From NCBI GenBank assembly GCA_003963075.1, contig RXJV01000036.1, forward strand, positions 81,953-145,952: a stretch of DNA of 64,000 nucleotides. Direction: 5' to 3'. Numbering within the stretch: position 1 is the stretch's first letter; every line of letters begins with the position of its first letter. The DNA comes from Burkholderiales bacterium (GTDB lineage Bacteria > Pseudomonadota > Gammaproteobacteria > Burkholderiales > Burkholderiaceae_C). Made by a program: the position numbers and the translations under genes. Below the pieces are notes generated by a model. That model saw only the letters and a list, made by a program, of their open reading frames with translations. It was not told the DNA's origin and ran no database searches. Positions 1 to 64,000 of this stretch are shown one piece after another.

Positions 1-1216
1 CCACGCGCCAACCGTCGCGGTCCTTGAGGAAAAGCCACAGCTCGCGCCAGCCGTCCAGCGGCTGCACCGCCAGCGCCAGCGCGCGGCCCTCGCGGTTCAG
101 CGACGCCGAGGCCAGCGCCACCTGGCCGTAGCTGCAGCGGCGCACGGCCAGCTTCCCGGCTTCCTTGAGCTCGACGCAGCGCTCGCCGTCGGCGCCGGGC
201 TGCAGCGCCAGCTGCACGGCGCCGAAGTCGCGCGCCGCCGCGCTCGTGCCCAGCCAGCGTGCGGCGTTCACGCGCATGGCGGCGTCGGCGTAGGCGGCCT
301 GGTCGTCCTCGGTCAGCTCGCTGGGCACGATGGCGGCGAACTCGGCCAGCGCCGGCGCGGCCTCGCCGGCGGCGCCGCGGCGCGCCTGCGCGAACGCCAG
401 GCTGGCGCTGACCGCCGCGCGGCGCATCTGCAGGCGGTTCTTCCAGTGCACCGGCAGGGTGGTGGCGTCGACCTGGGCCAGCACCTGCTGGCGCCACTGG
501 TCGCGCGCCTCGGCCTCGCGCGGCGTGGCGCGGGGGTTCAGGCAGTCGGGCCGCGTCAGCGCCAGCGCCGCGCGCACACGCTGCTCGGGCGTGGCGGCCA
601 CCGCGAGCACGCGGCGGAAGGCGTCGCCGTCGTAGCAGACCTGCACGCGGCCGTCCTCGGCGTCGAACTGCTCGAACTTCAGGCCGTAGCGGGCGGCCAC
701 GTCCATCTGCGCGGCGAGCTGGCCTTCGCCGAGCTTGGCATTGGGCAGCGAGGCGCGGTCGGCGATGCGCTCGGCAAAGGTGGCCAAAGCATCCAGCGCC
801 TCGGCGCCGCCGGGGCCGGCGAACTCGGCCGGCGTGGCGGCCTGCACATAGGCCGCGGCCAGGCCCAGGCCCAGGCCCTCGGTGCCCCATTGCTGGCGGG
901 CCAGGCGCAGTTGGGCCAGCAGCTCGGGCGCCGCCCCGTCACCGCGCGGCAGCACCAGCACCTGGGCCTTGCGCAGCCAGCCGCCGCGCTCGCGCCGGTA
1001 GTCCCACACCTGCCAGTGGTCCCCACGTTCGCCGCGGATCTCCAGCGCCTCGCCGCGGCCCAGCTGGGCCTGCAGCGAGGCGGTGTCGCGCGGCGCGCCG
1101 CGCAGTGGCGCGTCCTGCGACACCAGGCCCGCACGCGGGAACTCGGCCGCTTCGGCCTGGGTGATGACGACGGCCGCCACGGCAGCGGCCACGATGATGA
1201 GGGCCACTTTGCGCAT
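1..1216 (-). CDS. Hypothetical secreted protein, possible N-terminal SH3-like domain; 3' end lies outside the window
   Basis: Minus-strand frame open from ATG at 1216 to the window edge; begins MRKVALIIVAAAVAAVVITQAEAAEFPRAGLVSQDAPLRGAP with signal-like N-terminus. Immediately downstream of the SPFH gene. Confidence 0.65.
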   Translation of the reverse strand, partial: MRKVALIIVAAAVAAVVITQAEAAEFPRAGLVSQDAPLRGAPRDTASLQAQLGRGEALEIRGERGDHWQVWDYRRERGGWLRKAQVLVLPRGDGAAPELLAQLRLARQQWGTEGLGLGLAAAYVQAATPAEFAGPGGAEALDALATFAERIADRASLPNAKLGEGQLAAQMDVAARYGLKFEQFDAEDGRVQVCYDGDAFRRVLAVAATPEQRVRAALALTRPDCLNPRATPREAEARDQWRQQVLAQVDATTLPVHWKNRLQMRRAAVSASLAFAQARRGAAGEAAPALAEFAAIVPSELTEDDQAAYADAAMRVNAARWLGTSAAARDFGAVQLALQPGADGERCVELKEAGKLAVRRCSYGQVALASASLNREGRALALAVQPLDGWRELWLFLKDRDGWRV

Positions 1217-1219
1217 GGC

Positions 1220-2479
1220 TCACTCCTTCTCGGCGTCTTGCTGCAGGGCGGCGGCGGGCTTGGCCCCGCCCAGCAGCGCGCTGCCGATGAAGCCGCCCGA
1301 GCCGGGCGGCGCGATGATGACCTGCACCTTGTCCGAGAGCTTGTCGGCCATGGCCTTCTGCACCAGCAGCGGGTGGCGCGTGATCAGCTCGCCCTCGGCC
1401 GCCATCTGCGCGGCCTGGGCCTTGCCCACCTGGGCCAGCCGGTAGGCCTCGGCATCGGCCAGCTTCTGGCGCGCGGCAGCCTCGGCATCGATCTCGATGC
1501 GGCGCGCCTTGGCGGCGCCTTCGGCCTGCTGGATGCGGGCGGCGCTGTCCGCCTGGGCTTCCAGGGCGCGCTGCTCGATCTGCTTTTGCTTGAAGGGCAG
1601 CACATGCTTCATGGCCTCTTCCTGCGCCTTGGCCGCGATGATCTGCTCGCGCCCGGCCGCCTCGGCCGCGGTCTCGCGGCGCAACTTGTCGGCGGCGGCC
1701 TCGAACTCGGTCTCCTTGACCTTCTTCTCGCTGATCTCCAGCGTGTAGCGCATGCGCTCGCTGGCCAGGCTGTCGGCCAGCAGGCGGTCCATGCCGCGGC
1801 GGTAGTCGGGCGGCAGGTCCACCGAGCCGATCTGCACCCCCTTGAGCACGATGCCATCGGGCGCCAGGCGGGCGCGCAGCTCGGCCTCCAGCGCGGCGGC
1901 GATCTCGGCGCGCTGGCTGGAGAAGATCTCGCGCACGGTGTGGGTGGCGATCTGCTTGTAGACCACGGCCTGCACGGCCGGGGTGATGACGTCGGCCTCA
2001 ATGTCGTCGGGCAGCTTGGGCGCGAGCTCGGCCAGGCGCTTGTCGTCCAGCGCCCAGCGCACCGTCATGTCCAGGCCCAGCGACAGGCCCTCGACCGACT
2101 GCAGCGGCGACGGGCCGGTGGCCTTGGCCAGCGAGGCGGGGTGGAAGCTCTGGTCGCGCAGCGGCAGCAGGCGCACCTCGTGCAGGCCGGGCAGGCGGAA
2201 GAAGCTGCCCTCGCGGAACTCGGTGCGGCCGCCGCTGAACTGGTTGATGCGCACGGCCGCTTGGCCGTGGGGCACGGCCTGGATGGGCGGGTGCATCACG
2301 ACGGCATAGCCCGCGGCCGTCACGGCCGTGAGGGCCAGCAGAGGGGGCAGCGCACGGCGCAGCGAGCGGGCGGCGCCGGGCGCGGCGGTGGTGGCCGCCT
2401 CCAGCCCGCGGCGGGTGCCGCGGCCGAAGGCCTGGCGGATGGAGGCGGCGAGGGTCTTGAGGCGTTGCAGCATGGACAT
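1220..2479 (-). CDS. SPFH/Band 7 (prohibitin-like) domain protein
   Basis: Start trimmed to MSMLQRLKTL. One TM segment then SPFH-like sequence and Ala/Glu-rich coiled coil (EISEKKVKETEFEAAADKLRRETAAEAAGREQIIAAKAQEEA). Confidence 0.8.
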   Translation of the reverse strand: MSMLQRLKTLAASIRQAFGRGTRRGLEAATTAAPGAARSLRRALPPLLALTAVTAAGYAVVMHPPIQAVPHGQAAVRINQFSGGRTEFREGSFFRLPGLHEVRLLPLRDQSFHPASLAKATGPSPLQSVEGLSLGLDMTVRWALDDKRLAELAPKLPDDIEADVITPAVQAVVYKQIATHTVREIFSSQRAEIAAALEAELRARLAPDGIVLKGVQIGSVDLPPDYRRGMDRLLADSLASERMRYTLEISEKKVKETEFEAAADKLRRETAAEAAGREQIIAAKAQEEAMKHVLPFKQKQIEQRALEAQADSAARIQQAEGAAKARRIEIDAEAAARQKLADAEAYRLAQVGKAQAAQMAAEGELITRHPLLVQKAMADKLSDKVQVIIAPPGSGGFIGSALLGGAKPAAALQQDAEKE

Positions 2480-2646
2480 GGTGTGGGCTCCTTGGCGTGA
2501 TGGCATCGGCGATGGGCGATGCATGGCCGCCATGGTTCCCGGCCCGCCGGGAAGGGACGAGAGCCCGGCAGGGCGGGTCTCTTCCGTCGGCCCGGAAGGA
2601 AGCTTCCGGCCGCTGTGGCGCTGGCGCTCACCGGTCGATTTGCGGT

Positions 2647-2666
2647 TTTACGCACGCATGCGTAAA
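2647..2666. promoter_or_regulatory. Inverted repeat TTTACGCA-CGCA-TGCGTAAA upstream of the ATPase gene
   Basis: Perfect 8-bp arms with 4-bp spacer, about 30 bp before the ATG at 2697. Confidence 0.4.
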
Positions 2667-2696
2667 TTCGGAAATCCCGCACCGCCTCCCGCCCCG

Positions 2697-3821
2697 ATGA
2701 ACGACCTCACGCTGCTCTGGCACTTCAAGCGCGCCCCGCTGGCGCAGCGGCTCGCGCAGCGCCTGTTGGCGCACGAACGCATCGCGATGTTCGGGCCGCG
2801 CCAGACCGGCAAGACGACGCTGCTGCGCGAGGAGGTGATGCCCGCCATCGAGAAGGCCGGTGCGCTGCCCGTCTACGTCGAATGCTGGCTGGACAAGGCC
2901 CGCCCGCTGCACAGCATCAACTACGCGCTGGGCAAGGCGCTGGAGGGGCTGACGCTGTCGCCCGGCCAGCCGGGCCGCCGCCTCGCCAAGACACCGGTGC
3001 GCAAGATCGGCGCGGTGGGCGTGAGCGTCGAGCTGGGCGAGGTGGGCCAGCGCAAGATCCCCGACAACCCCTTCCTCGCCTTCGACGCCCTGCTCACCAG
3101 CCTGCTCGAAGCCGCCGGGCGCGACCTTGTGCTGGTCTTCGATGAGTTCCAGGCCGTGGCCGAGGTGCCCGAGGCCGACGCCATCGCCGCCGCGCTGCGG
3201 GCCGCGCTGACGCAGGCCTCGTCGCGCGTGGGCGTGGTGTTCAGCGGCTCCAGCCAGACGCTGCTGCTGGAGATGTTCAGCCGCGCGCAGACGCCGCTCT
3301 ACAACTTCGCCAACGCCGAGCCCTACCCGCTGCTGAAGGAGGATTTCGTCGGCCATGTGGCCCGGCTGTTCAGCGCGGCGACGAAGCGCGACCTGAACCA
3401 GGCCATCGCGCTGCGCGTGCTCGAGGCCGTCGGCCACCAGCCGGCGCCCTTCCTGAACGCGGTGGGCAATGCGATGAGCAAACCCGGCTGGAGCGTCGAG
3501 GACGGCCTGGCCGCCATGCTCGACGCCAAGGCCGTGAACACCTGGTCCACCGCCTGGGCGGGCCTGACCGACCTGCAGCGCTTCGCGCTGCGCGCGGCGC
3601 ACGCCGGCCTGCCGCTCACCGCCGCCGCCACGCTGCAGCAGGCGGCGGCGGACCTGGGGCAGGCCAAGGTGCAGCCGTCCAGCATCACGCGGGCCGTGGA
3701 AACCTTGGTCGACAAGGGCCTGGTGGAGCGCGAGCCGGGCAGCCGCCGGCATGTCGTCAGCGACCCGGTCATGGCCGCCTGGCTGACCCAGAACGCCGCG
3801 CTGCCGGTGCGGCCGGCCTGA
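2697..3821 (+). CDS. P-loop ATPase (ATPase_2/STAND-like) with C-terminal winged-helix-like region
   Basis: Walker [10 protein letters not shown], Walker [11 protein letters not shown]-terminal [17 protein letters not shown]. Confidence 0.75.
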
Positions 3822-3894
3822 AAACCTGGGGAGCGCCGGGCGGCGGTGTGGCAGCTATCCTCGCGACGATCTACCGACGCCCGCTGGAGTCCCC

Positions 3895-4410
3895 ATGAAG
3901 CAACTCGCCCTTGCCGCCGCCCTGATCGCCGCGCCCGCCCTCGCCACCGACCTCAGGGTGCCGGTCCACCTCGCCGACAAGACGGGCACCGGCGCCGCCG
4001 TCGGCAACGTGCGCATCACCGAAACGCCCTACGGCCTGGCCTTCTACCCCGAGCTCCAAGGCCTGCCGCCCGGCCTGCACGGCTTCCACATCCACGAAAA
4101 GCCCTCCTGCGCGCCCGCCGAGGTCAACGGCGCCACCGTCCCGGCCGGCGCCGCCGGCGGCCACCTGGACCCGGCCGGCAGCAAGAAGCACGGCGAGCCC
4201 TGGGGTGACGGCCACCTGGGCGACCTGCCGCCGCTGTTCGTCGCCGCCGACGGCTCGGCCACGTCACCCGTGCTCGGCCCGCGCCTGAAGCTGGCCGACG
4301 TGAAGAACCGCGCGCTGATGATCCACGCCGGCGGCGACAACCACGCCGACCACCCCGCACCGCTCGGCGGCGGCGGGGCGCGGGTGGCGTGCGGGGTGAT
4401 TGGCGGCTGA
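3895..4410 (+). CDS. sodC: Cu/Zn superoxide dismutase
   Basis: Signal peptide; [46 protein letters not shown] motifs. Confidence 0.95.
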
Positions 4411-4424
4411 CGCTCGTGCCCGAA

Positions 4425-5204
4425 AGCCTGCCGCCCCCATCCATCGTCCTCTGCGTTCCAGGGATCTGGTCTTCGCGCAACGAACTGGTCGAGGCCGTCG
4501 TCCGCAGCGGCAGCGGCTACATGTTCGCCGGGCAGATCCTGATGCACATGCCGACCGGCCAGGCGTTCGAGCTGGAGTTCCACGCGCCTGACCCGCGCAT
4601 GGGCGCAGCCTTCCGCGCAGCGGGTCCGCATTGGCGCGACACGCCGGCGATGGACGCCATCGGCTCGCATGCCAGCGTCGTCTATCTGGTCGGCCCGGGC
4701 GGCTCCAGCGGCAATGCCGAAGCGCTGATGCTCGCAGCCGCGGCGCTGTTGAACGCCGGCGGCCTCGGTGTCAAGTTGGAGAGCAGCGGCGTTGCGCACA
4801 GCCCCGCTGATTGGCGAGAGCTTTGCGCCAACGTCCATCTGTTCAGTGCTCACCGCGCCTATGTGCTCTACATCACCGGACCACAGGTCTATTCCTGCGG
4901 CATGCACTGCCTCGGTTTGCGCGACGCCATCGTCGACAACGACGGCACGCCTGAAGCCGTCGAGCTGCTCAGGGTCTTTACCCGCTACATGTTCACCGAG
5001 TCGCCCACCTTGCGCGCGGGCCAGACCTTCTCTGCAGACAACCACGCTCCGGTCTATCGCCTGAACGACGATCCCGGACCCGATTACGGTGATGGCTCGC
5101 TGTACGCCAACCCTTACGGCTGTTGGCGCCTGGAGCGGGTCTCAACTCTCAGCACATCGAAACCGCCGGGCTGGCGTGCGGCGCTGCGGCGCCTCGTGTC
5201 GTGA
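4425..5204 (+). CDS. Hypothetical protein, possibly DUF4261-like
   Basis: ORF 4389..5204 overlaps the sodC stop; start probably internal (VLCVPGIWSSRNELVEA). GGLGVKLESSGVAHSPADW resembles DUF4261 proteins. Exact start uncertain. Confidence 0.5.
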   Translation, partial: SLPPPSIVLCVPGIWSSRNELVEAVVRSGSGYMFAGQILMHMPTGQAFELEFHAPDPRMGAAFRAAGPHWRDTPAMDAIGSHASVVYLVGPGGSSGNAEALMLAAAALLNAGGLGVKLESSGVAHSPADWRELCANVHLFSAHRAYVLYITGPQVYSCGMHCLGLRDAIVDNDGTPEAVELLRVFTRYMFTESPTLRAGQTFSADNHAPVYRLNDDPGPDYGDGSLYANPYGCWRLERVSTLSTSKPPGWRAALRRLVS

Positions 5205-5223
5205 GCTGAGGCGACGCTCACGC

Positions 5224-5239
5224 CGGAAGAATCCTTCCG
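5224..5239. promoter_or_regulatory. Inverted repeat CGGAAG-AATC-CTTCCG upstream of response regulator
   Basis: Perfect 6-bp arms; 35 bp before the ATG at 5275. Confidence 0.35.
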
Positions 5240-5274
5240 CCGTCACGCGGGGCGGCCTCCACATAATCTGCCCC

Positions 5275-5976
5275 ATGCCCCGCATCGCCGTCATCGAGGA
5301 CGACCCCACCACCAGCGCGCAGCTCAGCGGCTGGATCCGCGCCGCCCGCCCCGAGCTGGTCGTCGACCAGCACTTCGACCGCGACTCGGCGGAAGCCGCG
5401 CTCTCGCGCGAGCGCTACGACCTCGTGGTGCTGGACATCGAACTGGGCCGCGAGCGCAATGCCGGCGTGGCGCTGATCAACGAGATCAACAAGCAGGGCC
5501 TGGGCACGCCGGTGCTGGTGGTGTCGGCCATGCCGGCGGCCATCTACCGCAGCATCATGAAGGCGCTGGACGCCTGGGACTACCTGCAGAAGACGACCTT
5601 CGACGAAGCCGAGTTCGTCGAGACCTTCCTCGACATCCTGCGCACCGCCAAGCTGCGCGAACCGGCGGGCAAGGCAACGCCCAAGCTGGCCGACGACAGC
5701 CTGCTGCTGGACCCTCTGAAGCAGCGCTCCGCGATGTGGCGCGGCCAGCGCATCAACCTGCCGCTCACGGCGCAGCGGATCCTCGCCACGCTGCACGCCC
5801 GCGCCGGCGAGGTGGTGAGTTATGAAGAGCTGTTCGACGTGGTCAAGAGCGGCCGCAACCGCGACAACGTGCGCAAGCACGTGGCCACGATCCGCGACGC
5901 CTTCCGCGACGTGGACCCGGCGTTCGATGGCATCGAGAACATCCCGATGCGGGGTTTTCGCTGGTCTGGATCCTGA
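5275..5976 (+). CDS. Response regulator, REC plus winged-helix domain
   Basis: IAVIEDD, DLVVLDIELG receiver motifs; C-terminal OmpR-like wHTH (DNVRKHVATIRDAFRD..GFRW). Confidence 0.85.
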   Translation: MPRIAVIEDDPTTSAQLSGWIRAARPELVVDQHFDRDSAEAALSRERYDLVVLDIELGRERNAGVALINEINKQGLGTPVLVVSAMPAAIYRSIMKALDAWDYLQKTTFDEAEFVETFLDILRTAKLREPAGKATPKLADDSLLLDPLKQRSAMWRGQRINLPLTAQRILATLHARAGEVVSYEELFDVVKSGRNRDNVRKHVATIRDAFRDVDPAFDGIENIPMRGFRWSGS

Positions 5977-5984
5977 CCGCGCGG

Positions 5985-8078
5985 ATGAAGCTCGGCCGCG
6001 TCGACTTCCCGCTGCCGGACATGCCGCGCCTGGGCCTGGCGGCCTTCCGCAGCCGCATCGTCTTCCACCTCGTCTTCATCGCGCTGGCGCTGGCCACGCT
6101 GGCGCTGGCCGTGGCGCTGCTGAACGAGGAGCGCCAGCGCAATGCGCAGCGATACGAGCAGACCTTCGCCAAGTCGCTGGCCGAGATCGTGGCGCAGCTG
6201 CGCCACCCGGCGGGCCAGCTGGCCCTGATGAACCCCGAGCCCTCGCAGGTGGAGGCCGGCTGGGTGGCGCCGCAGCTGCTGCCGTTCGCGGCCATCGACT
6301 TCGACGACGCCACCAAGGCGCGGCGGGCGGTGGACATGGCCGGCTGCGGGCTGCAGTACCCGGGCGGCGCCAGCCTGTGCGTGGCCGTGGGCAGCAATGC
6401 CTACGCCGGCGGCTTCGTCTACCTCGTGGCCGGCCTGGACGCGCCGCCGCTGGTGAGCCGCGAACACGGCGCCCTGGACCTCGCCGGGCTGCACCGCGTG
6501 CAGATCCGCCTGCAGCAAGGCGGCAGCGAGCAGCAGTGGCTCGCGCCCGTGGAAGCGCTGGATGCGCAGCGCGGCCAGCTGCCCGGCTTCATCGTCGACG
6601 CTAGCGACAACACCACCACCCTGCCCCGCCAGGCGCGCCCGGCGCGCGACTTCCGCGGCTGGGTCTGGCGCGACGGCCCCTGCCTGAATGCCACCTCCAG
6701 CGCCGCCACCAGCGCGGCCGACTGCGTGCGCCGCACGACGATCTCGGTGCGCCTGCCGGTGGAGGCCTTCCGCGAGGCGCTGTTCCGCCCCGGCGGGCCG
6801 CAGTGGCCCCCGGCCGACCTGCCGCGCACCGGGCTGCGCCTGACCCTGCTCGGCCCCGGCGGCACGACGTTGTTCGACAGCGCCTCGGCCAGCGCCCAGC
6901 CACCGCTGACGCTGGCGCGGCTGTCCGGCACGCTGTCACCGGGCGAGACCCTGCGCATCTCGCGCGGCGCCAACCTCGTCGCCCTGCTGCAAGGCGCGGA
7001 CGAAACCGGCGCGCCGCCCTCGCCCTGGCTCACCACCGTGATCCAGCAGCTGCCCGCACCGGCCACGCCGCGCACCCTGCAGGCCCGCGACACGGTGACG
7101 ACGCCGGCAGGCCGCTTCGACGTGGTGCTCACCGGCGACCTGCACGGCCTGGACCGCACGCTCAGTGCCAGCGCCGCTCGCCTGGCCTGGCCGGTGGGCG
7201 CGATGCTGGGCGCCCTGGCGCTGGCCTGGCTCATCATCGAGGTCGGCCTCGTGCGCCGCGTGGCGACGTTGACGAAACGCGCCGCTGCGCTGTCGCACCA
7301 GCTGCAGCAGCCGGCACAGACCCGCTTCGAGCTGGGCACGCTGGACGTGGCCGACCTGCGCGGCCGCGACGAGCTGGGCATCCTGGCCGGCACCCTGGCC
7401 GACCTGCTGCAGCACGCCCGCGACAGCCTGCGCCGCGAGCAGCTGCGCGCTGAGCGCGAGCACGACCAGTGGCATGCCGTCGGCCACGAAATCATGAGCC
7501 CGCTGCAGTCGCTGATGCTGCTGCACGGGTCGCAGGACGACCCCAGCCGCCGCTACGTGCAGCGCATGCAGCAGGCGGTGAAGGTGCTCTATGGCCAGGC
7601 CTCACCCAGCGAGGCCCTCGCCGCCGCGACGCTGGCCACGGGTCAGCTGGACCTGGACGCCTTCCTGCGGCAGGTGGCCGAGAACGCGGCCTATGCCGGC
7701 ATCGCCGACGTGGCCTACACGCCGGCGTCCGAGCCCGTCTGGGTGCAGGCCGACGAGTACCCGCTGGAAGACGCCATCACCCACGTGCTGACCAACGCCG
7801 ACCGCTACCGCGTGCCGGGCTCGCCCATCACGCTAACGCTGCGGGTGGACGGCGAGCTGGCCGTGGTGGACCTGCACAACCAGGGCCCGCAAATCCCCGA
7901 GGGCCAGCTCGCGCGCATCTTCGACTACGGCGTCAGCGACGCCGAGCCGCAGGACGGCCAGCGGCGCGGGCAGGGGCTGTTTGTCGCCAAGACCTACCTC
8001 GCCAAGATGGGCGGCAGCATCGCGGCGCGCAATGTGGCGGATGGCGTGGTGTTCGAGATCGCGCTGCGGCGAGCCTAG
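5985..8078 (+). CDS. Sensor histidine kinase
   Basis: Two TM segments, H-box GHEIMSPLQSLM, HATPase motifs (ITHVLTNADRYR, RRGQGLFVAKTYLAKMGG); directly downstream of its response regulator. Confidence 0.88.
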   Translation: MKLGRVDFPLPDMPRLGLAAFRSRIVFHLVFIALALATLALAVALLNEERQRNAQRYEQTFAKSLAEIVAQLRHPAGQLALMNPEPSQVEAGWVAPQLLPFAAIDFDDATKARRAVDMAGCGLQYPGGASLCVAVGSNAYAGGFVYLVAGLDAPPLVSREHGALDLAGLHRVQIRLQQGGSEQQWLAPVEALDAQRGQLPGFIVDASDNTTTLPRQARPARDFRGWVWRDGPCLNATSSAATSAADCVRRTTISVRLPVEAFREALFRPGGPQWPPADLPRTGLRLTLLGPGGTTLFDSASASAQPPLTLARLSGTLSPGETLRISRGANLVALLQGADETGAPPSPWLTTVIQQLPAPATPRTLQARDTVTTPAGRFDVVLTGDLHGLDRTLSASAARLAWPVGAMLGALALAWLIIEVGLVRRVATLTKRAAALSHQLQQPAQTRFELGTLDVADLRGRDELGILAGTLADLLQHARDSLRREQLRAEREHDQWHAVGHEIMSPLQSLMLLHGSQDDPSRRYVQRMQQAVKVLYGQASPSEALAAATLATGQLDLDAFLRQVAENAAYAGIADVAYTPASEPVWVQADEYPLEDAITHVLTNADRYRVPGSPITLTLRVDGELAVVDLHNQGPQIPEGQLARIFDYGVSDAEPQDGQRRGQGLFVAKTYLAKMGGSIAARNVADGVVFEIALRRA

Positions 8079-8091
8079 GCTGAGTCCTGGC

Positions 8092-8415
8092 TTAGCCCTG
8101 CCGCACCCGCTCCAGCAGGCTGCGCACCGCCAGCTCGGAGTTCAGCGACTGCTCCAGCGGTGCCCGCACCAGGCCGGCGTGGGCGTACTGCAGGTTTTCG
8201 TAGACCTCGGAGGCGGCGGGGAAGTGGTCCAGCAGTTGGGGCAGGGCCGGGTGGCCCTGGTGCTGGGCGAGCTCGGCGCTGAGCTTGTCGACCAGCAGCC
8301 GGTACTGGTGGGGGTCGGCCGCCTGGGCGCGGGCTTCGATGGCCTGCAGCAGATGGGCCAGGCGGACCAGGGACAACAGCTCCTGCGGGACGGTGATGCG
8401 GACAACGGCGTTCAT
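8092..8415 (-). CDS. Hypothetical protein
   Basis: MNAVVRITVPQELLSLVRLAHLLQAIEARAQ..., compact 107-aa ORF convergent with the kinase gene. Confidence 0.6.
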   Translation of the reverse strand: MNAVVRITVPQELLSLVRLAHLLQAIEARAQAADPHQYRLLVDKLSAELAQHQGHPALPQLLDHFPAASEVYENLQYAHAGLVRAPLEQSLNSELAVRSLLERVRQG

Positions 8416-8516
8416 GGGCACTCTGAGAAAGCAGTTCCTGCAGGGAGACGTGGCGCCCCGGCGGCGGATTTCAAGCGGTCCGGCCGACAATCGGGCCCAG
8501 CCTGCCTGATCCCATC

Positions 8517-8876
8517 GTGAGCGCCACCTTCGACTGCCAGAGCTGCGGCGCCTGCTGCGCCTATTTCCGCGTGTCCTTCTACTGGGCCGAGGCGGACGAC
8601 GCGCCCGGCGGCACCGTGCCCGCCGCGCTGACCCAGCAGGTCAGCCCCCAGCTGCGCTGCATGGCCGGCACCGAAAGCCGGCCGGCGCGCTGCGAGGCGC
8701 TGGACGGCGAGGTCGGGCGCCAGGTGGGCTGCCGCATCTACCCGCTGCGCTCCAGCAGCTGCCGCGAGTTGCAGCCCGGCGACGACAAATGCCTGCGGGC
8801 CCGCGCGGCCCACCGGCTTGAACCCGCGGCCGGCGCCGCCATCTCCGTCGCCCCTGGACTCGCGCCAACAACCTGA
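8517..8876 (+). CDS. YkgJ-family cysteine cluster protein
   Basis: FDCQSCGACCAYFRV and CRIYPLRSSSCRELQPGDDKC. Confidence 0.85.
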   Translation: MSATFDCQSCGACCAYFRVSFYWAEADDAPGGTVPAALTQQVSPQLRCMAGTESRPARCEALDGEVGRQVGCRIYPLRSSSCRELQPGDDKCLRARAAHRLEPAAGAAISVAPGLAPTT

Positions 8877-10015
8877 TGAAATCCCTGGGCCAACGCGCCA
8901 CCGGCCTGCGCCTGGAACGCATGCGCGCCTCGCCGCGCTACCTGAAGACCGACGCGGGCGAGGGGTTTCGCAACCTGCACCCGATCCAGCCCGGGCTGAA
9001 GGACCCATCCCAGCGCTTCTCGCTGTCGGACTTTCTCTGCGCGGACGGCCGCCGCAAGCCCGCGGGCCCGCTGCCGGCGGTGAACCCGCTGGACGACTGG
9101 CGCCAGCCCGCCGGCAGCGGCCTGCGCGCCACCTGGCTGGGCCACTCCACGGTGCTGGTCGAGATCGACGGCCTGCGCGTGCTGACCGACCCGGTCTGGG
9201 GCCAGCGCGCCTCGCCCTCGCAGCTGGCCGGGCCGAAGCGCTTCCAGCCCGTGCCGCTGCGCCTCAAGCAGCTGCCGCCGCTGGACGCGGTCGTCATCTC
9301 GCACGACCACTACGACCACCTGGACATCGGCACCGTGCGCGAGCTCGTGAAGCTGCAGGCGGTGCCCTTCATCACCTCGCTCGGCGTGGGTGCCCACCTG
9401 CAGGCCTGGGGCGTGCCGCCGGAGCGCATCGTGGAGCTGGACTGGTGGGAGCCCTGGCAGCACCCGGCGGCCGAGCTGCGCATTCACGCGGCGCCGTCGC
9501 AGCATTTCTCGGGCCGCTCGCTGCGCGACCGCAACGCCACGCTGTGGTCGTCGATGGTGGTCGAGACGCCGAAGCACCGCGTGTTCTTCAGCGGCGACAC
9601 CGGCCTGACGAGTGAGTACGCGGCCATCCGCGAGCACTTCGGGCCCTTCGACCTCGTGATGCTGGAGGTGGGCGCCTTCCACCCCGCCTGGGGCGACATC
9701 CACCTCGGCCCCGAGAACGCCTTGAAGGCCCTGCAGCACCTGGGCGGCGGCGCCTTCCTGCCGGTGCACTGGGGCACCTTCAACCTCGCGCTGCACGACT
9801 GGGACCAGCCCGCCGAAACCCTGCTGGCTCTCGCACCCGAGCAGGGCGCGCAGCTGCTGATGCCGCGGCTCGGCGAGCCGGTGGAGCCGGCGCACGGCGA
9901 GCGCACCGCGCCCTGGTGGCGGGCGGCGGATCAGCCCGCCAGCCCGCGCACGGCGGCTGCTGCGGCGGAGGCCAGCGGCCCGATGCCCAAGGGCGTGCCC
10001 TGGCCGCTGGACTAG
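8876..10015 (+). CDS. MBL-fold metal-dependent hydrolase (NAPE-PLD/UlaG-like)
   Basis: ATWLGHSTVLVEIDG, VISHDHYDHLD, FFSGDTGL motifs; overlaps previous stop (TGATG). Confidence 0.88.
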   Translation: MKSLGQRATGLRLERMRASPRYLKTDAGEGFRNLHPIQPGLKDPSQRFSLSDFLCADGRRKPAGPLPAVNPLDDWRQPAGSGLRATWLGHSTVLVEIDGLRVLTDPVWGQRASPSQLAGPKRFQPVPLRLKQLPPLDAVVISHDHYDHLDIGTVRELVKLQAVPFITSLGVGAHLQAWGVPPERIVELDWWEPWQHPAAELRIHAAPSQHFSGRSLRDRNATLWSSMVVETPKHRVFFSGDTGLTSEYAAIREHFGPFDLVMLEVGAFHPAWGDIHLGPENALKALQHLGGGAFLPVHWGTFNLALHDWDQPAETLLALAPEQGAQLLMPRLGEPVEPAHGERTAPWWRAADQPASPRTAAAAAEASGPMPKGVPWPLD

Positions 10016-11970
10016 CGCGTGACGATCGGGAAGTTGCCTGGCGCCTTGTCGATCAACGCGAGGAAGCGCAGCAGGTCGATGCGGCTGCCGCTGACCTGGA
10101 TCTCGTCCGAGGTCAGCAGGTCCTTGGCGCCGGCGGTGCCGGCCATCAGGCGCACGAACAAGCCCTGGGTCAGCGTGAGCGTCGCGTTCGCATCGCGGGC
10201 CGGCTCGGCGCGGCGGTGGTGCAGCACCGCGTTCTCGATCCACAACACGTGGCTCTCGCGGATGTCGGTCAGCACCAAGTTGATCTTGAAGTTCTTGCCC
10301 TCGGCGGCCGGGCCGTTGAGGCCGGCGGCCATGGCTTCGAGGAAGCGCTCGATGGGCGTGTGCGACAGCATGTCCAGCAAGGCAGCGCGCTTGATGCCTT
10401 GCTGCGGTGGGCCGCCACGCAGCTCGGCCGCGGCGGTGAGGTAGCTGTTGCGCCAGGTGGACGCCTCGGCCGCGTAGCCGAGCTGGTCGTAGGTGCGGGC
10501 GAGAAGCTCGCGCGCAGACTTGTTGCCGGCGTCGGCAAAGACGACGTGGTTGAGCAGCTCGGCGGCCCAGCGGTAGTCGCCCTGGTCGAAGGCCTGCTGC
10601 GCGGCGGCCACGGCTTTGTCGGCGCCCCCTGCCAGCGCCACATAGCGCTTGGCCACGTCCACCGGCGGCAGCGGGTCGAGGTGGGCCGGGTTGCCGTCGT
10701 AGGCCCCGAGGTAGAACTGGTAGACCGCCTTGACGTTGTGGCGCAGGTCGCCGTAGTAGCCGCGCGCGCCAAAGTCGGCCTGCAGTGAGGCCGGCAGCTT
10801 GATCTGGTCGGCAATCTCGTTGGGCGTCAGGCCGGCGTTGATCAGGCGCACCGTCTGGTCGTGGGTGTATTTGTAGACGTCGCGGTGGTGGCTGATGAAC
10901 TCGGTGATCCGCGCATGGCCCCAGACGGGCCAGTTGTGCTGACCGACGTAAACCTCGGCGTCGCCGAGCTGGTCCAGCGCGTCCTGCAGATAGCCAGCCC
11001 AGCGCAGCGCGTCGCGCACCTTGGCGCCGCGCACCGGCAGCAGGTTGTGCATGGTCTGCGCGAGGTTCTCGGCGCCGCCGTAGACCTTCAGTGCCGGTAC
11101 CGAGAAGCTCATCTCGGCCGGCGCTTCGGCGCCCGGCACGTTGTGGAAGACGATGCGCACGCCGTCGAGCACGCGCTCCTCGGTGGGCTGGGTGATCAGG
11201 TCGGTGGGCGGCAGCACGCCGACGCGGCCGTAGCCCACGCCCTTGCCCAGGCCGGTGTCGACCAGGCCACGGGCCGAGCGCTCCAGGTGCCGGCCGAACT
11301 GGTAGGCCGAGCGCCGGCCCATCGCGGTGCCGACGAGCAGGTTCTCGCTGGTGGCCTCCTCCATGAAGCCGGCGGAGGCGATGACCGGCACGCCGGCCTT
11401 GACCTGCTCGGGCGTCAGCACGCCCAGCGCGCCGCCGAAGTGGTCGGCATGGCTGTGCGTGAAGAGCAGGGCCGTGACCGGCTTGTTGCCGAGGTGCTGG
11501 CGCGCGAAGGCGAGGGCGGCAGCGGCGGTCTCGCGGCAGGTCAGCGCGTCGACGACGATCCAGCCGGTCTTGCCTTCGATCAGCGTGATGTTGGCGATGT
11601 CGAAGCCGCGCAGCTGCCAGACCCCGTCGACCACCTTGAACAGGCCGGCCGGCACATTGAGCTTGGCGTGGCGCCAGAGGCTGGGGTTGACGGTCGGGGG
11701 CGTCTCGCCGTCGACGAACTTGAAGGCGTCCAGGTCGGTGATGACGCTGCCGTCCTCGGCCAGGATCTTGCCGGTGGCCGGGGCCACCAGGCCGCGCCGG
11801 GCCTCGTCAAAGTCCCGGGCATCGGCCAGCGACAGCGCCTGCGCGAACGCGGCATTCGCCCGAGCCGTGGTGGCGGTGGCCTCGCCCGACGGCGCCGCGG
11901 CCGGCGGCTCGTGGCGGCTGCAGCCGGCCAGGGCCAGGGTGGCCAGCAACGCGGCCCGGATCGTCTTCAT
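10012..11970 (-). CDS. Alkyl/aryl-sulfatase, metallo-beta-lactamase fold (SdsA/BDS1 family)
   Basis: Lipoprotein-like start MKTIRAALLATLALAGCS; LLFTHSHADHFGG; C-terminal dimerisation and SCP2-like regions. Confidence 0.88.
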   Translation of the reverse strand: MKTIRAALLATLALAGCSRHEPPAAAPSGEATATTARANAAFAQALSLADARDFDEARRGLVAPATGKILAEDGSVITDLDAFKFVDGETPPTVNPSLWRHAKLNVPAGLFKVVDGVWQLRGFDIANITLIEGKTGWIVVDALTCRETAAAALAFARQHLGNKPVTALLFTHSHADHFGGALGVLTPEQVKAGVPVIASAGFMEEATSENLLVGTAMGRRSAYQFGRHLERSARGLVDTGLGKGVGYGRVGVLPPTDLITQPTEERVLDGVRIVFHNVPGAEAPAEMSFSVPALKVYGGAENLAQTMHNLLPVRGAKVRDALRWAGYLQDALDQLGDAEVYVGQHNWPVWGHARITEFISHHRDVYKYTHDQTVRLINAGLTPNEIADQIKLPASLQADFGARGYYGDLRHNVKAVYQFYLGAYDGNPAHLDPLPPVDVAKRYVALAGGADKAVAAAQQAFDQGDYRWAAELLNHVVFADAGNKSARELLARTYDQLGYAAEASTWRNSYLTAAAELRGGPPQQGIKRAALLDMLSHTPIERFLEAMAAGLNGPAAEGKNFKINLVLTDIRESHVLWIENAVLHHRRAEPARDANATLTLTQGLFVRLMAGTAGAKDLLTSDEIQVSGSRIDLLRFLALIDKAPGNFPIVTR

Positions 11971-12090
11971 CGTCTGGTCTCCTCGGGGGTGTTTTCGGAA
12001 GCGGGCGCAGCATGTCGGCGCCGCCGCCATTCGTCCAACGCAAATTCCGCCGCGCTTGCGGCAGGGAATGCATATTGAACCTGCCCGAGC

Positions 12091-12747
12091 TCAGGCCGCG
12101 CGCCCGGCGCCCCCCAGCCCGCGGTGCACCGCCAGCGCCAGCGCCGCCCCCAGCACCTCGGCCAGCACAAAGCCCGGCGCACTGGCCGGTGCAATGCCGG
12201 CGAAGGTGTCGCTGCACAGCCGGCCCAGCACGGCGGCCGGGTTGGCAAAGGACGTGGACGCGGTGAACCAATAAGCCGCGCCGATATAGGCGGCGACCAT
12301 CGCGGCGGCGCGCCCGGCCGGCGCCCGCAGGATGACCAGCAGCAGGCCGAAGGTGGCCACCGCCTCGGCCAGCCACAGGCCCGGGCCGCTGCGCACCTTG
12401 GCGGAGAGCTGCAGCAGCGGCAGCTCGAACATCGCATGCGCGAGCCAGGCCCCCAGCACCGCGCCTGCGAGCTGGGCGCCGATATAGGGCAGCAGGGCCG
12501 CGCGCGGCAGCTCGCCGCGCCAGGCCATCGCGGCGCTGACCACCGGGTTGAAATGCGCCCCGCTGAGCGGCCCGAACACCTCGATCAGCACATAGAGCCC
12601 GCCGACCGTGGCCAGGGTGTTGGCCAGCAGCGCCACCGCCGCGCTGCCGCCGGCCAGCCGCTCGGCCATCACGCCCGAGCCGATGACGACGGCCAGCAGC
12701 CCGGCCGTGCCGATCAGCTCGGCCGCCAGCCGATGCCGCAGCCGCAC
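12091..12747 (-). CDS. MIP/aquaporin-family channel, ars-operon type
   Basis: GTG start 3 nt after arsC stop; GAHFNPVVS and FANPAAV motifs; multiple TM helices. Confidence 0.82.
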   Translation of the reverse strand: MRLRHRLAAELIGTAGLLAVVIGSGVMAERLAGGSAAVALLANTLATVGGLYVLIEVFGPLSGAHFNPVVSAAMAWRGELPRAALLPYIGAQLAGAVLGAWLAHAMFELPLLQLSAKVRSGPGLWLAEAVATFGLLLVILRAPAGRAAAMVAAYIGAAYWFTASTSFANPAAVLGRLCSDTFAGIAPASAPGFVLAEVLGAALALAVHRGLGGAGRAA

Positions 12748-12749
12748 GC

Positions 12750-13250
12750 TCAGCTCTGCGCGATCTGCAGCAGGGCCTGCTGCAGATGCGGCTTGTTCAT
12801 CGTGGCCAGCGGCAGCTGCAGCAGTTGCAGCATCCGGTAGCCCAGGGCCTGGCGGGTCAGCTCGAAGGCGCGGCGCTTGGCCTCTTCGCCCTTGACCAGG
12901 GACGGGTCCGGGAAGCCCCAGTGCACCTTGACCGGCGGCGCGCCGGCGCCGAAGAACACCGGGCAGGCCTCGGCGGCGGCGCTGTCGCACACCGTGATGA
13001 CGATGGACAGCGGCGGCGCCTCGGGCGTCGCGAATTCATCCCAGCTCTTGCTGCGCATGCCGGTGGTGTCGATGCCTGCGTGGCGCAGCGCTTCCAGTGC
13101 GAAAGGGTTGACCTCGCCCCGGGGCGCACTGCCGGCGCTGTGCGCCCGCACATCGCGGCCGAGCTTCTTGGCCCAGTGGTTGAGCATGCCCTCGGCCAGC
13201 ACGCTGCGGGCCGAGTTGTGGGTGCAGAGGATGAGGACGTGGGTGGTCAT
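12750..13250 (-). CDS. arsC: Arsenate reductase ArsC (LMW-phosphatase, thioredoxin-type)
   Basis: ILCTHNSARSVLAEGMLNH P-loop; HSAGSAP; VITVCDSAAAEACPVF. Confidence 0.92.
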   Translation of the reverse strand: MTTHVLILCTHNSARSVLAEGMLNHWAKKLGRDVRAHSAGSAPRGEVNPFALEALRHAGIDTTGMRSKSWDEFATPEAPPLSIVITVCDSAAAEACPVFFGAGAPPVKVHWGFPDPSLVKGEEAKRRAFELTRQALGYRMLQLLQLPLATMNKPHLQQALLQIAQS

Positions 13251-13257
13251 GACGGGC

Positions 13258-13578
13258 TCAGCAGCAGGCAGCGGGTGCCGCCACGGCGCAGCCGGCGCCC
13301 TGGCAGCAGTTGTCGGTCATGTAGGTGATGACCTCACTCATGCGCCCGTAGGCGGCACGGTAGATCAGGTTGCGGCTGGCGCGCTCCTGCGTCACCAGCC
13401 CGGCGTTGACCAGCTCTTTCAGATGGAAGGACAGGGTGTTGGCCGGGATGTCCAGGCCTTCGGCCATGGTGCCGGGGGTGAGGCCCGCGTCGCCGGTGAC
13501 GACCAGGGCGCGGAACACCTGCAGCCGCACCGGCTGGGCCAGCGCGGCGAGGGCCTTGATCACGTCTTGCTCATCCAT
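13258..13578 (-). CDS. arsR: ArsR-family metalloregulator
   Basis: wHTH (LDIPANTLSFHLKELVNAGLVTQER) and Cys-rich C-terminus NCCQGAGCAVAAPAACC; first gene of ars operon. Confidence 0.92.
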   Translation of the reverse strand: MDEQDVIKALAALAQPVRLQVFRALVVTGDAGLTPGTMAEGLDIPANTLSFHLKELVNAGLVTQERASRNLIYRAAYGRMSEVITYMTDNCCQGAGCAVAAPAACC

Positions 13579-13580
13579 AT

Positions 13581-13606
13581 TTCCAGAATACTCGAACTAT
13601 CTGGAA
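13581..13606. promoter_or_regulatory. Probable ArsR operator TTCCAGA-N12-TCTGGAA
   Basis: Perfect 7-bp inverted repeat ending 2 nt before the arsR start codon. Confidence 0.6.
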
Positions 13607-13650
13607 AGGGAAACCCCCGGCCCTCACCCCCGGGGTTGCGCCGGCGCCGG

Positions 13651-15450
13651 TCAGCGGCCGCCCGCGGCGATCCAGGCGTCGATGCGCCGCTCCAGCACGT
13701 CCAGCGGCATCATCCCTTCGCCTAGCACCTGATCGTGAAACGCCGCGAGACTGAACTTGGCACCCAGCCGGGCCTGGGCGCGTTGGCGCAGCGCCTGGAT
13801 CTTGAGCGAACCCACCTTGTAGCTCAGGGCCTGGCCAGGGAAGGCCAGGTAGCGGTCGATCTGGTTGGCGGCCATGGCCTCGGTGAAGCCCGTGGCATTG
13901 CGCAGGTAGTCGATCGCCTGTGCACGGCTCCAGCCCTTGGCGTGCAAGCCGCTGTCCACCACCAGCCGCACAGCCCTGAAGATTTCCAGCTGCAACGCGC
14001 CGGCGTAGGCGACGGGGTCGTTGTACAGACCCAGCTCGTGGCCCAAGGTCTCCGCGTAGAGGCCCCAGCCTTCACCGTAGGCGGTGTTGCGCGCGTAGCG
14101 GCGGAAATCCGGCAGCTGCATCTCGTACTGCAGCGCCACCTGGAAATGATGGCCGGGCTGGCCTTCGTGCAGCAGCATCGAGGTCATCCCGGGCGTGCTG
14201 ACGCGAGTCGGGTCCGGGATCACGGCCCAGAACACGCCCCGCGCACCACCTTCTCCCTGGGCGATGGTGTAGTGCGGCGACGCCGTGGCGCGGGTGAGCT
14301 CGGGCTCCTCGCGGATCTCCAACGGCGCCTTGGGCAGGCGGCCAAACAGGCGGGGCAGCTGCGGCTCGATGCGGGCGTTGATCGCACGAAAGGCCGCCAG
14401 CACCTCGGCATCGGTCTTGAACGGCCGCTGCTGCGGCTGCGCGTCCAGCCAGGCCAGCAGGCCGCCGTCCTTCAGCGGGTCACCGGCAAAGCCCAGCTGG
14501 GGCGCCAGCTTCACGATTTCGCCCTGAATGCGGGCCACCTCCTGCAGGCCCAGCCGGTGCACCTCGTCCGGCGTGAGCCGCGTGCCGGTCTGGTCGCGCA
14601 CCAGCTGGCGGTACCAGGCCTGGCCACCCGGCAGGCTGCCCAGGCCGTCGCCAGAACGCCGGGCCACGGCGGGCAGGTAGTCGGCCTCGACATAGGCCTG
14701 CAGGCGCTGCAGGGCCGGCACGACACGCTCCGAGAGTTCGCGGCGGTAGGCCTCGGCCAGCCGGGCGGCGTCCTCGGCACCGAGGCCCGGCGTGGCGCCC
14801 GGTGCCAGCCGGCGCAGCGTGGCACCGAACGGGTTCTTGTCCAGATCGGCATCGGCCATGCGGGCCAGCTGCGGCACCGTGGCGCGCATCACGGCGGGTG
14901 ACTGCACGATGCCGCGCGACACGCCCTCGCGCAGGTTGGCAATCGCCTGGTCACACCAGCGGGGCAGTACCGCCAGGCGTTTCAGGAAGGCGTCGAAGTC
15001 CGCGGCCGTGCGCAAGGGCTGCTGTTCGACCTGGCCGCTGGCCATCATGGCCAGCAGCAGCGGCATGGAGGCCATTTGGTCCAAAGGCAGCAAGTGACTC
15101 GGGAAGGGCGCCAGCGCGAGCTGGCCGCGCAGGCTGTGCTCCAGCAGCTCGCGGTTGAGGCGGTCTGCCGGCGGCAGCCGGGCGGGCGGCAGCGCAGCCA
15201 GCTCTTTCAGAAAGCCGCGCAGCTCGGCCCGGTAGCGCGCCCGCTCAGGCGGCGCCAGTGTCAGGTTGAGCTGGTCGTTGAAGCGGGAGTCGCCCTTCCA
15301 GGTGGCGAGCACGGGATCGAAGCGAGCCTGAGCGACATAGGCTCGGTTGGCGAGGTCGGCGAGCTGCTGCGACGGCGTGGCGGCAGCAGCGGCATGGATC
15401 AGGCACAGCCCGAGGGTCAGGGTGGCGAGGTGCCGGCGGAGTGGGCCCAT
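13651..15450 (-). CDS. DUF885 family protein (predicted zinc peptidase)
   Basis: Signal peptide MGPLRRHLATLTLGLCLIHAAAAA; LLHEGQPGHHFQ, RNTAYGEGWGLYAETLG. Confidence 0.88.
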   Translation of the reverse strand: MGPLRRHLATLTLGLCLIHAAAAATPSQQLADLANRAYVAQARFDPVLATWKGDSRFNDQLNLTLAPPERARYRAELRGFLKELAALPPARLPPADRLNRELLEHSLRGQLALAPFPSHLLPLDQMASMPLLLAMMASGQVEQQPLRTAADFDAFLKRLAVLPRWCDQAIANLREGVSRGIVQSPAVMRATVPQLARMADADLDKNPFGATLRRLAPGATPGLGAEDAARLAEAYRRELSERVVPALQRLQAYVEADYLPAVARRSGDGLGSLPGGQAWYRQLVRDQTGTRLTPDEVHRLGLQEVARIQGEIVKLAPQLGFAGDPLKDGGLLAWLDAQPQQRPFKTDAEVLAAFRAINARIEPQLPRLFGRLPKAPLEIREEPELTRATASPHYTIAQGEGGARGVFWAVIPDPTRVSTPGMTSMLLHEGQPGHHFQVALQYEMQLPDFRRYARNTAYGEGWGLYAETLGHELGLYNDPVAYAGALQLEIFRAVRLVVDSGLHAKGWSRAQAIDYLRNATGFTEAMAANQIDRYLAFPGQALSYKVGSLKIQALRQRAQARLGAKFSLAAFHDQVLGEGMMPLDVLERRIDAWIAAGGR

Positions 15451-15622
15451 GAGCGCAGGTCGGAGTGAAGACCGGCAAATTCTGGTGCCGCTCGATGACC
15501 GTGTCAGCCCCGGGGAACACCCGGAGGTGGTGATCTCGGCACGCGCCCGGGCGCTGGACCTTGGGTGGGTGTGGTCCACTTCCGCCGGTGCTGTTTTTGG
15601 CGCGCCCGCGCCCTGTTCTGCC

Positions 15623-18388
15623 GTGTCGAACACCTCTCGCTTCCGCCCGCTGCCCTTCACCCTGAGCCTGGTGCTCGCGTTGGGCCTGAGCGCCTGCCAG
15701 CGCGCGGCCGACGTGCCCGCCGCTCTGCCGGCCGCCTCTGCCCCGCAAGACGCCAGCGCCACCGCGCAGCTGCGCCAGCAGGCCGACGCGCTGCTGGCCC
15801 TGCACCGCCAGATCATCGTGCTGATGGACGGCGAGGCCGCGCTGCCGGCCGTGCAGCGCCGCGAGGTGCAGGCCCTGGGCCAGCAGCTGTTCCATGAGCT
15901 GCTGCAGCGCCAGCAGGCGCTGGCCGATGCGGCGCTCAAGCCCGACGCGCTGGAAGCCACCACCGCGCTGCTGACGCGCATCGAAAGCGAGCCGAGCTGG
16001 TTCGACGCCGACCGGCTGGCCTTCAAAGAGGTGCTGGAGCAGCTCGCATCGGGCCTGAAATCGAGCCAGACGCTGGACGGCATCAAGCTCGCGCGCCGTG
16101 CGCAGGAAGACATCGACACGCTGGCCGAGGTACAGAAGGCCTACGAGCAGGAGCTCAAGGAGGTGTTCGGCGGCTTCGCCAAGCGCGGCATCGAACTCAA
16201 GCGCGAGAAGTGGAGCGACTACCTGGCCAAGCTCAAGGCCCTGCACACGCGCGAGGCGGTGATGAAGCAGCACGGCGCCCAGCGGCCGGCGGCCGATGAC
16301 CTGGCGCCGGAACCACCGGCGTCCGCCGCCTCGGGCGCGATGCGCGGTGTAGCCGCCAAGGACCGCGAGGTCTTTGGCGACAAGCTGCCGCCCAAGACCG
16401 TGCTGCTGAGCTTCGACGACGGCCCGCACGCCCGCTACACCGACGAGATCCTGGAGATCCTGAAGCGCTACCAGGCCCCGGCGGTGTTCTTCCAGCTCGG
16501 GCAGAACCTCGGCAAGGTCGGCGCGGATGGCCAGCCCCAGCCCGGCAACGGCACGGCGGTCGCCAAGCGCGTGCTGGCCGCGGGCCACCAGATCGCCAAC
16601 CACAGCTTCACGCACGGGCTGATGAGCAAGTTCGAGCTCATCAAGGTCAAGGAGGAGGCCGCCAACACGGAGGCGCTGCTGGACGCGGCGGGTCGCAATG
16701 GCGACGCCTTGTTTCGGTTTCCCTACGGTGCGCGCAACGACGGCGCCTTGACCACCATCGAAGCGCTGAAGCTGCGCTCGATGATGTGGAACGTGGACTC
16801 GCTCGACTGGAGCGACCCCATCCCCAAGAGCATTGCCGCGCGTGTGCTGGCCGAGCTGGACAAGCAGCAGCGCGGCATCGTGCTGTTCCACGACATCCAC
16901 GCCCGCACCGTGCAGGCCCTGCCGCTGGTGCTGGACCAGCTCGCCGCCGATGGCTGGCGCTTTGCCAGCTACCAGAACGGCCAGTTCGTCGTCAGCAGCG
17001 ACAAGGCCGCCGCCGCCGCGCCGCCGCCTGCGCCCGGCGAGCTCTACCGCGAAAGCCATGCGCTGGTGATCGGCATCAATGGCTACACCGCCTGGCCCAA
17101 GCTGTCGCACGCGGTGCGGGACGCCCAGGCCATCCGTGATGCCCTGGTCACGCGCTTCGGTTTCAAGGCCGACCATGTGACGCTGCTGACCGATGCCGAC
17201 GCCACCCGATCCAACATCCTGAAGGCGCTGAACGACCGCTTCGGTGACCCCAAACGCGTGAAGCGCGACGACCGCGTGTTCGTGTTCTTCGCCGGCCACG
17301 GCAGCACGCGCAAGCTGCCCAGCGGCCGCGAGGTGGGCTATATCGTGCCGGTGGACGCCGGCCTGAACGACCTGCAGGCCGACGCGATCGCGATGCCGCA
17401 GCTGCAGGAGGTGGCCGAGGCCATCACCGCCAAGCACGCGCTCTTCGTCATCGATGCCTGCTACTCCGGCCTGGGTCTGACCCGCGGCGGCAGCCCGGCG
17501 GCAGACAGCAATTTCGCCCGCACCAATGCGCGCCGCGTCGGCCGCCAGATGATGACCGCCGGCGGCGCCGACCAGCAGGTGGCCGACGACGGCCCCGGCG
17601 GCCACTCGGTGTTCACCTGGACGCTGCTGCAGGCGCTGAGCGGCAAGGCCGACCTGAACGGCGACGGCCTGATCACCGCCACCGAGCTGGCCGCCTATGT
17701 GGCGCCGGCCGTGGCCGCGATTGCACGCCAGACGCCGGCCTTCGGCAGCCTGCCGGGCAGCGAGGGCGGCGAGTTCGTGTTCGAGCTGCCCACCGCCCAG
17801 GAGCCGGGCCTGAGCAGCGCCGTGGCCCAGCTGGACGACAAGGCCAGCCAGCTGGCCGCCAAGCTCGACGAAGCCAGCAGCGCTGGCCGCCAGGCCGCGC
17901 CTGCGGCGGCCGGCGCCGCGACCGCCGTGCAGGTCACGATCAAGGGCCTGGACGGCAAGGACCAGGCCCTGGCCGCGACCACCGCCCGCGTCGACCCCGG
18001 CGCCCGCGTCGCCGCCCAACGCGCCAACGACCGCGGCCTGCAGCTCTACCGCGAGCGCCGCTACGACGAGGCCGAGGCCGCGTTCAAGGAGGCCCTGCAG
18101 CTGCAGCCGAAGTTCGCGCTGGCGGCCAACAACCTCGGCTTTGTGCTCTACCGCCGCGGCAAGTTCGCCGACGCGGCGGGCTGGTTCGAGAAGGCGGTCG
18201 AGATGGACGCGAGCCGGTCGCTGGCCTGGCTCAACCTCGGCGATGCACGGCTGCAAGCCGGCGACGACGCCAAGGCCATGGCGGCGTACAAGACGTTTCT
18301 GGAGCTGGCGCCCAAGCATGCAAGGGCGGCGGAACTTCAGGGGTGGATCGCGAGTCCATCGGAGGCCAACAAGCCGAAGACGTTGTGA
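15623..18388 (+). CDS. Multidomain lipoprotein: helical N-region, polysaccharide deacetylase (NodB), caspase-like (C14) domain, TPR
   Basis: GTG start; lipobox LGLSAC; NodB motifs LLSFDDGPH, NHSFTHG, RFPYGARND, IVLFHDIH; caspase dyad FFAGHG and VIDACYSG; C-terminal TPRs (LYRERRYDEAEAAFKEALQLQPKFALAANNLGFVLYRRGKFADAAGWFEKAV). Confidence 0.88.
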   Translation: MSNTSRFRPLPFTLSLVLALGLSACQRAADVPAALPAASAPQDASATAQLRQQADALLALHRQIIVLMDGEAALPAVQRREVQALGQQLFHELLQRQQALADAALKPDALEATTALLTRIESEPSWFDADRLAFKEVLEQLASGLKSSQTLDGIKLARRAQEDIDTLAEVQKAYEQELKEVFGGFAKRGIELKREKWSDYLAKLKALHTREAVMKQHGAQRPAADDLAPEPPASAASGAMRGVAAKDREVFGDKLPPKTVLLSFDDGPHARYTDEILEILKRYQAPAVFFQLGQNLGKVGADGQPQPGNGTAVAKRVLAAGHQIANHSFTHGLMSKFELIKVKEEAANTEALLDAAGRNGDALFRFPYGARNDGALTTIEALKLRSMMWNVDSLDWSDPIPKSIAARVLAELDKQQRGIVLFHDIHARTVQALPLVLDQLAADGWRFASYQNGQFVVSSDKAAAAAPPPAPGELYRESHALVIGINGYTAWPKLSHAVRDAQAIRDALVTRFGFKADHVTLLTDADATRSNILKALNDRFGDPKRVKRDDRVFVFFAGHGSTRKLPSGREVGYIVPVDAGLNDLQADAIAMPQLQEVAEAITAKHALFVIDACYSGLGLTRGGSPAADSNFARTNARRVGRQMMTAGGADQQVADDGPGGHSVFTWTLLQALSGKADLNGDGLITATELAAYVAPAVAAIARQTPAFGSLPGSEGGEFVFELPTAQEPGLSSAVAQLDDKASQLAAKLDEASSAGRQAAPAAAGAATAVQVTIKGLDGKDQALAATTARVDPGARVAAQRANDRGLQLYRERRYDEAEAAFKEALQLQPKFALAANNLGFVLYRRGKFADAAGWFEKAVEMDASRSLAWLNLGDARLQAGDDAKAMAAYKTFLELAPKHARAAELQGWIASPSEANKPKTL

Positions 18389-18401
18389 GGGAAACCGAAA
18401 C

Positions 18402-18980
18402 ATGGACGACGAACGGGTTGTGAAGGTTGTGAAGGGCTTTTTCTCCTCGTTGCACGAAGGACTCGCGGCACTTGCTATCGACCCGAGCGCAATTCATGCG
18501 AGGACCAGTCTGGGCGAGACGCCTCTGCACTTTCTTTGTGTTGAGAACCAGATCGATGCCGTCCAAGCGCTCATTCAACGAGGCGCTGACGTGAACACGG
18601 TCAATGAAGTGGGATCGACGCCCCTATCCGACGCCTGCTCCCTTGCTTATCTGGACCTTGTGCGCCTACTTCTTGCAAGCGATGCAGTTTTGTGGCTGGA
18701 CGGACAACACGACCCGACCCTGCACCAAGCAGTTCGTGGGGGCGACGTCGAGATCGTCAGGCTCATCCTTGACGCCGGCGCCAACGTCAACGAATTGGCA
18801 GACCTCTCCGAAGCACCGCTGCATCTGGCCGTCGAGGACGACAAGGTCGAGATTGCTGAACTCCTCTTGGCCCGAGGCGCCGACCCGGCGTTGAAGCGGA
18901 TCTTCGATGAATCTGCCTTGGATGTCGCCTTGCTGCACGGCAGTGAGCGATGCCTAGCCTTGCTGTCGACTCGACATTGA
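18402..18980 (+). CDS. Ankyrin-repeat protein
   Basis: Repeats GETPLHFLCVENQIDAVQALIQRGADVN, EAPLHLAVEDDKVEIAELLLARGADPAL; starts 13 nt after the previous stop. Confidence 0.85.
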   Translation: MDDERVVKVVKGFFSSLHEGLAALAIDPSAIHARTSLGETPLHFLCVENQIDAVQALIQRGADVNTVNEVGSTPLSDACSLAYLDLVRLLLASDAVLWLDGQHDPTLHQAVRGGDVEIVRLILDAGANVNELADLSEAPLHLAVEDDKVEIAELLLARGADPALKRIFDESALDVALLHGSERCLALLSTRH

Positions 18981-19361
18981 GCAAGGTTAGCCCGCTTAGG
19001 CACCACCACCCGATCTGTCATCGCCCCGGCCTACACTCAGCCAGTCGCGTGTCTGCTCAACGGCGCGGCATCGGTGGCTGGACGCCGGCGCACTTCTCCT
19101 TCTTCGCGCCTCCAGGCCCGCCGGCTTCCGCCGGCCGGCAGCGGTCGTCAGCCTCCTTCAAGCGGCGAGCCCCAACTCCGGTTCCTCTGGCACGACCAGA
19201 GACGACCCACCCCCAGCTGCCCCGGCTCGCCTGCGGTCCGCCACCGGACGACCCCGCGCGCGCCGAGGCGCAACACCCGCATGCCGCCTGCGGCTTGCGC
19301 TCCTGCCCCGTTTCGACGAACCGTGCGGCTGGCCACCGGCCAACGCGCCCTGGAGATCCTG

Positions 19362-19613
19362 ATGACGAACCAAGCCGCCCCGCTTCTGGACACGAACCGC
19401 CGCGAAGCGCTTCGCGATGAACTGCTGGCCACCGTCGATCTGCTCAAGCGCCGCCGCGCGGCCGAGATCGACGAGGTCGACATCGCGGACTACGTGGCCC
19501 TGCACTGGATGGAGTGGCATGGCGGCTCGCTGCGGCTGACGACGACGGGCGAGAACGTCTGCAAGCATCTGGCCGGCATGCTCGCCCGCTCGATGCCGCG
19601 GTCCTCGGTCTGA
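19362..19613 (+). CDS. Hypothetical protein, 83 aa
   Basis: ATG ORF MTNQAAPLLDTNRREALRDELLATVDLLKRRRAAEIDEVDIADYVALHWMEW..., upstream of protease gene. Confidence 0.55.
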   Translation: MTNQAAPLLDTNRREALRDELLATVDLLKRRRAAEIDEVDIADYVALHWMEWHGGSLRLTTTGENVCKHLAGMLARSMPRSSV

Positions 19614-19630
19614 GCGCTCGAGAGGCCGGC

Positions 19631-20395
19631 GTGTCTGCCACTGCGCCGGTGCCGGGCGCCATCGACCCGCTGCTGCTGGCCACCGTGCGCCTGAGCACCT
19701 TCGACGGGCCGCGGGGCCTGACCAGTGCCAGCGGCTTCTTCTTCCGCCGCGACGAGCGGCTCTACCTCGTCACCAGCCGGCATGTCTTCATCGACGAGGC
19801 CAGCGACCACCATCCGGACCGCATCGAGATCGAGCTGCATGCCAGCGCCGACAACCTCGCCGAGTCCACCGCGCTGTCGGTGCTGCTCTTCCGCGACGGA
19901 CTGGCGGACTGGCGCCAGGGCGAGGATGACGGCGGCGGCATCGACGTGGCTGTGCTGGAGATCGACCCCGAGGCCCTGCCCGCGACGATCGCACTCGCCG
20001 CCTTCGAGCCCGGGAACCTGCCCGGCGCCGACGACACGGTCGGCATCGGCGAGCCGCTGCTGATCCCGGGCTTTCCGCTGGGCTTTCACGATGGGCTGCA
20101 CCACTTTCCGGTGGTGCGCCAGGGCGCGGTGGCCTCGCCCTACGGCTGGCGCTTCCAGGGCCTGGGCTGGTTCCTGACCGATGCGCGCACGCACCGCGGC
20201 ATCAGCGGCGCGCCGGTGGTGATGCGATCGCCGGACCGCGCTCCGCTGCCCTGGCTGCTGGTGGGCATCCATGCCTCGCGCTTCGACATGGGCAACCGCG
20301 ACCTGACGGCCGACGAGTCGCTGGGCCTGAACGCGGCCTGGTACCCCGATATCGTCATGACCCTCACCCAGCCGGCCGACGCCGGCCCGGGCTGA
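19631..20395 (+). CDS. Trypsin-like serine protease
   Basis: Triad-like motifs TSRHVFID (His), GGIDVAVLEID (Asp), HRGISGAPVV (Ser); GTG start. No signal peptide seen. Confidence 0.75.
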   Translation: MSATAPVPGAIDPLLLATVRLSTFDGPRGLTSASGFFFRRDERLYLVTSRHVFIDEASDHHPDRIEIELHASADNLAESTALSVLLFRDGLADWRQGEDDGGGIDVAVLEIDPEALPATIALAAFEPGNLPGADDTVGIGEPLLIPGFPLGFHDGLHHFPVVRQGAVASPYGWRFQGLGWFLTDARTHRGISGAPVVMRSPDRAPLPWLLVGIHASRFDMGNRDLTADESLGLNAAWYPDIVMTLTQPADAGPG

Positions 20396-20410
20396 ACCGG
20401 CGCGCGGCCC

Positions 20411-21133
20411 ATGGCCATGCCACCGCACGAGGGCGCCGAGGGCGAGATGAAGCTGCTGGCCCTGCGGCGCGAGATTGCGGCGGCGGAGCGCCAGCTGGCC
20501 GCGCTGCAGGCCGAAATCGCGGACGCGCGCAGCGAGCACAGCCTGCTCGTGGCCCACGATGCGCGGGCCGAGAACGCGCGGCTGACCGCCGAGAACCTGG
20601 CGGCGAACCAGGTAGCCGAGACCGCCCACGCGGCGCTGGAGGTGGCCATCAAGGCCTCGCAGACCGACGTGCTGACGGGCCTGCCGAACCGCGAGGTGCT
20701 GTGGGACCGCCTGGCCCACGACCTGGAGTTGGCGCGCCGCCTGGGCCAGCGCCTGGCGGTGTATTTCCTGGACATCGACGGCTTCAAGCAGGTGAACGAC
20801 GAGTTCGGCCATGCCGCTGGCGACTTGATGCTGCAACACACCGCGCGCGTGCTGCTGGCCACCGTGCGCGCCAGCGACACCGTGTGCCGGCTGGGCGGCG
20901 ACGAGTTCGTCATCTTGGCCTCCGCGGTGCGGCGCGAGGATGCCGAGCAGGTGGCGGTCAAGATCGGGCAGGCGCTGGCCGTGCCCGCGCTGATCGCCGG
21001 CCACACCCTGAGCGTGTCGGCCAGCATCGGCTACAGCCTGTTCCCCGACGACGCGGACGCTCCCGGCGTGCTGGTGCACAAGGCGGACGAAGCCATGTAC
21101 CGGCGCAAGCGCAGCGGCCACGGCCCGCGTTAG
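20411..21133 (+). CDS. Diguanylate cyclase (GGDEF domain) with N-terminal coiled coil
   Basis: TDVLTGLPNR, FLDIDGFKQVNDEFGHAAGD, CRLGGDEFVIL. Confidence 0.9.
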   Translation: MAMPPHEGAEGEMKLLALRREIAAAERQLAALQAEIADARSEHSLLVAHDARAENARLTAENLAANQVAETAHAALEVAIKASQTDVLTGLPNREVLWDRLAHDLELARRLGQRLAVYFLDIDGFKQVNDEFGHAAGDLMLQHTARVLLATVRASDTVCRLGGDEFVILASAVRREDAEQVAVKIGQALAVPALIAGHTLSVSASIGYSLFPDDADAPGVLVHKADEAMYRRKRSGHGPR

Positions 21134-21182
21134 GCGCGGGCACGGTGCAGCGGCCCGGCGCCGCCTGTGTTCCACTTCCGCC

Positions 21183-23476
<2,294 letters not shown>

Positions 23477-23480
<4 letters not shown>

Positions 23481-23986
23481 GCCCCGGCGCGCTGCGGATC
23501 GAGCCGCTGCGCCTGGAGCATCTGCCGGCGCTGGGTGCGGTCCTGCGGCAGCCGGCCGTGTATGAACACCTCGGCGGCGAGGTGCCACCGGCCGACGAGT
23601 TCGAGCTCGGCCTGCAACGGGCGCTGGCCGGGCCACCGCCCGGGCGCGACGAGCACTGGCTGAACTACCTGGTGAGCGACGCCAGCGGCCAGATGCTGGG
23701 CCGCCTGGAAGCCACGGTGCACGATGGCCTGGCGGAGGTGGCCTTTCTGTTCGGGCCCGGCCACTGGGGCCACGGCCACGCGCAGCAGGGCCTGCTGTGG
23801 CTGCAGGCGGAGGTGTCGCGCCGCTGCGGCGTGCACGACTTCTGGGCCACCACCGTGCCGGCCAACCAGCGCTGCCAGCGCCTGCTGCTGCGCTGCGGCT
23901 ACGCCGCCGTGACCGGGGCGCTGCCCCGGCTGCTGACCCACGACGACGGTGACCTCGTGTTCCGCCGTCGGGCGCCCGGCGGCTGA
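23477..23986 (+). CDS. GNAT-family N-acetyltransferase
   Basis: LRIEPLRLEHLPAL..., FGPGHWGHGHAQQGLLWL, ANQRCQRLLLRCGYAAV; TTG start overlaps preceding TGA. Confidence 0.75.
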
Positions 23987-24081
23987 CCGCGGGGTGCACG
24001 TGCGTCGCGCACGCTGCGTTGGAGGGCCCACCACGCCCGGCCACCGCTACGATCTCGGCGCCTCACGTCCGGAGCACTCGA

Positions 24082-24450
24082 ATGATCGGCTACACCACCC
24101 TCGGCACCAATGACCTGCCCCGCGCGGCAGCCTTTTATGACGAGCTCTTCGCCGTCATCGGCATCCAGCGCATCATGGACTTCGGACGCGGCTACGCCTG
24201 GGGCACTGGCATGGACAAGCCCGCCTTCGGCGTGATGCGCCCCTTTGACGGCAAGCCGGCCAGCGTGGGCAACGGCGTGATGATTGCGCTGGCCGTCGAC
24301 AGCCAGGACAAGGTGCGTGCCCTGCATGCCAAGGCCCTGGCGCTGGGCGGCGCCGACGAGGGCGCGCCGGGTCCGCGGGGCGAGGGCTTCTACGCCGCCT
24401 ACTTCCGGGACCTGGACGGCAACAAGCTCAACGCCTTCTGCATGGGCTGA
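24082..24450 (+). CDS. VOC-family protein (glyoxalase fold)
   Basis: MIGYTTLGTNDLPRAAAFYDELFAVIG...GFYAAYFRDLDGNKLNAFCMG. Confidence 0.88.
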   Translation: MIGYTTLGTNDLPRAAAFYDELFAVIGIQRIMDFGRGYAWGTGMDKPAFGVMRPFDGKPASVGNGVMIALAVDSQDKVRALHAKALALGGADEGAPGPRGEGFYAAYFRDLDGNKLNAFCMG

Positions 24451-24469
24451 GCGCAGGGCCTGCCGGCCC

Positions 24470-25501
24470 CTAAGCCCGCAGCACCCCGAGCGCGATCAAG
24501 TCCCGCGCCGTCGCCAGGATCGCCTCCCGCGGCGGCCGCGGCACCCAGCCGAGCACGTCGCGCGCGTGGCTGGCGTCCTGCCGGCGCACCGTGCCCAGCT
24601 CGCTGGCCGCGGCGCGCACCGCGGGGCTGACGCGGGCGAGCAGGCGCACGCACCAATCCGGCAGCGGCAGCGTGGGCACGCGGCGGGCGTCCTCGCCCAG
24701 TTCGGCGCGCAGGATGGCCGCGATCTCGCGCAGCCACAGAAAGCCGGCATCGGCAATGAAGCGCTCGCCCGCCAGGCCCGGCGTGGTCAGCGCGAGGCGG
24801 TGCAGCTCGGCCACGTCGCGCACATCCACGATGCCGAAGCCCAGGCGGGGCAGGGCGGGCAGACGGCCGCGCAGCAGGCTCTGCACGATGACGACGCTGG
24901 CCGAGTAGTCGGCGCTCGCCACCGGCCCGAGCACGACCGCGGGGTTCACGGTGCAGAACTCCAGGCCGCCCCCCTCGCGCGCCACCCAGTCGCGCGCGGC
25001 GCGCTCGGCCACGGTCTTGGACTGGACGTAGGGCGGCACGTCGGGCGCATCCAGATTGGTCCAGTCGGCCTCGGTGAGCTGGTGTTCGCCCGGGCCGTGT
25101 CCGTACGAGATGGCGGCCACGGAGGAGGTCATCACCACGCGCTGGGCGCCGGCGTCGCGCGCGGCCTTCAGCGCCCGCAGCGCGCCCTCGCGGGCGGGCA
25201 CGATCAGCGTGTTGGCATCGCGCGGCACGCCCACCGGCAGCGGCGAGGCCAGATGGGCCACGTGGCTGCAGCCGGCGGCGGCCTCGGCCCAGCCGGCGTC
25301 GTGCATCAGGTCGGCGGCAAAGCAGCGCAGTTGGTCGCGCGGCTCGCCACGCTCGGCGCCCAGCACCTGGCGCAGGGCCGGCTCGCGCGCGAGGTCGCGC
25401 ACGGTGGTGTGCACCTGCCAGCCCTCGGCCAGCAGCTGGCGGATCAGCACGCCGGCGATATAGCCGGTGCCGCCGGTGACGAGGATGCGGGGTGGGGTCA
25501 T
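24470..25501 (-). CDS. NAD-dependent epimerase/dehydratase (extended SDR)
   Basis: ILVTGGTGYIAGVLIRQLLAEGW; YVQSKTVAERAARD. Confidence 0.88.
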   Translation of the reverse strand: MTPPRILVTGGTGYIAGVLIRQLLAEGWQVHTTVRDLAREPALRQVLGAERGEPRDQLRCFAADLMHDAGWAEAAAGCSHVAHLASPLPVGVPRDANTLIVPAREGALRALKAARDAGAQRVVMTSSVAAISYGHGPGEHQLTEADWTNLDAPDVPPYVQSKTVAERAARDWVAREGGGLEFCTVNPAVVLGPVASADYSASVVIVQSLLRGRLPALPRLGFGIVDVRDVAELHRLALTTPGLAGERFIADAGFLWLREIAAILRAELGEDARRVPTLPLPDWCVRLLARVSPAVRAAASELGTVRRQDASHARDVLGWVPRPPREAILATARDLIALGVLRA

Positions 25502-27399
25502 GGCAGGGGGCTCAGCATCACGCTGAGCAGGTCGGGACGGTCGGGAATGCGCTCCAGCTGAGGGTAGCGCAGGCCCTCGTCGGCTCGCAGGCGCACGGTG
25601 CTGAAGCGCTCGTCGGCCTTGACGACGAGGTCCAGCGGCTGCCGCGTGCGTCCGGCCTCGGCGATGGCCTCGCGCAGCAGGGCCGTGCTGAAGCTGCGGC
25701 CGTTGACGGCCACGAGCTGCGCCCCGGGCGCCAGGCCGGCGCGGAAGGCTTCACTTTCCCAGCGCACGGTGTTCAGCCGGCCGTCGTTGGCAACGGCGAC
25801 ACCGATCGAGTCGCTGAAATCGCTGGCCCCGGCCAGCCGGTCGATCGCAGCGTCCAGCTCGCTTTGCTGAGCCTTGAACACGAGCCGCCAGCCAGCCGCC
25901 TCGAGCGTTCTGGTCACGAAGTCCTGCCCCGTGCCCTCCAGGCGGCCCTCGATGAAGCGCTGCCAGTCGCCCGGCGCCAAGGCTTCGAGCGCGGCCCACA
26001 GCTCGGCGCGCTCGTAGCGCTGGCGCGCCGGCGGCGGGGCCGAGAAGAAGGTCCGCGCCAGGTCATCCAGGCTGCGCTGGCCGCCGCTCAGCTGCCGCAG
26101 GCGCGCGTCCACAGCGAGCCAGAGCAAAGTACCTTCGCTGTAGTAGTCCGCACTGCGCTGCCAGCTGCCCCAGGCTCGGGCGCGGTCGTAGCGCATCACG
26201 GGGTCCAGGGTCGTGTCCTGCAGGCTGCGCCAGGTGTTGCCACGGCGCGCCGCCATGGCGGCCGCCTCGCGTGCCCAAAGCTGCAGCGCCTGCGCGGGAC
26301 TCAGGTCACCGCTGCGGGCCCGCAGCACATAGCCCCAGTACTGGGTCTGGCCCTCGTAGATCCACAGGTCGCGGGTGTCGAGCGGCGTGTTGAAGTCGTC
26401 GGGCGCGAGGCCCGCGGGCGAGCGCAGCTTGCCGTTCCAGGCGTGCACGAACTCGTGCGGCACGTTGCGGCGCTCGTTGACCATCGCCGCCCATTTCGAG
26501 AACAGGCCGGGCGGCGTGCTGAGTTCCGCCGAGCTCTGGTGCTCGCGGGCGACCCGCATGAAGCCGGCATTGAGCGACAGCAGGAACTCGTAGCGCGGCA
26601 CCGGCAGCGGACCGAACACGCGTGTGGCCTGCCGGACCATGGCGGTCCAGGCCGCCAGCGCCTCGGGGCTGGCCTGGAGGTCTTCGGCCGAGTCGGCCAG
26701 CACGTTCAGGCCGACCGACGCCACGCCGGGCCTGGCCGCCTGCAGCTCGTAGCGCTTCAGGTGCGGGCTGGCCCACACCGGCGAGTCCACCAGCGTGGCG
26801 ACGCTGACCGGCCGGAAGCCGATGCGCGCGCCGCTGCGGCCCTGCTCGTCCAGCGAGGTGGCCAGCGCCCAGCCCTCAGGCAGCTTCAGCGTGGCCTCCA
26901 CCGGCTGCTGCGCCACCGGCTCGCCGCGCGGGTAGAGCAGCAGCGACTGCCAGCGCACCGCGACGATGTCCGGTGTGACCACCACGTCGCCCTGCCGGTC
27001 GTTGAGCGGCGACAGGTACTGGAAGCTCAGCTCCAGCCGGTCCACGCCGGCCGGCACCTGCACGGCAAACGCGAAAGGCTCCTGGGGCAGCCGCTGCCAG
27101 GCCAGCGGCCGGCCAGCCGCCTGGATTTGCAGCCCGGCCAGCAGCGTGATCTCTCCGGTAGGGGCATGGCTGCCCGGAATCCACTGCGGATAAAGCAGCG
27201 TGAGCGGCCCCGGCTGCACCGGGATCGATTCCCGCACGCGGAAGATGCGCTGGCGGGTGTCGCTCGCGTCCACCTCCAGCCGGATGGGGCTGGGCGCAGC
27301 CTGGGCCAGCGTGGCCATCAAGGCCGCCGCACCCACCCAGAAGTTCACCCCGACGTTGAACCAGCAGCGCCATCGCGCTGCACCCCCGCTTGTCGTCAT
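25498..27399 (-). CDS. M61-family aminopeptidase with PDZ domain
   Basis: VPHEFVHAWNGKLR zinc motif; YEGQTQYWGYVLRARSG; C-terminal PDZ-like region. Confidence 0.88.
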   Translation of the reverse strand: MTTSGGAARWRCWFNVGVNFWVGAAALMATLAQAAPSPIRLEVDASDTRQRIFRVRESIPVQPGPLTLLYPQWIPGSHAPTGEITLLAGLQIQAAGRPLAWQRLPQEPFAFAVQVPAGVDRLELSFQYLSPLNDRQGDVVVTPDIVAVRWQSLLLYPRGEPVAQQPVEATLKLPEGWALATSLDEQGRSGARIGFRPVSVATLVDSPVWASPHLKRYELQAARPGVASVGLNVLADSAEDLQASPEALAAWTAMVRQATRVFGPLPVPRYEFLLSLNAGFMRVAREHQSSAELSTPPGLFSKWAAMVNERRNVPHEFVHAWNGKLRSPAGLAPDDFNTPLDTRDLWIYEGQTQYWGYVLRARSGDLSPAQALQLWAREAAAMAARRGNTWRSLQDTTLDPVMRYDRARAWGSWQRSADYYSEGTLLWLAVDARLRQLSGGQRSLDDLARTFFSAPPPARQRYERAELWAALEALAPGDWQRFIEGRLEGTGQDFVTRTLEAAGWRLVFKAQQSELDAAIDRLAGASDFSDSIGVAVANDGRLNTVRWESEAFRAGLAPGAQLVAVNGRSFSTALLREAIAEAGRTRQPLDLVVKADERFSTVRLRADEGLRYPQLERIPDRPDLLSVMLSPLP

Positions 27400-27538
27400 G
27401 TCGTTCTCCCTGCTCGGCCCCTGCGGCCGCGCGCAGGCTAGCGGCAGCAGGCGCGGTCGGCAAGCTCAGGGTTTCGGCAAGGGTGTGGCGGCCCGGCGCC
27501 GCCAGAATGCCGGCCACGCAAAGTCTCGGGAGGACAAC

Positions 27539-29035
27539 ATGCCCACACCCCACACCCCCTGGCGCGGCGCATGGGCCGCAGCCCTTGCACTCGGCACCGG
27601 CCTCGCCGCCGCGGCGCCGCCGGACCCGTATGGCGTCTACAGCGCCCGCTGGGCGCCACGCCTGGTGCCGCTGCTGAGCGAGGTGGTGGCCTTCGAGACC
27701 GTGGCCGGCAATGCGCCGGCGTTTGCCGCCCAGGCGCAGTGGCTGCAACGCACCGCCGAGTCACTGGGCCTGGTCTACCGGGACCAGGGCGCCGTGGCCG
27801 AGATCGAGCTGCCCGGCCCGGCCGGTGCACCGGTGCTGGGGCTGGCGGTGCACGGCGATGTGGTGCCGGTGAGCGCCGCCGAATGGAGCACGCCGCCCTT
27901 CCAGGCCGTGATGAAGGACGGCGTGATCCAGGCCCGCGGCGTGGCCGATGACAAGGGCCCGCTGGTGCAGGCCCTGCTGGCGATGAAGGCGCTGCAGGAC
28001 AGCGGCTGGCCGCGCACGCACACCATCCGGCTGCTGGTGGGCAGCGATGAGGAAACCGCCCTCAAGGACATGCCCAGCTACCTCACCACGCACGCGGCGC
28101 CGGACCTGACGCTGGTGCTGGATGGCTACTTCCCGGTGGTCGTGGGTGAGATGTCCAACAACAGCCTGCTGGTGGAGGCCGCGCCCGCCGTGCGTGGGGA
28201 CACCGGCGTGCGGCTGCTGCAGCTCCAGGCCGGCCTCGCGCGCAACATCATCCCCGGCGCGGCGGTGGCCACGCTGGAGGTGGCGACGGCCGCGCTGCCG
28301 GCGCTGCGCCAGCGCATCGCGGCCCGCCCGCTGCCGCCCGGCACGCGGCTGGAGTTCCAGGCCGAAGACGGTGCGCTGATCGTGTCGGCCTTCGGACGCG
28401 CGGCACACGCCGGCGTGAACGCCCAGGGCGGCCGCAATGCGCTGGTGGCGCTGGCCACGGCCATCGCACCCGAGCTGCCGCCCGGCAGCGACCGCGACGT
28501 GCTGACCCTGGTGCAGCAGGCCGGCGTCGACGTGAACGGCACGGGCCTCGGGCTGACCGAGGCCCATCCGCTGTTCGGCCGCGCGGTGGCCGCGCCCACG
28601 CTGCTGAGCCGCCAGGCCGACGGCTCGCTCAAGCTCTGGTTCACGATCCGCAGCCACCCGGCCCTGAGCGGCGAGGTGCTGACCGAGCGCGTGCAGGCGC
28701 AGCTCGCCCGCTTCAACGCCGATCAAGGCGCCCGGCTGCGCAGTGCGAACCGCTTCACATCCGAACCGCAGGTACACGACCCGCAGTCGCCCACCGTGCA
28801 GCGGCTGCTGGCGGCCTACGCCCGCGGCACCGGCAAGGCGGCGGCGCCGGCCATCATGGCTGGCGGCACCTACGCCAAGCACATGCCCAATGCCTTTGCC
28901 TTCGGCATGTGGATGCCGGGCAAGCCCTACACCGGGCACGATGCGGACGAGCGCATCGAGGTGGCCGACCTGCACCTGGGCGTGAAGGTGCTGCTGGAGG
29001 CGCTGCAGGACTTCACCGGCGAACCGGCGCGCTGA
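27539..29035 (+). CDS. M20-family dipeptidase, exported
   Basis: Signal peptide; LAVHGDVVP, RGVADDKGPLV, LLVGSDEET, AAPAIMAGGTYAKHMPN. Confidence 0.88.
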   Translation: MPTPHTPWRGAWAAALALGTGLAAAAPPDPYGVYSARWAPRLVPLLSEVVAFETVAGNAPAFAAQAQWLQRTAESLGLVYRDQGAVAEIELPGPAGAPVLGLAVHGDVVPVSAAEWSTPPFQAVMKDGVIQARGVADDKGPLVQALLAMKALQDSGWPRTHTIRLLVGSDEETALKDMPSYLTTHAAPDLTLVLDGYFPVVVGEMSNNSLLVEAAPAVRGDTGVRLLQLQAGLARNIIPGAAVATLEVATAALPALRQRIAARPLPPGTRLEFQAEDGALIVSAFGRAAHAGVNAQGGRNALVALATAIAPELPPGSDRDVLTLVQQAGVDVNGTGLGLTEAHPLFGRAVAAPTLLSRQADGSLKLWFTIRSHPALSGEVLTERVQAQLARFNADQGARLRSANRFTSEPQVHDPQSPTVQRLLAAYARGTGKAAAPAIMAGGTYAKHMPNAFAFGMWMPGKPYTGHDADERIEVADLHLGVKVLLEALQDFTGEPAR

Positions 29036-29133
29036 CGCCCCCTGCCGCCGGTCATGCCCCGGGCGAGTGCGCATTGCCAGCGGCGGCGGCTCAGGGGACA
29101 GTCGCGCCTTCTCTCCAGATTCCGGGACCGCCC

Positions 29134-30551
<1,418 letters not shown>

Positions 30552-30555
<4 letters not shown>

Positions 30556-30827
30556 GTTTGCTGGGCTAGGTCCTCGGTTTGCTCCAAAGGATCGGCTGGG
30601 ACACTCGGGGGCTCGTGGTACCAATCCTCGTGCCGTGAATACTCTTCGCACGCTAGGCATTGCGTGATGGGCCACTTCACCGTGCAGCCGGGACAAACGC
30701 CCCGCGTCCAAAAGGTGTTCCAGACCGTACCGCAAGACGGCACGCATTCCCAGCGGTCTTCGGCCTGAGGGCGCCACTCGCACTTGGGACAGAAGATGTC
30801 GACGCGGTCTTGATTCGTCATGGCCAT
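30552..30827 (-). CDS. Small zinc-ribbon-like hypothetical protein
   Basis: FCPKCEWRP...CVPSCGTVWNTFWTRGVCPGCTVKWPITQCLAC. Confidence 0.7.
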
Positions 30828-30880
30828 ACGAGTTACTGCCGCCCATTGAACCAGAGCTGCGACTTCCTACACTCGAAACG

Positions 30881-31549
30881 ATGATCACCGTCCACCACCT
30901 CAACAACTCCCGCTCGCAGCGCGTGCTGTGGCTGCTCGAAGAGCTGGGCCTGCCCTACGAGATCCAGCACTACCAGCGCGACGCCAAGACCTCGCTGGCG
31001 CCGCCAGAGCTGCGGGCCGTGCATCCACTCGGCAAGAGCCCGGTCATCACCGATGGCGGGCTCACCGTGGCCGAGAGCGGCGCCATCCTGGAGTACCTGG
31101 TGGACACCTACGGCCAGGGGCGCCTGAAGCCGACCGACCCGCAGGACCTGCTGCACTACCGCTACTACCTGCACTTCGCCGAAGGCTCGGCGATGCCGCC
31201 GCTGGTGATGAAGCTGGTCTTCAACAAGATCAAGCGCGCGCCCATGCCCTTCTTCGTGAAGCCCATCGCCAAGGGCATTGCCGACAAGGTGCTAACGAGC
31301 TTCGTGCAGCCCAACATCGACGCGCAGCTGAAGTTCCTGGAAAGCGAGCTGGCCGCGCGGCCGTGGTTCGCCGGCGCGGAGATGTCGGCCGCCGATGTGC
31401 AGATGAGCTTCCCGCTGGAGGCCGCCGCCGCCCGCGGCGGTGCCATCGACGCCTACCCCAAGATCAAGGCCTTCCTCGCGCGCATCCATGCGCGGCCGGC
31501 GTACCAGAAGGCGCTGGAGCGGGGTGGGCCGTATGACCTGATGAGCTGA
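30881..31549 (+). CDS. Glutathione S-transferase
   Basis: MITVHHLNNSRSQRVLWLLEELGLPYEI...GKSPVITDGGLTVAESGAILEYL. Confidence 0.92.
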   Translation: MITVHHLNNSRSQRVLWLLEELGLPYEIQHYQRDAKTSLAPPELRAVHPLGKSPVITDGGLTVAESGAILEYLVDTYGQGRLKPTDPQDLLHYRYYLHFAEGSAMPPLVMKLVFNKIKRAPMPFFVKPIAKGIADKVLTSFVQPNIDAQLKFLESELAARPWFAGAEMSAADVQMSFPLEAAAARGGAIDAYPKIKAFLARIHARPAYQKALERGGPYDLMS

Positions 31550-31597
31550 GGAACGCGCGCCAGGCCACCCCAATCGCCCGAACCCAAGGAGCCCCAC

Positions 31598-32833
31598 GTG
31601 ACCCCTGCAACGCTGGACCTGGCGCGCATCCGGTCCGAGTTCCCGGCCCTTGCCGCTGGCACCGTGTTCCTCGACAACGCCGGCGGGTCGCAGGTGCTCG
31701 CGCGTGTGGCCGACCGCGTCCGCGACTACCTGCTGCACGACAACGTGCAGCTCGGTGCCAGCTACGCCGCCTCGCAGCAGGCCGGCGAGCGCGTGCTGAG
31801 CGCACGCCGGGCGGTGGCCGAGATGGTCCACTCGGCGCACGACGACGAGGTCGTCATGGGGCCCTCCACCACAGCGCTGATCGGCACGCTGGTGGAGGCC
31901 CAGAGGCCCGGGCTGCGGCCCGGCGATGAAGTCGTCGTGACCGAATCCGACCACGAGGCCAACATCGGCGCGTGGGTGCGGTTGGCAGACGCCGGCGTCG
32001 TCGTTCGAACCTGGCGAGTCGATGTCGACAGTCTGAACCTGCGCCTGCAAGACCTGGACGCGCTGCTCGGCCCACGCACGAAGTGGGTCGCCATGACGCA
32101 GGCGTCCAACATCCTCGGCACGGTCAACCCGGTCGCCGAGGTGGCGCGCCGCGCCCATGCGGTGGGCGCGCGGCTGTGCGTGGACGCGGTGGCCTACGCG
32201 CCCCACCGGCTCGTCGACGTGCAGGCCAGCGGGGCCGATGCGGTCGTGTTCAGCTTCTACAAGGTGTTCGGGCCGCACTACGCCGTCATGTGGGTTCAGC
32301 GCGAGCTGCTGCTGTCCCTGCCCAGCCTGAACCACTTCTTCATCGGCCCCGAGGTCATCCCCTACAAGCTGCAGCGCGGCAATGTGAACTACGAGCTGTC
32401 CTACGGCTGCGCGGGCATCGTGGACTACCTGCGTGACGTGGGGACCGAGCTCGGCGCCGTGGGCGACGGCCGTGCGCACATGCAGGCGGCCTTCGACGCC
32501 ATTGCCCGCCATGAAGACGCCCTGGCTGAACAGGTGCTGCAGTGGCTGCGCGGCCGGCGCGGCGTGCGCATCATCGGCCTGCCGTCGGTGACGGCCGGGG
32601 AGCGCGTGCCGACGATCAGCTTTGTGGCCGAGGGCCAGCCGTCCGAGGCCATCGTCCGGCGTGTCGACGCGCACGGCATCGGCATCCGCTTCGGCGACTT
32701 CTATGCCCGGCGCCTGATCGAGGCGCTGGGGCTGCAGGCGTACGGCGGCGTCGTGCGAGTCTCGATCGCGCACTACAACACAGCGGAGGAAATCGACCGG
32801 CTGTTGGGGGCGTTGGAGGAGGCAGTGGCCTGA
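31598..32833 (+). CDS. Cysteine desulfurase-like aminotransferase class V
   Basis: FLDNAGGSQ; CVDAVAYAPHRLVDVQASGADAVVFSFYKVFGPH. Confidence 0.88.
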   Translation: MTPATLDLARIRSEFPALAAGTVFLDNAGGSQVLARVADRVRDYLLHDNVQLGASYAASQQAGERVLSARRAVAEMVHSAHDDEVVMGPSTTALIGTLVEAQRPGLRPGDEVVVTESDHEANIGAWVRLADAGVVVRTWRVDVDSLNLRLQDLDALLGPRTKWVAMTQASNILGTVNPVAEVARRAHAVGARLCVDAVAYAPHRLVDVQASGADAVVFSFYKVFGPHYAVMWVQRELLLSLPSLNHFFIGPEVIPYKLQRGNVNYELSYGCAGIVDYLRDVGTELGAVGDGRAHMQAAFDAIARHEDALAEQVLQWLRGRRGVRIIGLPSVTAGERVPTISFVAEGQPSEAIVRRVDAHGIGIRFGDFYARRLIEALGLQAYGGVVRVSIAHYNTAEEIDRLLGALEEAVA

Positions 32834-32874
32834 CGGTCGCTCCTCGGAGCTTGAGCGCATGGCGATGTTTGCTC

Positions 32875-32899
32875 ATGCATCACATTTGCATTACATTGA
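32875..32899. promoter_or_regulatory. Candidate toxin-antitoxin operator (11-bp direct repeats and ATGCA-N7-TGCAT)
   Basis: CATCACATTTG / CATTACATTGA adjacent at 32878..32899, overlapping inverted repeat ATGCATCACATTTGCAT; 4 nt before the antitoxin ATG. Confidence 0.45.
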
Positions 32900-32903
32900 G
32901 GCC

Positions 32904-33197
32904 ATGAAGACCTCCACACTCCCTGCCGTGCGCGTCGAGCCCGCGTTGAGAAGCGATGCGGAGGCCGTGCTTGACGAAGGCGAATCCCTCTCCGATTTCG
33001 TTGCCTCGTGCGTGCGCGACGGCGTCGCCTGGCGGCGTACGCAAGACGCCTTCCTGGCACGCGCCAGAGACGCTGTCGAGCGCTCTGAACGGGAAGACCG
33101 TGGCGTCTCACCGCGGGACATGCTGAAGCAGATGGATGCCCGCCTTGAGGCTGCGAGGCAGCGCTTGGCGGCCGCCAAGCCGAGCGCTGGGCGGTGA
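32904..33197 (+). CDS. YlcI/YnfO-family antitoxin-like protein
   Basis: MKTSTLPAVRVEPALRSDAEAVLDEGESLSDFVASCVRDGVAWRRTQDAFLARA; overlaps downstream toxin gene. Confidence 0.75.
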   Translation: MKTSTLPAVRVEPALRSDAEAVLDEGESLSDFVASCVRDGVAWRRTQDAFLARARDAVERSEREDRGVSPRDMLKQMDARLEAARQRLAAAKPSAGR

Positions 33198-33517
33198 CTC
33201 CCTACCGCGTCGTCCTCGCCGAAGAGGCTGCCGACGACTTGCTGCGGATTGAGGACTTCATCATCGAACGTGAACTCGCCAGCGCGACGCCTGACCTCGA
33301 TGTCGTGCGGCGCCTGAGAGACGCCGTCGACCGAGCGCTGCAACTGCTGGAGTTCTCGCCCTACTCGTGCCGCAAGGCCGCTCGCGCCTTGAACGACAGG
33401 CAGCGCGAGCTGATCATCCCCTTCGGAAGCAGCGGACTCATCGCAGCGTTTGAAGTCCGCGGCGAGGTTGTGCGCATCGGCGCCATTCGCCATCAGCTGG
33501 AGCAGGATTACCACTGA
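33194..33517 (+). CDS. RelE/ParE-family toxin
   Basis: YRVVLAEEAADDLLRIEDFI...ALQLLEFSPYSCRKA...RELIIPFGSSGLIAAFEV..VVRIGAIRHQLEQDYH; GTG start overlapping antitoxin TGA. Confidence 0.82.
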   Translation: MTPYRVVLAEEAADDLLRIEDFIIERELASATPDLDVVRRLRDAVDRALQLLEFSPYSCRKAARALNDRQRELIIPFGSSGLIAAFEVRGEVVRIGAIRHQLEQDYH

Positions 33518-33771
33518 TCCAGGTCGGCGGCTTTGGCCGTGCGCCTGACGCGTTGGCTTAGCGGTCGTGGGGCGCTTGTTGGCCAGCGGCGGAGGGTCGC
33601 GCGCGACGGGTTCCTACAGCCAAGATCGACGGCCTCGGGCTTGACGGGTTGAACGCAGAACTCGACGCTCTGCCCAATTGGGCCGCGACCTTCCACGATG
33701 CTGGGGATGCGAATGCGCACGTGAATGCGTAACCTGATTTCGGTCGGCTCCGCGCCTTAACTTAAGCAACG

Positions 33772-34215
33772 ATGGTCCATCGAATGATGACTTTCTTTCG
33801 AAGTCTCGCAGCAGCTTGCATCAGCTTGCTGGCAGCAGCAAGCGCGTTAGCGCAGGACGGTGCGGCCGATACCGAAGCTGACGTCTATGCGCAGATGAAG
33901 GCCTTGCAGGTCTATGTCGCGGACGGGAGCGCCATCATCTTGGCTCGTGCCTGCAATGACACGATTCCCGACTTCGCTTCTGAGTTTTTGCCCAGATTCA
34001 CTCATTGGCGTGCCACCAACTGGAAGCTGATCGCCCTTGGAGCGTCGCTCAGCACGCAGTTCAAGGATGACAAGGGTGCGCCCATGGACCCGACCGTCGT
34101 CGGAAACTATGCAGCGCAAAAGCTTCGTAGCTCTGCACCCGAGGCGCGGCGTCAGGAGTGCAACAAGCTACTGCAAAACTTCACGGTGAATCCAGAAGCA
34201 TCCGACCTGCATTGA
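33772..34215 (+). CDS. Hypothetical secreted protein
   Basis: Signal peptide MMTFFRSLAAACISLLAAASALAQ then a 120-aa mature region. Confidence 0.6.
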   Translation: MVHRMMTFFRSLAAACISLLAAASALAQDGAADTEADVYAQMKALQVYVADGSAIILARACNDTIPDFASEFLPRFTHWRATNWKLIALGASLSTQFKDDKGAPMDPTVVGNYAAQKLRSSAPEARRQECNKLLQNFTVNPEASDLH

Positions 34216-34403
34216 CACGCTCGCTTCCCGCCAGGCCGCCAACGACCTCATCTCCTCACCAAAGCCGCTCTCCGACCCGCACCCCCTACACTCCCCCCTC
34301 CCCGTTCTGCCCCGCTGGCCTGTCGCCCGGCCGCTGCCTCACAGCGGCGCTGACCTCCCCGTGCTGCATTGCGCTCCATCCCGCAGCTCGCCCGGAGGGC
34401 CTC

Positions 34404-35081
34404 ATGCCCGGCTACCAGATCAAGGTCCAGACCCTCGCCATCGACGGCGCGGCGGACCTGCAGATCCGCTCCCTGCTCGACAACGACCAGTTCGCCGACC
34501 CCACCGGCGTGGCCGAGGCCCTGGGCATCTCGTCGGCGCAATGGCCGCTGTTCGGCCAAGTCTGGCCCTCGGGCCTGCACCTCGCCGCCGCGATGGCGGT
34601 GCGGCCTCAGGTGGACGGCGAGCGCATCCTGGAGATCGGCTGCGGCCTGGCCCTGGCCAGCCTGGTGTGCCACCGCCGCGGCAGCGAGGTCACGGCCAGC
34701 GACATCCACCCGCTGGCCGGCGCCTTCCTGCTGGAGAACCTGCGCCTGAACGAGCTGGCGCCCATGCGCTACTGCCATGGCGACTGGAGCGAGGACGCCA
34801 TCGCCGTGAGCGGCGGCGCGCCCAGGGTGCAGGGGCGCTTTGACCTCATCATCGGCAGCGATGTGCTCTACGAACGCGACGACGGCGGCGCACTGGCGGC
34901 CTTCATCGAGCGGCATGCGCTGCCCGGCTGCGAGGTCTGGATCGTCGACCCCAACCGCAGCAACCGCGCCGCGTTCACACGCCGACTCGCTGCCCTGGGT
35001 TTTGAAGCCCACGAGACCCCACTGACCGGGCCCGGTTACCGCGGCCGGCTGATGCGCTTCGTGCGGCTGGCGCCCGGCTGA
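34404..35081 (+). CDS. Class I SAM-dependent methyltransferase (METTL21/Methyltransf_16-like)
   Basis: WPSGLHLAAAM, ILEIGCGLALASLVCHRRGSEVTASDIHP, DLIIGSDVLYE. Confidence 0.82.
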   Translation: MPGYQIKVQTLAIDGAADLQIRSLLDNDQFADPTGVAEALGISSAQWPLFGQVWPSGLHLAAAMAVRPQVDGERILEIGCGLALASLVCHRRGSEVTASDIHPLAGAFLLENLRLNELAPMRYCHGDWSEDAIAVSGGAPRVQGRFDLIIGSDVLYERDDGGALAAFIERHALPGCEVWIVDPNRSNRAAFTRRLAALGFEAHETPLTGPGYRGRLMRFVRLAPG

Positions 35082-35089
35082 GGCCGGCC

Positions 35090-35476
35090 TCAGCCGCCCT
35101 GCTTGAGCGCCGTCACCTCGATCTCGATGCGCATGCGCGGGTCCAGCAGCTGGGCCGAGATCATGGTCGCCGCAGGGCGCACGTCGCCAAAGTAGCGCCG
35201 CAGCACCGGCCAGCAGTCGCGGAACTGCTGGCCGTCGGGCAGCACATAGGTCACGCGCACCACATCCTTCAGGCTGGCGCCGGCCTGGGCGAGCGCCGCC
35301 TGGATGTTCCTCAGGCACTGCTCGGCCTGTTCGGCCACGTCGTCGGCGATGGTCATCGTCGCGTAGTCGAAGCCCGTGGTGCCGGACACGAACACCCAGT
35401 CGCCCTGCACGACGGCACGGGAGTAGGCGATCTCGTCCTCGAAGGGGGAGCCGGAGCTGATGAGGGTGCGGGTCAT
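35090..35476 (-). CDS. RidA-family protein
   Basis: AYSRAVVQGDWVFVSGTTG...EQCLRNIQAALAQAG...IEIEVTALK. Confidence 0.88.
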   Translation of the reverse strand: MTRTLISSGSPFEDEIAYSRAVVQGDWVFVSGTTGFDYATMTIADDVAEQAEQCLRNIQAALAQAGASLKDVVRVTYVLPDGQQFRDCWPVLRRYFGDVRPAATMISAQLLDPRMRIEIEVTALKQGG

Positions 35477-35516
35477 GGGCAGGGCGGCGGCGGTGTGTTG
35501 GCTGGCATGTGTTCGG

Positions 35517-37487
35517 TCAAGCCGCCGGCCGGGTCCGGTAAAAGGTCATCGGCTCGGCCTTCAGCTGTTTGAGCACGTTCTTGCGCATCGCGCCCACCAC
35601 GTGCATCTCGCAGGGCTTGCAGTCAAAGCGCAGCGTCAGCGTGTCCTCGCCATGTTTCAGCACCAGCGGCTCGGCGCGCACGGTGCCTTGCACGCCGGTC
35701 ACGCCCTTGGCCTGCTTGGGGCACAGGCTCAGGCTCCAGCGCACGCAGTGCTTGGTGATCATCAACGGCACCTCGCCGAGCTCCTCGTGGCTCTCGTAGG
35801 CCGCGCCGATGACCTTGACGCCGTGGCGCGCGTAGAAGGCCGCGGCCCGGCCGTTGTAGACGTTGGCGAGGTAGCTCAGCGTGTCCTCGGGGTAGGGCAC
35901 CGGCGGCTCGACGGGCGTGGCGCGCGGCAGGCGCTGAAAGGCGGCCGCGCGGGCATCCTCCAGCGCGGCGATGCCGTCGCGGCGCAGCGCGTTGAGCTTG
36001 CTGGCCGGCAGGAAGAGGGGCTCGCCGCGCATCGCCAGCCGCACGCGGCGGGCGCTGAAGATGGTGTCGCCCAGCTTGGCGAGCGCGTCCTTCATCTGCG
36101 CATCGGCCTGCTTCCCGTCGCGCGCCGGCTCGTGCGCGCCAGGCAGCTTCACCGACGCCTTCACGCCGGTCTCGTCCTTCAGCATCAGCTCGAAGCCCTC
36201 GTTCACCTGCGCCAGCGTCAGGTCCACCGCGATGCGGCGCTCGGCGCTGGGCTTGGCGAGCAGCCGCTCCCAGGCCATGTCGCGGTTGCGGCTGACGGCC
36301 GTGCCGGGGAAGAGGTCCTTCAGGTCGCTGAACGCCTGGTCCTTGCCGAGGTTGGGCTCGATGCGCCAGAGCGTGCCACCCAGCGGCGTCGCCACATTGA
36401 CCGGCACGCCCTGCAGCTCGCCCTGGCGGTCCCACCAGGTCAGCGCATCGCCGTTGTTGACGACGCGCGTGGCGTCGCCGGTGTCGAGGTCGAAGCTGTC
36501 CGGCCCGACGCGCTTGACCTCGCCCAGCGGCATGCCGGCGTGCTTGGGGCTGTCGAAGGCGCCGATGTCGATTTGGCGGCCGTTGACGAAGTAGTCGGTG
36601 CCGCCGCGGTTGAAGGCCTGCTCGGGCTCGGGCGTGAAGGTAAAGCGGCAGCGGCCGTGGCCGGTGGAAGCCAGCTCAGGCCGGCGCTCCATGATCGCGT
36701 CGAGCAGCGTGCGGTAGTGGGCCGTCACGTTCTTGACGGTGGCCATGTCCTTGTAGCGGCCCTCGATCTTGAAGCTGCGGATGCCGGCGTCGATGAGGGC
36801 CTCGAGGTTGGCGCTCTGGTCGTTGTCCTTCAGGCTCAGCACATGCTTGTCGTGCGCGATGACGCGGCCCTGCGCATCGGTCACGGTGTAGGGCAGCCGG
36901 CACTCCTGGCTGCAGCTGCCGCGGTTGGCGCTGCGGCCGGTGTGGGCATGGCTGATGAAGCACTGGCCGCTGTAGGCCACGCACAGCGCGCCGTGCACGA
37001 AGAACTCCAGCGTCGCCTGCTGCACCTGCTCGCGGATCGCGACGATCTGCCTCAGGTCCAGCTCGCGGGCCAGCACCATCTGAGAGAAGCCCACGTCCTG
37101 CAGGAAGCGCGCCTTCTCGGGCGTGCGGATGTCGGTCTGCGTGCTGGCATGCAGCTGGATGGGCGGCAGATCCAGCTCCAGCAGGCCCATGTCCTGCACG
37201 ATCAGCGCATCGACGCCCGCCTCGTACAGCTGCCAGGCCTGGCGGCGCGCGCCCTCGAGCTCGTCGTCACGCAGGATGGTGTTCATCGTGACGAAGATGC
37301 GCACATTGAAGCGGTGCGCATGGGCCACGAGGCGGGCGATGTCGGCGATCTCGTTGGGCGCCTTGTCGCGCGCGCCAAAGCCGGGGCCGCCGATGTAGAC
37401 CGCATCGGCACCATGGTTGACCGCCTCGATGCCGATGTCGGCATCACGGGCGGGGGCGAGGAGTTCGAGCGGGATGCGGGCGGCCAT
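35517..37487 (-). CDS. U32-family peptidase (RlhA/YdcP-like)
   Basis: ELLAPARDADIGIEAVNHGADAVYIGG; EFFVHGALCVAYSGQCFIS; NRGSCSQECRLPY. Confidence 0.88.
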   Translation of the reverse strand: MAARIPLELLAPARDADIGIEAVNHGADAVYIGGPGFGARDKAPNEIADIARLVAHAHRFNVRIFVTMNTILRDDELEGARRQAWQLYEAGVDALIVQDMGLLELDLPPIQLHASTQTDIRTPEKARFLQDVGFSQMVLARELDLRQIVAIREQVQQATLEFFVHGALCVAYSGQCFISHAHTGRSANRGSCSQECRLPYTVTDAQGRVIAHDKHVLSLKDNDQSANLEALIDAGIRSFKIEGRYKDMATVKNVTAHYRTLLDAIMERRPELASTGHGRCRFTFTPEPEQAFNRGGTDYFVNGRQIDIGAFDSPKHAGMPLGEVKRVGPDSFDLDTGDATRVVNNGDALTWWDRQGELQGVPVNVATPLGGTLWRIEPNLGKDQAFSDLKDLFPGTAVSRNRDMAWERLLAKPSAERRIAVDLTLAQVNEGFELMLKDETGVKASVKLPGAHEPARDGKQADAQMKDALAKLGDTIFSARRVRLAMRGEPLFLPASKLNALRRDGIAALEDARAAAFQRLPRATPVEPPVPYPEDTLSYLANVYNGRAAAFYARHGVKVIGAAYESHEELGEVPLMITKHCVRWSLSLCPKQAKGVTGVQGTVRAEPLVLKHGEDTLTLRFDCKPCEMHVVGAMRKNVLKQLKAEPMTFYRTRPAA

Positions 37488-37498
37488 GCCCGCGATTT

Positions 37499-38809
37499 TC
37501 ACCGCGTCAGCCGGTAGATCAGCAAGGCGGCGCGGACGGCGCCGCGCTCGATGGACGCGATGTCCAGCCATTCGTCCGGCGTGTGCGCGCCGCCACCGGC
37601 CGCGCCCAGGCCATCCAGGCCGTCCACGAAGGGCGCCACGAACTGCACATCGCCCGCGCCCCGCTGGCCGGGGGGCAGCTCGACGACCGCGCCCAGACCG
37701 GCATCGGCGCTGGCGCGCGAGTACAGCGCCAGCAGCTTGCGGTTGCCCGGCGTGGGCGCCATCGGCGGGTAGGCCTCGCTGAAGCTGATGTGCGAGCGGG
37801 TGCCGGGCAGCGGCTGGTCGACGACGGCCTGCATGCGCTCGCGCGCGCGGGCACCCTGCTCGGCGGTCAGGTAGCGCAGGTCGCCGTGCACGACGGTGTC
37901 GCGCGGAATCACATTGGTCTTGCCGAAGGCCGTGCCCTGGCTTTGCGCATCGTCCCAGCTGGCGCTGGTGCCGCCGACGATGGTGGCCGCGTTGAACGTG
38001 AGGTCGGGCTCGATGAGCTGCTCGCGGAAGGCGTTCAGCACCCGCGCCGCCTCGTAGACCGCGCCGAAGCCTTCACGGCCGAACACGCCGGACGAATGGC
38101 CGGTGCGCGCGGTCACCGTCAGGCGCCAGCCACCCGACGCGCGGCGGCCGGTGGTGGCGGCATCGCGGCCCTGGTCGTCATGGGCGGCGCCCTCGAAGGC
38201 CAGCGCCGCGTCGCTCTGCTTCGCTGCGTCCACCAGCGCGGCCCGCGCCACCTCCACCGGGTGGCCGACACGTTCCTCGTCGCCGGTGAACACGACGCGC
38301 ACCGTGCGTCCGTCCAGTGCGCCGGCCTCGTTCAGCGCGCGCAGCGCGAGCAGGATGATGACGTCGCCGCCCTTCATGTCGCTCACGCCCTGGCCGCGCA
38401 CGCGCCGGCCGTCGATCTGCCAGGGCGGCACCGGGCTGTCCTTCTCGAAGACGGTGTCCAGGTGGCCGATCAGCAGCATCCGCTGGCCCTGGTTGCCGAC
38501 GCGCTCGGCCACCAGATGGCCGGCCCGCTGCATCGCCGGCGGCATGTCCACCCAGCGGGTCGCAAAACCCAGGCGCTCGAACTCGGCACGGAACAGCGCA
38601 CCCACCTCGCGCACCCCGGCCGCATTCATCGTGCCGCTGTTGATCAGCACGCTGCGCTCCAGCAGCTTCAGGGCCTCGGGCGTGTGGTGCTTGATGGTGG
38701 CCACCAGCCGTTGCTCGTCGGAACTCAGGGGTTGCTGGGCTTGTGTCAGCGCCGTGGCCATGACGAGCAGCAGGGCCAGGGCGGGTCGGATAGCGTCGGG
38801 GATCTTCAT
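37499..38809 (-). CDS. M20-family metallopeptidase (glutamate carboxypeptidase-like), exported
   Basis: Signal peptide; LLIGHLDTVFE, RGQGVSDMKGGDV, FTGDEERVGHP. Confidence 0.88.
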   Translation of the reverse strand: MKIPDAIRPALALLLVMATALTQAQQPLSSDEQRLVATIKHHTPEALKLLERSVLINSGTMNAAGVREVGALFRAEFERLGFATRWVDMPPAMQRAGHLVAERVGNQGQRMLLIGHLDTVFEKDSPVPPWQIDGRRVRGQGVSDMKGGDVIILLALRALNEAGALDGRTVRVVFTGDEERVGHPVEVARAALVDAAKQSDAALAFEGAAHDDQGRDAATTGRRASGGWRLTVTARTGHSSGVFGREGFGAVYEAARVLNAFREQLIEPDLTFNAATIVGGTSASWDDAQSQGTAFGKTNVIPRDTVVHGDLRYLTAEQGARARERMQAVVDQPLPGTRSHISFSEAYPPMAPTPGNRKLLALYSRASADAGLGAVVELPPGQRGAGDVQFVAPFVDGLDGLGAAGGGAHTPDEWLDIASIERGAVRAALLIYRLTR

Positions 38810-38833
38810 GCCCCAAGTGTCACCCCACCCGCC

Positions 38834-39658
38834 ATGCAACGCCGCCTGCTGCTGACCCTGCCCCTGCTGTCATCGCTGCCCGCCTGGTCTGCAGACTCCA
38901 CGGCGCTGCCCAGCGTGCGGGTGCTGCCTGAGCCCCTGGCCATGCCCGGCCTGGCCCGCAGCCGCACGCTGCGCCTGTGCCTGCCGCCAAGCTACGAGCG
39001 CGATGCCGGGCGCCGCTACCCCGTCATCTACATGCACGACGGCCAGAATCTCTTCGACGCCGCCACCAGCTATGCCGGCGAATGGGGCGTCGACGAGACC
39101 ATGGCGGCCCTGGCCCAGGTCACCGGCTTCGAGGCCCTGGTGGTGGGCATCGACAACGGCCGCGAGAAGCGCAACACCGAGATGGCGCCCTACGACCACT
39201 GGCGTCTGGGCCGGGCCGAGGGGCCGGCGTATCTCGACTTCATCGTGAAGACCGTGAAGCCCTACATCGATGCCGGCTGGCGAACGCGCCCCGAGCGCGA
39301 ACACACCGCGCTGATCGGCAGCTCGCTGGGCGGCCTCATCAGCCATGCGGCGATGCTGTGGCACGGCGAGGTGTTCGGCCGCTATGGCCTGTTCAGCCCG
39401 TCCTACTGGGCTGCGCCGCAGCTGTTCGACGCCACGGCGCAGGCCCGGCTGGCGGCCGATACCCAGGTGCACCTCTACTGCGGTGGTCAGGAGGGCGGCG
39501 GCATGGCCGAGAACACGCGGCGCATGCACCAGGTGCTGGCCCAGCAGATGCCGGCAGAGCGGCTGAGTGTGAATATCGTGGACGCCGCCGGCCACAACGA
39601 AGCGGCGTGGCGCGCCGAGCTGCCCGCCGCGCTGAAGGCCTTGTTCAGGCTCGGCTGA
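38834..39658 (+). CDS. Alpha/beta-hydrolase putative esterase (esterase D/Fes-like), exported
   Basis: YPVIYMHDGQNLFD, ALIGSSLGGLISHAAM (Ser nucleophile), DAAGHNEAAW. Confidence 0.85.
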   Translation: MQRRLLLTLPLLSSLPAWSADSTALPSVRVLPEPLAMPGLARSRTLRLCLPPSYERDAGRRYPVIYMHDGQNLFDAATSYAGEWGVDETMAALAQVTGFEALVVGIDNGREKRNTEMAPYDHWRLGRAEGPAYLDFIVKTVKPYIDAGWRTRPEREHTALIGSSLGGLISHAAMLWHGEVFGRYGLFSPSYWAAPQLFDATAQARLAADTQVHLYCGGQEGGGMAENTRRMHQVLAQQMPAERLSVNIVDAAGHNEAAWRAELPAALKALFRLG

Positions 39659-39831
39659 GCATCGCGGCGGCACGCCCGCGTGCGCAGGCCGATGGCCGGC
39701 GCCTCATCGGCGCACCATATTTTCAATCGCTGCATTCAACCCGTTGTCGGCACACGGGAACGAACCGGCGCACGGGTACCTCTGTGGCAGCCACACCCGC
39801 CAGGTGCAACTCCAAGCAGGCGAACAACATG

Positions 39832-40506
39832 TCAACGGTCGGGCGTCAGTCGAGCCCTCAGCTGGGCCAGCGTCGCACCAGGCTCCAATGTGACGCTGGG
39901 CTGGCCGGGCCTGACGACGCTGAAACCTCCGACGTCCGTCCCGTCCGGCATGGCCTCACCGGGGCTCTGGAAGGACAGCGTGCCGACATAGGTCAGTACA
40001 CGCTCTGGCGCAAGTGCTGGCTCCGTGTCGAAACGGATCGAGTAGCGAATCTCCCCCTTCCCGTCGGCAACCGCTTCGCCGTTCGCGCGCCGCAGCTGAA
40101 GCCCGCCAACACGGCTGGCACCTTCGGGCAGGACGACCTGCGCGACCGCATAGGTTCCATTGGCGCTACATGGCGATGTCTTGACGGCGTCCCAGACGGC
40201 CGAAATGGCCGGAGTGCTGAGCATCGTCAACCAATGGGCGCTCTGAGCAAACCTGGGCAGCTCCGCGTCAGGAACGCCCTTGATGAGGTAGCCAGCCCGG
40301 GTGAAAAGCACTTCGACTCGGCGCCCGTCTTGGACGAGCGCCAGACCGGCCTCCTGGCTCGCATAGCGGGTGATCCGGAACTCGGTTCCATCGCTGATCA
40401 GCAGCGTTTCCGCCGACGGCCGTGCCCAGGTGCCATTGCATGCGGCAAGTGCAGGGCCAGACAGGACAAGAGCAGCGACACAGAACAGGACTCGGTGCTT
40501 GGACAT
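39832..40506 (-). CDS. Hypothetical secreted protein
   Basis: Signal peptide MSKHRVLFCVAALVLSGPALA; 224 aa. Confidence 0.6.
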   Translation of the reverse strand: MSKHRVLFCVAALVLSGPALAACNGTWARPSAETLLISDGTEFRITRYASQEAGLALVQDGRRVEVLFTRAGYLIKGVPDAELPRFAQSAHWLTMLSTPAISAVWDAVKTSPCSANGTYAVAQVVLPEGASRVGGLQLRRANGEAVADGKGEIRYSIRFDTEPALAPERVLTYVGTLSFQSPGEAMPDGTDVGGFSVVRPGQPSVTLEPGATLAQLRARLTPDR

Positions 40507-40809
40507 GGCAAGGTCACATGGCTGAGATGCCCGGACTATGCCGGGGCCGCATCGTTGACCCCCGCGTGAAAAGTGGCATCGGGCCACCGCACCTATGGCG
40601 CCCAGCACCACCGCCCAGCCCAGCAGCGTGTGCAAGGCCTGGCCGTCATGCGCCATCCGCCCCGGCGGCGGCGCCTGCTTTGTGCTGACCTTTTGACCGG
40701 CGCGCCGTGTAACCGCGCACAAGCTCCGGCCATTGGCAAGAAATGCCGGCTTTCCTGGTTGGTGTGGACAGGGGTCGGGTGTTAGGCTGCCGGCTGTCAC
40801 TCACCGGGG

Positions 40810-41538
40810 ATGGAGATGTTGCACGAGTTGCAGGAGCTGCTGGGCGCTTACATGATGCCGGTGCTGATCGCGGTACCGCTGGCCATCATCGTGCTCATCG
40901 CCGGCTTCAAGCGCGACGACTACCGGCCGCCGCGCGATTACGCGCCGCCACCGCGTCCGCCGGTGCCGCCGCAGGCCACGCGCGGCGCGCGGCCGCCGGT
41001 CGTGCTGCCGCCGCTGCCGGGCTCGCCGGGTGCCGGCCCGAGCATGGCCAGCGCCTTTGTGATGGCACCCTCGCCGATGCTGCCGCCACAGGTGGCCCCG
41101 GTGGTTCCGGAGGGCCCGCCCACCGTGCTGGTGGCCGATGACTCCGCCGTCGTTCGCACCAAGCTCAAGCGGCTGCTGGAAGGCGCGGGCTTCACTGTCG
41201 TGCAGGTCAATGACGGCAACGAGGCCCTGGCCGAACTGGAGGCCAAGCCCGAGATCGCGTTGCTGATCACCGACCTGGAAATGCCCAACAAGGACGGCTT
41301 CGAACTGATCGCCGACGTGCACGGCAGCCTCGCCACCGAGGACCTGCCGGTCATCGCCATCACCGGCCACGACGAGCTGCACGGCCGCGTCGGCCAGATC
41401 GAAGGCGTTTACGGCATCTTCAAGAAGCCCTGGAACGACCGCGAGCTGCTCAAGCGCGTCGAGTCGCTGGTGCATCTGCGCAGCGCGGCCAGCCGGCGCG
41501 GCCGCCGCACCACGGACCTGCGCCCCAACGCGGGCTGA
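40810..41538 (+). CDS. Membrane-anchored receiver-domain protein
   Basis: N-terminal TM (MMPVLIAVPLAIIVLIAGF), Pro-rich linker, REC domain (VLVADDSAVVRTKLK, LLITDLEMPNKDGF, FKKPW); no output domain. Confidence 0.82.
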   Translation: MEMLHELQELLGAYMMPVLIAVPLAIIVLIAGFKRDDYRPPRDYAPPPRPPVPPQATRGARPPVVLPPLPGSPGAGPSMASAFVMAPSPMLPPQVAPVVPEGPPTVLVADDSAVVRTKLKRLLEGAGFTVVQVNDGNEALAELEAKPEIALLITDLEMPNKDGFELIADVHGSLATEDLPVIAITGHDELHGRVGQIEGVYGIFKKPWNDRELLKRVESLVHLRSAASRRGRRTTDLRPNAG

Positions 41539-41550
41539 CCCCGCACGGCG

Positions 41551-42903
41551 CTAGGCGGCGCGCCAGACCCGCGGGCTCAGCGCCGCAGCGGCGGCGGCCA
41601 GCCCGAACGCCAGCAGCAGCACCGGCAGCACCTGGCGCGTGGCGGGGTCGAACAGCAGGCCGGCCAGCGCCAGCGCGGCGCTGCTGACCAGGGCGTCGCT
41701 GAGCTGCAGGGCCGAGGTGTTGCGGCCCTGGCTGTCCGGCGCCGACAGCTTGAGCAACTGCACCGACAGCATCGGGAAGGACAGCCCGATGCCCAGGCCC
41801 ACGCCGACCCAGCCCAGCAGCACCAGCCACGACGGCGCTGCCGCCCAGGCGACTGGCGTCATCAGCACGGCCAGCCCCGCGGCCGCCAGCGCAAAGCCGG
41901 CGGGCAGCAGCCTGCGGCGCGCGGCCTCGCCGTGCAGCCGGGCCTGCACCGCACTGCCCAGGCTCCAGGTCACGGCGCCGGCGCTGAGGGCGACGCCGGC
42001 CTGCGTCAGGCTCCAGCCGAACTGCTGGGTCAGCAGCAGCGGCAGGAACGCCTCGGCGCTGGCGAATGCAGCGGCGATGAGGCCGCGCAGCAGCACGACG
42101 CTGGGCAGGCCGCGCGCCGCCCTCAGCGTGCCGGCCGGCAGCAGCTGGCGGGCCGCGACAAGGGCGGCCAGCAGCCCCAGGCCGAACAGCCCGGCCGCGC
42201 GAGCCGCGGGCTGCTGGCTGGCGGCATGCAGCGCCAGCGCGCCGCCGCTGGCGAGCAGGGCCCAGCGCATGGCACCCCACTGCAGCGGCCCGCCGCTGCC
42301 GCCGCCGGCCCGCTTCAGCGCGGGCAGCATCAACCCGGCCGCCAGCGGCACGATGGCGGCCACCGCCAAGAACACCGCGCGCCAGCCCCAGGCCTGCACC
42401 AGCAGGGACGCCAGCGCCGGACCCACCAGCCCCGGCACCACCCAGGCGCCGGCGAACATCGCGAACAGCTTGGGGTGCAGCGGCGCCGGCACGACCTGGG
42501 CCACGCCCACATAGAGCGCCACGCCCAGCACGCCGCTGCCCAGGCCCTGCAGCGCCCGGCCGGCCACCAGCAGGGCCATGTCGGGCGCGAAACCGGCGAG
42601 CAACAGCCCGGCCAGAAATGCCGCCAGCCCGGCCAGCGAGGCACGGTAGGGCCCGCGCCGGTCGCAGAGCTGGCCGGCGGCCGTCATGCCCAGCACCGAG
42701 GTGGCCAGCGTGGCGCCGAAGGCCAGCGCATACAGCGGCAGGCCGTCGAGGGCCGCGGCCACGGCCGGCATCGCGGCGGCCACCGCGATGGATTCGAAGG
42801 CCAGCAGCGAGATCAGCGCGACGGCGCCCAGGCAGGCGGCGCGCCGGCCGGGCGCGAACAGGGCGGCATGGGCCGGGGTGTCGAGGGTGTCGGTCAGGTT
42901 CAT
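41551..42903 (-). CDS. MFS transporter
   Basis: MNLTDTLDTPAHAALFAPGRRAACLGAV...; GQLCDRRGPYRASL motif; multiple TM helices. Confidence 0.85.
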   Translation of the reverse strand: MNLTDTLDTPAHAALFAPGRRAACLGAVALISLLAFESIAVAAAMPAVAAALDGLPLYALAFGATLATSVLGMTAAGQLCDRRGPYRASLAGLAAFLAGLLLAGFAPDMALLVAGRALQGLGSGVLGVALYVGVAQVVPAPLHPKLFAMFAGAWVVPGLVGPALASLLVQAWGWRAVFLAVAAIVPLAAGLMLPALKRAGGGSGGPLQWGAMRWALLASGGALALHAASQQPAARAAGLFGLGLLAALVAARQLLPAGTLRAARGLPSVVLLRGLIAAAFASAEAFLPLLLTQQFGWSLTQAGVALSAGAVTWSLGSAVQARLHGEAARRRLLPAGFALAAAGLAVLMTPVAWAAAPSWLVLLGWVGVGLGIGLSFPMLSVQLLKLSAPDSQGRNTSALQLSDALVSSAALALAGLLFDPATRQVLPVLLLAFGLAAAAAALSPRVWRAA

Positions 42904-42914
42904 GGCAGGGGAGC

Positions 42915-42946
42915 CTAAAAGTTCAAGCCGGCTTGAAGTCAAGCGG
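42915..42946 (-). promoter_or_regulatory. MerR/SoxR-type promoter-operator for the MFS gene
   Basis: Minus strand TTGACT-TCAAGCCGGCTTGAACTTT(19)-TAGGCT with perfect 16-bp palindrome TTCAAGCCGGCTTGAA (42922..42937). Confidence 0.5.
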
Positions 42947-42975
42947 CCGGTTCGGCCGGGGGGGACAATCGCGGC

Positions 42976-44076
42976 ATGCCAGTTTCCGTTCTGCACTGTG
43001 CCTCGGCCGGCTTCGAGTCGGCCTGCCGCATCCCGGCCCTGCCCGCCTCGCACCGCAGCCACGGCCTGCACGGCCACAGTTATTTCGCCACGGTACGCAG
43101 CGCGCTGGCCGCCGGCTGGGCACCGTTTCCCGGCGGCGAGGTGGACGCGCTGCGGGCCCGCATGGCCGACACCGTGGCCCCGCTGGACCATCAGCTGCTG
43201 AACGACCACCTCTCCGAGCCCACCGACGAAAACCTCGCCCGCTGGGTGCGCGCCCACCTGGCCGCCGACGTGCCCGGCATCGTGCAGGTCGGTGTGCAGA
43301 GCACCACGCACAGCGGCGTGGACCTGGACAACGCCGGCCATGCGCATGTATGGCGGCGCTACCGCTTCCAGGCCGCGCACCAGCTGCCCAACGTCCCCGC
43401 TGGCCACCAGTGCGGGCGCATGCACGGCCATGGTTTCGAGGTCATCCTGCATGCCAACGCCGACCTGGGCGAGCGCGACCTGTCCATCGACTACGACCAC
43501 CTCGACGAGGTCTGGGCACCGCTGCACTTCGAGCTGAACTACCGCTGCCTGAACGACATCCCGGGCCTGCAGAACCCCACCAGCGAGCACCTGTCGGCCT
43601 GGCTGTGGGCGCGGCTCAAGCCGCTGCTGCCGGAGCTGAGCTGGGTGACGGTCTACGAGACCGGCTCCAGCGGCGCCAACTTCAACGGCCAGAGCTACCG
43701 GATCTGGAAGGAGATGACGCTGGACAGCGCCGTTCGGCTGCGCCATGCACCCGGCGGCCACCCGCTGGCCGGCACGCACGGCCACACCTTCACGCTGCGC
43801 CTGCACCTGGCCGCGCCGCTGGACGCGGTGATGGGCTGGACCGTGGACTTCGGCGACGTGAAGGCGTTGTTCAACCCGATCTTCAAGCGGCTGGACCACC
43901 ACCCGCTGTACGAGATTGCCAACCTGCCCGACGGCGACGCGGCCAGCGTGGCTACCTGGGTGCTGAACGAGGGCGGCGCCGTGCTGCCGCAGATCGACCG
44001 CGTGGACCTGTACGAAACGCGCGGCTGCGGCGCCATCGTGAGCCGGGCCGACTCGGAGGAGCTGATTCCGGTATGA
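42976..44076 (+). CDS. queD: 6-carboxy-tetrahydropterin synthase (QueD/PTPS), apparent three-repeat fusion
   Basis: Three HGH-containing PTPS-like repeats: HGLHGHSY..LDHQLLND; FQAAHQLPNVPAGHQCGRMHGHGF..LNDIPGLQNPTSE..VYETG; GTHGHTF..RLDHHPLYE..LYETRG. Confidence 0.85.
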   Translation: MPVSVLHCASAGFESACRIPALPASHRSHGLHGHSYFATVRSALAAGWAPFPGGEVDALRARMADTVAPLDHQLLNDHLSEPTDENLARWVRAHLAADVPGIVQVGVQSTTHSGVDLDNAGHAHVWRRYRFQAAHQLPNVPAGHQCGRMHGHGFEVILHANADLGERDLSIDYDHLDEVWAPLHFELNYRCLNDIPGLQNPTSEHLSAWLWARLKPLLPELSWVTVYETGSSGANFNGQSYRIWKEMTLDSAVRLRHAPGGHPLAGTHGHTFTLRLHLAAPLDAVMGWTVDFGDVKALFNPIFKRLDHHPLYEIANLPDGDAASVATWVLNEGGAVLPQIDRVDLYETRGCGAIVSRADSEELIPV

Positions 44077-44093
44077 CACGCGATTTGAGCGCC

Positions 44094-44160
44094 GGGCCGC
44101 CCCAAGCCAAAGCGCGATCCCCTCGGGGGATCGGCCGGCGTACCCGACGGACGAGGGGCT
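44094..44160 (+). repeat. Hairpin-forming dispersed repeat between queD and queE
   Basis: GGCCGCCCCAAGCC...CGATCCCC-TCG-GGGGATCG (perfect 8-bp stem 44115..44133)...GAGGGGCT. Confidence 0.6.
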
Positions 44161-44163
44161 GAC

Positions 44164-44796
44164 ATGTATTCGGTCAAAGAACTCTTCTACACGCTGCAAG
44201 GCGAGGGCGCCCAGGCGGGCCGGGCCGCGGTGTTCTGCCGCTTTGCCGGCTGCAACCTCTGGAGCGGCCGCGAGCAGGACCGGGCCACGGCGGTCTGCAG
44301 CTTCTGCGACACCGACTTCGTCGGCACCGACGGCGAGGGCGGCGGCAAGTTCGCCACGGCTGACGCACTGGCCGATGCCATCGTCAAGGCCTGGCCCGAC
44401 CGCGACGGCGGCCGGCGCTACGTGGTGTGCACCGGCGGTGAGCCGCTGCTGCAGCTGGACACGCCGCTGATCGACGCGCTGCACGCCCGCGGCTTCGAGG
44501 TGGCCGTGGAAACCAACGGCACCCAGCCCGCGCCGCCGGGGCTGGACTGGATCTGCGTCAGCCCCAAGGCCGACGCGCCGCTGCTGCTGACCTCGGGCCA
44601 CGAGCTGAAGCTGGTCTACCCGCAGCCGCTGGCCCAGCCGGAGCGCTTTGCCGCGCTGAACTTCCAGCACTTCTTCCTGCAGCCGATGGACTCGGTGCTG
44701 CAGCGCGAGCACACCAAGGCCGCCGTGGCCTACTGCATGGCCCACCCGCAGTGGCGGCTGTCGGTGCAGATGCACAAGGTGGTGGGGATTGCTTGA
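44164..44796 (+). CDS. queE: 7-carboxy-7-deazaguanine synthase (radical SAM)
   Basis: FYTLQGEGAQAGRAAVFCRFAGCNLW; CSFCDTDF; CTGGEPLLQLD; ETNGTQ. Confidence 0.93.
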   Translation: MYSVKELFYTLQGEGAQAGRAAVFCRFAGCNLWSGREQDRATAVCSFCDTDFVGTDGEGGGKFATADALADAIVKAWPDRDGGRRYVVCTGGEPLLQLDTPLIDALHARGFEVAVETNGTQPAPPGLDWICVSPKADAPLLLTSGHELKLVYPQPLAQPERFAALNFQHFFLQPMDSVLQREHTKAAVAYCMAHPQWRLSVQMHKVVGIA

Positions 44797-44815
44797 AGGT
44801 TTGGGCTTGAGGCGG

Positions 44816-44871
44816 CGTTAACGTGAAAGTGAGCGGACGCCGCAGGCGGTCCGCTCCAATGGCAGGTTAGA
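44816..44871 (-). repeat. attC-like (integron recombination site-like) hairpin
   Basis: Minus strand TCTAACCTGCCATTGGAGCGGACCGCCTGCGGCGTCCGCTCACTTTCACGTTAACG: TAAC...GTTA ends, long imperfect palindrome with one unpaired base; overlaps the stop codon of the minus-strand ORF. Confidence 0.5.
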
Positions 44872-45283
44872 GCGCATGTTGCTGCGCCCCTTGAACGATG
44901 GTCCTGAAGTGCTCAGGCAGCCTTTCGACATAGAACCACCCAATCTTGCCGAAGGCGTCGAGTTCGAGCTGAATGAGACCTGTGCCCACAGGAACTTGCA
45001 CACGCTCGAAATCACGGACCTCAAGTAGCTTGCGCTCCTCGTACGTAAGGCGCGGCACAGGGTAGGCAAGAAAGGAAAACGACGCTGGAGAGCCGGAGAC
45101 GATTTGAGGAGGCAGAACGACCCTCGCCAATTCAATGGCCAAGTCCAAGCGCCCGATAGCTTGGCACCCTGTTGTAGCAGCACGGGCAAATGCCGGACAA
45201 ACGTCAGCAAGAAGCGGCCGGTCGACGATCCACGGATCTTCCATGTGCTCTAGCGTGTTCTGGAGCGACACCCTTTGCTCCAT
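44867..45283 (-). CDS. Hypothetical protein, possible integron cassette gene
   Basis: MEQRVSLQNTLEHMEDPWIVDRPLLADVCPAF...; less GC-biased composition than neighbours; stop embedded in attC-like element. Confidence 0.55.
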   Translation of the reverse strand: MEQRVSLQNTLEHMEDPWIVDRPLLADVCPAFARAATTGCQAIGRLDLAIELARVVLPPQIVSGSPASFSFLAYPVPRLTYEERKLLEVRDFERVQVPVGTGLIQLELDAFGKIGWFYVERLPEHFRTIVQGAQQHAL

Positions 45284-45404
45284 AAAAAAGTGCAGGGCGT
45301 TGCAAGTGGTTGATCCCGCACGACTATGCCAACAAAACATCGACAAAAGCAGCAGCGCATGGCACCGGATTGAGGATGCCTTCTGCCGGGTGGGCTGCGT
45401 TCCT

Positions 45405-46124
45405 TCAGCAACCAATCTCCACCGCCTGCAGCACCCGCCCGTCCGTCGCGTCCACCGCCACCGCCATCCAGTGGCTGGCATGACCCGCCTCGCCGGCCTG
45501 CACCGGCACCGCCCAGGCTGCGCGCCCACCACCCTCCCAGGCGGGAAGCCTCACGTACTCACGCACCACGCGGTCGTGGTTCAGCGTCTCGCCACGGTTC
45601 TCGCCCGCCTTGACGCGGCTTTGGTGGCCGTCTTCCAGCCGCGCCCACCAGACCTGGATGCGGGCCGGCGCGCCAGCCAGCGCTTCGGCGCTCAACTGCA
45701 GCTCGCCGCCCGACGGGCGGGCCCAGGACAGCCGCACCCGCGCCGGCTCGCTGGACGCAGCCGGCAGGCTGGCGCCGCGCCAGTCGCGCCCATTGACGAC
45801 GATCTGCGGTGTGTAGGCATAGCGCGAGCCGTTGACGCCGACGCCCTGCTTCTGGCGCTCGGTGTAGGCGGGGCTGGCGAAGCGGTCGGGCCAGCCGAGG
45901 CCGTTCCAGTAGTCCACATGGAAGGCCGCTGCGATGAGGCCGGGCTGGCCCTTGAGGTTGCTGAGCCAGCGGTCGGCTGGCGGGCAGGAGGAGCAGCCCT
46001 CGGAGGTGTAGAGCTCGACGACGCGGGGCACGGTGGCTCCGCTGTGCGCCTGGGCGGCGGGGCAGGTCTGGGCATCTGCGGCGGGCAGGGCCAGGACGAT
46101 CAGGGTGGGCAGCAGCAGCTTCAT
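45405..46124 (-). CDS. DUF1223 (thioredoxin-like) protein
   Basis: VVELYTSEGCSSCPPADRWLSNL...AAFHVDYWNGLGWPDRFASPAYTERQ..YTPQIVVNGRD. Confidence 0.9.
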   Translation of the reverse strand: MKLLLPTLIVLALPAADAQTCPAAQAHSGATVPRVVELYTSEGCSSCPPADRWLSNLKGQPGLIAAAFHVDYWNGLGWPDRFASPAYTERQKQGVGVNGSRYAYTPQIVVNGRDWRGASLPAASSEPARVRLSWARPSGGELQLSAEALAGAPARIQVWWARLEDGHQSRVKAGENRGETLNHDRVVREYVRLPAWEGGGRAAWAVPVQAGEAGHASHWMAVAVDATDGRVLQAVEIGC

Positions 46125-46168
46125 GCCCCTGTGTCGTGCAAAGCGGACCAACCTGACAGCGGGCCACG

Positions 46169-46191
46169 AAAAAGGGAGCCCTTGGGCTCCC
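46169..46191 (-). terminator. Intrinsic terminator downstream of ompW
   Basis: Minus strand GGGAGCCC-AA-GGGCTCCC followed by TTTTT. Confidence 0.75.
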
Positions 46192-46215
46192 TCCGGACGG
46201 ACGCTCAGGCCAGCT

Positions 46216-46369
46216 CATGCCGGCTGGCTTGCAGGCCAACCGGCTTTCGCCAAGCTTCGAGCTGGTGGCCGACGGTAGTCTCGGTCCTGGCCCATGCCGG
46301 CTGGCCTGCATGCCAGCCGGCCTTCGCCAGGCGTCGAACAGGCCGCAGGGCCTGTTCTCGGTCCTGGCT
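46216..46369 (-). repeat. Two-copy 77-bp tandem repeat with hairpins in ompW 3'UTR
   Basis: Copies 46216..46292 and 46293..46369; copy 2 has perfect stems GCCGGCTGGC/GCCAGCCGGC and AACAGGCC/GGCCTGTT. Confidence 0.7.
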
Positions 46370-47046
46370 CAGAACCGGTAGCCGACGCCGAACTTGATGG
46401 ACACGGGGTCCAGCGTGGTTTCGATGGTTTGGCCGGTCGACAGGCTGCCGGTGGTCTTGATGAAGGTCTTGGTGACCGACAGGCTGGCGGACCAGTCCTT
46501 GGTCAGGTTGTAGGCACCACCGAACTCGAGGGTGGCACCGAGACGGCTCTTCATCGACAGCGTCGTGGGGTTGCTGGGCGTGCCGCCGGTGATGCCCGAC
46601 AGCACTGCGGTGGCCTTGGGCTTGTAGAAGTAGCCATAGGTCAGGCCGGCCCCGAAGAAGGGGCGGAAGCTGCTGCTCGCCTCGCCGAAGCGGTACTGGG
46701 CCAACAGCGTGGCAGGCAAGGACTTGACGGTACCCAGCTTGCCGACGCCCTGGATAGCCCCGGCGCCGACAACGTCGTGCGTGAACGGGGCCGAGATCGG
46801 CAGGTCAATGCTGATGTTGTCGGTCCAGTAATAGGTGATGCCGCCGACGAAGGATGTGGCCTTGTTCACATCGATCTTGGTGCCCGGCAGGCTGGGCGCG
46901 GTGAGGTCGGCGCTATCGACCTTGGGCGTGATCTGGGCCGCACCGCCATAAACGACGATGCTGCCGGCGGATTGGGCTTGGGCGCCACCGATCGCAAAGA
47001 GGGTGGTCAGGGCGGCGGCCGCACCGAGGAGGAGTTTGGTTTTCAT
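46369..47046 (-). CDS. OmpW-family outer membrane protein
   Basis: Signal peptide; FRPFFGAGLTYGYFY; terminal GVGYRF. Confidence 0.9.
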   Translation of the reverse strand: MKTKLLLGAAAALTTLFAIGGAQAQSAGSIVVYGGAAQITPKVDSADLTAPSLPGTKIDVNKATSFVGGITYYWTDNISIDLPISAPFTHDVVGAGAIQGVGKLGTVKSLPATLLAQYRFGEASSSFRPFFGAGLTYGYFYKPKATAVLSGITGGTPSNPTTLSMKSRLGATLEFGGAYNLTKDWSASLSVTKTFIKTTGSLSTGQTIETTLDPVSIKFGVGYRF

Positions 47047-47075
47047 GGGATGTCTCCTTGAGGTCAGTGCCTGGC

Positions 47076-48263
47076 TTACAGCCAGCCCTTGTTGGACAAG
47101 GCCTTGCCAATGAGCTGCTGCGTCAGCTGGTGGCCATAGAGGGTCGGGTGGAAGCTGTCGGAAAAGGCGTAGCTCTTCCACCAGTCAGCACCACCGGTTG
47201 CGCCGGAGGGCGGTGCAGCCGACAGCGCTGCCGATGTGCAGGTCGGGAAGGTGTAGGTCGGCAGGCCATCGCTGCCCGTGCCGGTGATGGGGCAGGCGGG
47301 CGTGGAGACGTTCTGCAGGCCGTACTGGTTGGTCGAGCCCGCCGGAATAGGCGCCAAGACCTGGTCCTGGAAGGCCTTGTAGAAGTCGATCACGATGACG
47401 TTGTCGTTGCCCGCGAACTTGGTGGCCAGTTCGGTGTTGAAGGCGGTCATCCAGGCCTGGAAAAGGCTCTGAGACTGTGCGCGAGCCGTGGCGCCAGCCG
47501 TGCCGCCGCCATAGGCCTTCGCGATGCCGTCCAGCACCATCTGGAAGCGCGGCGTGTAAGTGATGTCGGGAATGTTCATCACGACCACACGCGTTGCGCC
47601 CTTGTCGAGCACGCTGGCCTTGATGGAGGCGTAGAACTTGTCCGCCAGCGCGGTCATGTAGGCGGCGCCAATCTGGCCGGTGGTGGTGGCGCCACCGGCA
47701 AGTGCCGTGCCGATCTGGGTCGGGGTCAGCAGGGTGCCGAGTAAGGCGGCATAGCTGGCGGCGCTGTCCGTAGGCGCCTTGAGGTAGGCACCCACGAGGT
47801 CAGCCGCGTCATTGCCGCCACCGTCGATGATGACAAGGTCGGCCGCTGTGTAGCTCCCCAGCGAGGCATAGGTGGCCATCTGGGTGCCGATGTTCAGTGG
47901 GTTGGCCGGGCTCGCGCCAGTGCCGGTGTAGGTGATGCGCCCGCCGCCGATGGCGAAGTTGGTGCAGCCACTCTTGGCCGTGTTGGCGGCAAATGTCGTG
48001 CCGGTGAAGGTGTAAAAGTTGCAGAGCGTCTGGCCATAGGCCGCTGCGACGCGTTCGACGTAGATCGGGTTGTTGGCGTCCTGGATCGTGAACTTGTAGC
48101 CGAAAGTACCGCTGTCCTGGAGGCTGTCGCCGAAGACCTTGACCGAGGAAATGCTGACCTTGGGCGTCGTATCTGCCGTACTGCCGCCGCCGCAACCAGC
48201 CACCATCAGGCTGGCCAACAACGCCGCGGTCGCCGCGGCTGTCCGGGTGAGGAAGGGTTTCAT
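47076..48263 (-). CDS. SGNH/GDSL-family hydrolase, lipoprotein
   Basis: Lipobox LMVAGC; KVFGDSLQDSGTFG; VIIDGGGNDAADL; FSDSFHPTLYGH. Confidence 0.87.
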   Translation of the reverse strand: MKPFLTRTAAATAALLASLMVAGCGGGSTADTTPKVSISSVKVFGDSLQDSGTFGYKFTIQDANNPIYVERVAAAYGQTLCNFYTFTGTTFAANTAKSGCTNFAIGGGRITYTGTGASPANPLNIGTQMATYASLGSYTAADLVIIDGGGNDAADLVGAYLKAPTDSAASYAALLGTLLTPTQIGTALAGGATTTGQIGAAYMTALADKFYASIKASVLDKGATRVVVMNIPDITYTPRFQMVLDGIAKAYGGGTAGATARAQSQSLFQAWMTAFNTELATKFAGNDNVIVIDFYKAFQDQVLAPIPAGSTNQYGLQNVSTPACPITGTGSDGLPTYTFPTCTSAALSAAPPSGATGGADWWKSYAFSDSFHPTLYGHQLTQQLIGKALSNKGWL

Positions 48264-48633
48264 CGTTGTCTCCTGGGCGACACCGCTGCTGCGGCACTTT
48301 CAAATTAGGGATGGCAACTCTAGCCCCAGCGCTCCGTGTGACTGTTTTTTTTAAACGCCAAAGATGTAAAGAAGAACCCTGAGTGATGGGCTTGAGCAAG
48401 TCTGTGGATGCCGGCAGGACAAGTCCGCAGATATCCACAGACCAAGGCCAGTCGGGGAAGTTGTTCCCAAACGCGAACGCGGCCATCCGGGGCTGGACCC
48501 ACATGCTTGTGCGTCTTGCAAACGCTGGTGGCAGCAGAGTTTTTTTGCCTTGTCCACAGCGCGGGCCGGCCCCTACTACGACCACCAGTTTCAAATCTTG
48601 AAGACAGTCTTGAATACCAAGGACACTGCCGGC

Positions 48634-48948
48634 ATGGATGTCCATGCCCTGCAACTGCGCCTGCGCCGCTTCGCCGCCGAGCGCGGCTGGCAGCCTTACC
48701 AAACCCCCAAGAACCTCGCGATGGCGATGACGGTCGAAGCGGCCGAGCTGCTGGAGATCTTCCAGTGGCTGACCGCCGAGCAGTCGCTGCAGCTCAGCGA
48801 CGATCAGCGCCGTCATCTGGGCGAGGAGCTGGCCGATGTGCTGCTCTACCTGGTGCAGATTGCCGACCATGGCGGCGTCGACCTGGAAGCCGCCGTCGAG
48901 CGCAAGCTGGCTTTGAATGCGATCAAGTACCCGCCCCAGGCGTCTTGA
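48634..48948 (+). CDS. MazG-like nucleotide pyrophosphohydrolase
   Basis: MTVEAAELLEIFQW...EELADVLLYLVQIADH. Confidence 0.88.
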   Translation: MDVHALQLRLRRFAAERGWQPYQTPKNLAMAMTVEAAELLEIFQWLTAEQSLQLSDDQRRHLGEELADVLLYLVQIADHGGVDLEAAVERKLALNAIKYPPQAS

Positions 48949-49601
48949 TGGAGACGATTGCCGTCATCGACTTCGAGACCACGGGCCTCGGGCCGAACCA
49001 GGGTGGCCGAGCGACCGAGATCGCGGCCGTGCTGGTGCGCGGCGGTCAGGTGGTGGACCGTTTCGCCAGCCTGATGAAAACCGGGGCCTGGGTGCCGCCA
49101 CAGATTGAGGCCTTGACCGGCATCAGCAACGCGATGCTGGCCGCCGCGCCGGAGGCGGCCGGCGTGATGCAGGAGCTGGCCCGCTTCACACGCGGCTGCC
49201 CGCTGGTGGCGCATAACGCGAGCTTTGACCGGGGTTTCTGGCAGGCCGAGATGCAGCGTGCCGGCCTGGCGCCCGATCCGGCCCATGAGTTCGCCTGCAC
49301 CGTGCTGCTGACCCGCCGGCTCTGGCCCGAAGCCACCAGCCATTCGCTCGGCGAACAGGTGCGTTTTCATGGGTTGAGCTATGGTGGGCGGGCCCACCGC
49401 GCGCTGGCCGACGCGCTGGTGACGGCGGAGCTGCTGCTGAAGGTGCAGTCCGAGCTCGCACGCCGCTTCGCGCTGGACCTCGGCGATCAGCCGGTCGACC
49501 ACGCGCTGCTGGCCATGCTGCAGCGCACGCCGGTGCGCTGGCTCAGGCGCGGCCTGGTCGAGCACCTGAGGGCGCGGCGGGCGCGTCAGCCACTGGCTTG
49601 A
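48948..49601 (+). CDS. 3'-5' exonuclease, DnaQ-like
   Basis: AVIDFETTGL, LVAHNASFDRGFW, HRALADALVTAELL; overlaps previous stop (TGATG). Confidence 0.9.
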   Translation: METIAVIDFETTGLGPNQGGRATEIAAVLVRGGQVVDRFASLMKTGAWVPPQIEALTGISNAMLAAAPEAAGVMQELARFTRGCPLVAHNASFDRGFWQAEMQRAGLAPDPAHEFACTVLLTRRLWPEATSHSLGEQVRFHGLSYGGRAHRALADALVTAELLLKVQSELARRFALDLGDQPVDHALLAMLQRTPVRWLRRGLVEHLRARRARQPLA

Positions 49602-49694
49602 GCGCAGGAAAAAATTCTGTCAAGGGGCTGCCGATCGGGCCTGGACAAGGACAATCTCGCCCTTTCGTGCCCCGTGTTGCTCAAGAAGAATTCC

Positions 49695-50213
49695 ATGTCC
49701 GTGATCCAGGTTCGCCCCGCCACCCTGCGCGATGCCAAGGCCATCGCCGAGATCCATGTCGCCTCCAGCCAGGATGCCTACAAGGCTCTGCTGCCGGCCG
49801 CCGCGCTGGATGCGATGTCGGTGCAAAAGCGCCAGGCCTTCTGGCGCGAGGCCATCGACCTGTGCGAGCCGCAGGTGATCGTGGCCCATCTGGACAACAA
49901 GATCATGGGCTTTGCCGGCTTCGACCGTTCGCGCGACAAGGGCACGCCGGCCACGACTGGCGAAGTCTGGGCGCTGTTTGCCGACCCGGTGCACTGGGAC
50001 AAGGGCGTCGGCCTGGCGCTGTGGGATGCCACGCGCGACGGCCTGCAGGAAGAAGGCTGCACCAAGGCCACGCTGTGGTGCTATCTGCGCAACGAGCGCG
50101 CGCTGCGCTTCTTCGAACTGGCCGGCTTCAAGCGCGAGATGGGCAGTGCCCGCACGACCGAGGTTGGCGGCCAGCGCGTCGAAGAGATCCGGCTGTTCCG
50201 TTCGCTGGTCTGA
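49695..50213 (+). CDS. GNAT-family N-acetyltransferase
   Basis: IQVRPATLRDAKAIAEIHVASSQDAYKALLP...RNERALRFFELAGFKRE. Confidence 0.9.
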   Translation: MSVIQVRPATLRDAKAIAEIHVASSQDAYKALLPAAALDAMSVQKRQAFWREAIDLCEPQVIVAHLDNKIMGFAGFDRSRDKGTPATTGEVWALFADPVHWDKGVGLALWDATRDGLQEEGCTKATLWCYLRNERALRFFELAGFKREMGSARTTEVGGQRVEEIRLFRSLV

Positions 50214-50254
50214 GTTCGCGCATGCCGTTCCGGCGCTGACCGGGACACAAAAAA

Positions 50255-50272
50255 AGCGCCCCGCGGGGCGCT
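50255..50272. terminator. Bidirectional intrinsic terminator
   Basis: Perfect palindrome AGCGCCCCGCGGGGCGCT flanked by an A run and TTTG, between convergent genes. Confidence 0.75.
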
Positions 50273-50294
50273 TTGCTGTTCAGGCCAAGCAGCT

Positions 50295-51455
50295 TCAGCC
50301 GCGACGGCGACGCGCCATGAAGGCCACGGCCAGCAGGCCGGACAGCATCAGCGCATAGGTCTGGGGCTCGGGGATGGGCGCCAGGGCCACACCACGGAAA
50401 GCCGTGTTGTTGGCTGCCGTGGCGAGGGTCGTCAGGCTGCCAGAGAGCGTGCTGGTTGCGGCGCCAACATCGGTGAAGCCGTAGAGCACACCACCGCCCG
50501 TGGGGCCGCTGCCGCCGCCGCCAACGGCGAACAGCGAGACGCTGCCGTTCGCATTGACGGAACCAGTGAGTCCGCGCAGCGTGGCTGCGCTGCCGACCGT
50601 GCCCTTCAAGCTCCAGGTCGTGCCGTTGAAGCTGTATTTCTGCAGGCCGCCATTGCCATTGAGACCATCGTCAGCGACGTACAGCGTGTCCAAACCCGCG
50701 ACGTTGGGGTTCAGGTCGGCCATGAAGAAGGCGTAGGGGCTCGACGCGTTGGTACCTGTGGGCAGACCCGGCAGAGCGTTCATCACATTGCCGGAGTTCG
50801 TCGGCGTGCCCGCGCCGATGGTGGCGTAGTGCAAGCCGTTGCCGGAGCTGTTGCCGACATAGATTTGACCGTTGAAGATTTCCAACTGACGGTTGTTCGT
50901 CACTGTGCTGGAGACGACTGTGCCGTTGCCGGTGCTGCCCACTGTGGTCGCCACGACGCCCGTCGTCGCGCCAGCCACCCACAGCTGGTTGCCATCAGTG
51001 CTGACAGCGCTGCGGATGTTGTTTTTGTCGAAGTTGTTACCCAGTCCGGTCGTGGTGTTCACGCTGCCATTGGCACCAACGACGCCGACGACGCGGGTGA
51101 CGCTGGCGGCCGTGCTGCTGGCCACGCCCGCCGTACCGACAGCGGCGTTGTACCCGGTCAGCACCAGGGACTTGCCGTCAGCGGACAGCGTCATCAGGCC
51201 CTCGGACGTGGCCGTGCCGCTGGCGGTCAGCGCAAAGCTTGCGCCGTTGGCCAGCGTGGGCAGGGCGATGCTCTGCACCAGGGTGCCGTTGGTGGTGTAT
51301 TCGTCGATGAAGACGGCCGTGGCGGCGCTGCTGAGGCTGCTGCCGCCGGTGCCAACGCGGTAGATCGCGATGTCGCCAGCCTTGAAAGCGGCAGCCTGCG
51401 CGGACGGTGCCAGGGCCGCGGCGCCGAGAGCCAGCGCGATAACGGTCTTGTTCAT
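50295..51455 (-). CDS. PEP-CTERM sorting-domain protein
   Basis: Signal peptide; C-terminus PEPQTYALMLSGLLAVAFMARRRRG. Confidence 0.9.
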   Translation of the reverse strand: MNKTVIALALGAAALAPSAQAAAFKAGDIAIYRVGTGGSSLSSAATAVFIDEYTTNGTLVQSIALPTLANGASFALTASGTATSEGLMTLSADGKSLVLTGYNAAVGTAGVASSTAASVTRVVGVVGANGSVNTTTGLGNNFDKNNIRSAVSTDGNQLWVAGATTGVVATTVGSTGNGTVVSSTVTNNRQLEIFNGQIYVGNSSGNGLHYATIGAGTPTNSGNVMNALPGLPTGTNASSPYAFFMADLNPNVAGLDTLYVADDGLNGNGGLQKYSFNGTTWSLKGTVGSAATLRGLTGSVNANGSVSLFAVGGGGSGPTGGGVLYGFTDVGAATSTLSGSLTTLATAANNTAFRGVALAPIPEPQTYALMLSGLLAVAFMARRRRG

Positions 51456-51552
51456 GGGTTGCTCCTTGGGCGACGGGCGCACTGTCCGGCCTGGCAGTGA
51501 AGGCGGCATGACAGCCTGATCCGGACGGATCCCCCCCAAGTGAGGGGGTCCT

Positions 51553-52602
51553 TCAGGTCGCGTAGCCGCCGCTGGCCAGCGCCCAGCCGTCGGTGGCGTC
51601 GGCGTGGCGCTGCACATGCACCGGGCAGAGCTTCTTGGCCGCGGCGCGTTCCACCAGCGCCTCGGCCTGTTCGGGGTGCAGCTGAAGGGCGAAGCGTGCC
51701 CAGCGCTTCTGCACCAGCGGCAGCGCCCAGGCGTCTTCCAGCGCCCAGCGGATCTGGTGCGGCTCCTGCAGCTCGGCGGCCGCCAGCACGCGGGGGGCCA
51801 GGGCGAGCAGGAAGCGGTTGAAGTCGCTGCGCAGCGCGTCGGTGGGCAGCAGGGCTTCGAGCCGGCTCAGGCGCGCGCTCCAGCCCGGCGTGGCGAGCTG
51901 GCGCGTGACCAGGGCTTGCAGCGCCTGGATCGGGTTGAACAGGCGCAGCCGGTTGGGCGGCAGCACCAGCAGCGGTATGGCGGCGGCCTGCTCGTGGCTC
52001 AGCGGCGTGACGAAACTGGCCAGCACGGCCAGGCGCCGCCACTCGACTTCGGCCAGGCCGCCGATGCGGGTGATCGGGCCGGCGGCGCAGCTGTCGGCCA
52101 TGTCCTGCAGGGCCGGCAGGCCGTGCCGGCCCTTGGCCCGGTTGGCGCGCTGGCTCATCACCGCCAGGTTGCCGGCCGCATAGCCGGCGTCGTCGCGGAC
52201 GCGGTCGATGCTGCGGTTGTCGTCGCCCAGCTGCTCGCGCGTGATGGGGCAGTGCGTGGTGTCGAGCTGCGCGAGGTGGTGGGGCGTGAGCTGGATGTCC
52301 TCGAAGCTGCGGCCGCGCGTCCAGGCATGGGTGCGCAGCGCCAGCCAGAGCTCGACCGGCGGCGTGGCCGGCGTGCGCACCGGGCGGCCGCGGGTGGCCA
52401 TCCAGCCGCGCTGCAGCGGCGACTGCGGGTAGAGGTGGGCGATGGGCGGCGTGAGGCCGTGCAGCGCGTAGTCGCGGCCGAGGGCCAGGCCGACGCGCTC
52501 GTGGGCGCTGGCCTCGCGCGAGGCGGCGGGGGTGTCGTCCATGTCCAGGCTGAACTGAACGAGGGCGGGCTGGGCGGCGGCGGGGGTGAGAACAGCTTGC
52601 AT
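51553..52602 (-). CDS. Hypothetical protein with HNH-like segment
   Basis: CPITREQLGDDNRSIDRVRDDAGYAAGNLAVMSQRANRAKG resembles the (S/P)IDRIDNxxGYxxGNV...RAN core of HNH/treble-clef nucleases; divergent from the WYL gene. Confidence 0.65.
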   Translation of the reverse strand: MQAVLTPAAAQPALVQFSLDMDDTPAASREASAHERVGLALGRDYALHGLTPPIAHLYPQSPLQRGWMATRGRPVRTPATPPVELWLALRTHAWTRGRSFEDIQLTPHHLAQLDTTHCPITREQLGDDNRSIDRVRDDAGYAAGNLAVMSQRANRAKGRHGLPALQDMADSCAAGPITRIGGLAEVEWRRLAVLASFVTPLSHEQAAAIPLLVLPPNRLRLFNPIQALQALVTRQLATPGWSARLSRLEALLPTDALRSDFNRFLLALAPRVLAAAELQEPHQIRWALEDAWALPLVQKRWARFALQLHPEQAEALVERAAAKKLCPVHVQRHADATDGWALASGGYAT

Positions 52603-52699
52603 GTCGGGGCTCCGGGGTTGAGAGGCACGCCGAGAACTCGCGGGCCTTGTCTGCAGTCTGGGAGCCAGGTCGCTCATGAGATGATCCACCCCGAAAACA

Positions 52700-52715
52700 C
52701 TGTGAATATTTTCAG
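52700..52715. promoter_or_regulatory. Imperfect palindrome CTGTGAATATTTTCAG just before the WYL regulator start
   Basis: CTG-N2-AATATT-N2-CAG ending 1 nt before ATG 52717. Confidence 0.3.
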
Positions 52716-52716
52716 C

Positions 52717-53685
52717 ATGGACCGCACAGAGCGCTTCTACAAGATCGAGCAGCTGATCCGCTCCCGCGGCTGCGTGTCGTTCGCGGCATTGCTGGAGGCG
52801 CTGGAGGTGTCGCCCGCCACGCTCAAGCGCGACCTGGCCTATCTGCGCGAGCGGCTGGACGCACCGATCGAGTACGACGCCGCCGAGAATGGCTACCGCT
52901 TCGGCCAGCAGTGGCGCGGCGGCAAGCATGAGCTGCCCGGCGTGTGGTTCAACGAGGCCGAGCTGCATGCGCTGCTGACCATGCAGCAGATGCTGGCCGG
53001 GCTGGACGAGCAGGGTGTGGTCGGCCGCCACCTGCAGCCGATGTTCGACAAGATCACCGGCATGCTGGGCGTGGACGCCGCCGAGGCCGACGAGCTGCGC
53101 CGGCGCGTCAAGCTCATCGGCACCGCGCGGCGGCGCGTGGCCAGCGACAGCTTCGAGACGGTCGGCAGCGCGGTCGTCAAGCGCCGCCGGCTGGCGCTGC
53201 GCTACCGCAAGAAGCGCGGCGGCGAGCTCAGCGATCGCGAGGTCTCGCCCCAGCGCCTGGTGCACCACCGCCATGCCTGGTACCTCGACGCCTGGTGCCA
53301 CGCCAGTGACGGCTACCGCCGCTTCGCGCTGGACGGCATCGAGGCCGCCACGCTGCTGGACGCCGAGGCCAAGGCCGTGCCGCTGGCCGAGCTGGAAGCG
53401 GCGCTGGACCAGGGCTATGGCATCTTTGCCGGCGGCACGCCGCGCGAGGCCGAGCTGCTGTTCAGCGCCGCGACCGCGGCCTGGGTCTCGCGCGAGGAAT
53501 GGCATCCGGCCCAGCGCAGCGAGGTGCTGCCCGACGGCCGCTGGCGGTTGCGCCTGCCCTATGTCGACGACACCGAGCTGCTGATGGACCTGCTGCGCCA
53601 TGCCGGGCGGGTCGAAGTGCTGAGCCCGCCGGAGCTGCGCGAAGCCTATGCCGCGCGGCTGCGGCAGGCGGTGGCAGCGCTATAG
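52717..53685 (+). CDS. WYL-domain transcriptional regulator
   Basis: N-terminal wHTH (MDRTERFYKIEQLIRSRGCVSFAALLEALEVSPATLKRDLAYLR), WYL-like HAWYLDAWCHASDGYRRFALDGIEAA. Confidence 0.9.
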   Translation: MDRTERFYKIEQLIRSRGCVSFAALLEALEVSPATLKRDLAYLRERLDAPIEYDAAENGYRFGQQWRGGKHELPGVWFNEAELHALLTMQQMLAGLDEQGVVGRHLQPMFDKITGMLGVDAAEADELRRRVKLIGTARRRVASDSFETVGSAVVKRRRLALRYRKKRGGELSDREVSPQRLVHHRHAWYLDAWCHASDGYRRFALDGIEAATLLDAEAKAVPLAELEAALDQGYGIFAGGTPREAELLFSAATAAWVSREEWHPAQRSEVLPDGRWRLRLPYVDDTELLMDLLRHAGRVEVLSPPELREAYAARLRQAVAAL

Positions 53686-53777
53686 GGCAGCTTGGCATCG
53701 TTTGCGCCGCGTCATGCCGGCGCGGGGTCAATCGCGCTAGGCTTGCCGCATCTGCCCCAACGACCGAGGAGCCTGTG

Positions 53778-54086
53778 ATGAGCGACACCACTGCGGCCAA
53801 GGACAAGCTGGCCGCCGACTTCCGTGCCGTGATGGCCGACATCGATGCGCTGATGAGCGCCACCGGCCAGCAGGCCGACGGCGAGGCCAAGGCCCTGCGC
53901 GCCCGCATCCGCGAGCGGCTGGACGAGGCCAAGGAGAAGGTGCTCGATGCCCAGCACGAGGCCGTGCGCCGCGCCAAGGCGGCGGCCAGCGCCACCGACG
54001 ACTATGTGCACGACAACCCCTGGCAGGCCATCGGCATCGCCGCCGCAGTCGGCCTGGCGCTGGGCGTATTGATCGGCCGGCGTTGA
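53778..54086 (+). CDS. DUF883/ElaB-YqjD-like membrane protein
   Basis: Coiled coil then DDYVHDNPWQAIGIAAAVGLALGVLIGRR. Confidence 0.9.
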   Translation: MSDTTAAKDKLAADFRAVMADIDALMSATGQQADGEAKALRARIRERLDEAKEKVLDAQHEAVRRAKAAASATDDYVHDNPWQAIGIAAAVGLALGVLIGRR

Positions 54087-54088
54087 GC

Positions 54089-54469
54089 ATGCCGGACCGC
54101 GAGCCGGTCTCTGCGCCGCTGCGCCGGCTCGGCGCCTCGCTGCTGACCCTGGGCCGCATCCGGCTCGAGCTGCTGGCCATCGAGGTCCAGGAAGAGAAGG
54201 AGCGCATTGCCCAGCTGGTGCTCTGGGCCGTGCTGGCCGCGCTGCTGGCCGGGTTTGCGGTGCTGATGCTGCTGGTGCTGGCGGTGGTGGCGCTGTGGGA
54301 CCACCACCCGCTGCTGGCGCTCGGCGCCGCCAGTGGTGTGCTGCTCGTGGCGGCCGGGCTGGCCGTGCGGCGCCTTCAGGCCCTGGCCAAGCAGCCGGCC
54401 ACGCTGTTCCAGGCCAGCCTGGCCGAGCTGCGCGCCGATGCCGACACGCTGCAGCGCCGCGAACCATGA
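54089..54469 (+). CDS. YqjE-like / phage-holin-family membrane protein
   Basis: LGASLLTLGRIRLELLAIEVQEEKERI + two TM helices. Confidence 0.82.
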   Translation: MPDREPVSAPLRRLGASLLTLGRIRLELLAIEVQEEKERIAQLVLWAVLAALLAGFAVLMLLVLAVVALWDHHPLLALGAASGVLLVAAGLAVRRLQALAKQPATLFQASLAELRADADTLQRREP

Positions 54470-54780
54470 TTCCGCGCATCCCCGCCGACCCGGCCCACCG
54501 CGCCGAGCGCAAGCAGGACCTGCTGCTGGCGTCCACGCTGCTGCGCGGCCAGGCGGCTGCCGCGCTGGACGACCTCGGCGAGCGGGCCGATGTCTGGGGC
54601 CGGCGCTGGCAGTGGCTGCGGGCCCAATGGGACGACCCCTGGGTGCAGGCAGCCAGCCGTCTCGGCGCGGCATTCCTGGCCGGTCGTGGGCCGCGGCGGG
54701 GCCGCTGGACGCGCTGGCTGCGCTGGGGATGGGTGGCCTGGCGGGCCTGGCGGGCGGGGCGGGCGAGGCAACGGCGCTGA
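54466..54780 (+). CDS. YqjK-like hypothetical protein
   Basis: Overlaps previous gene by ATGA; MIPRIPADPAHRAERKQDLLLASTLLRGQ. Confidence 0.7.
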   Translation: MIPRIPADPAHRAERKQDLLLASTLLRGQAAAALDDLGERADVWGRRWQWLRAQWDDPWVQAASRLGAAFLAGRGPRRGRWTRWLRWGWVAWRAWRAGRARQRR

Positions 54781-54795
54781 GCGGCCGCCCCGGCA

Positions 54796-56937
54796 TCAGC
54801 GCGAGGGCTGCCCCAGCGGGGTGGCGGCGGAGCACAGCCGTTGCCAGCCCTCGAAGAGCAGGTCTTCAAAGCGGCGTGTGAACCCAGCGGCATCCATCAG
54901 GGCGCTCTGGCGCAGCAGCCGTCGGGCGTCGGCGCGGAAGCCGGCGATGGCGGACGGCATGGCCGCCAGGCCGGCGGCGGCGGCGACGAAGTCGGCCGGG
55001 CGCTGGGCCACCCAGTCCGGCCGGCCCAGGGCACCCAGGATGGACGCCCCCATGCGCGCCGCGGCACTGCGGCCCGCCAGCGTGATGACCGGGACGCCCG
55101 ACCACAGGGCCTCCAGCGTGGTGGTGGCGCCGTTGTAGGGGAAGCAGTCGAGGGCGATGTCGATGTCCCGGTACAGGGCCAGGTGGTGGGAAAGGTCGTC
55201 GCGGTGGGCTTCCAGTTGCAGGCGGGCGGTGCCGATGCCGAGGGCCGCAAAGCGCTGGACCACCTGCTCGCGCAGCCCGGGGTCCTGCAGCGCGCGGGTC
55301 TTGAGCATCAGCCGCGCGCCTGGCACCGCATGGAGCACCTCGGCCCAGAGCGCCAGCGTGGCCGGGCTCCATTTCGGGATGTTGTTGAAGCTGCCGAAGG
55401 TGATGAAGCCCTGGCTCAGGCAGGGCGGCTCGCCGACGGCCAGTTCGGTGTCCGGCCGGTAGCAGAACATGCTGGGCGCGCAGCGCAGCACCGCGTCGCC
55501 GGGCGCGCTGTCCGGGGGGTCGATCACCGCGTCGCTGATGCGGAAGTCGATGTTCGGGATGGCGCTGGCCGTCGGGTAGCCCAGGAAGGCGATCTGCAGC
55601 GGTGCCGCCCGCCAGGCCAGCACCTCGGGGCGACCGTGATGGGTCCAGCCGGACAGGTCGATGAGCACATCGATCTGATCGCTGCGGATGAGGCGCCACA
55701 GGGCCTCGTCGCTCAGGCCGGCGCAGGGCCGCCACTGCGCCACCCGGGCCTTCAGCCGCTCGGACACTTCGTCATGCACCCGGTGGTTGTGATAGGCCCA
55801 GACCTCGACGCGGGCGGGGTCGTGCCGAGCCCACAGCGACTCGATGAAATAGGCCACCGAGTGCCGGCGCAGGTCGCCCGACAGATAGCCCACCCGCAGC
55901 CGCTGTTTCGGCTGCGGCTGGCCGAGGGCAGGTGCCTCGCCGGTCGGTTGCGGTTTGAGCAGGGCGGCGGCCTTGGCATGGACAGCGGCGATCTGGGCCG
56001 GGTCGTCGTGCAGATAGAGGCTGCCGATCGCCAGCGTCGGGCCCGCCGCCGGATCGGGCGCCGGCAGATCCGCCGCGCGCGTCAGCAGCTCGAGGCCCTG
56101 CTGCTGCTCCAGCCGGTGCAGCAGCAGGCTGCCCAGTGCGCTGAGCAGTTCCGCGCTTTCAGGCCCGCGGGCCTGGGCGCGCCGGGCCCAGTCGAAGGCC
56201 TCGGCCTGGCGCCCGAGGTGCAGCAGGGTCAGGGCCACCCGGGTCAAGGCTGCAGCGCCGGCCTCGGGGTGGCTGGCAATCCATTGCAGCAGTGGCGCCA
56301 GCGTGCTCTCGTGCCGGTCGAGCTGGTGGTGCACGCCCACCCAGGCGTTCAGGATGGACTCGTCGTCGGGCGCCAGTGCCCGGGCCCGCTCGATGGCCGC
56401 GAGGGCCTGGGCCTCAAGGTCTGACGCTGTAGCGGCGTCGCCGCGCTCGCGGCTCAGCAGCGCCAGGCTGTTGGCTAGGTTGACATGGGCCACCGCGAGC
56501 CGGGGGTTGGCCTGCAGCGCGCGGCGCTGGGCCTGCACCGCCTCGTCGAGCCGGCCCGCCGCCTTCAGCGCGATGCCGAGGCTCACATGCGCCTCGGCCA
56601 GCGCCGGCGAGCGGGTCACCGCCTCGCGGTAGGCATCGATCGCGGCCTCCAGCCCACCGGCCAGTTTGTGGGCGCGGCCGAGCAGCATCCACAGGTCGGC
56701 CCGCTCCGCCGCGAGCGTGCAGGCGCGCTGTGCCTCCGCAACGGCCAGGGCTGCGTCGCCCAGCATCAGCGCACGCAGGGTCGTCAGCCGCGCCACCTCG
56801 GCGTCTGCCGGGGCCAGGGCCCGCGCGCGCTCCAGCACCTGCCCAGCATCCTGCCATGAGCGCCGTTCGAGCAGGCCCTGGGCCTGCAGCAGCAGCGCCC
56901 GCAAGGCCGGCGGGGCGGAAGGATGCGGCGCTGACAT
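54796..56937 (-). CDS. TPR plus GT41 (SPINDLY/O-GlcNAc-transferase-like) protein
   Basis: TPRs; LRVGYLSGDLRRHSVAYFIE, IDLSGWTHHGRPEVLAWRAAPLQIAFLGYPTASA, FGSFNNIPKWSPATLALWAEVL, CFPYNGATTTLEALWSGVPVITLAG. Confidence 0.9.
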   Translation of the reverse strand: MSAPHPSAPPALRALLLQAQGLLERRSWQDAGQVLERARALAPADAEVARLTTLRALMLGDAALAVAEAQRACTLAAERADLWMLLGRAHKLAGGLEAAIDAYREAVTRSPALAEAHVSLGIALKAAGRLDEAVQAQRRALQANPRLAVAHVNLANSLALLSRERGDAATASDLEAQALAAIERARALAPDDESILNAWVGVHHQLDRHESTLAPLLQWIASHPEAGAAALTRVALTLLHLGRQAEAFDWARRAQARGPESAELLSALGSLLLHRLEQQQGLELLTRAADLPAPDPAAGPTLAIGSLYLHDDPAQIAAVHAKAAALLKPQPTGEAPALGQPQPKQRLRVGYLSGDLRRHSVAYFIESLWARHDPARVEVWAYHNHRVHDEVSERLKARVAQWRPCAGLSDEALWRLIRSDQIDVLIDLSGWTHHGRPEVLAWRAAPLQIAFLGYPTASAIPNIDFRISDAVIDPPDSAPGDAVLRCAPSMFCYRPDTELAVGEPPCLSQGFITFGSFNNIPKWSPATLALWAEVLHAVPGARLMLKTRALQDPGLREQVVQRFAALGIGTARLQLEAHRDDLSHHLALYRDIDIALDCFPYNGATTTLEALWSGVPVITLAGRSAAARMGASILGALGRPDWVAQRPADFVAAAAGLAAMPSAIAGFRADARRLLRQSALMDAAGFTRRFEDLLFEGWQRLCSAATPLGQPSR

Positions 56938-57057
56938 GGCGTGCAGACGAGGAGCTGGGGGACGAGGCGGTTGTCGGGGCGCGGATTGTGCGCATCCTCG
57001 GTGACAGTCCGGCGTCGCCCGCTCAGGCACCGGGCGCCGAGCGCTGGCCTGGCGGAC

Positions 57058-57639
57058 TCAGGCCTCGGCGTCCAGCCGCTTCATCCGCTCGCTCTGCCAG
57101 TAGACGTCGTCACCGCCCAGGCCGTCGAGGTTGGCGCGGTTGAGCACGCGGGCCAGCACGAAGAGCAGGTCGGACAGTCGGTTCAGGTACTGGCGCGGCG
57201 CGGCGTGGATCGTTTCGGTGGCGGCCAGCGTGATGACGGCGCGCTCGGCGCGGCGGGCCACGGTGCGGCAGACATGCGCGAGGGCCGCGCTGCGGCTGCC
57301 GGCCGGCAGGATGAATTCCTTGAGCCGCGGCAAGGCCGCGTTGTAGTGCTCCAGCGCCTCGTCCAGCCGCAGCACCGCGGCGTCCTTCAGCAACTGCCCG
57401 CCGGGCCAGGAGAGTTCGCCGCCGAGGTTGAACAGCTCGTGCTGGATGGTGATCAGCAGCTCGCGGACATCATCGGGCAGTGGCTCGGCGAGCAGCACGC
57501 CAAGGTTGGAATTGAGCTCGTCGACATCGCCCATGGCCTGCACGCGCAGGTGGTCCTTGGGCACGCGGCTGCCATCGGAGAGGCCGGTGGTGCCGTCGTC
57601 GCCGGTGCGGGTGGCGATCTGGGAGAGGCGGTTGCCCAT
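57058..57639 (-). CDS. Cob(I)yrinic acid a,c-diamide adenosyltransferase, PduO type
   Basis: IATRTGDDGTTGLSDGSRVPKDHLRVQAMGDVDELNSNLG; CRTVARRAERAV; YLNRLSDLLFVLARV. Confidence 0.93.
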   Translation of the reverse strand: MGNRLSQIATRTGDDGTTGLSDGSRVPKDHLRVQAMGDVDELNSNLGVLLAEPLPDDVRELLITIQHELFNLGGELSWPGGQLLKDAAVLRLDEALEHYNAALPRLKEFILPAGSRSAALAHVCRTVARRAERAVITLAATETIHAAPRQYLNRLSDLLFVLARVLNRANLDGLGGDDVYWQSERMKRLDAEA

Positions 57640-57676
57640 GTGGCGGTCAGCAAGGGTGGTGAGACCGCCATTGTCC

Positions 57677-57910
57677 TCAGTGCCGGCGTCCGCTGCGGTG
57701 GAACGGCGGCTTGGCCGGCGGCGCCGCGTGGGGATGCAGGCCGGGGTTCTCCGGCAACTGCTCGACCAGAGGCCCGCCCGCTGGGGGCTCACGCCCGGCC
57801 ACGGGCTGGCCCATCAGCTCGCGCCAGCGCGCCACCAGCACATCAAAGCGCAGGGCACCGAGCGCGATCAGCGCGACGGCCAGGATCAGCAGCAGCCAGG
57901 TCAGGCTCAT
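57677..57910 (-). CDS. Small single-TM hypothetical protein
   Basis: MSLTWLLLILAVALIALGALRFDVLVARWRELMG... Confidence 0.6.
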   Translation of the reverse strand: MSLTWLLLILAVALIALGALRFDVLVARWRELMGQPVAGREPPAGGPLVEQLPENPGLHPHAAPPAKPPFHRSGRRH

Positions 57911-58001
57911 GGCGGAACTCCGATGTGGGATGGCTCCGATGCTGGCACCACGGGCAGGGCGCTGCAACACAATCCGCTGATCTGGATCAGGAGACGTGCC
58001 G

Positions 58002-59411
58002 ATGAACGCGCCCGCCCACCCCGCCGCGATCGCGCCGCCGCTGCCGGCGGACCTGTTGGCCGCCCTGCGCACCGGGTTCGGTGCACGCTGCTCGACCGCG
58101 CCGGCGGTGTGCGAACAGCATGGCCGCGATGAATCCGTCTTCGATGTGCCGCCGCCGCAGGCCGTCGTGTTCGCCGAGAGCGAGGGCGAGGTGGCGCAGG
58201 TCATCACGCTGTGCGCCCGGCACCGCGTGCCGGTCATCCCGTTTGGTGCGGGCTCGTCGCTGGAGGGCCACCTGCTGGCCGTGCGCGGCGGCATCAGCCT
58301 GGATGTGTCGCGCATGGCCGAGGTGCTGCGCATCGACGCCGAGGACCTCACCGTGACCGTGCAGCCGGGCGTGACCCGCAAGCAGCTCAACGAGGCCTTG
58401 AAGCACGAGGGCCTGTTCTTCCCGATCGACCCCGGTGCCGATGCGTCGCTTGGCGGCATGGCCGCCACGCGCGCCAGCGGCACGAACGCGGTGCGCTACG
58501 GCACGATGCGCGAGAACGTGCTCGGGCTGCGCTTCGTCAACGCGGCGGGCGAGGTGGTGCGCGCCGGTTCGCGGGCCAAGAAGAGCAGCGCCGGCTACGA
58601 CCTGACGCGGCTGCTGGTGGGCAGCGAGGGCACGCTGGGCGTCATCACCGAGCTGACCCTGAAGGTGCACCCGCTGCCCGAGGCGGTGTCGGCCGCGGTG
58701 TGCTTCTTCCCGAGCATCGATGCGGCCGTGCGCACGGCCATGCAGATCATCCAGATCGGCGTGCCGATCGCGCGCTGCGAGCTGCTGGATGCGAACGCGA
58801 TCCGGGCCGTCAACGCGCACGACCGGCTCGGCCTGAAGGAAGCGCCGATGCTGCTGATGGAGTTCCACGGCAGCGAGGCCGGCGTGGCCGAGCAGGCGGC
58901 CGTGGTGCAGGCGGTGGCGGGAGACCATGGCGGCGAGGCCTTCGAGTGGGCCACCACGCCCGAGGCCCGCACCCGGCTGTGGACGGCGCGCCACCACGCC
59001 TATCTGTCGGGCCTGCAGATGCGCCCGGGCTGCCGCGCGGTCACGACCGACACCTGCGTGCCGATCTCGCGGCTGGCCGAGAACATCAACGCGTCCGTTG
59101 CCGAGGTCGAGTCCGCCGGCCTGCCCTATTTCATCGTCGGCCACGTGGGCGACGGCAACTTCCACATGGCCTATCTGCTCGACCCGGCCCGGCCCGAGGA
59201 GCTGGCCACTGCCGAGCGCCTGAGCGCCCAGATGGTCGCCCGCGCGATTGCGCTGGAGGGCACCTGCACCGGCGAGCATGGCATCGGGCTGCACAAGCAG
59301 GGCTTTTTGCTCGACGAGACCGGCGCCGAGGCGGTGGCAATGATGCGGGCGGTGAAGCAGGCGATGGACCCGCTGGGGATCCTGAACCCGGGCAAGGTGT
59401 TCGCCCTCTGA
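58002..59411 (+). CDS. FAD-binding oxidase (D-lactate dehydrogenase/glycolate oxidase GlcD-like)
   Basis: PFGAGSSLEGH, GADASLGGMAATRASGTNAVRYGTMRENV, GEHGIGLHKQGFL, DPLGILNPGKVF. Confidence 0.92.
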   Translation: MNAPAHPAAIAPPLPADLLAALRTGFGARCSTAPAVCEQHGRDESVFDVPPPQAVVFAESEGEVAQVITLCARHRVPVIPFGAGSSLEGHLLAVRGGISLDVSRMAEVLRIDAEDLTVTVQPGVTRKQLNEALKHEGLFFPIDPGADASLGGMAATRASGTNAVRYGTMRENVLGLRFVNAAGEVVRAGSRAKKSSAGYDLTRLLVGSEGTLGVITELTLKVHPLPEAVSAAVCFFPSIDAAVRTAMQIIQIGVPIARCELLDANAIRAVNAHDRLGLKEAPMLLMEFHGSEAGVAEQAAVVQAVAGDHGGEAFEWATTPEARTRLWTARHHAYLSGLQMRPGCRAVTTDTCVPISRLAENINASVAEVESAGLPYFIVGHVGDGNFHMAYLLDPARPEELATAERLSAQMVARAIALEGTCTGEHGIGLHKQGFLLDETGAEAVAMMRAVKQAMDPLGILNPGKVFAL

Positions 59412-59478
59412 CCATCGCGGGGCGTGCCTCCATAAAACGAACGGTGTCGTGAGCAGGCCGGCTCCCTACACTGCGCCG

Positions 59479-60912
59479 ATGGACACCGCCACCTCCCCAT
59501 CCGTCGGCGCCCTGCGCCAGTTCGACGACCTGCCCGGCCCGCGGGGCCTGCCGGTGTTCGGCAACCTGCTACAGATCGATTCGACCCGGGTGCACCAGCA
59601 GGTGGAGGCCTGGTGCGAGGCCTTCGGGCCGGTGTTCAAACTGAGACTGGGCAAGCGGCGTGTCGTCGTCGTGGGCGACCACGAGCTGATCACGGCCGTG
59701 CTGCGCGACCGTCCGGACGGCTTCCGGCGCACGCAGCGCCTGGAGGAAGTGGGCCGCGAGATGGGCCTGGTGGGCGGGTTGTTCTCGGTCAATGGCGAGG
59801 TCTGGAAGCGGCAGCGCCGGATGGTCATGGCCGGGTTCGACCCGGTCCATGTCAAGCGCTACTACCCGGCCCTGCTGCGCGTGGCCGAGCGGCTGGTGGG
59901 GCGTTGGCAGCGCGCCGCGCGCCAGGACCGCCGCATCGAGCTGCAGGCCGACCTGATGCGCTTCACGGTGGATGCGGTCGCGGGCCTGGCCTTCGGCGAG
60001 GACGTCAACACCCTGCAGTCCGACGAGGACGTGATCCAGCAGCACCTCAACCGCATCTTCCCGATGCTGTTCAAGCGCATGTTTTCGCCGCTGCCGACCT
60101 GGCGCTGGTGGCCCCGGGGCGAGGACCGCGCGCTGGCGCACAGCGTGGCCGCGATCGATGTCGCGGTGCAGGGCTTCATCGCCCAGGCGCGGGCGCGTCT
60201 GAGCGCCGACCCGGGCCTGCGCAGCGCGCCGGGCAATCTGCTGGAGGCCATGCTGGTGGCTGCTGACGAACCCGGCAGCGGCATCGACGATGCCCAGGTG
60301 GCCGGCAATGTGCTGACGATGCTGCTGGCCGGCGAGGACACCACGGCCAATACCCTGGCCTGGATGATCTGGCTGCTGTCGCGCCACCCCGAGGCGCTGG
60401 CGCAGGCGCGGGCCGAGGTGGACCGCGTGCTGGGTGACGCCGCGCTGCCGGACCTGGCCCAGCTCGGCCAGCTGGACTTTGTCGAGGCCTGTGCCCACGA
60501 GACGATGCGGCTGCGGCCGGTCGCGCCGATCAACACCATGCAGGCGGTGCACGATACCCGGGTCGGCGATGTGGCGGTGCCGGCCGGCACGCTGGTGATG
60601 GGCGTGATGCGTCATGACGCCGTCAGCGAGCGCCACCTGCCCGGCGCCGCGGCCTTCGACCCGCAGCGCTGGCTGGGCGATGCCAAGCAGGCCGGTGTGG
60701 CCAAACGCCTGTCCATGCCCTTCGGCGCGGGGCCGCGGATCTGCCCCGGGCGCTACCTGGCGCTGATGGAGATCAAGCTGGCCATGGCCGCGTTGCTGCG
60801 GCACTTCGACATCGCGGCCGTGGACACGCCCGACGGCCAGGCGCCGCGCGAGCATCTGCAGCTGGCGATGGGGCCGGTGGGCCTGTCGATGCGCCTGCGC
60901 CTGCGGGCCTGA
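59479..60912 (+). CDS. Cytochrome P450
   Basis: AGEDTTANTL, ETMRLRP, heme motif FGAGPRICPGRYLA. Confidence 0.94.
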   Translation: MDTATSPSVGALRQFDDLPGPRGLPVFGNLLQIDSTRVHQQVEAWCEAFGPVFKLRLGKRRVVVVGDHELITAVLRDRPDGFRRTQRLEEVGREMGLVGGLFSVNGEVWKRQRRMVMAGFDPVHVKRYYPALLRVAERLVGRWQRAARQDRRIELQADLMRFTVDAVAGLAFGEDVNTLQSDEDVIQQHLNRIFPMLFKRMFSPLPTWRWWPRGEDRALAHSVAAIDVAVQGFIAQARARLSADPGLRSAPGNLLEAMLVAADEPGSGIDDAQVAGNVLTMLLAGEDTTANTLAWMIWLLSRHPEALAQARAEVDRVLGDAALPDLAQLGQLDFVEACAHETMRLRPVAPINTMQAVHDTRVGDVAVPAGTLVMGVMRHDAVSERHLPGAAAFDPQRWLGDAKQAGVAKRLSMPFGAGPRICPGRYLALMEIKLAMAALLRHFDIAAVDTPDGQAPREHLQLAMGPVGLSMRLRLRA

Positions 60913-60983
60913 AGTGCGGCGGCCCGTGGCGCGCCGGGATTGCCCACAATGCGCAGATCCCAACAGCCTCAGCGGAGACGCGC

Positions 60984-61382
60984 TTGTTCAACCACATCAT
61001 CGTCGGCACGAACGACATCGAGCGCAGCAAGCGCTTCTACGACGCGGTGCTGGCCGTGCTGGGCGCGCCCGAAGGCGTGCGCAACACCGCGGCCACCGGC
61101 CATCAGCGGGTGTTCTACCGCCATGCCGGCAACAGCTTCGGCATCAGCCAGCCGATCAACGACGAGCCGGCCTGCCATGCCAACGGCGGCACCATCGGCT
61201 TCAAATGCGAATCGGCGGAACAGGTCAAGACCTTCCACGATGTGGCGGTCGCGCATGGCGGCAGCTCCATCGAAGAACCGCCGGGCCTGCGCGAAGGCGC
61301 GCTGGGGGCCATGCACCTGAGCTATGTGCGCGACCCGGATGGCAACAAGCTCTGCGCGATCTGGCGCGTGCCCAAGGCCTGA
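60984..61382 (+). CDS. VOC-family protein
   Basis: FNHIIVGTNDIERSKRFYDAVLAVLG...LSYVRDPDGNKLCAIW; TTG start. Confidence 0.87.
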   Translation: MFNHIIVGTNDIERSKRFYDAVLAVLGAPEGVRNTAATGHQRVFYRHAGNSFGISQPINDEPACHANGGTIGFKCESAEQVKTFHDVAVAHGGSSIEEPPGLREGALGAMHLSYVRDPDGNKLCAIWRVPKA

Positions 61383-61482
61383 ATGCCGGACCCGGCAGCG
61401 CGGCGCGATGCTTCGTTGCCGGCCTAAGCATCCTTGCGCTGGCGCGGGGCACAGTGCGACGCCTTGATTTCGAGGAGCTGCC

Positions 61483-61794
61483 ATGCCCGCCATCACCTGC
61501 TTTATCCGCTATCAGATCGACGCGTTTCAGCGAGACGCCTTCCGCAGCTACGCCGAGCGCTGGGGCCGCATCATTCCGCGCCTCGGCGGCCGGCTGCTCG
61601 GTTATTGGCTGCCCTGGGAGGGCAGGAACGACGAGGCCTGGGGGTTGATCGGCTTCGACTCGCTGGCCGATTACGAGGCCTACCGCGCCAGGCTCAGGGC
61701 CGACCCCGAGGCCCGCGCCAACTTCGATTTCGCGCAGCAGCAGCGCTTCATCCGGCGCGAGGAGCGCACCTTCTGTGAGGATGTGCGTCCATGA
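61483..61794 (+). CDS. NIPSNAP-family protein
   Basis: [41 protein letters not shown]...[15 protein letters not shown]. Confidence 0.85.
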
Positions 61795-62114
61795 TCGCCG
61801 TCATGTTCGAAGTGCAGCCCACGGCTGGGGGCCGCGCCGCCTATCTGGACCATGCTGCGGCCCTGATGCCGCTGTTGGAGGGCATGGACGGCTTCATCTC
61901 GGTGGAACGCTTCCAGAGCCTCACCCAGCCCGAACGGCTGCTGTCGCTGTCGTTCTGGCGCGATGAAGCGGCCGTGCGCGGCTGGCGCGAGATGGAGCGC
62001 CACCGCGCGGCGCAGGCGGTGGGCCGTGGCGGCTTGTTCGCCGATTACCGGCTGCGCGTCGCCCAGGTCGTGCGCGACTACGGCCTGAACGAGCGCGAGC
62101 AGGTGCCGCATTGA
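61791..62114 (+). CDS. Antibiotic biosynthesis monooxygenase-like protein
   Basis: [49 protein letters not shown]; overlaps preceding stop. Confidence 0.82.
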
Positions 62115-62794
62115 ACGCCGAGCCGCGCCTGGCCCGCATCGCTGCGGCCATTGCCGACGCGACGCGGGCACGCACGCTGGCGCGGCTGCTCGACGGCCGC
62201 CTGCACACGGCCGGTGAGCTGGCCGCGCATGCGGGTGTGACCGCCGCGACCATGTCCGCCCACCTGAAGCTGCTGGTCGACGAAGGGCTGGCCCGCGTGC
62301 GGCCGCAGGGGAGGCATCGCTACTTCGGGCTGGCCGACGCCGATGTGGCGCATGCGCTGGAGGCCCTGCTGCGGGTCGCAGACGGTCGCGATGCCGGCCC
62401 CGCCGCCGACCTGAGGCGCTGGCAGAAGCCGGCCATGCAGGGCCTGCGGCACGCGCGCAGCTGCTATGGCCACCTGGCGGGCGAGCAGGGCGTGCGGTGG
62501 CGCGACATGCTGCTGGCCCGGGGCTGGGTGACGGCAACGCCGGAGGGTCGCTACGAGGTGAGCGACGCGGGCGGCACCGCACTGGCGGTGCTGCTGCCCG
62601 AGGGGTTCACCGCGAGGGGGCGCATGCTCTACGACTGCGTCGATTGGTCCGAACGCCGCGACCATTTCGCCGGGCCCCTGGCGGTGGCCTGGCTGGACGC
62701 GATGCTGGACAGGGGCTGGCTTCGGCGGCTGCCGCAGTCGCGCGAGTTGCGGGTGACGCCCGCGGGCCAGCGGGGGCTGCTGGGGGCACCGTAG
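62111..62794 (+). CDS. ArsR-family transcriptional regulator with C-terminal extension
   Basis: ARIAAAIADATRARTLARLLDGRLHTAGELAAHAGVTAATMSAHLKLLVDEGLARV; TTG start overlapping preceding gene. Confidence 0.85.
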   Translation: MNAEPRLARIAAAIADATRARTLARLLDGRLHTAGELAAHAGVTAATMSAHLKLLVDEGLARVRPQGRHRYFGLADADVAHALEALLRVADGRDAGPAADLRRWQKPAMQGLRHARSCYGHLAGEQGVRWRDMLLARGWVTATPEGRYEVSDAGGTALAVLLPEGFTARGRMLYDCVDWSERRDHFAGPLAVAWLDAMLDRGWLRRLPQSRELRVTPAGQRGLLGAP

Positions 62795-63074
62795 CCCGGC
62801 GTTGCGGGCCTGGATCCATCAAATTGGGGAGACGAGGCGGCGACGGCGGGCAGCCGGGCCTGTACAAAGCGGGCATGTCCCAGCTTCGCACCCGCGTGCC
62901 CGCGCGCGCAACACCGGCCGCATGCGGCTGGGGCTGACCATCGCACCCACCCACAAGACGGCGCAGTCGCGGGTCGAGCTGCACGTCAAGTTGCAGGGCG
63001 GGCGGTGCGATGACGTTGATCTGGCCCACGCCGAGGGCGGCAAAGCCTGAGGCACCGATTCAAGGAGGCATGGC

Positions 63075-63458
63075 ATGGCCACCCTCGACCATCTGATCCT
63101 GAAGGTCAACGACCTCGACGCCAGCCTGCGCTTCTACACGGAGGTGCTGGGCTTCAGCGACGCGGGCCGCGACGGGCCGTTCACGATCGTGAAGGTCGGG
63201 CCGGACTGCCAGCTTCAGCTGGCGCCTTGGGGCACGCCAGGCATGGAGCACTACGCCTTTGCCGTGACGCCGGCCGAGTTCGACGCCATCTTTGCGCGCA
63301 TCCGGGCGGCTGGCCTGGCCCATGGGCCGACCTTCGACGCGGTGGGCACGAACACGGGCCCCGGCAGCGAGGTCGGCGCGCGTGGCGCGGGCCCGACCCT
63401 GTATTTCAACGACCCGAACCAGCACCTGATCGAGATCAGGTGCTACCAGGGCAGCTGA
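63075..63458 (+). CDS. VOC-family protein
   Basis: LDHLILKVNDLDASLRFYTEVLGF...TLYFNDPNQHLIEIRCY. Confidence 0.9.
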   Translation: MATLDHLILKVNDLDASLRFYTEVLGFSDAGRDGPFTIVKVGPDCQLQLAPWGTPGMEHYAFAVTPAEFDAIFARIRAAGLAHGPTFDAVGTNTGPGSEVGARGAGPTLYFNDPNQHLIEIRCYQGS

Positions 63459-63553
63459 TCTCGCGGTTCGGGTCGACATCCTTCGATGTTCTTCTGTGGG
63501 CCTGGAGATCCGGGCCGCTGACGGCACTCACGGGTCGTGCCGTTGCGCGCCGG

Positions 63554-64000
63554 TCAGCCCACCTGAGCCGGCACATTCCAGCGCCGGGTCACGTCGCCGC
63601 GGCCGTTGACGCTTTCGAGGTTGACCGCAAAGCCCCACAGGCGGCCGACATGCTTGAGCACCTCCTGGGCGCTGTCGTGCAGCGGGCGGTTGAGGTGCTG
63701 CACATGGCGCAGCGTCAGCGAGCGGTCGCCGCGCAGGTTGACGTTCCAGACCTGGATGTTGGGTTCTCGGGTGGACAGGTCGTATTGCCGTGACAGCGCC
63801 TGGCGCAGGTGGCGGTAGCCGCCCTCGTCATGGATGGCCGAGATCTCGTACTCGCTCTTGGCCTCGTCGTCGAGGATGGCGAACAGGCGGAAGTCGCGCA
63901 TGATCTTCGGGCTCAGGTACTGGCCGATGAAGCTCTCGTCCTTGAAGTTGCGCATCGCGTGGTCCAGCGTGGGCAGCCAGTCGCTGCCGGCGATGTCGGG
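63554..64000 (-). CDS. SpoVR/YcgB-family protein, C-terminal part (start outside window)
   Basis: DESFIGQYLSPKIMRDFRLFAILDD...LSRQYDLSTREPNIQVWNVNLRGDRSLTLRH; frame open to window edge. Confidence 0.88.
   Translation of the reverse strand, partial: PDIAGSDWLPTLDHAMRNFKDESFIGQYLSPKIMRDFRLFAILDDEAKSEYEISAIHDEGGYRHLRQALSRQYDLSTREPNIQVWNVNLRGDRSLTLRHVQHLNRPLHDSAQEVLKHVGRLWGFAVNLESVNGRGDVTRRWNVPAQVG

Follow-up and report, generated by a model that had tools for sequence, protein, structure and literature searches.

Introduction

QueD, an enzyme with a PTPS domain, helps to make the tRNA modification queuosine and is normally built from separate small subunits. The Asp-His dyad of a PTPS active site comes from another subunit. 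The title of a 1995 paper by Burgisser, cited in PMC7546909, speaks of an "intersubunit catalytic triad". In the usual QueD architecture, which the function itself does not require and which is exemplified by the proteins of Escherichia coli (PDB 4NTK) and Pseudomonas aeruginosa (2OBA), subunits with one domain of ~120 aa assemble as a dimer of trimers, and the six equivalent sites are formed between identical subunits.

A close precedent for such a fusion is the bimodular QueF of Vibrio cholerae and E. coli, an enzyme of the same pathway and of the T-fold superfamily, in which the Cys/Glu and the QueF motif are split between the modules so as to form one interdomain site, and in which the T-folds were fused without keeping the central tunnel (PMC5372742). 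In a second precedent, the monomeric herpesvirus (EBV) dUTPase, a trimer with shared sites has given rise to a one-chain enzyme that has only one site (PMC8961515). Urate oxidase (uricase) likewise combines T-fold domains within a single polypeptide. Among open-access papers, the only ones covered, we found none on a tandem or fused QueD, nor any on a fused QueD with a single site. Here, we describe such a protein, which is both real and widespread.

Results

A QueD Chain of Three Unequal Repeats

The gene lies in the window, by which we mean the whole 64-kb stretch of Burkholderiales DNA that was analysed. The features of the locus, in window positions, are the following.

42976..44076, + strand: triple-repeat queD ORF; ATG at 42976, stop codon at 44074-44076, 366 aa
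42976..43341, + strand: repeat 1 (R1), aa 1-122; PF01242 37.8 bits; degenerate
43342..43695, + strand: repeat 2 (R2), aa 123-240; PF01242 83.6 bits; catalytic half-site
43696..44049, + strand: repeat 3 (R3), aa 241-358; PF01242 58.3 bits; complementary half-site
43411..43413, + strand: codon of the catalytic-type Cys146 (R2); invariant in 180/180 chains
43894..43899, + strand: codons of Asp307-His308 (R3); invariant in 180/180 chains
44164..44796, + strand: queE, the next gene, 87 bases downstream; TIGR04508 370.8 bits against a cut-off of 240

The original prediction of a 366-aa chain with three PTPS repeats was exact in its coordinates and length, and Pfam finds the PTPS domain (PF01242) three times along the chain (E 3.5e-52). 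Cut apart, R1, R2, and R3 each exceed the curated cut-off of 22.4 bits singly. They are separated by linkers of ~4-5 residues and are, respectively, 29%, 43%, and 35% identical to E. coli QueD; their mutual identity is only 22-26%, and hence the fusion must be old. The NCBIfam QueD equivalog TIGR03367 scores the whole chain at 149.8 bits, well over its cut-off of 89.25, because the scores of the repeats add up; R2 by itself attains 66.7 bits, which is below that cut-off, and the whole chain does not reach the broader TIGR00039 (103.3 versus 125.5). The architecture has thus been hidden by annotation, since single-domain models score the repeats together as one QueD.

The catalytic residues named in the original prediction are all correctly placed, and they are unevenly distributed among the repeats of the window protein. 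R2 has the zinc ligands His135, His150, and His152 together with Cys146, Glu204, and Glu228 (in VYETG), and its own Asp-His has become N188-Y189, followed by R190. R3 keeps D307-H308-H309 and E347 and has V253 at the position of the first zinc His and L264 at that of the Cys. R1 keeps the HGH (H32, H34) and D71-H72 and has C17 at the first zinc His, S28 at the Cys, and S109 at the Glu. A His at the first zinc-ligand position (His16 of E. coli) is therefore found only in R2 (H135). The glutamate of the PTSE motif (E204), invariant in R2, is replaced in R3. We take this PTSE Glu to be the pterin anchor and the Glu of VYETG, for which pterin binding had been proposed, to correspond to the Glu133-like residue near the metal in rat PTPS. 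The R2 signature, C146-GRM-H150-G-H152, has the CxxxHGH form that is the motif of PTPS-I (PMC5041015). Assignment of R2 to PTPS-II (biopterin) or PTPS-III (folate) was rejected, as the corresponding CxxxxxHGH and ExxHGH motifs are absent from its CGRMHGH, in which Gly147 occupies the position of the ExxHGH Glu (motifs from PMC5041015).

Between the triple queD and queE there is a near-perfect GC-rich palindrome of 20 bases (GCGATCCCCTCGGGGGATCG, 44114-44133), present as a single copy in the window, where 0.04 would be expected by chance. PADLOC gave no defence-system match.

One Complete Site per Chain

A search for homologous triples of ~360 aa, as had been proposed, showed that the architecture recurs in 180 distinct (non-identical) chains, and conservation was counted in their alignment. 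In R2, the residues H135, C146, H150, H152, E204, and E228 are each present in 180/180 chains, as are G151 and the whole of P201-T202-S203-E204; in R3, the same is true of D307-H308, W288, and D291. The first zinc His is found in 0/180 chains in both R1 and R3, and the Cys in 0/180 in R3 and in just 8/180 in R1 (it is missing in 172). The Asp-His dyad occurs in R1 of 36/180 chains, in R2 of 39/180, and in R3 of 180/180; at the R1 position, Tyr replaces the His in 134. Each of the 180 chains thus holds one set of three zinc His, Cys, Asp-His, and Glu, split between R2 and R3. Since only R2 plus R3 yields the full residue set in every chain, there is one complete site per chain. Retention of the R2 set and of the R3 dyad is what would be expected if the dyad comes from another subunit and the spare copies decay.

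These counts uphold the idea that the chain is a covalent pseudo-trimer whose composite site takes the Cys (with the zinc ligands and the Glu) from one repeat and the Asp-His from another. The expected loss of sites relative to a true trimer also stands, but the "one or two" that had been envisaged becomes one per chain in all 180. What does not hold is the notion that each repeat supplies a different part, for there is no catalytic residue, among those tested, that R1 provides in a consistent manner.

R1 nonetheless retains its HGH in 180/180 chains, and it is not obvious how this would follow from a role that is structural alone. The strongest coupling in the whole 180-chain alignment also lies in R1, between residues 17 and 36 (codons 43024-43026 and 43081-43083), which are paired as C17 with Y36 in 49 chains, C17 with F36 in 12, and R17 with F36 in 113; residue 113 is likewise coupled with them. 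The HGH and this coupled alternative might conceivably mark a second, noncatalytic pocket, holding a metal or a pterin or contacting QueE/QueC, which would regulate or feed the R2/R3 site, although we consider this rather improbable.

Predicted Fold and Contacts between the Repeats

An AlphaFold2 model, computed from an alignment of 25 triples (pLDDT 93.3, pTM 0.90), confidently predicts the arrangement of all three repeats in the chain, each with two strands, two helices, and two further strands in succession, as in a T-fold. In a Foldseek search of the PDB, a single repeat matches solved QueD with a TMt of 0.94. No solved structure with three such repeats in one chain came up in this fold search, whose matches were confined to single domains and, weakly, to uricase and GTP cyclohydrolase IB; uricase, with two T-folds per chain and no zinc, was among the nearest multidomain matches, with a TMq of at most 0.36.

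Contacts between repeats were sought by a mean-field coupling analysis of the 180 chains (effective number ~112), a comparison that favours chain neighbours and whose blocks were chosen after the question was known. The expected contact of strand 4 with strand 1 was recovered from R1 to R2 and from R2 to R3 (98th-100th percentile). Coupling of the Glu/turn region with helix 1 of the following repeat is high from R2 to R3 (98th-100th percentile), from R1 to R2 (94th-100th), and from R3 to R1 (80th-94th); in the backward direction, it falls to the 18th-23rd percentile from R2 to R1, the 11th-18th from R1 to R3, and the 72nd-76th from R3 to R2. Omitting the home genus together with the short-form clade leaves this pattern in place. 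Between the zinc loop and the Asp-His loop, whose residues hardly vary, the coupling is no more than middling from R2 to R3 (49th-74th percentile) and is very low from R2 to R1 (1st-3rd). Taken with the predicted fold, the couplings support a placement of R2 facing R3, not R1, be it in the same chain or across a head-to-head dimer.

We therefore have good confidence in a QueD of the PTPS-I type that derives from three fused ancestral subunits and would form a pseudo-trimer with one complete R2+R3 site per chain. Before the fusion, the site would have lain between identical subunits, one giving the zinc ligands, Cys, and Glu and another the Asp-His. Head-to-tail fusion of three such subunits would have created a single chain with a pseudo-trimeric fold, and subsequent decay of the redundant copies would have left a single complete site. 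In the present protein, R2, with its Cys146, would bind the zinc and the pterin, R3 of the same chain would supply Asp307-His308 to this site, and R1 would serve as the structural third of the barrel. As bimodular QueF has fused its T-folds without a tunnel, a closed barrel is not required in the triple QueD.

The same composite site could, however, be completed across chains, from R2 of one and R3 of the other in a head-to-head dimer of pseudo-trimers, in which case the monomer would be inactive and the dimer would have two sites. PTPS sites do lie among three adjacent monomers of a head-to-head dimer of trimers (PMC7546909), and the joint loss of the R2 Asp-His and of the R3 Cys and zinc ligands would fit such a reciprocal pairing; yet the cyclic couplings of each repeat to the next, including R1 to R2 and R3 to R1, are not predicted by it, with the proviso that the Asp-His loop is itself outside those couplings. 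We regard completion across chains as a serious but less probable arrangement; since it concerns a detail of the favoured reading, the confidence that it deserves overlaps with the confidence in that reading.

Far less probable is a third arrangement, in which R2 is an ordinary QueD domain that is completed by D71-H72 of R1 or needs no Asp-His at all, the R3 dyad being kept for other reasons. The window protein does have D71-H72, and all chains keep the R1 HGH, but an R1 dyad present in only 36/180 chains, against 180/180 for R3, led us to reject R1 as the Asp-His donor, and the couplings from R2 to R1 are at the 1st-23rd percentile. Of the two partners originally suggested for Cys146, conservation favours D307-H308 over D71-H72.

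Gene Neighbourhood and Other PTPS Genes

The home genome (95.65% complete) also encodes FolE (GTP cyclohydrolase I), QueC, QueF, and Tgt (tRNA-guanine transglycosylase). Across 80 triple loci, queE is nearby in 70, as a rule immediately downstream of the triple gene, and queC is nearby in 38, mostly immediately upstream; these are the same genomic partners that ordinary QueD has. A separate queD copy performing the canonical job would have counted against the original prediction; one was looked for, and no second PTPS was found in the home genome outside the triple locus. When 46 other triple-bearing genomes were re-searched with PF01242, 45 had no PTPS beyond their triple locus or loci, the exception (G039) having one extra single-domain PTPS gene.

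Two of the three repeats are degenerate and R2 scores only 66.7 bits against the TIGR03367 cut-off of 89.25, as might be the case in a paralogue that is no longer a QueD and has acquired some other role, as a different pterin enzyme or as a scaffold. We hold this to be very unlikely for the only PTPS of genomes that have the pathway, a protein whose gene adjoins queE/queC and whose catalytic residues in R2 and R3 are invariant. The triple QueD is, instead, probably functional as a 6-carboxy-5,6,7,8-tetrahydropterin synthase.

Single-domain QueD-like proteins of family f44 (L083, L085, L086, L087, L088, and L089) occur in the same order; they have Arg at the E. coli His16 zinc-ligand position (e.g. 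LEAARRL) and keep the other catalytic residues. In several genomes (G112, G153, G225, and G344), such a protein is the sole PTPS match.

Distribution and Origin of the Triple QueD

All 19 of the same-genus genomes (19/19) carry the triple QueD, at 80-94% identity. Of 399 genomes sampled from the order, 79 have a match with an E-value of at most 1e-15, mostly with triples of ~330-375 aa and otherwise mainly with single domains. In a wider scan of contigs, 565 stretches matched; the best 80 of these 565 are all triples, and they include Chromatiaceae, Methylococcaceae, Competibacteraceae, and Thiotrichaceae as well as one Magnetococcales, one Nitrospinota, and one Planctomycetota bin. The triple QueD is found in Burkholderiales, Chromatiales, Methylococcales, and elsewhere, in several phyla, and its occurrence within the sampled class and in further orders is patchy; Roseateles and Pelomonas are the closest named relatives among the matches listed. 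Recurrence in 180 non-identical chains and several phyla argues that the architecture is not due to chance. A misassembled tandem repeat or annotation artefact, which nothing but the unusual length would suggest, is refuted by these homologues, with the same architecture in independent genomes and repeats just 22-26% identical, and its probability is negligible.

The phylogeny of the repeats that had been called for was computed from 111 repeats and 8 single domains, with few columns and with many of the inner forks left open. All R1 sequences group together, as do all R3 sequences, in each case with 100/100 support, and the R2 sequences fall together apart from an unresolved base. Because R1 and R3 are each one group, a single ancient triplication behind all the triples would be the simplest reading of the tree.

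Two genomes, G018 (L030) and G126 (L042/L093), have two triple QueD genes each. In G018, the second copy shares only 66% identity with the window protein and has a Cys in R1; the copies in G126 are 61-66% identical to it. A possible remnant (L096, in G094) comprises ~113 aa of R1, 55% identical and with a TAG stop; G094 has no further triple match among the matches listed. Candidate triples in phages and plasmids were rejected, their multipiece matches spanning only ~360-420 bases, that is, single QueD domains that match all three repeats.

Discussion

The kind of enzyme is already known: it is QueD, with the PTPS domain and the zinc, Cys, Asp-His, and Glu set of the ordinary protein. The ordinary QueD, however, has equivalent sites between identical one-domain subunits, whereas the triple chain has three unequal repeats and one site; it is hence classed as a variant architecture of QueD and not as an ordinary member. 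Bimodular QueF, with its tandem domains, is a close precedent in pathway and fold, but it has two modules and is a different enzyme with a different reaction. The EBV dUTPase is of an unrelated fold, and it arose with a rearranged motif order and by duplication rather than by plain triplication.

An enzyme whose sites lie between subunits appears to have been converted into one that consists of a single chain. Enzymes with sites at subunit interfaces cannot be mutated site by site, because every subunit carries every mutation; in the triple QueD, evolution has separated the half-sites and removed the spares, and each half-site can therefore be tested residue by residue. After bimodular QueF, which shares its pathway and fold, it would be a second example of a fusion followed by a division of labour, and it represents a widespread family that is usually the sole QueD of its hosts.
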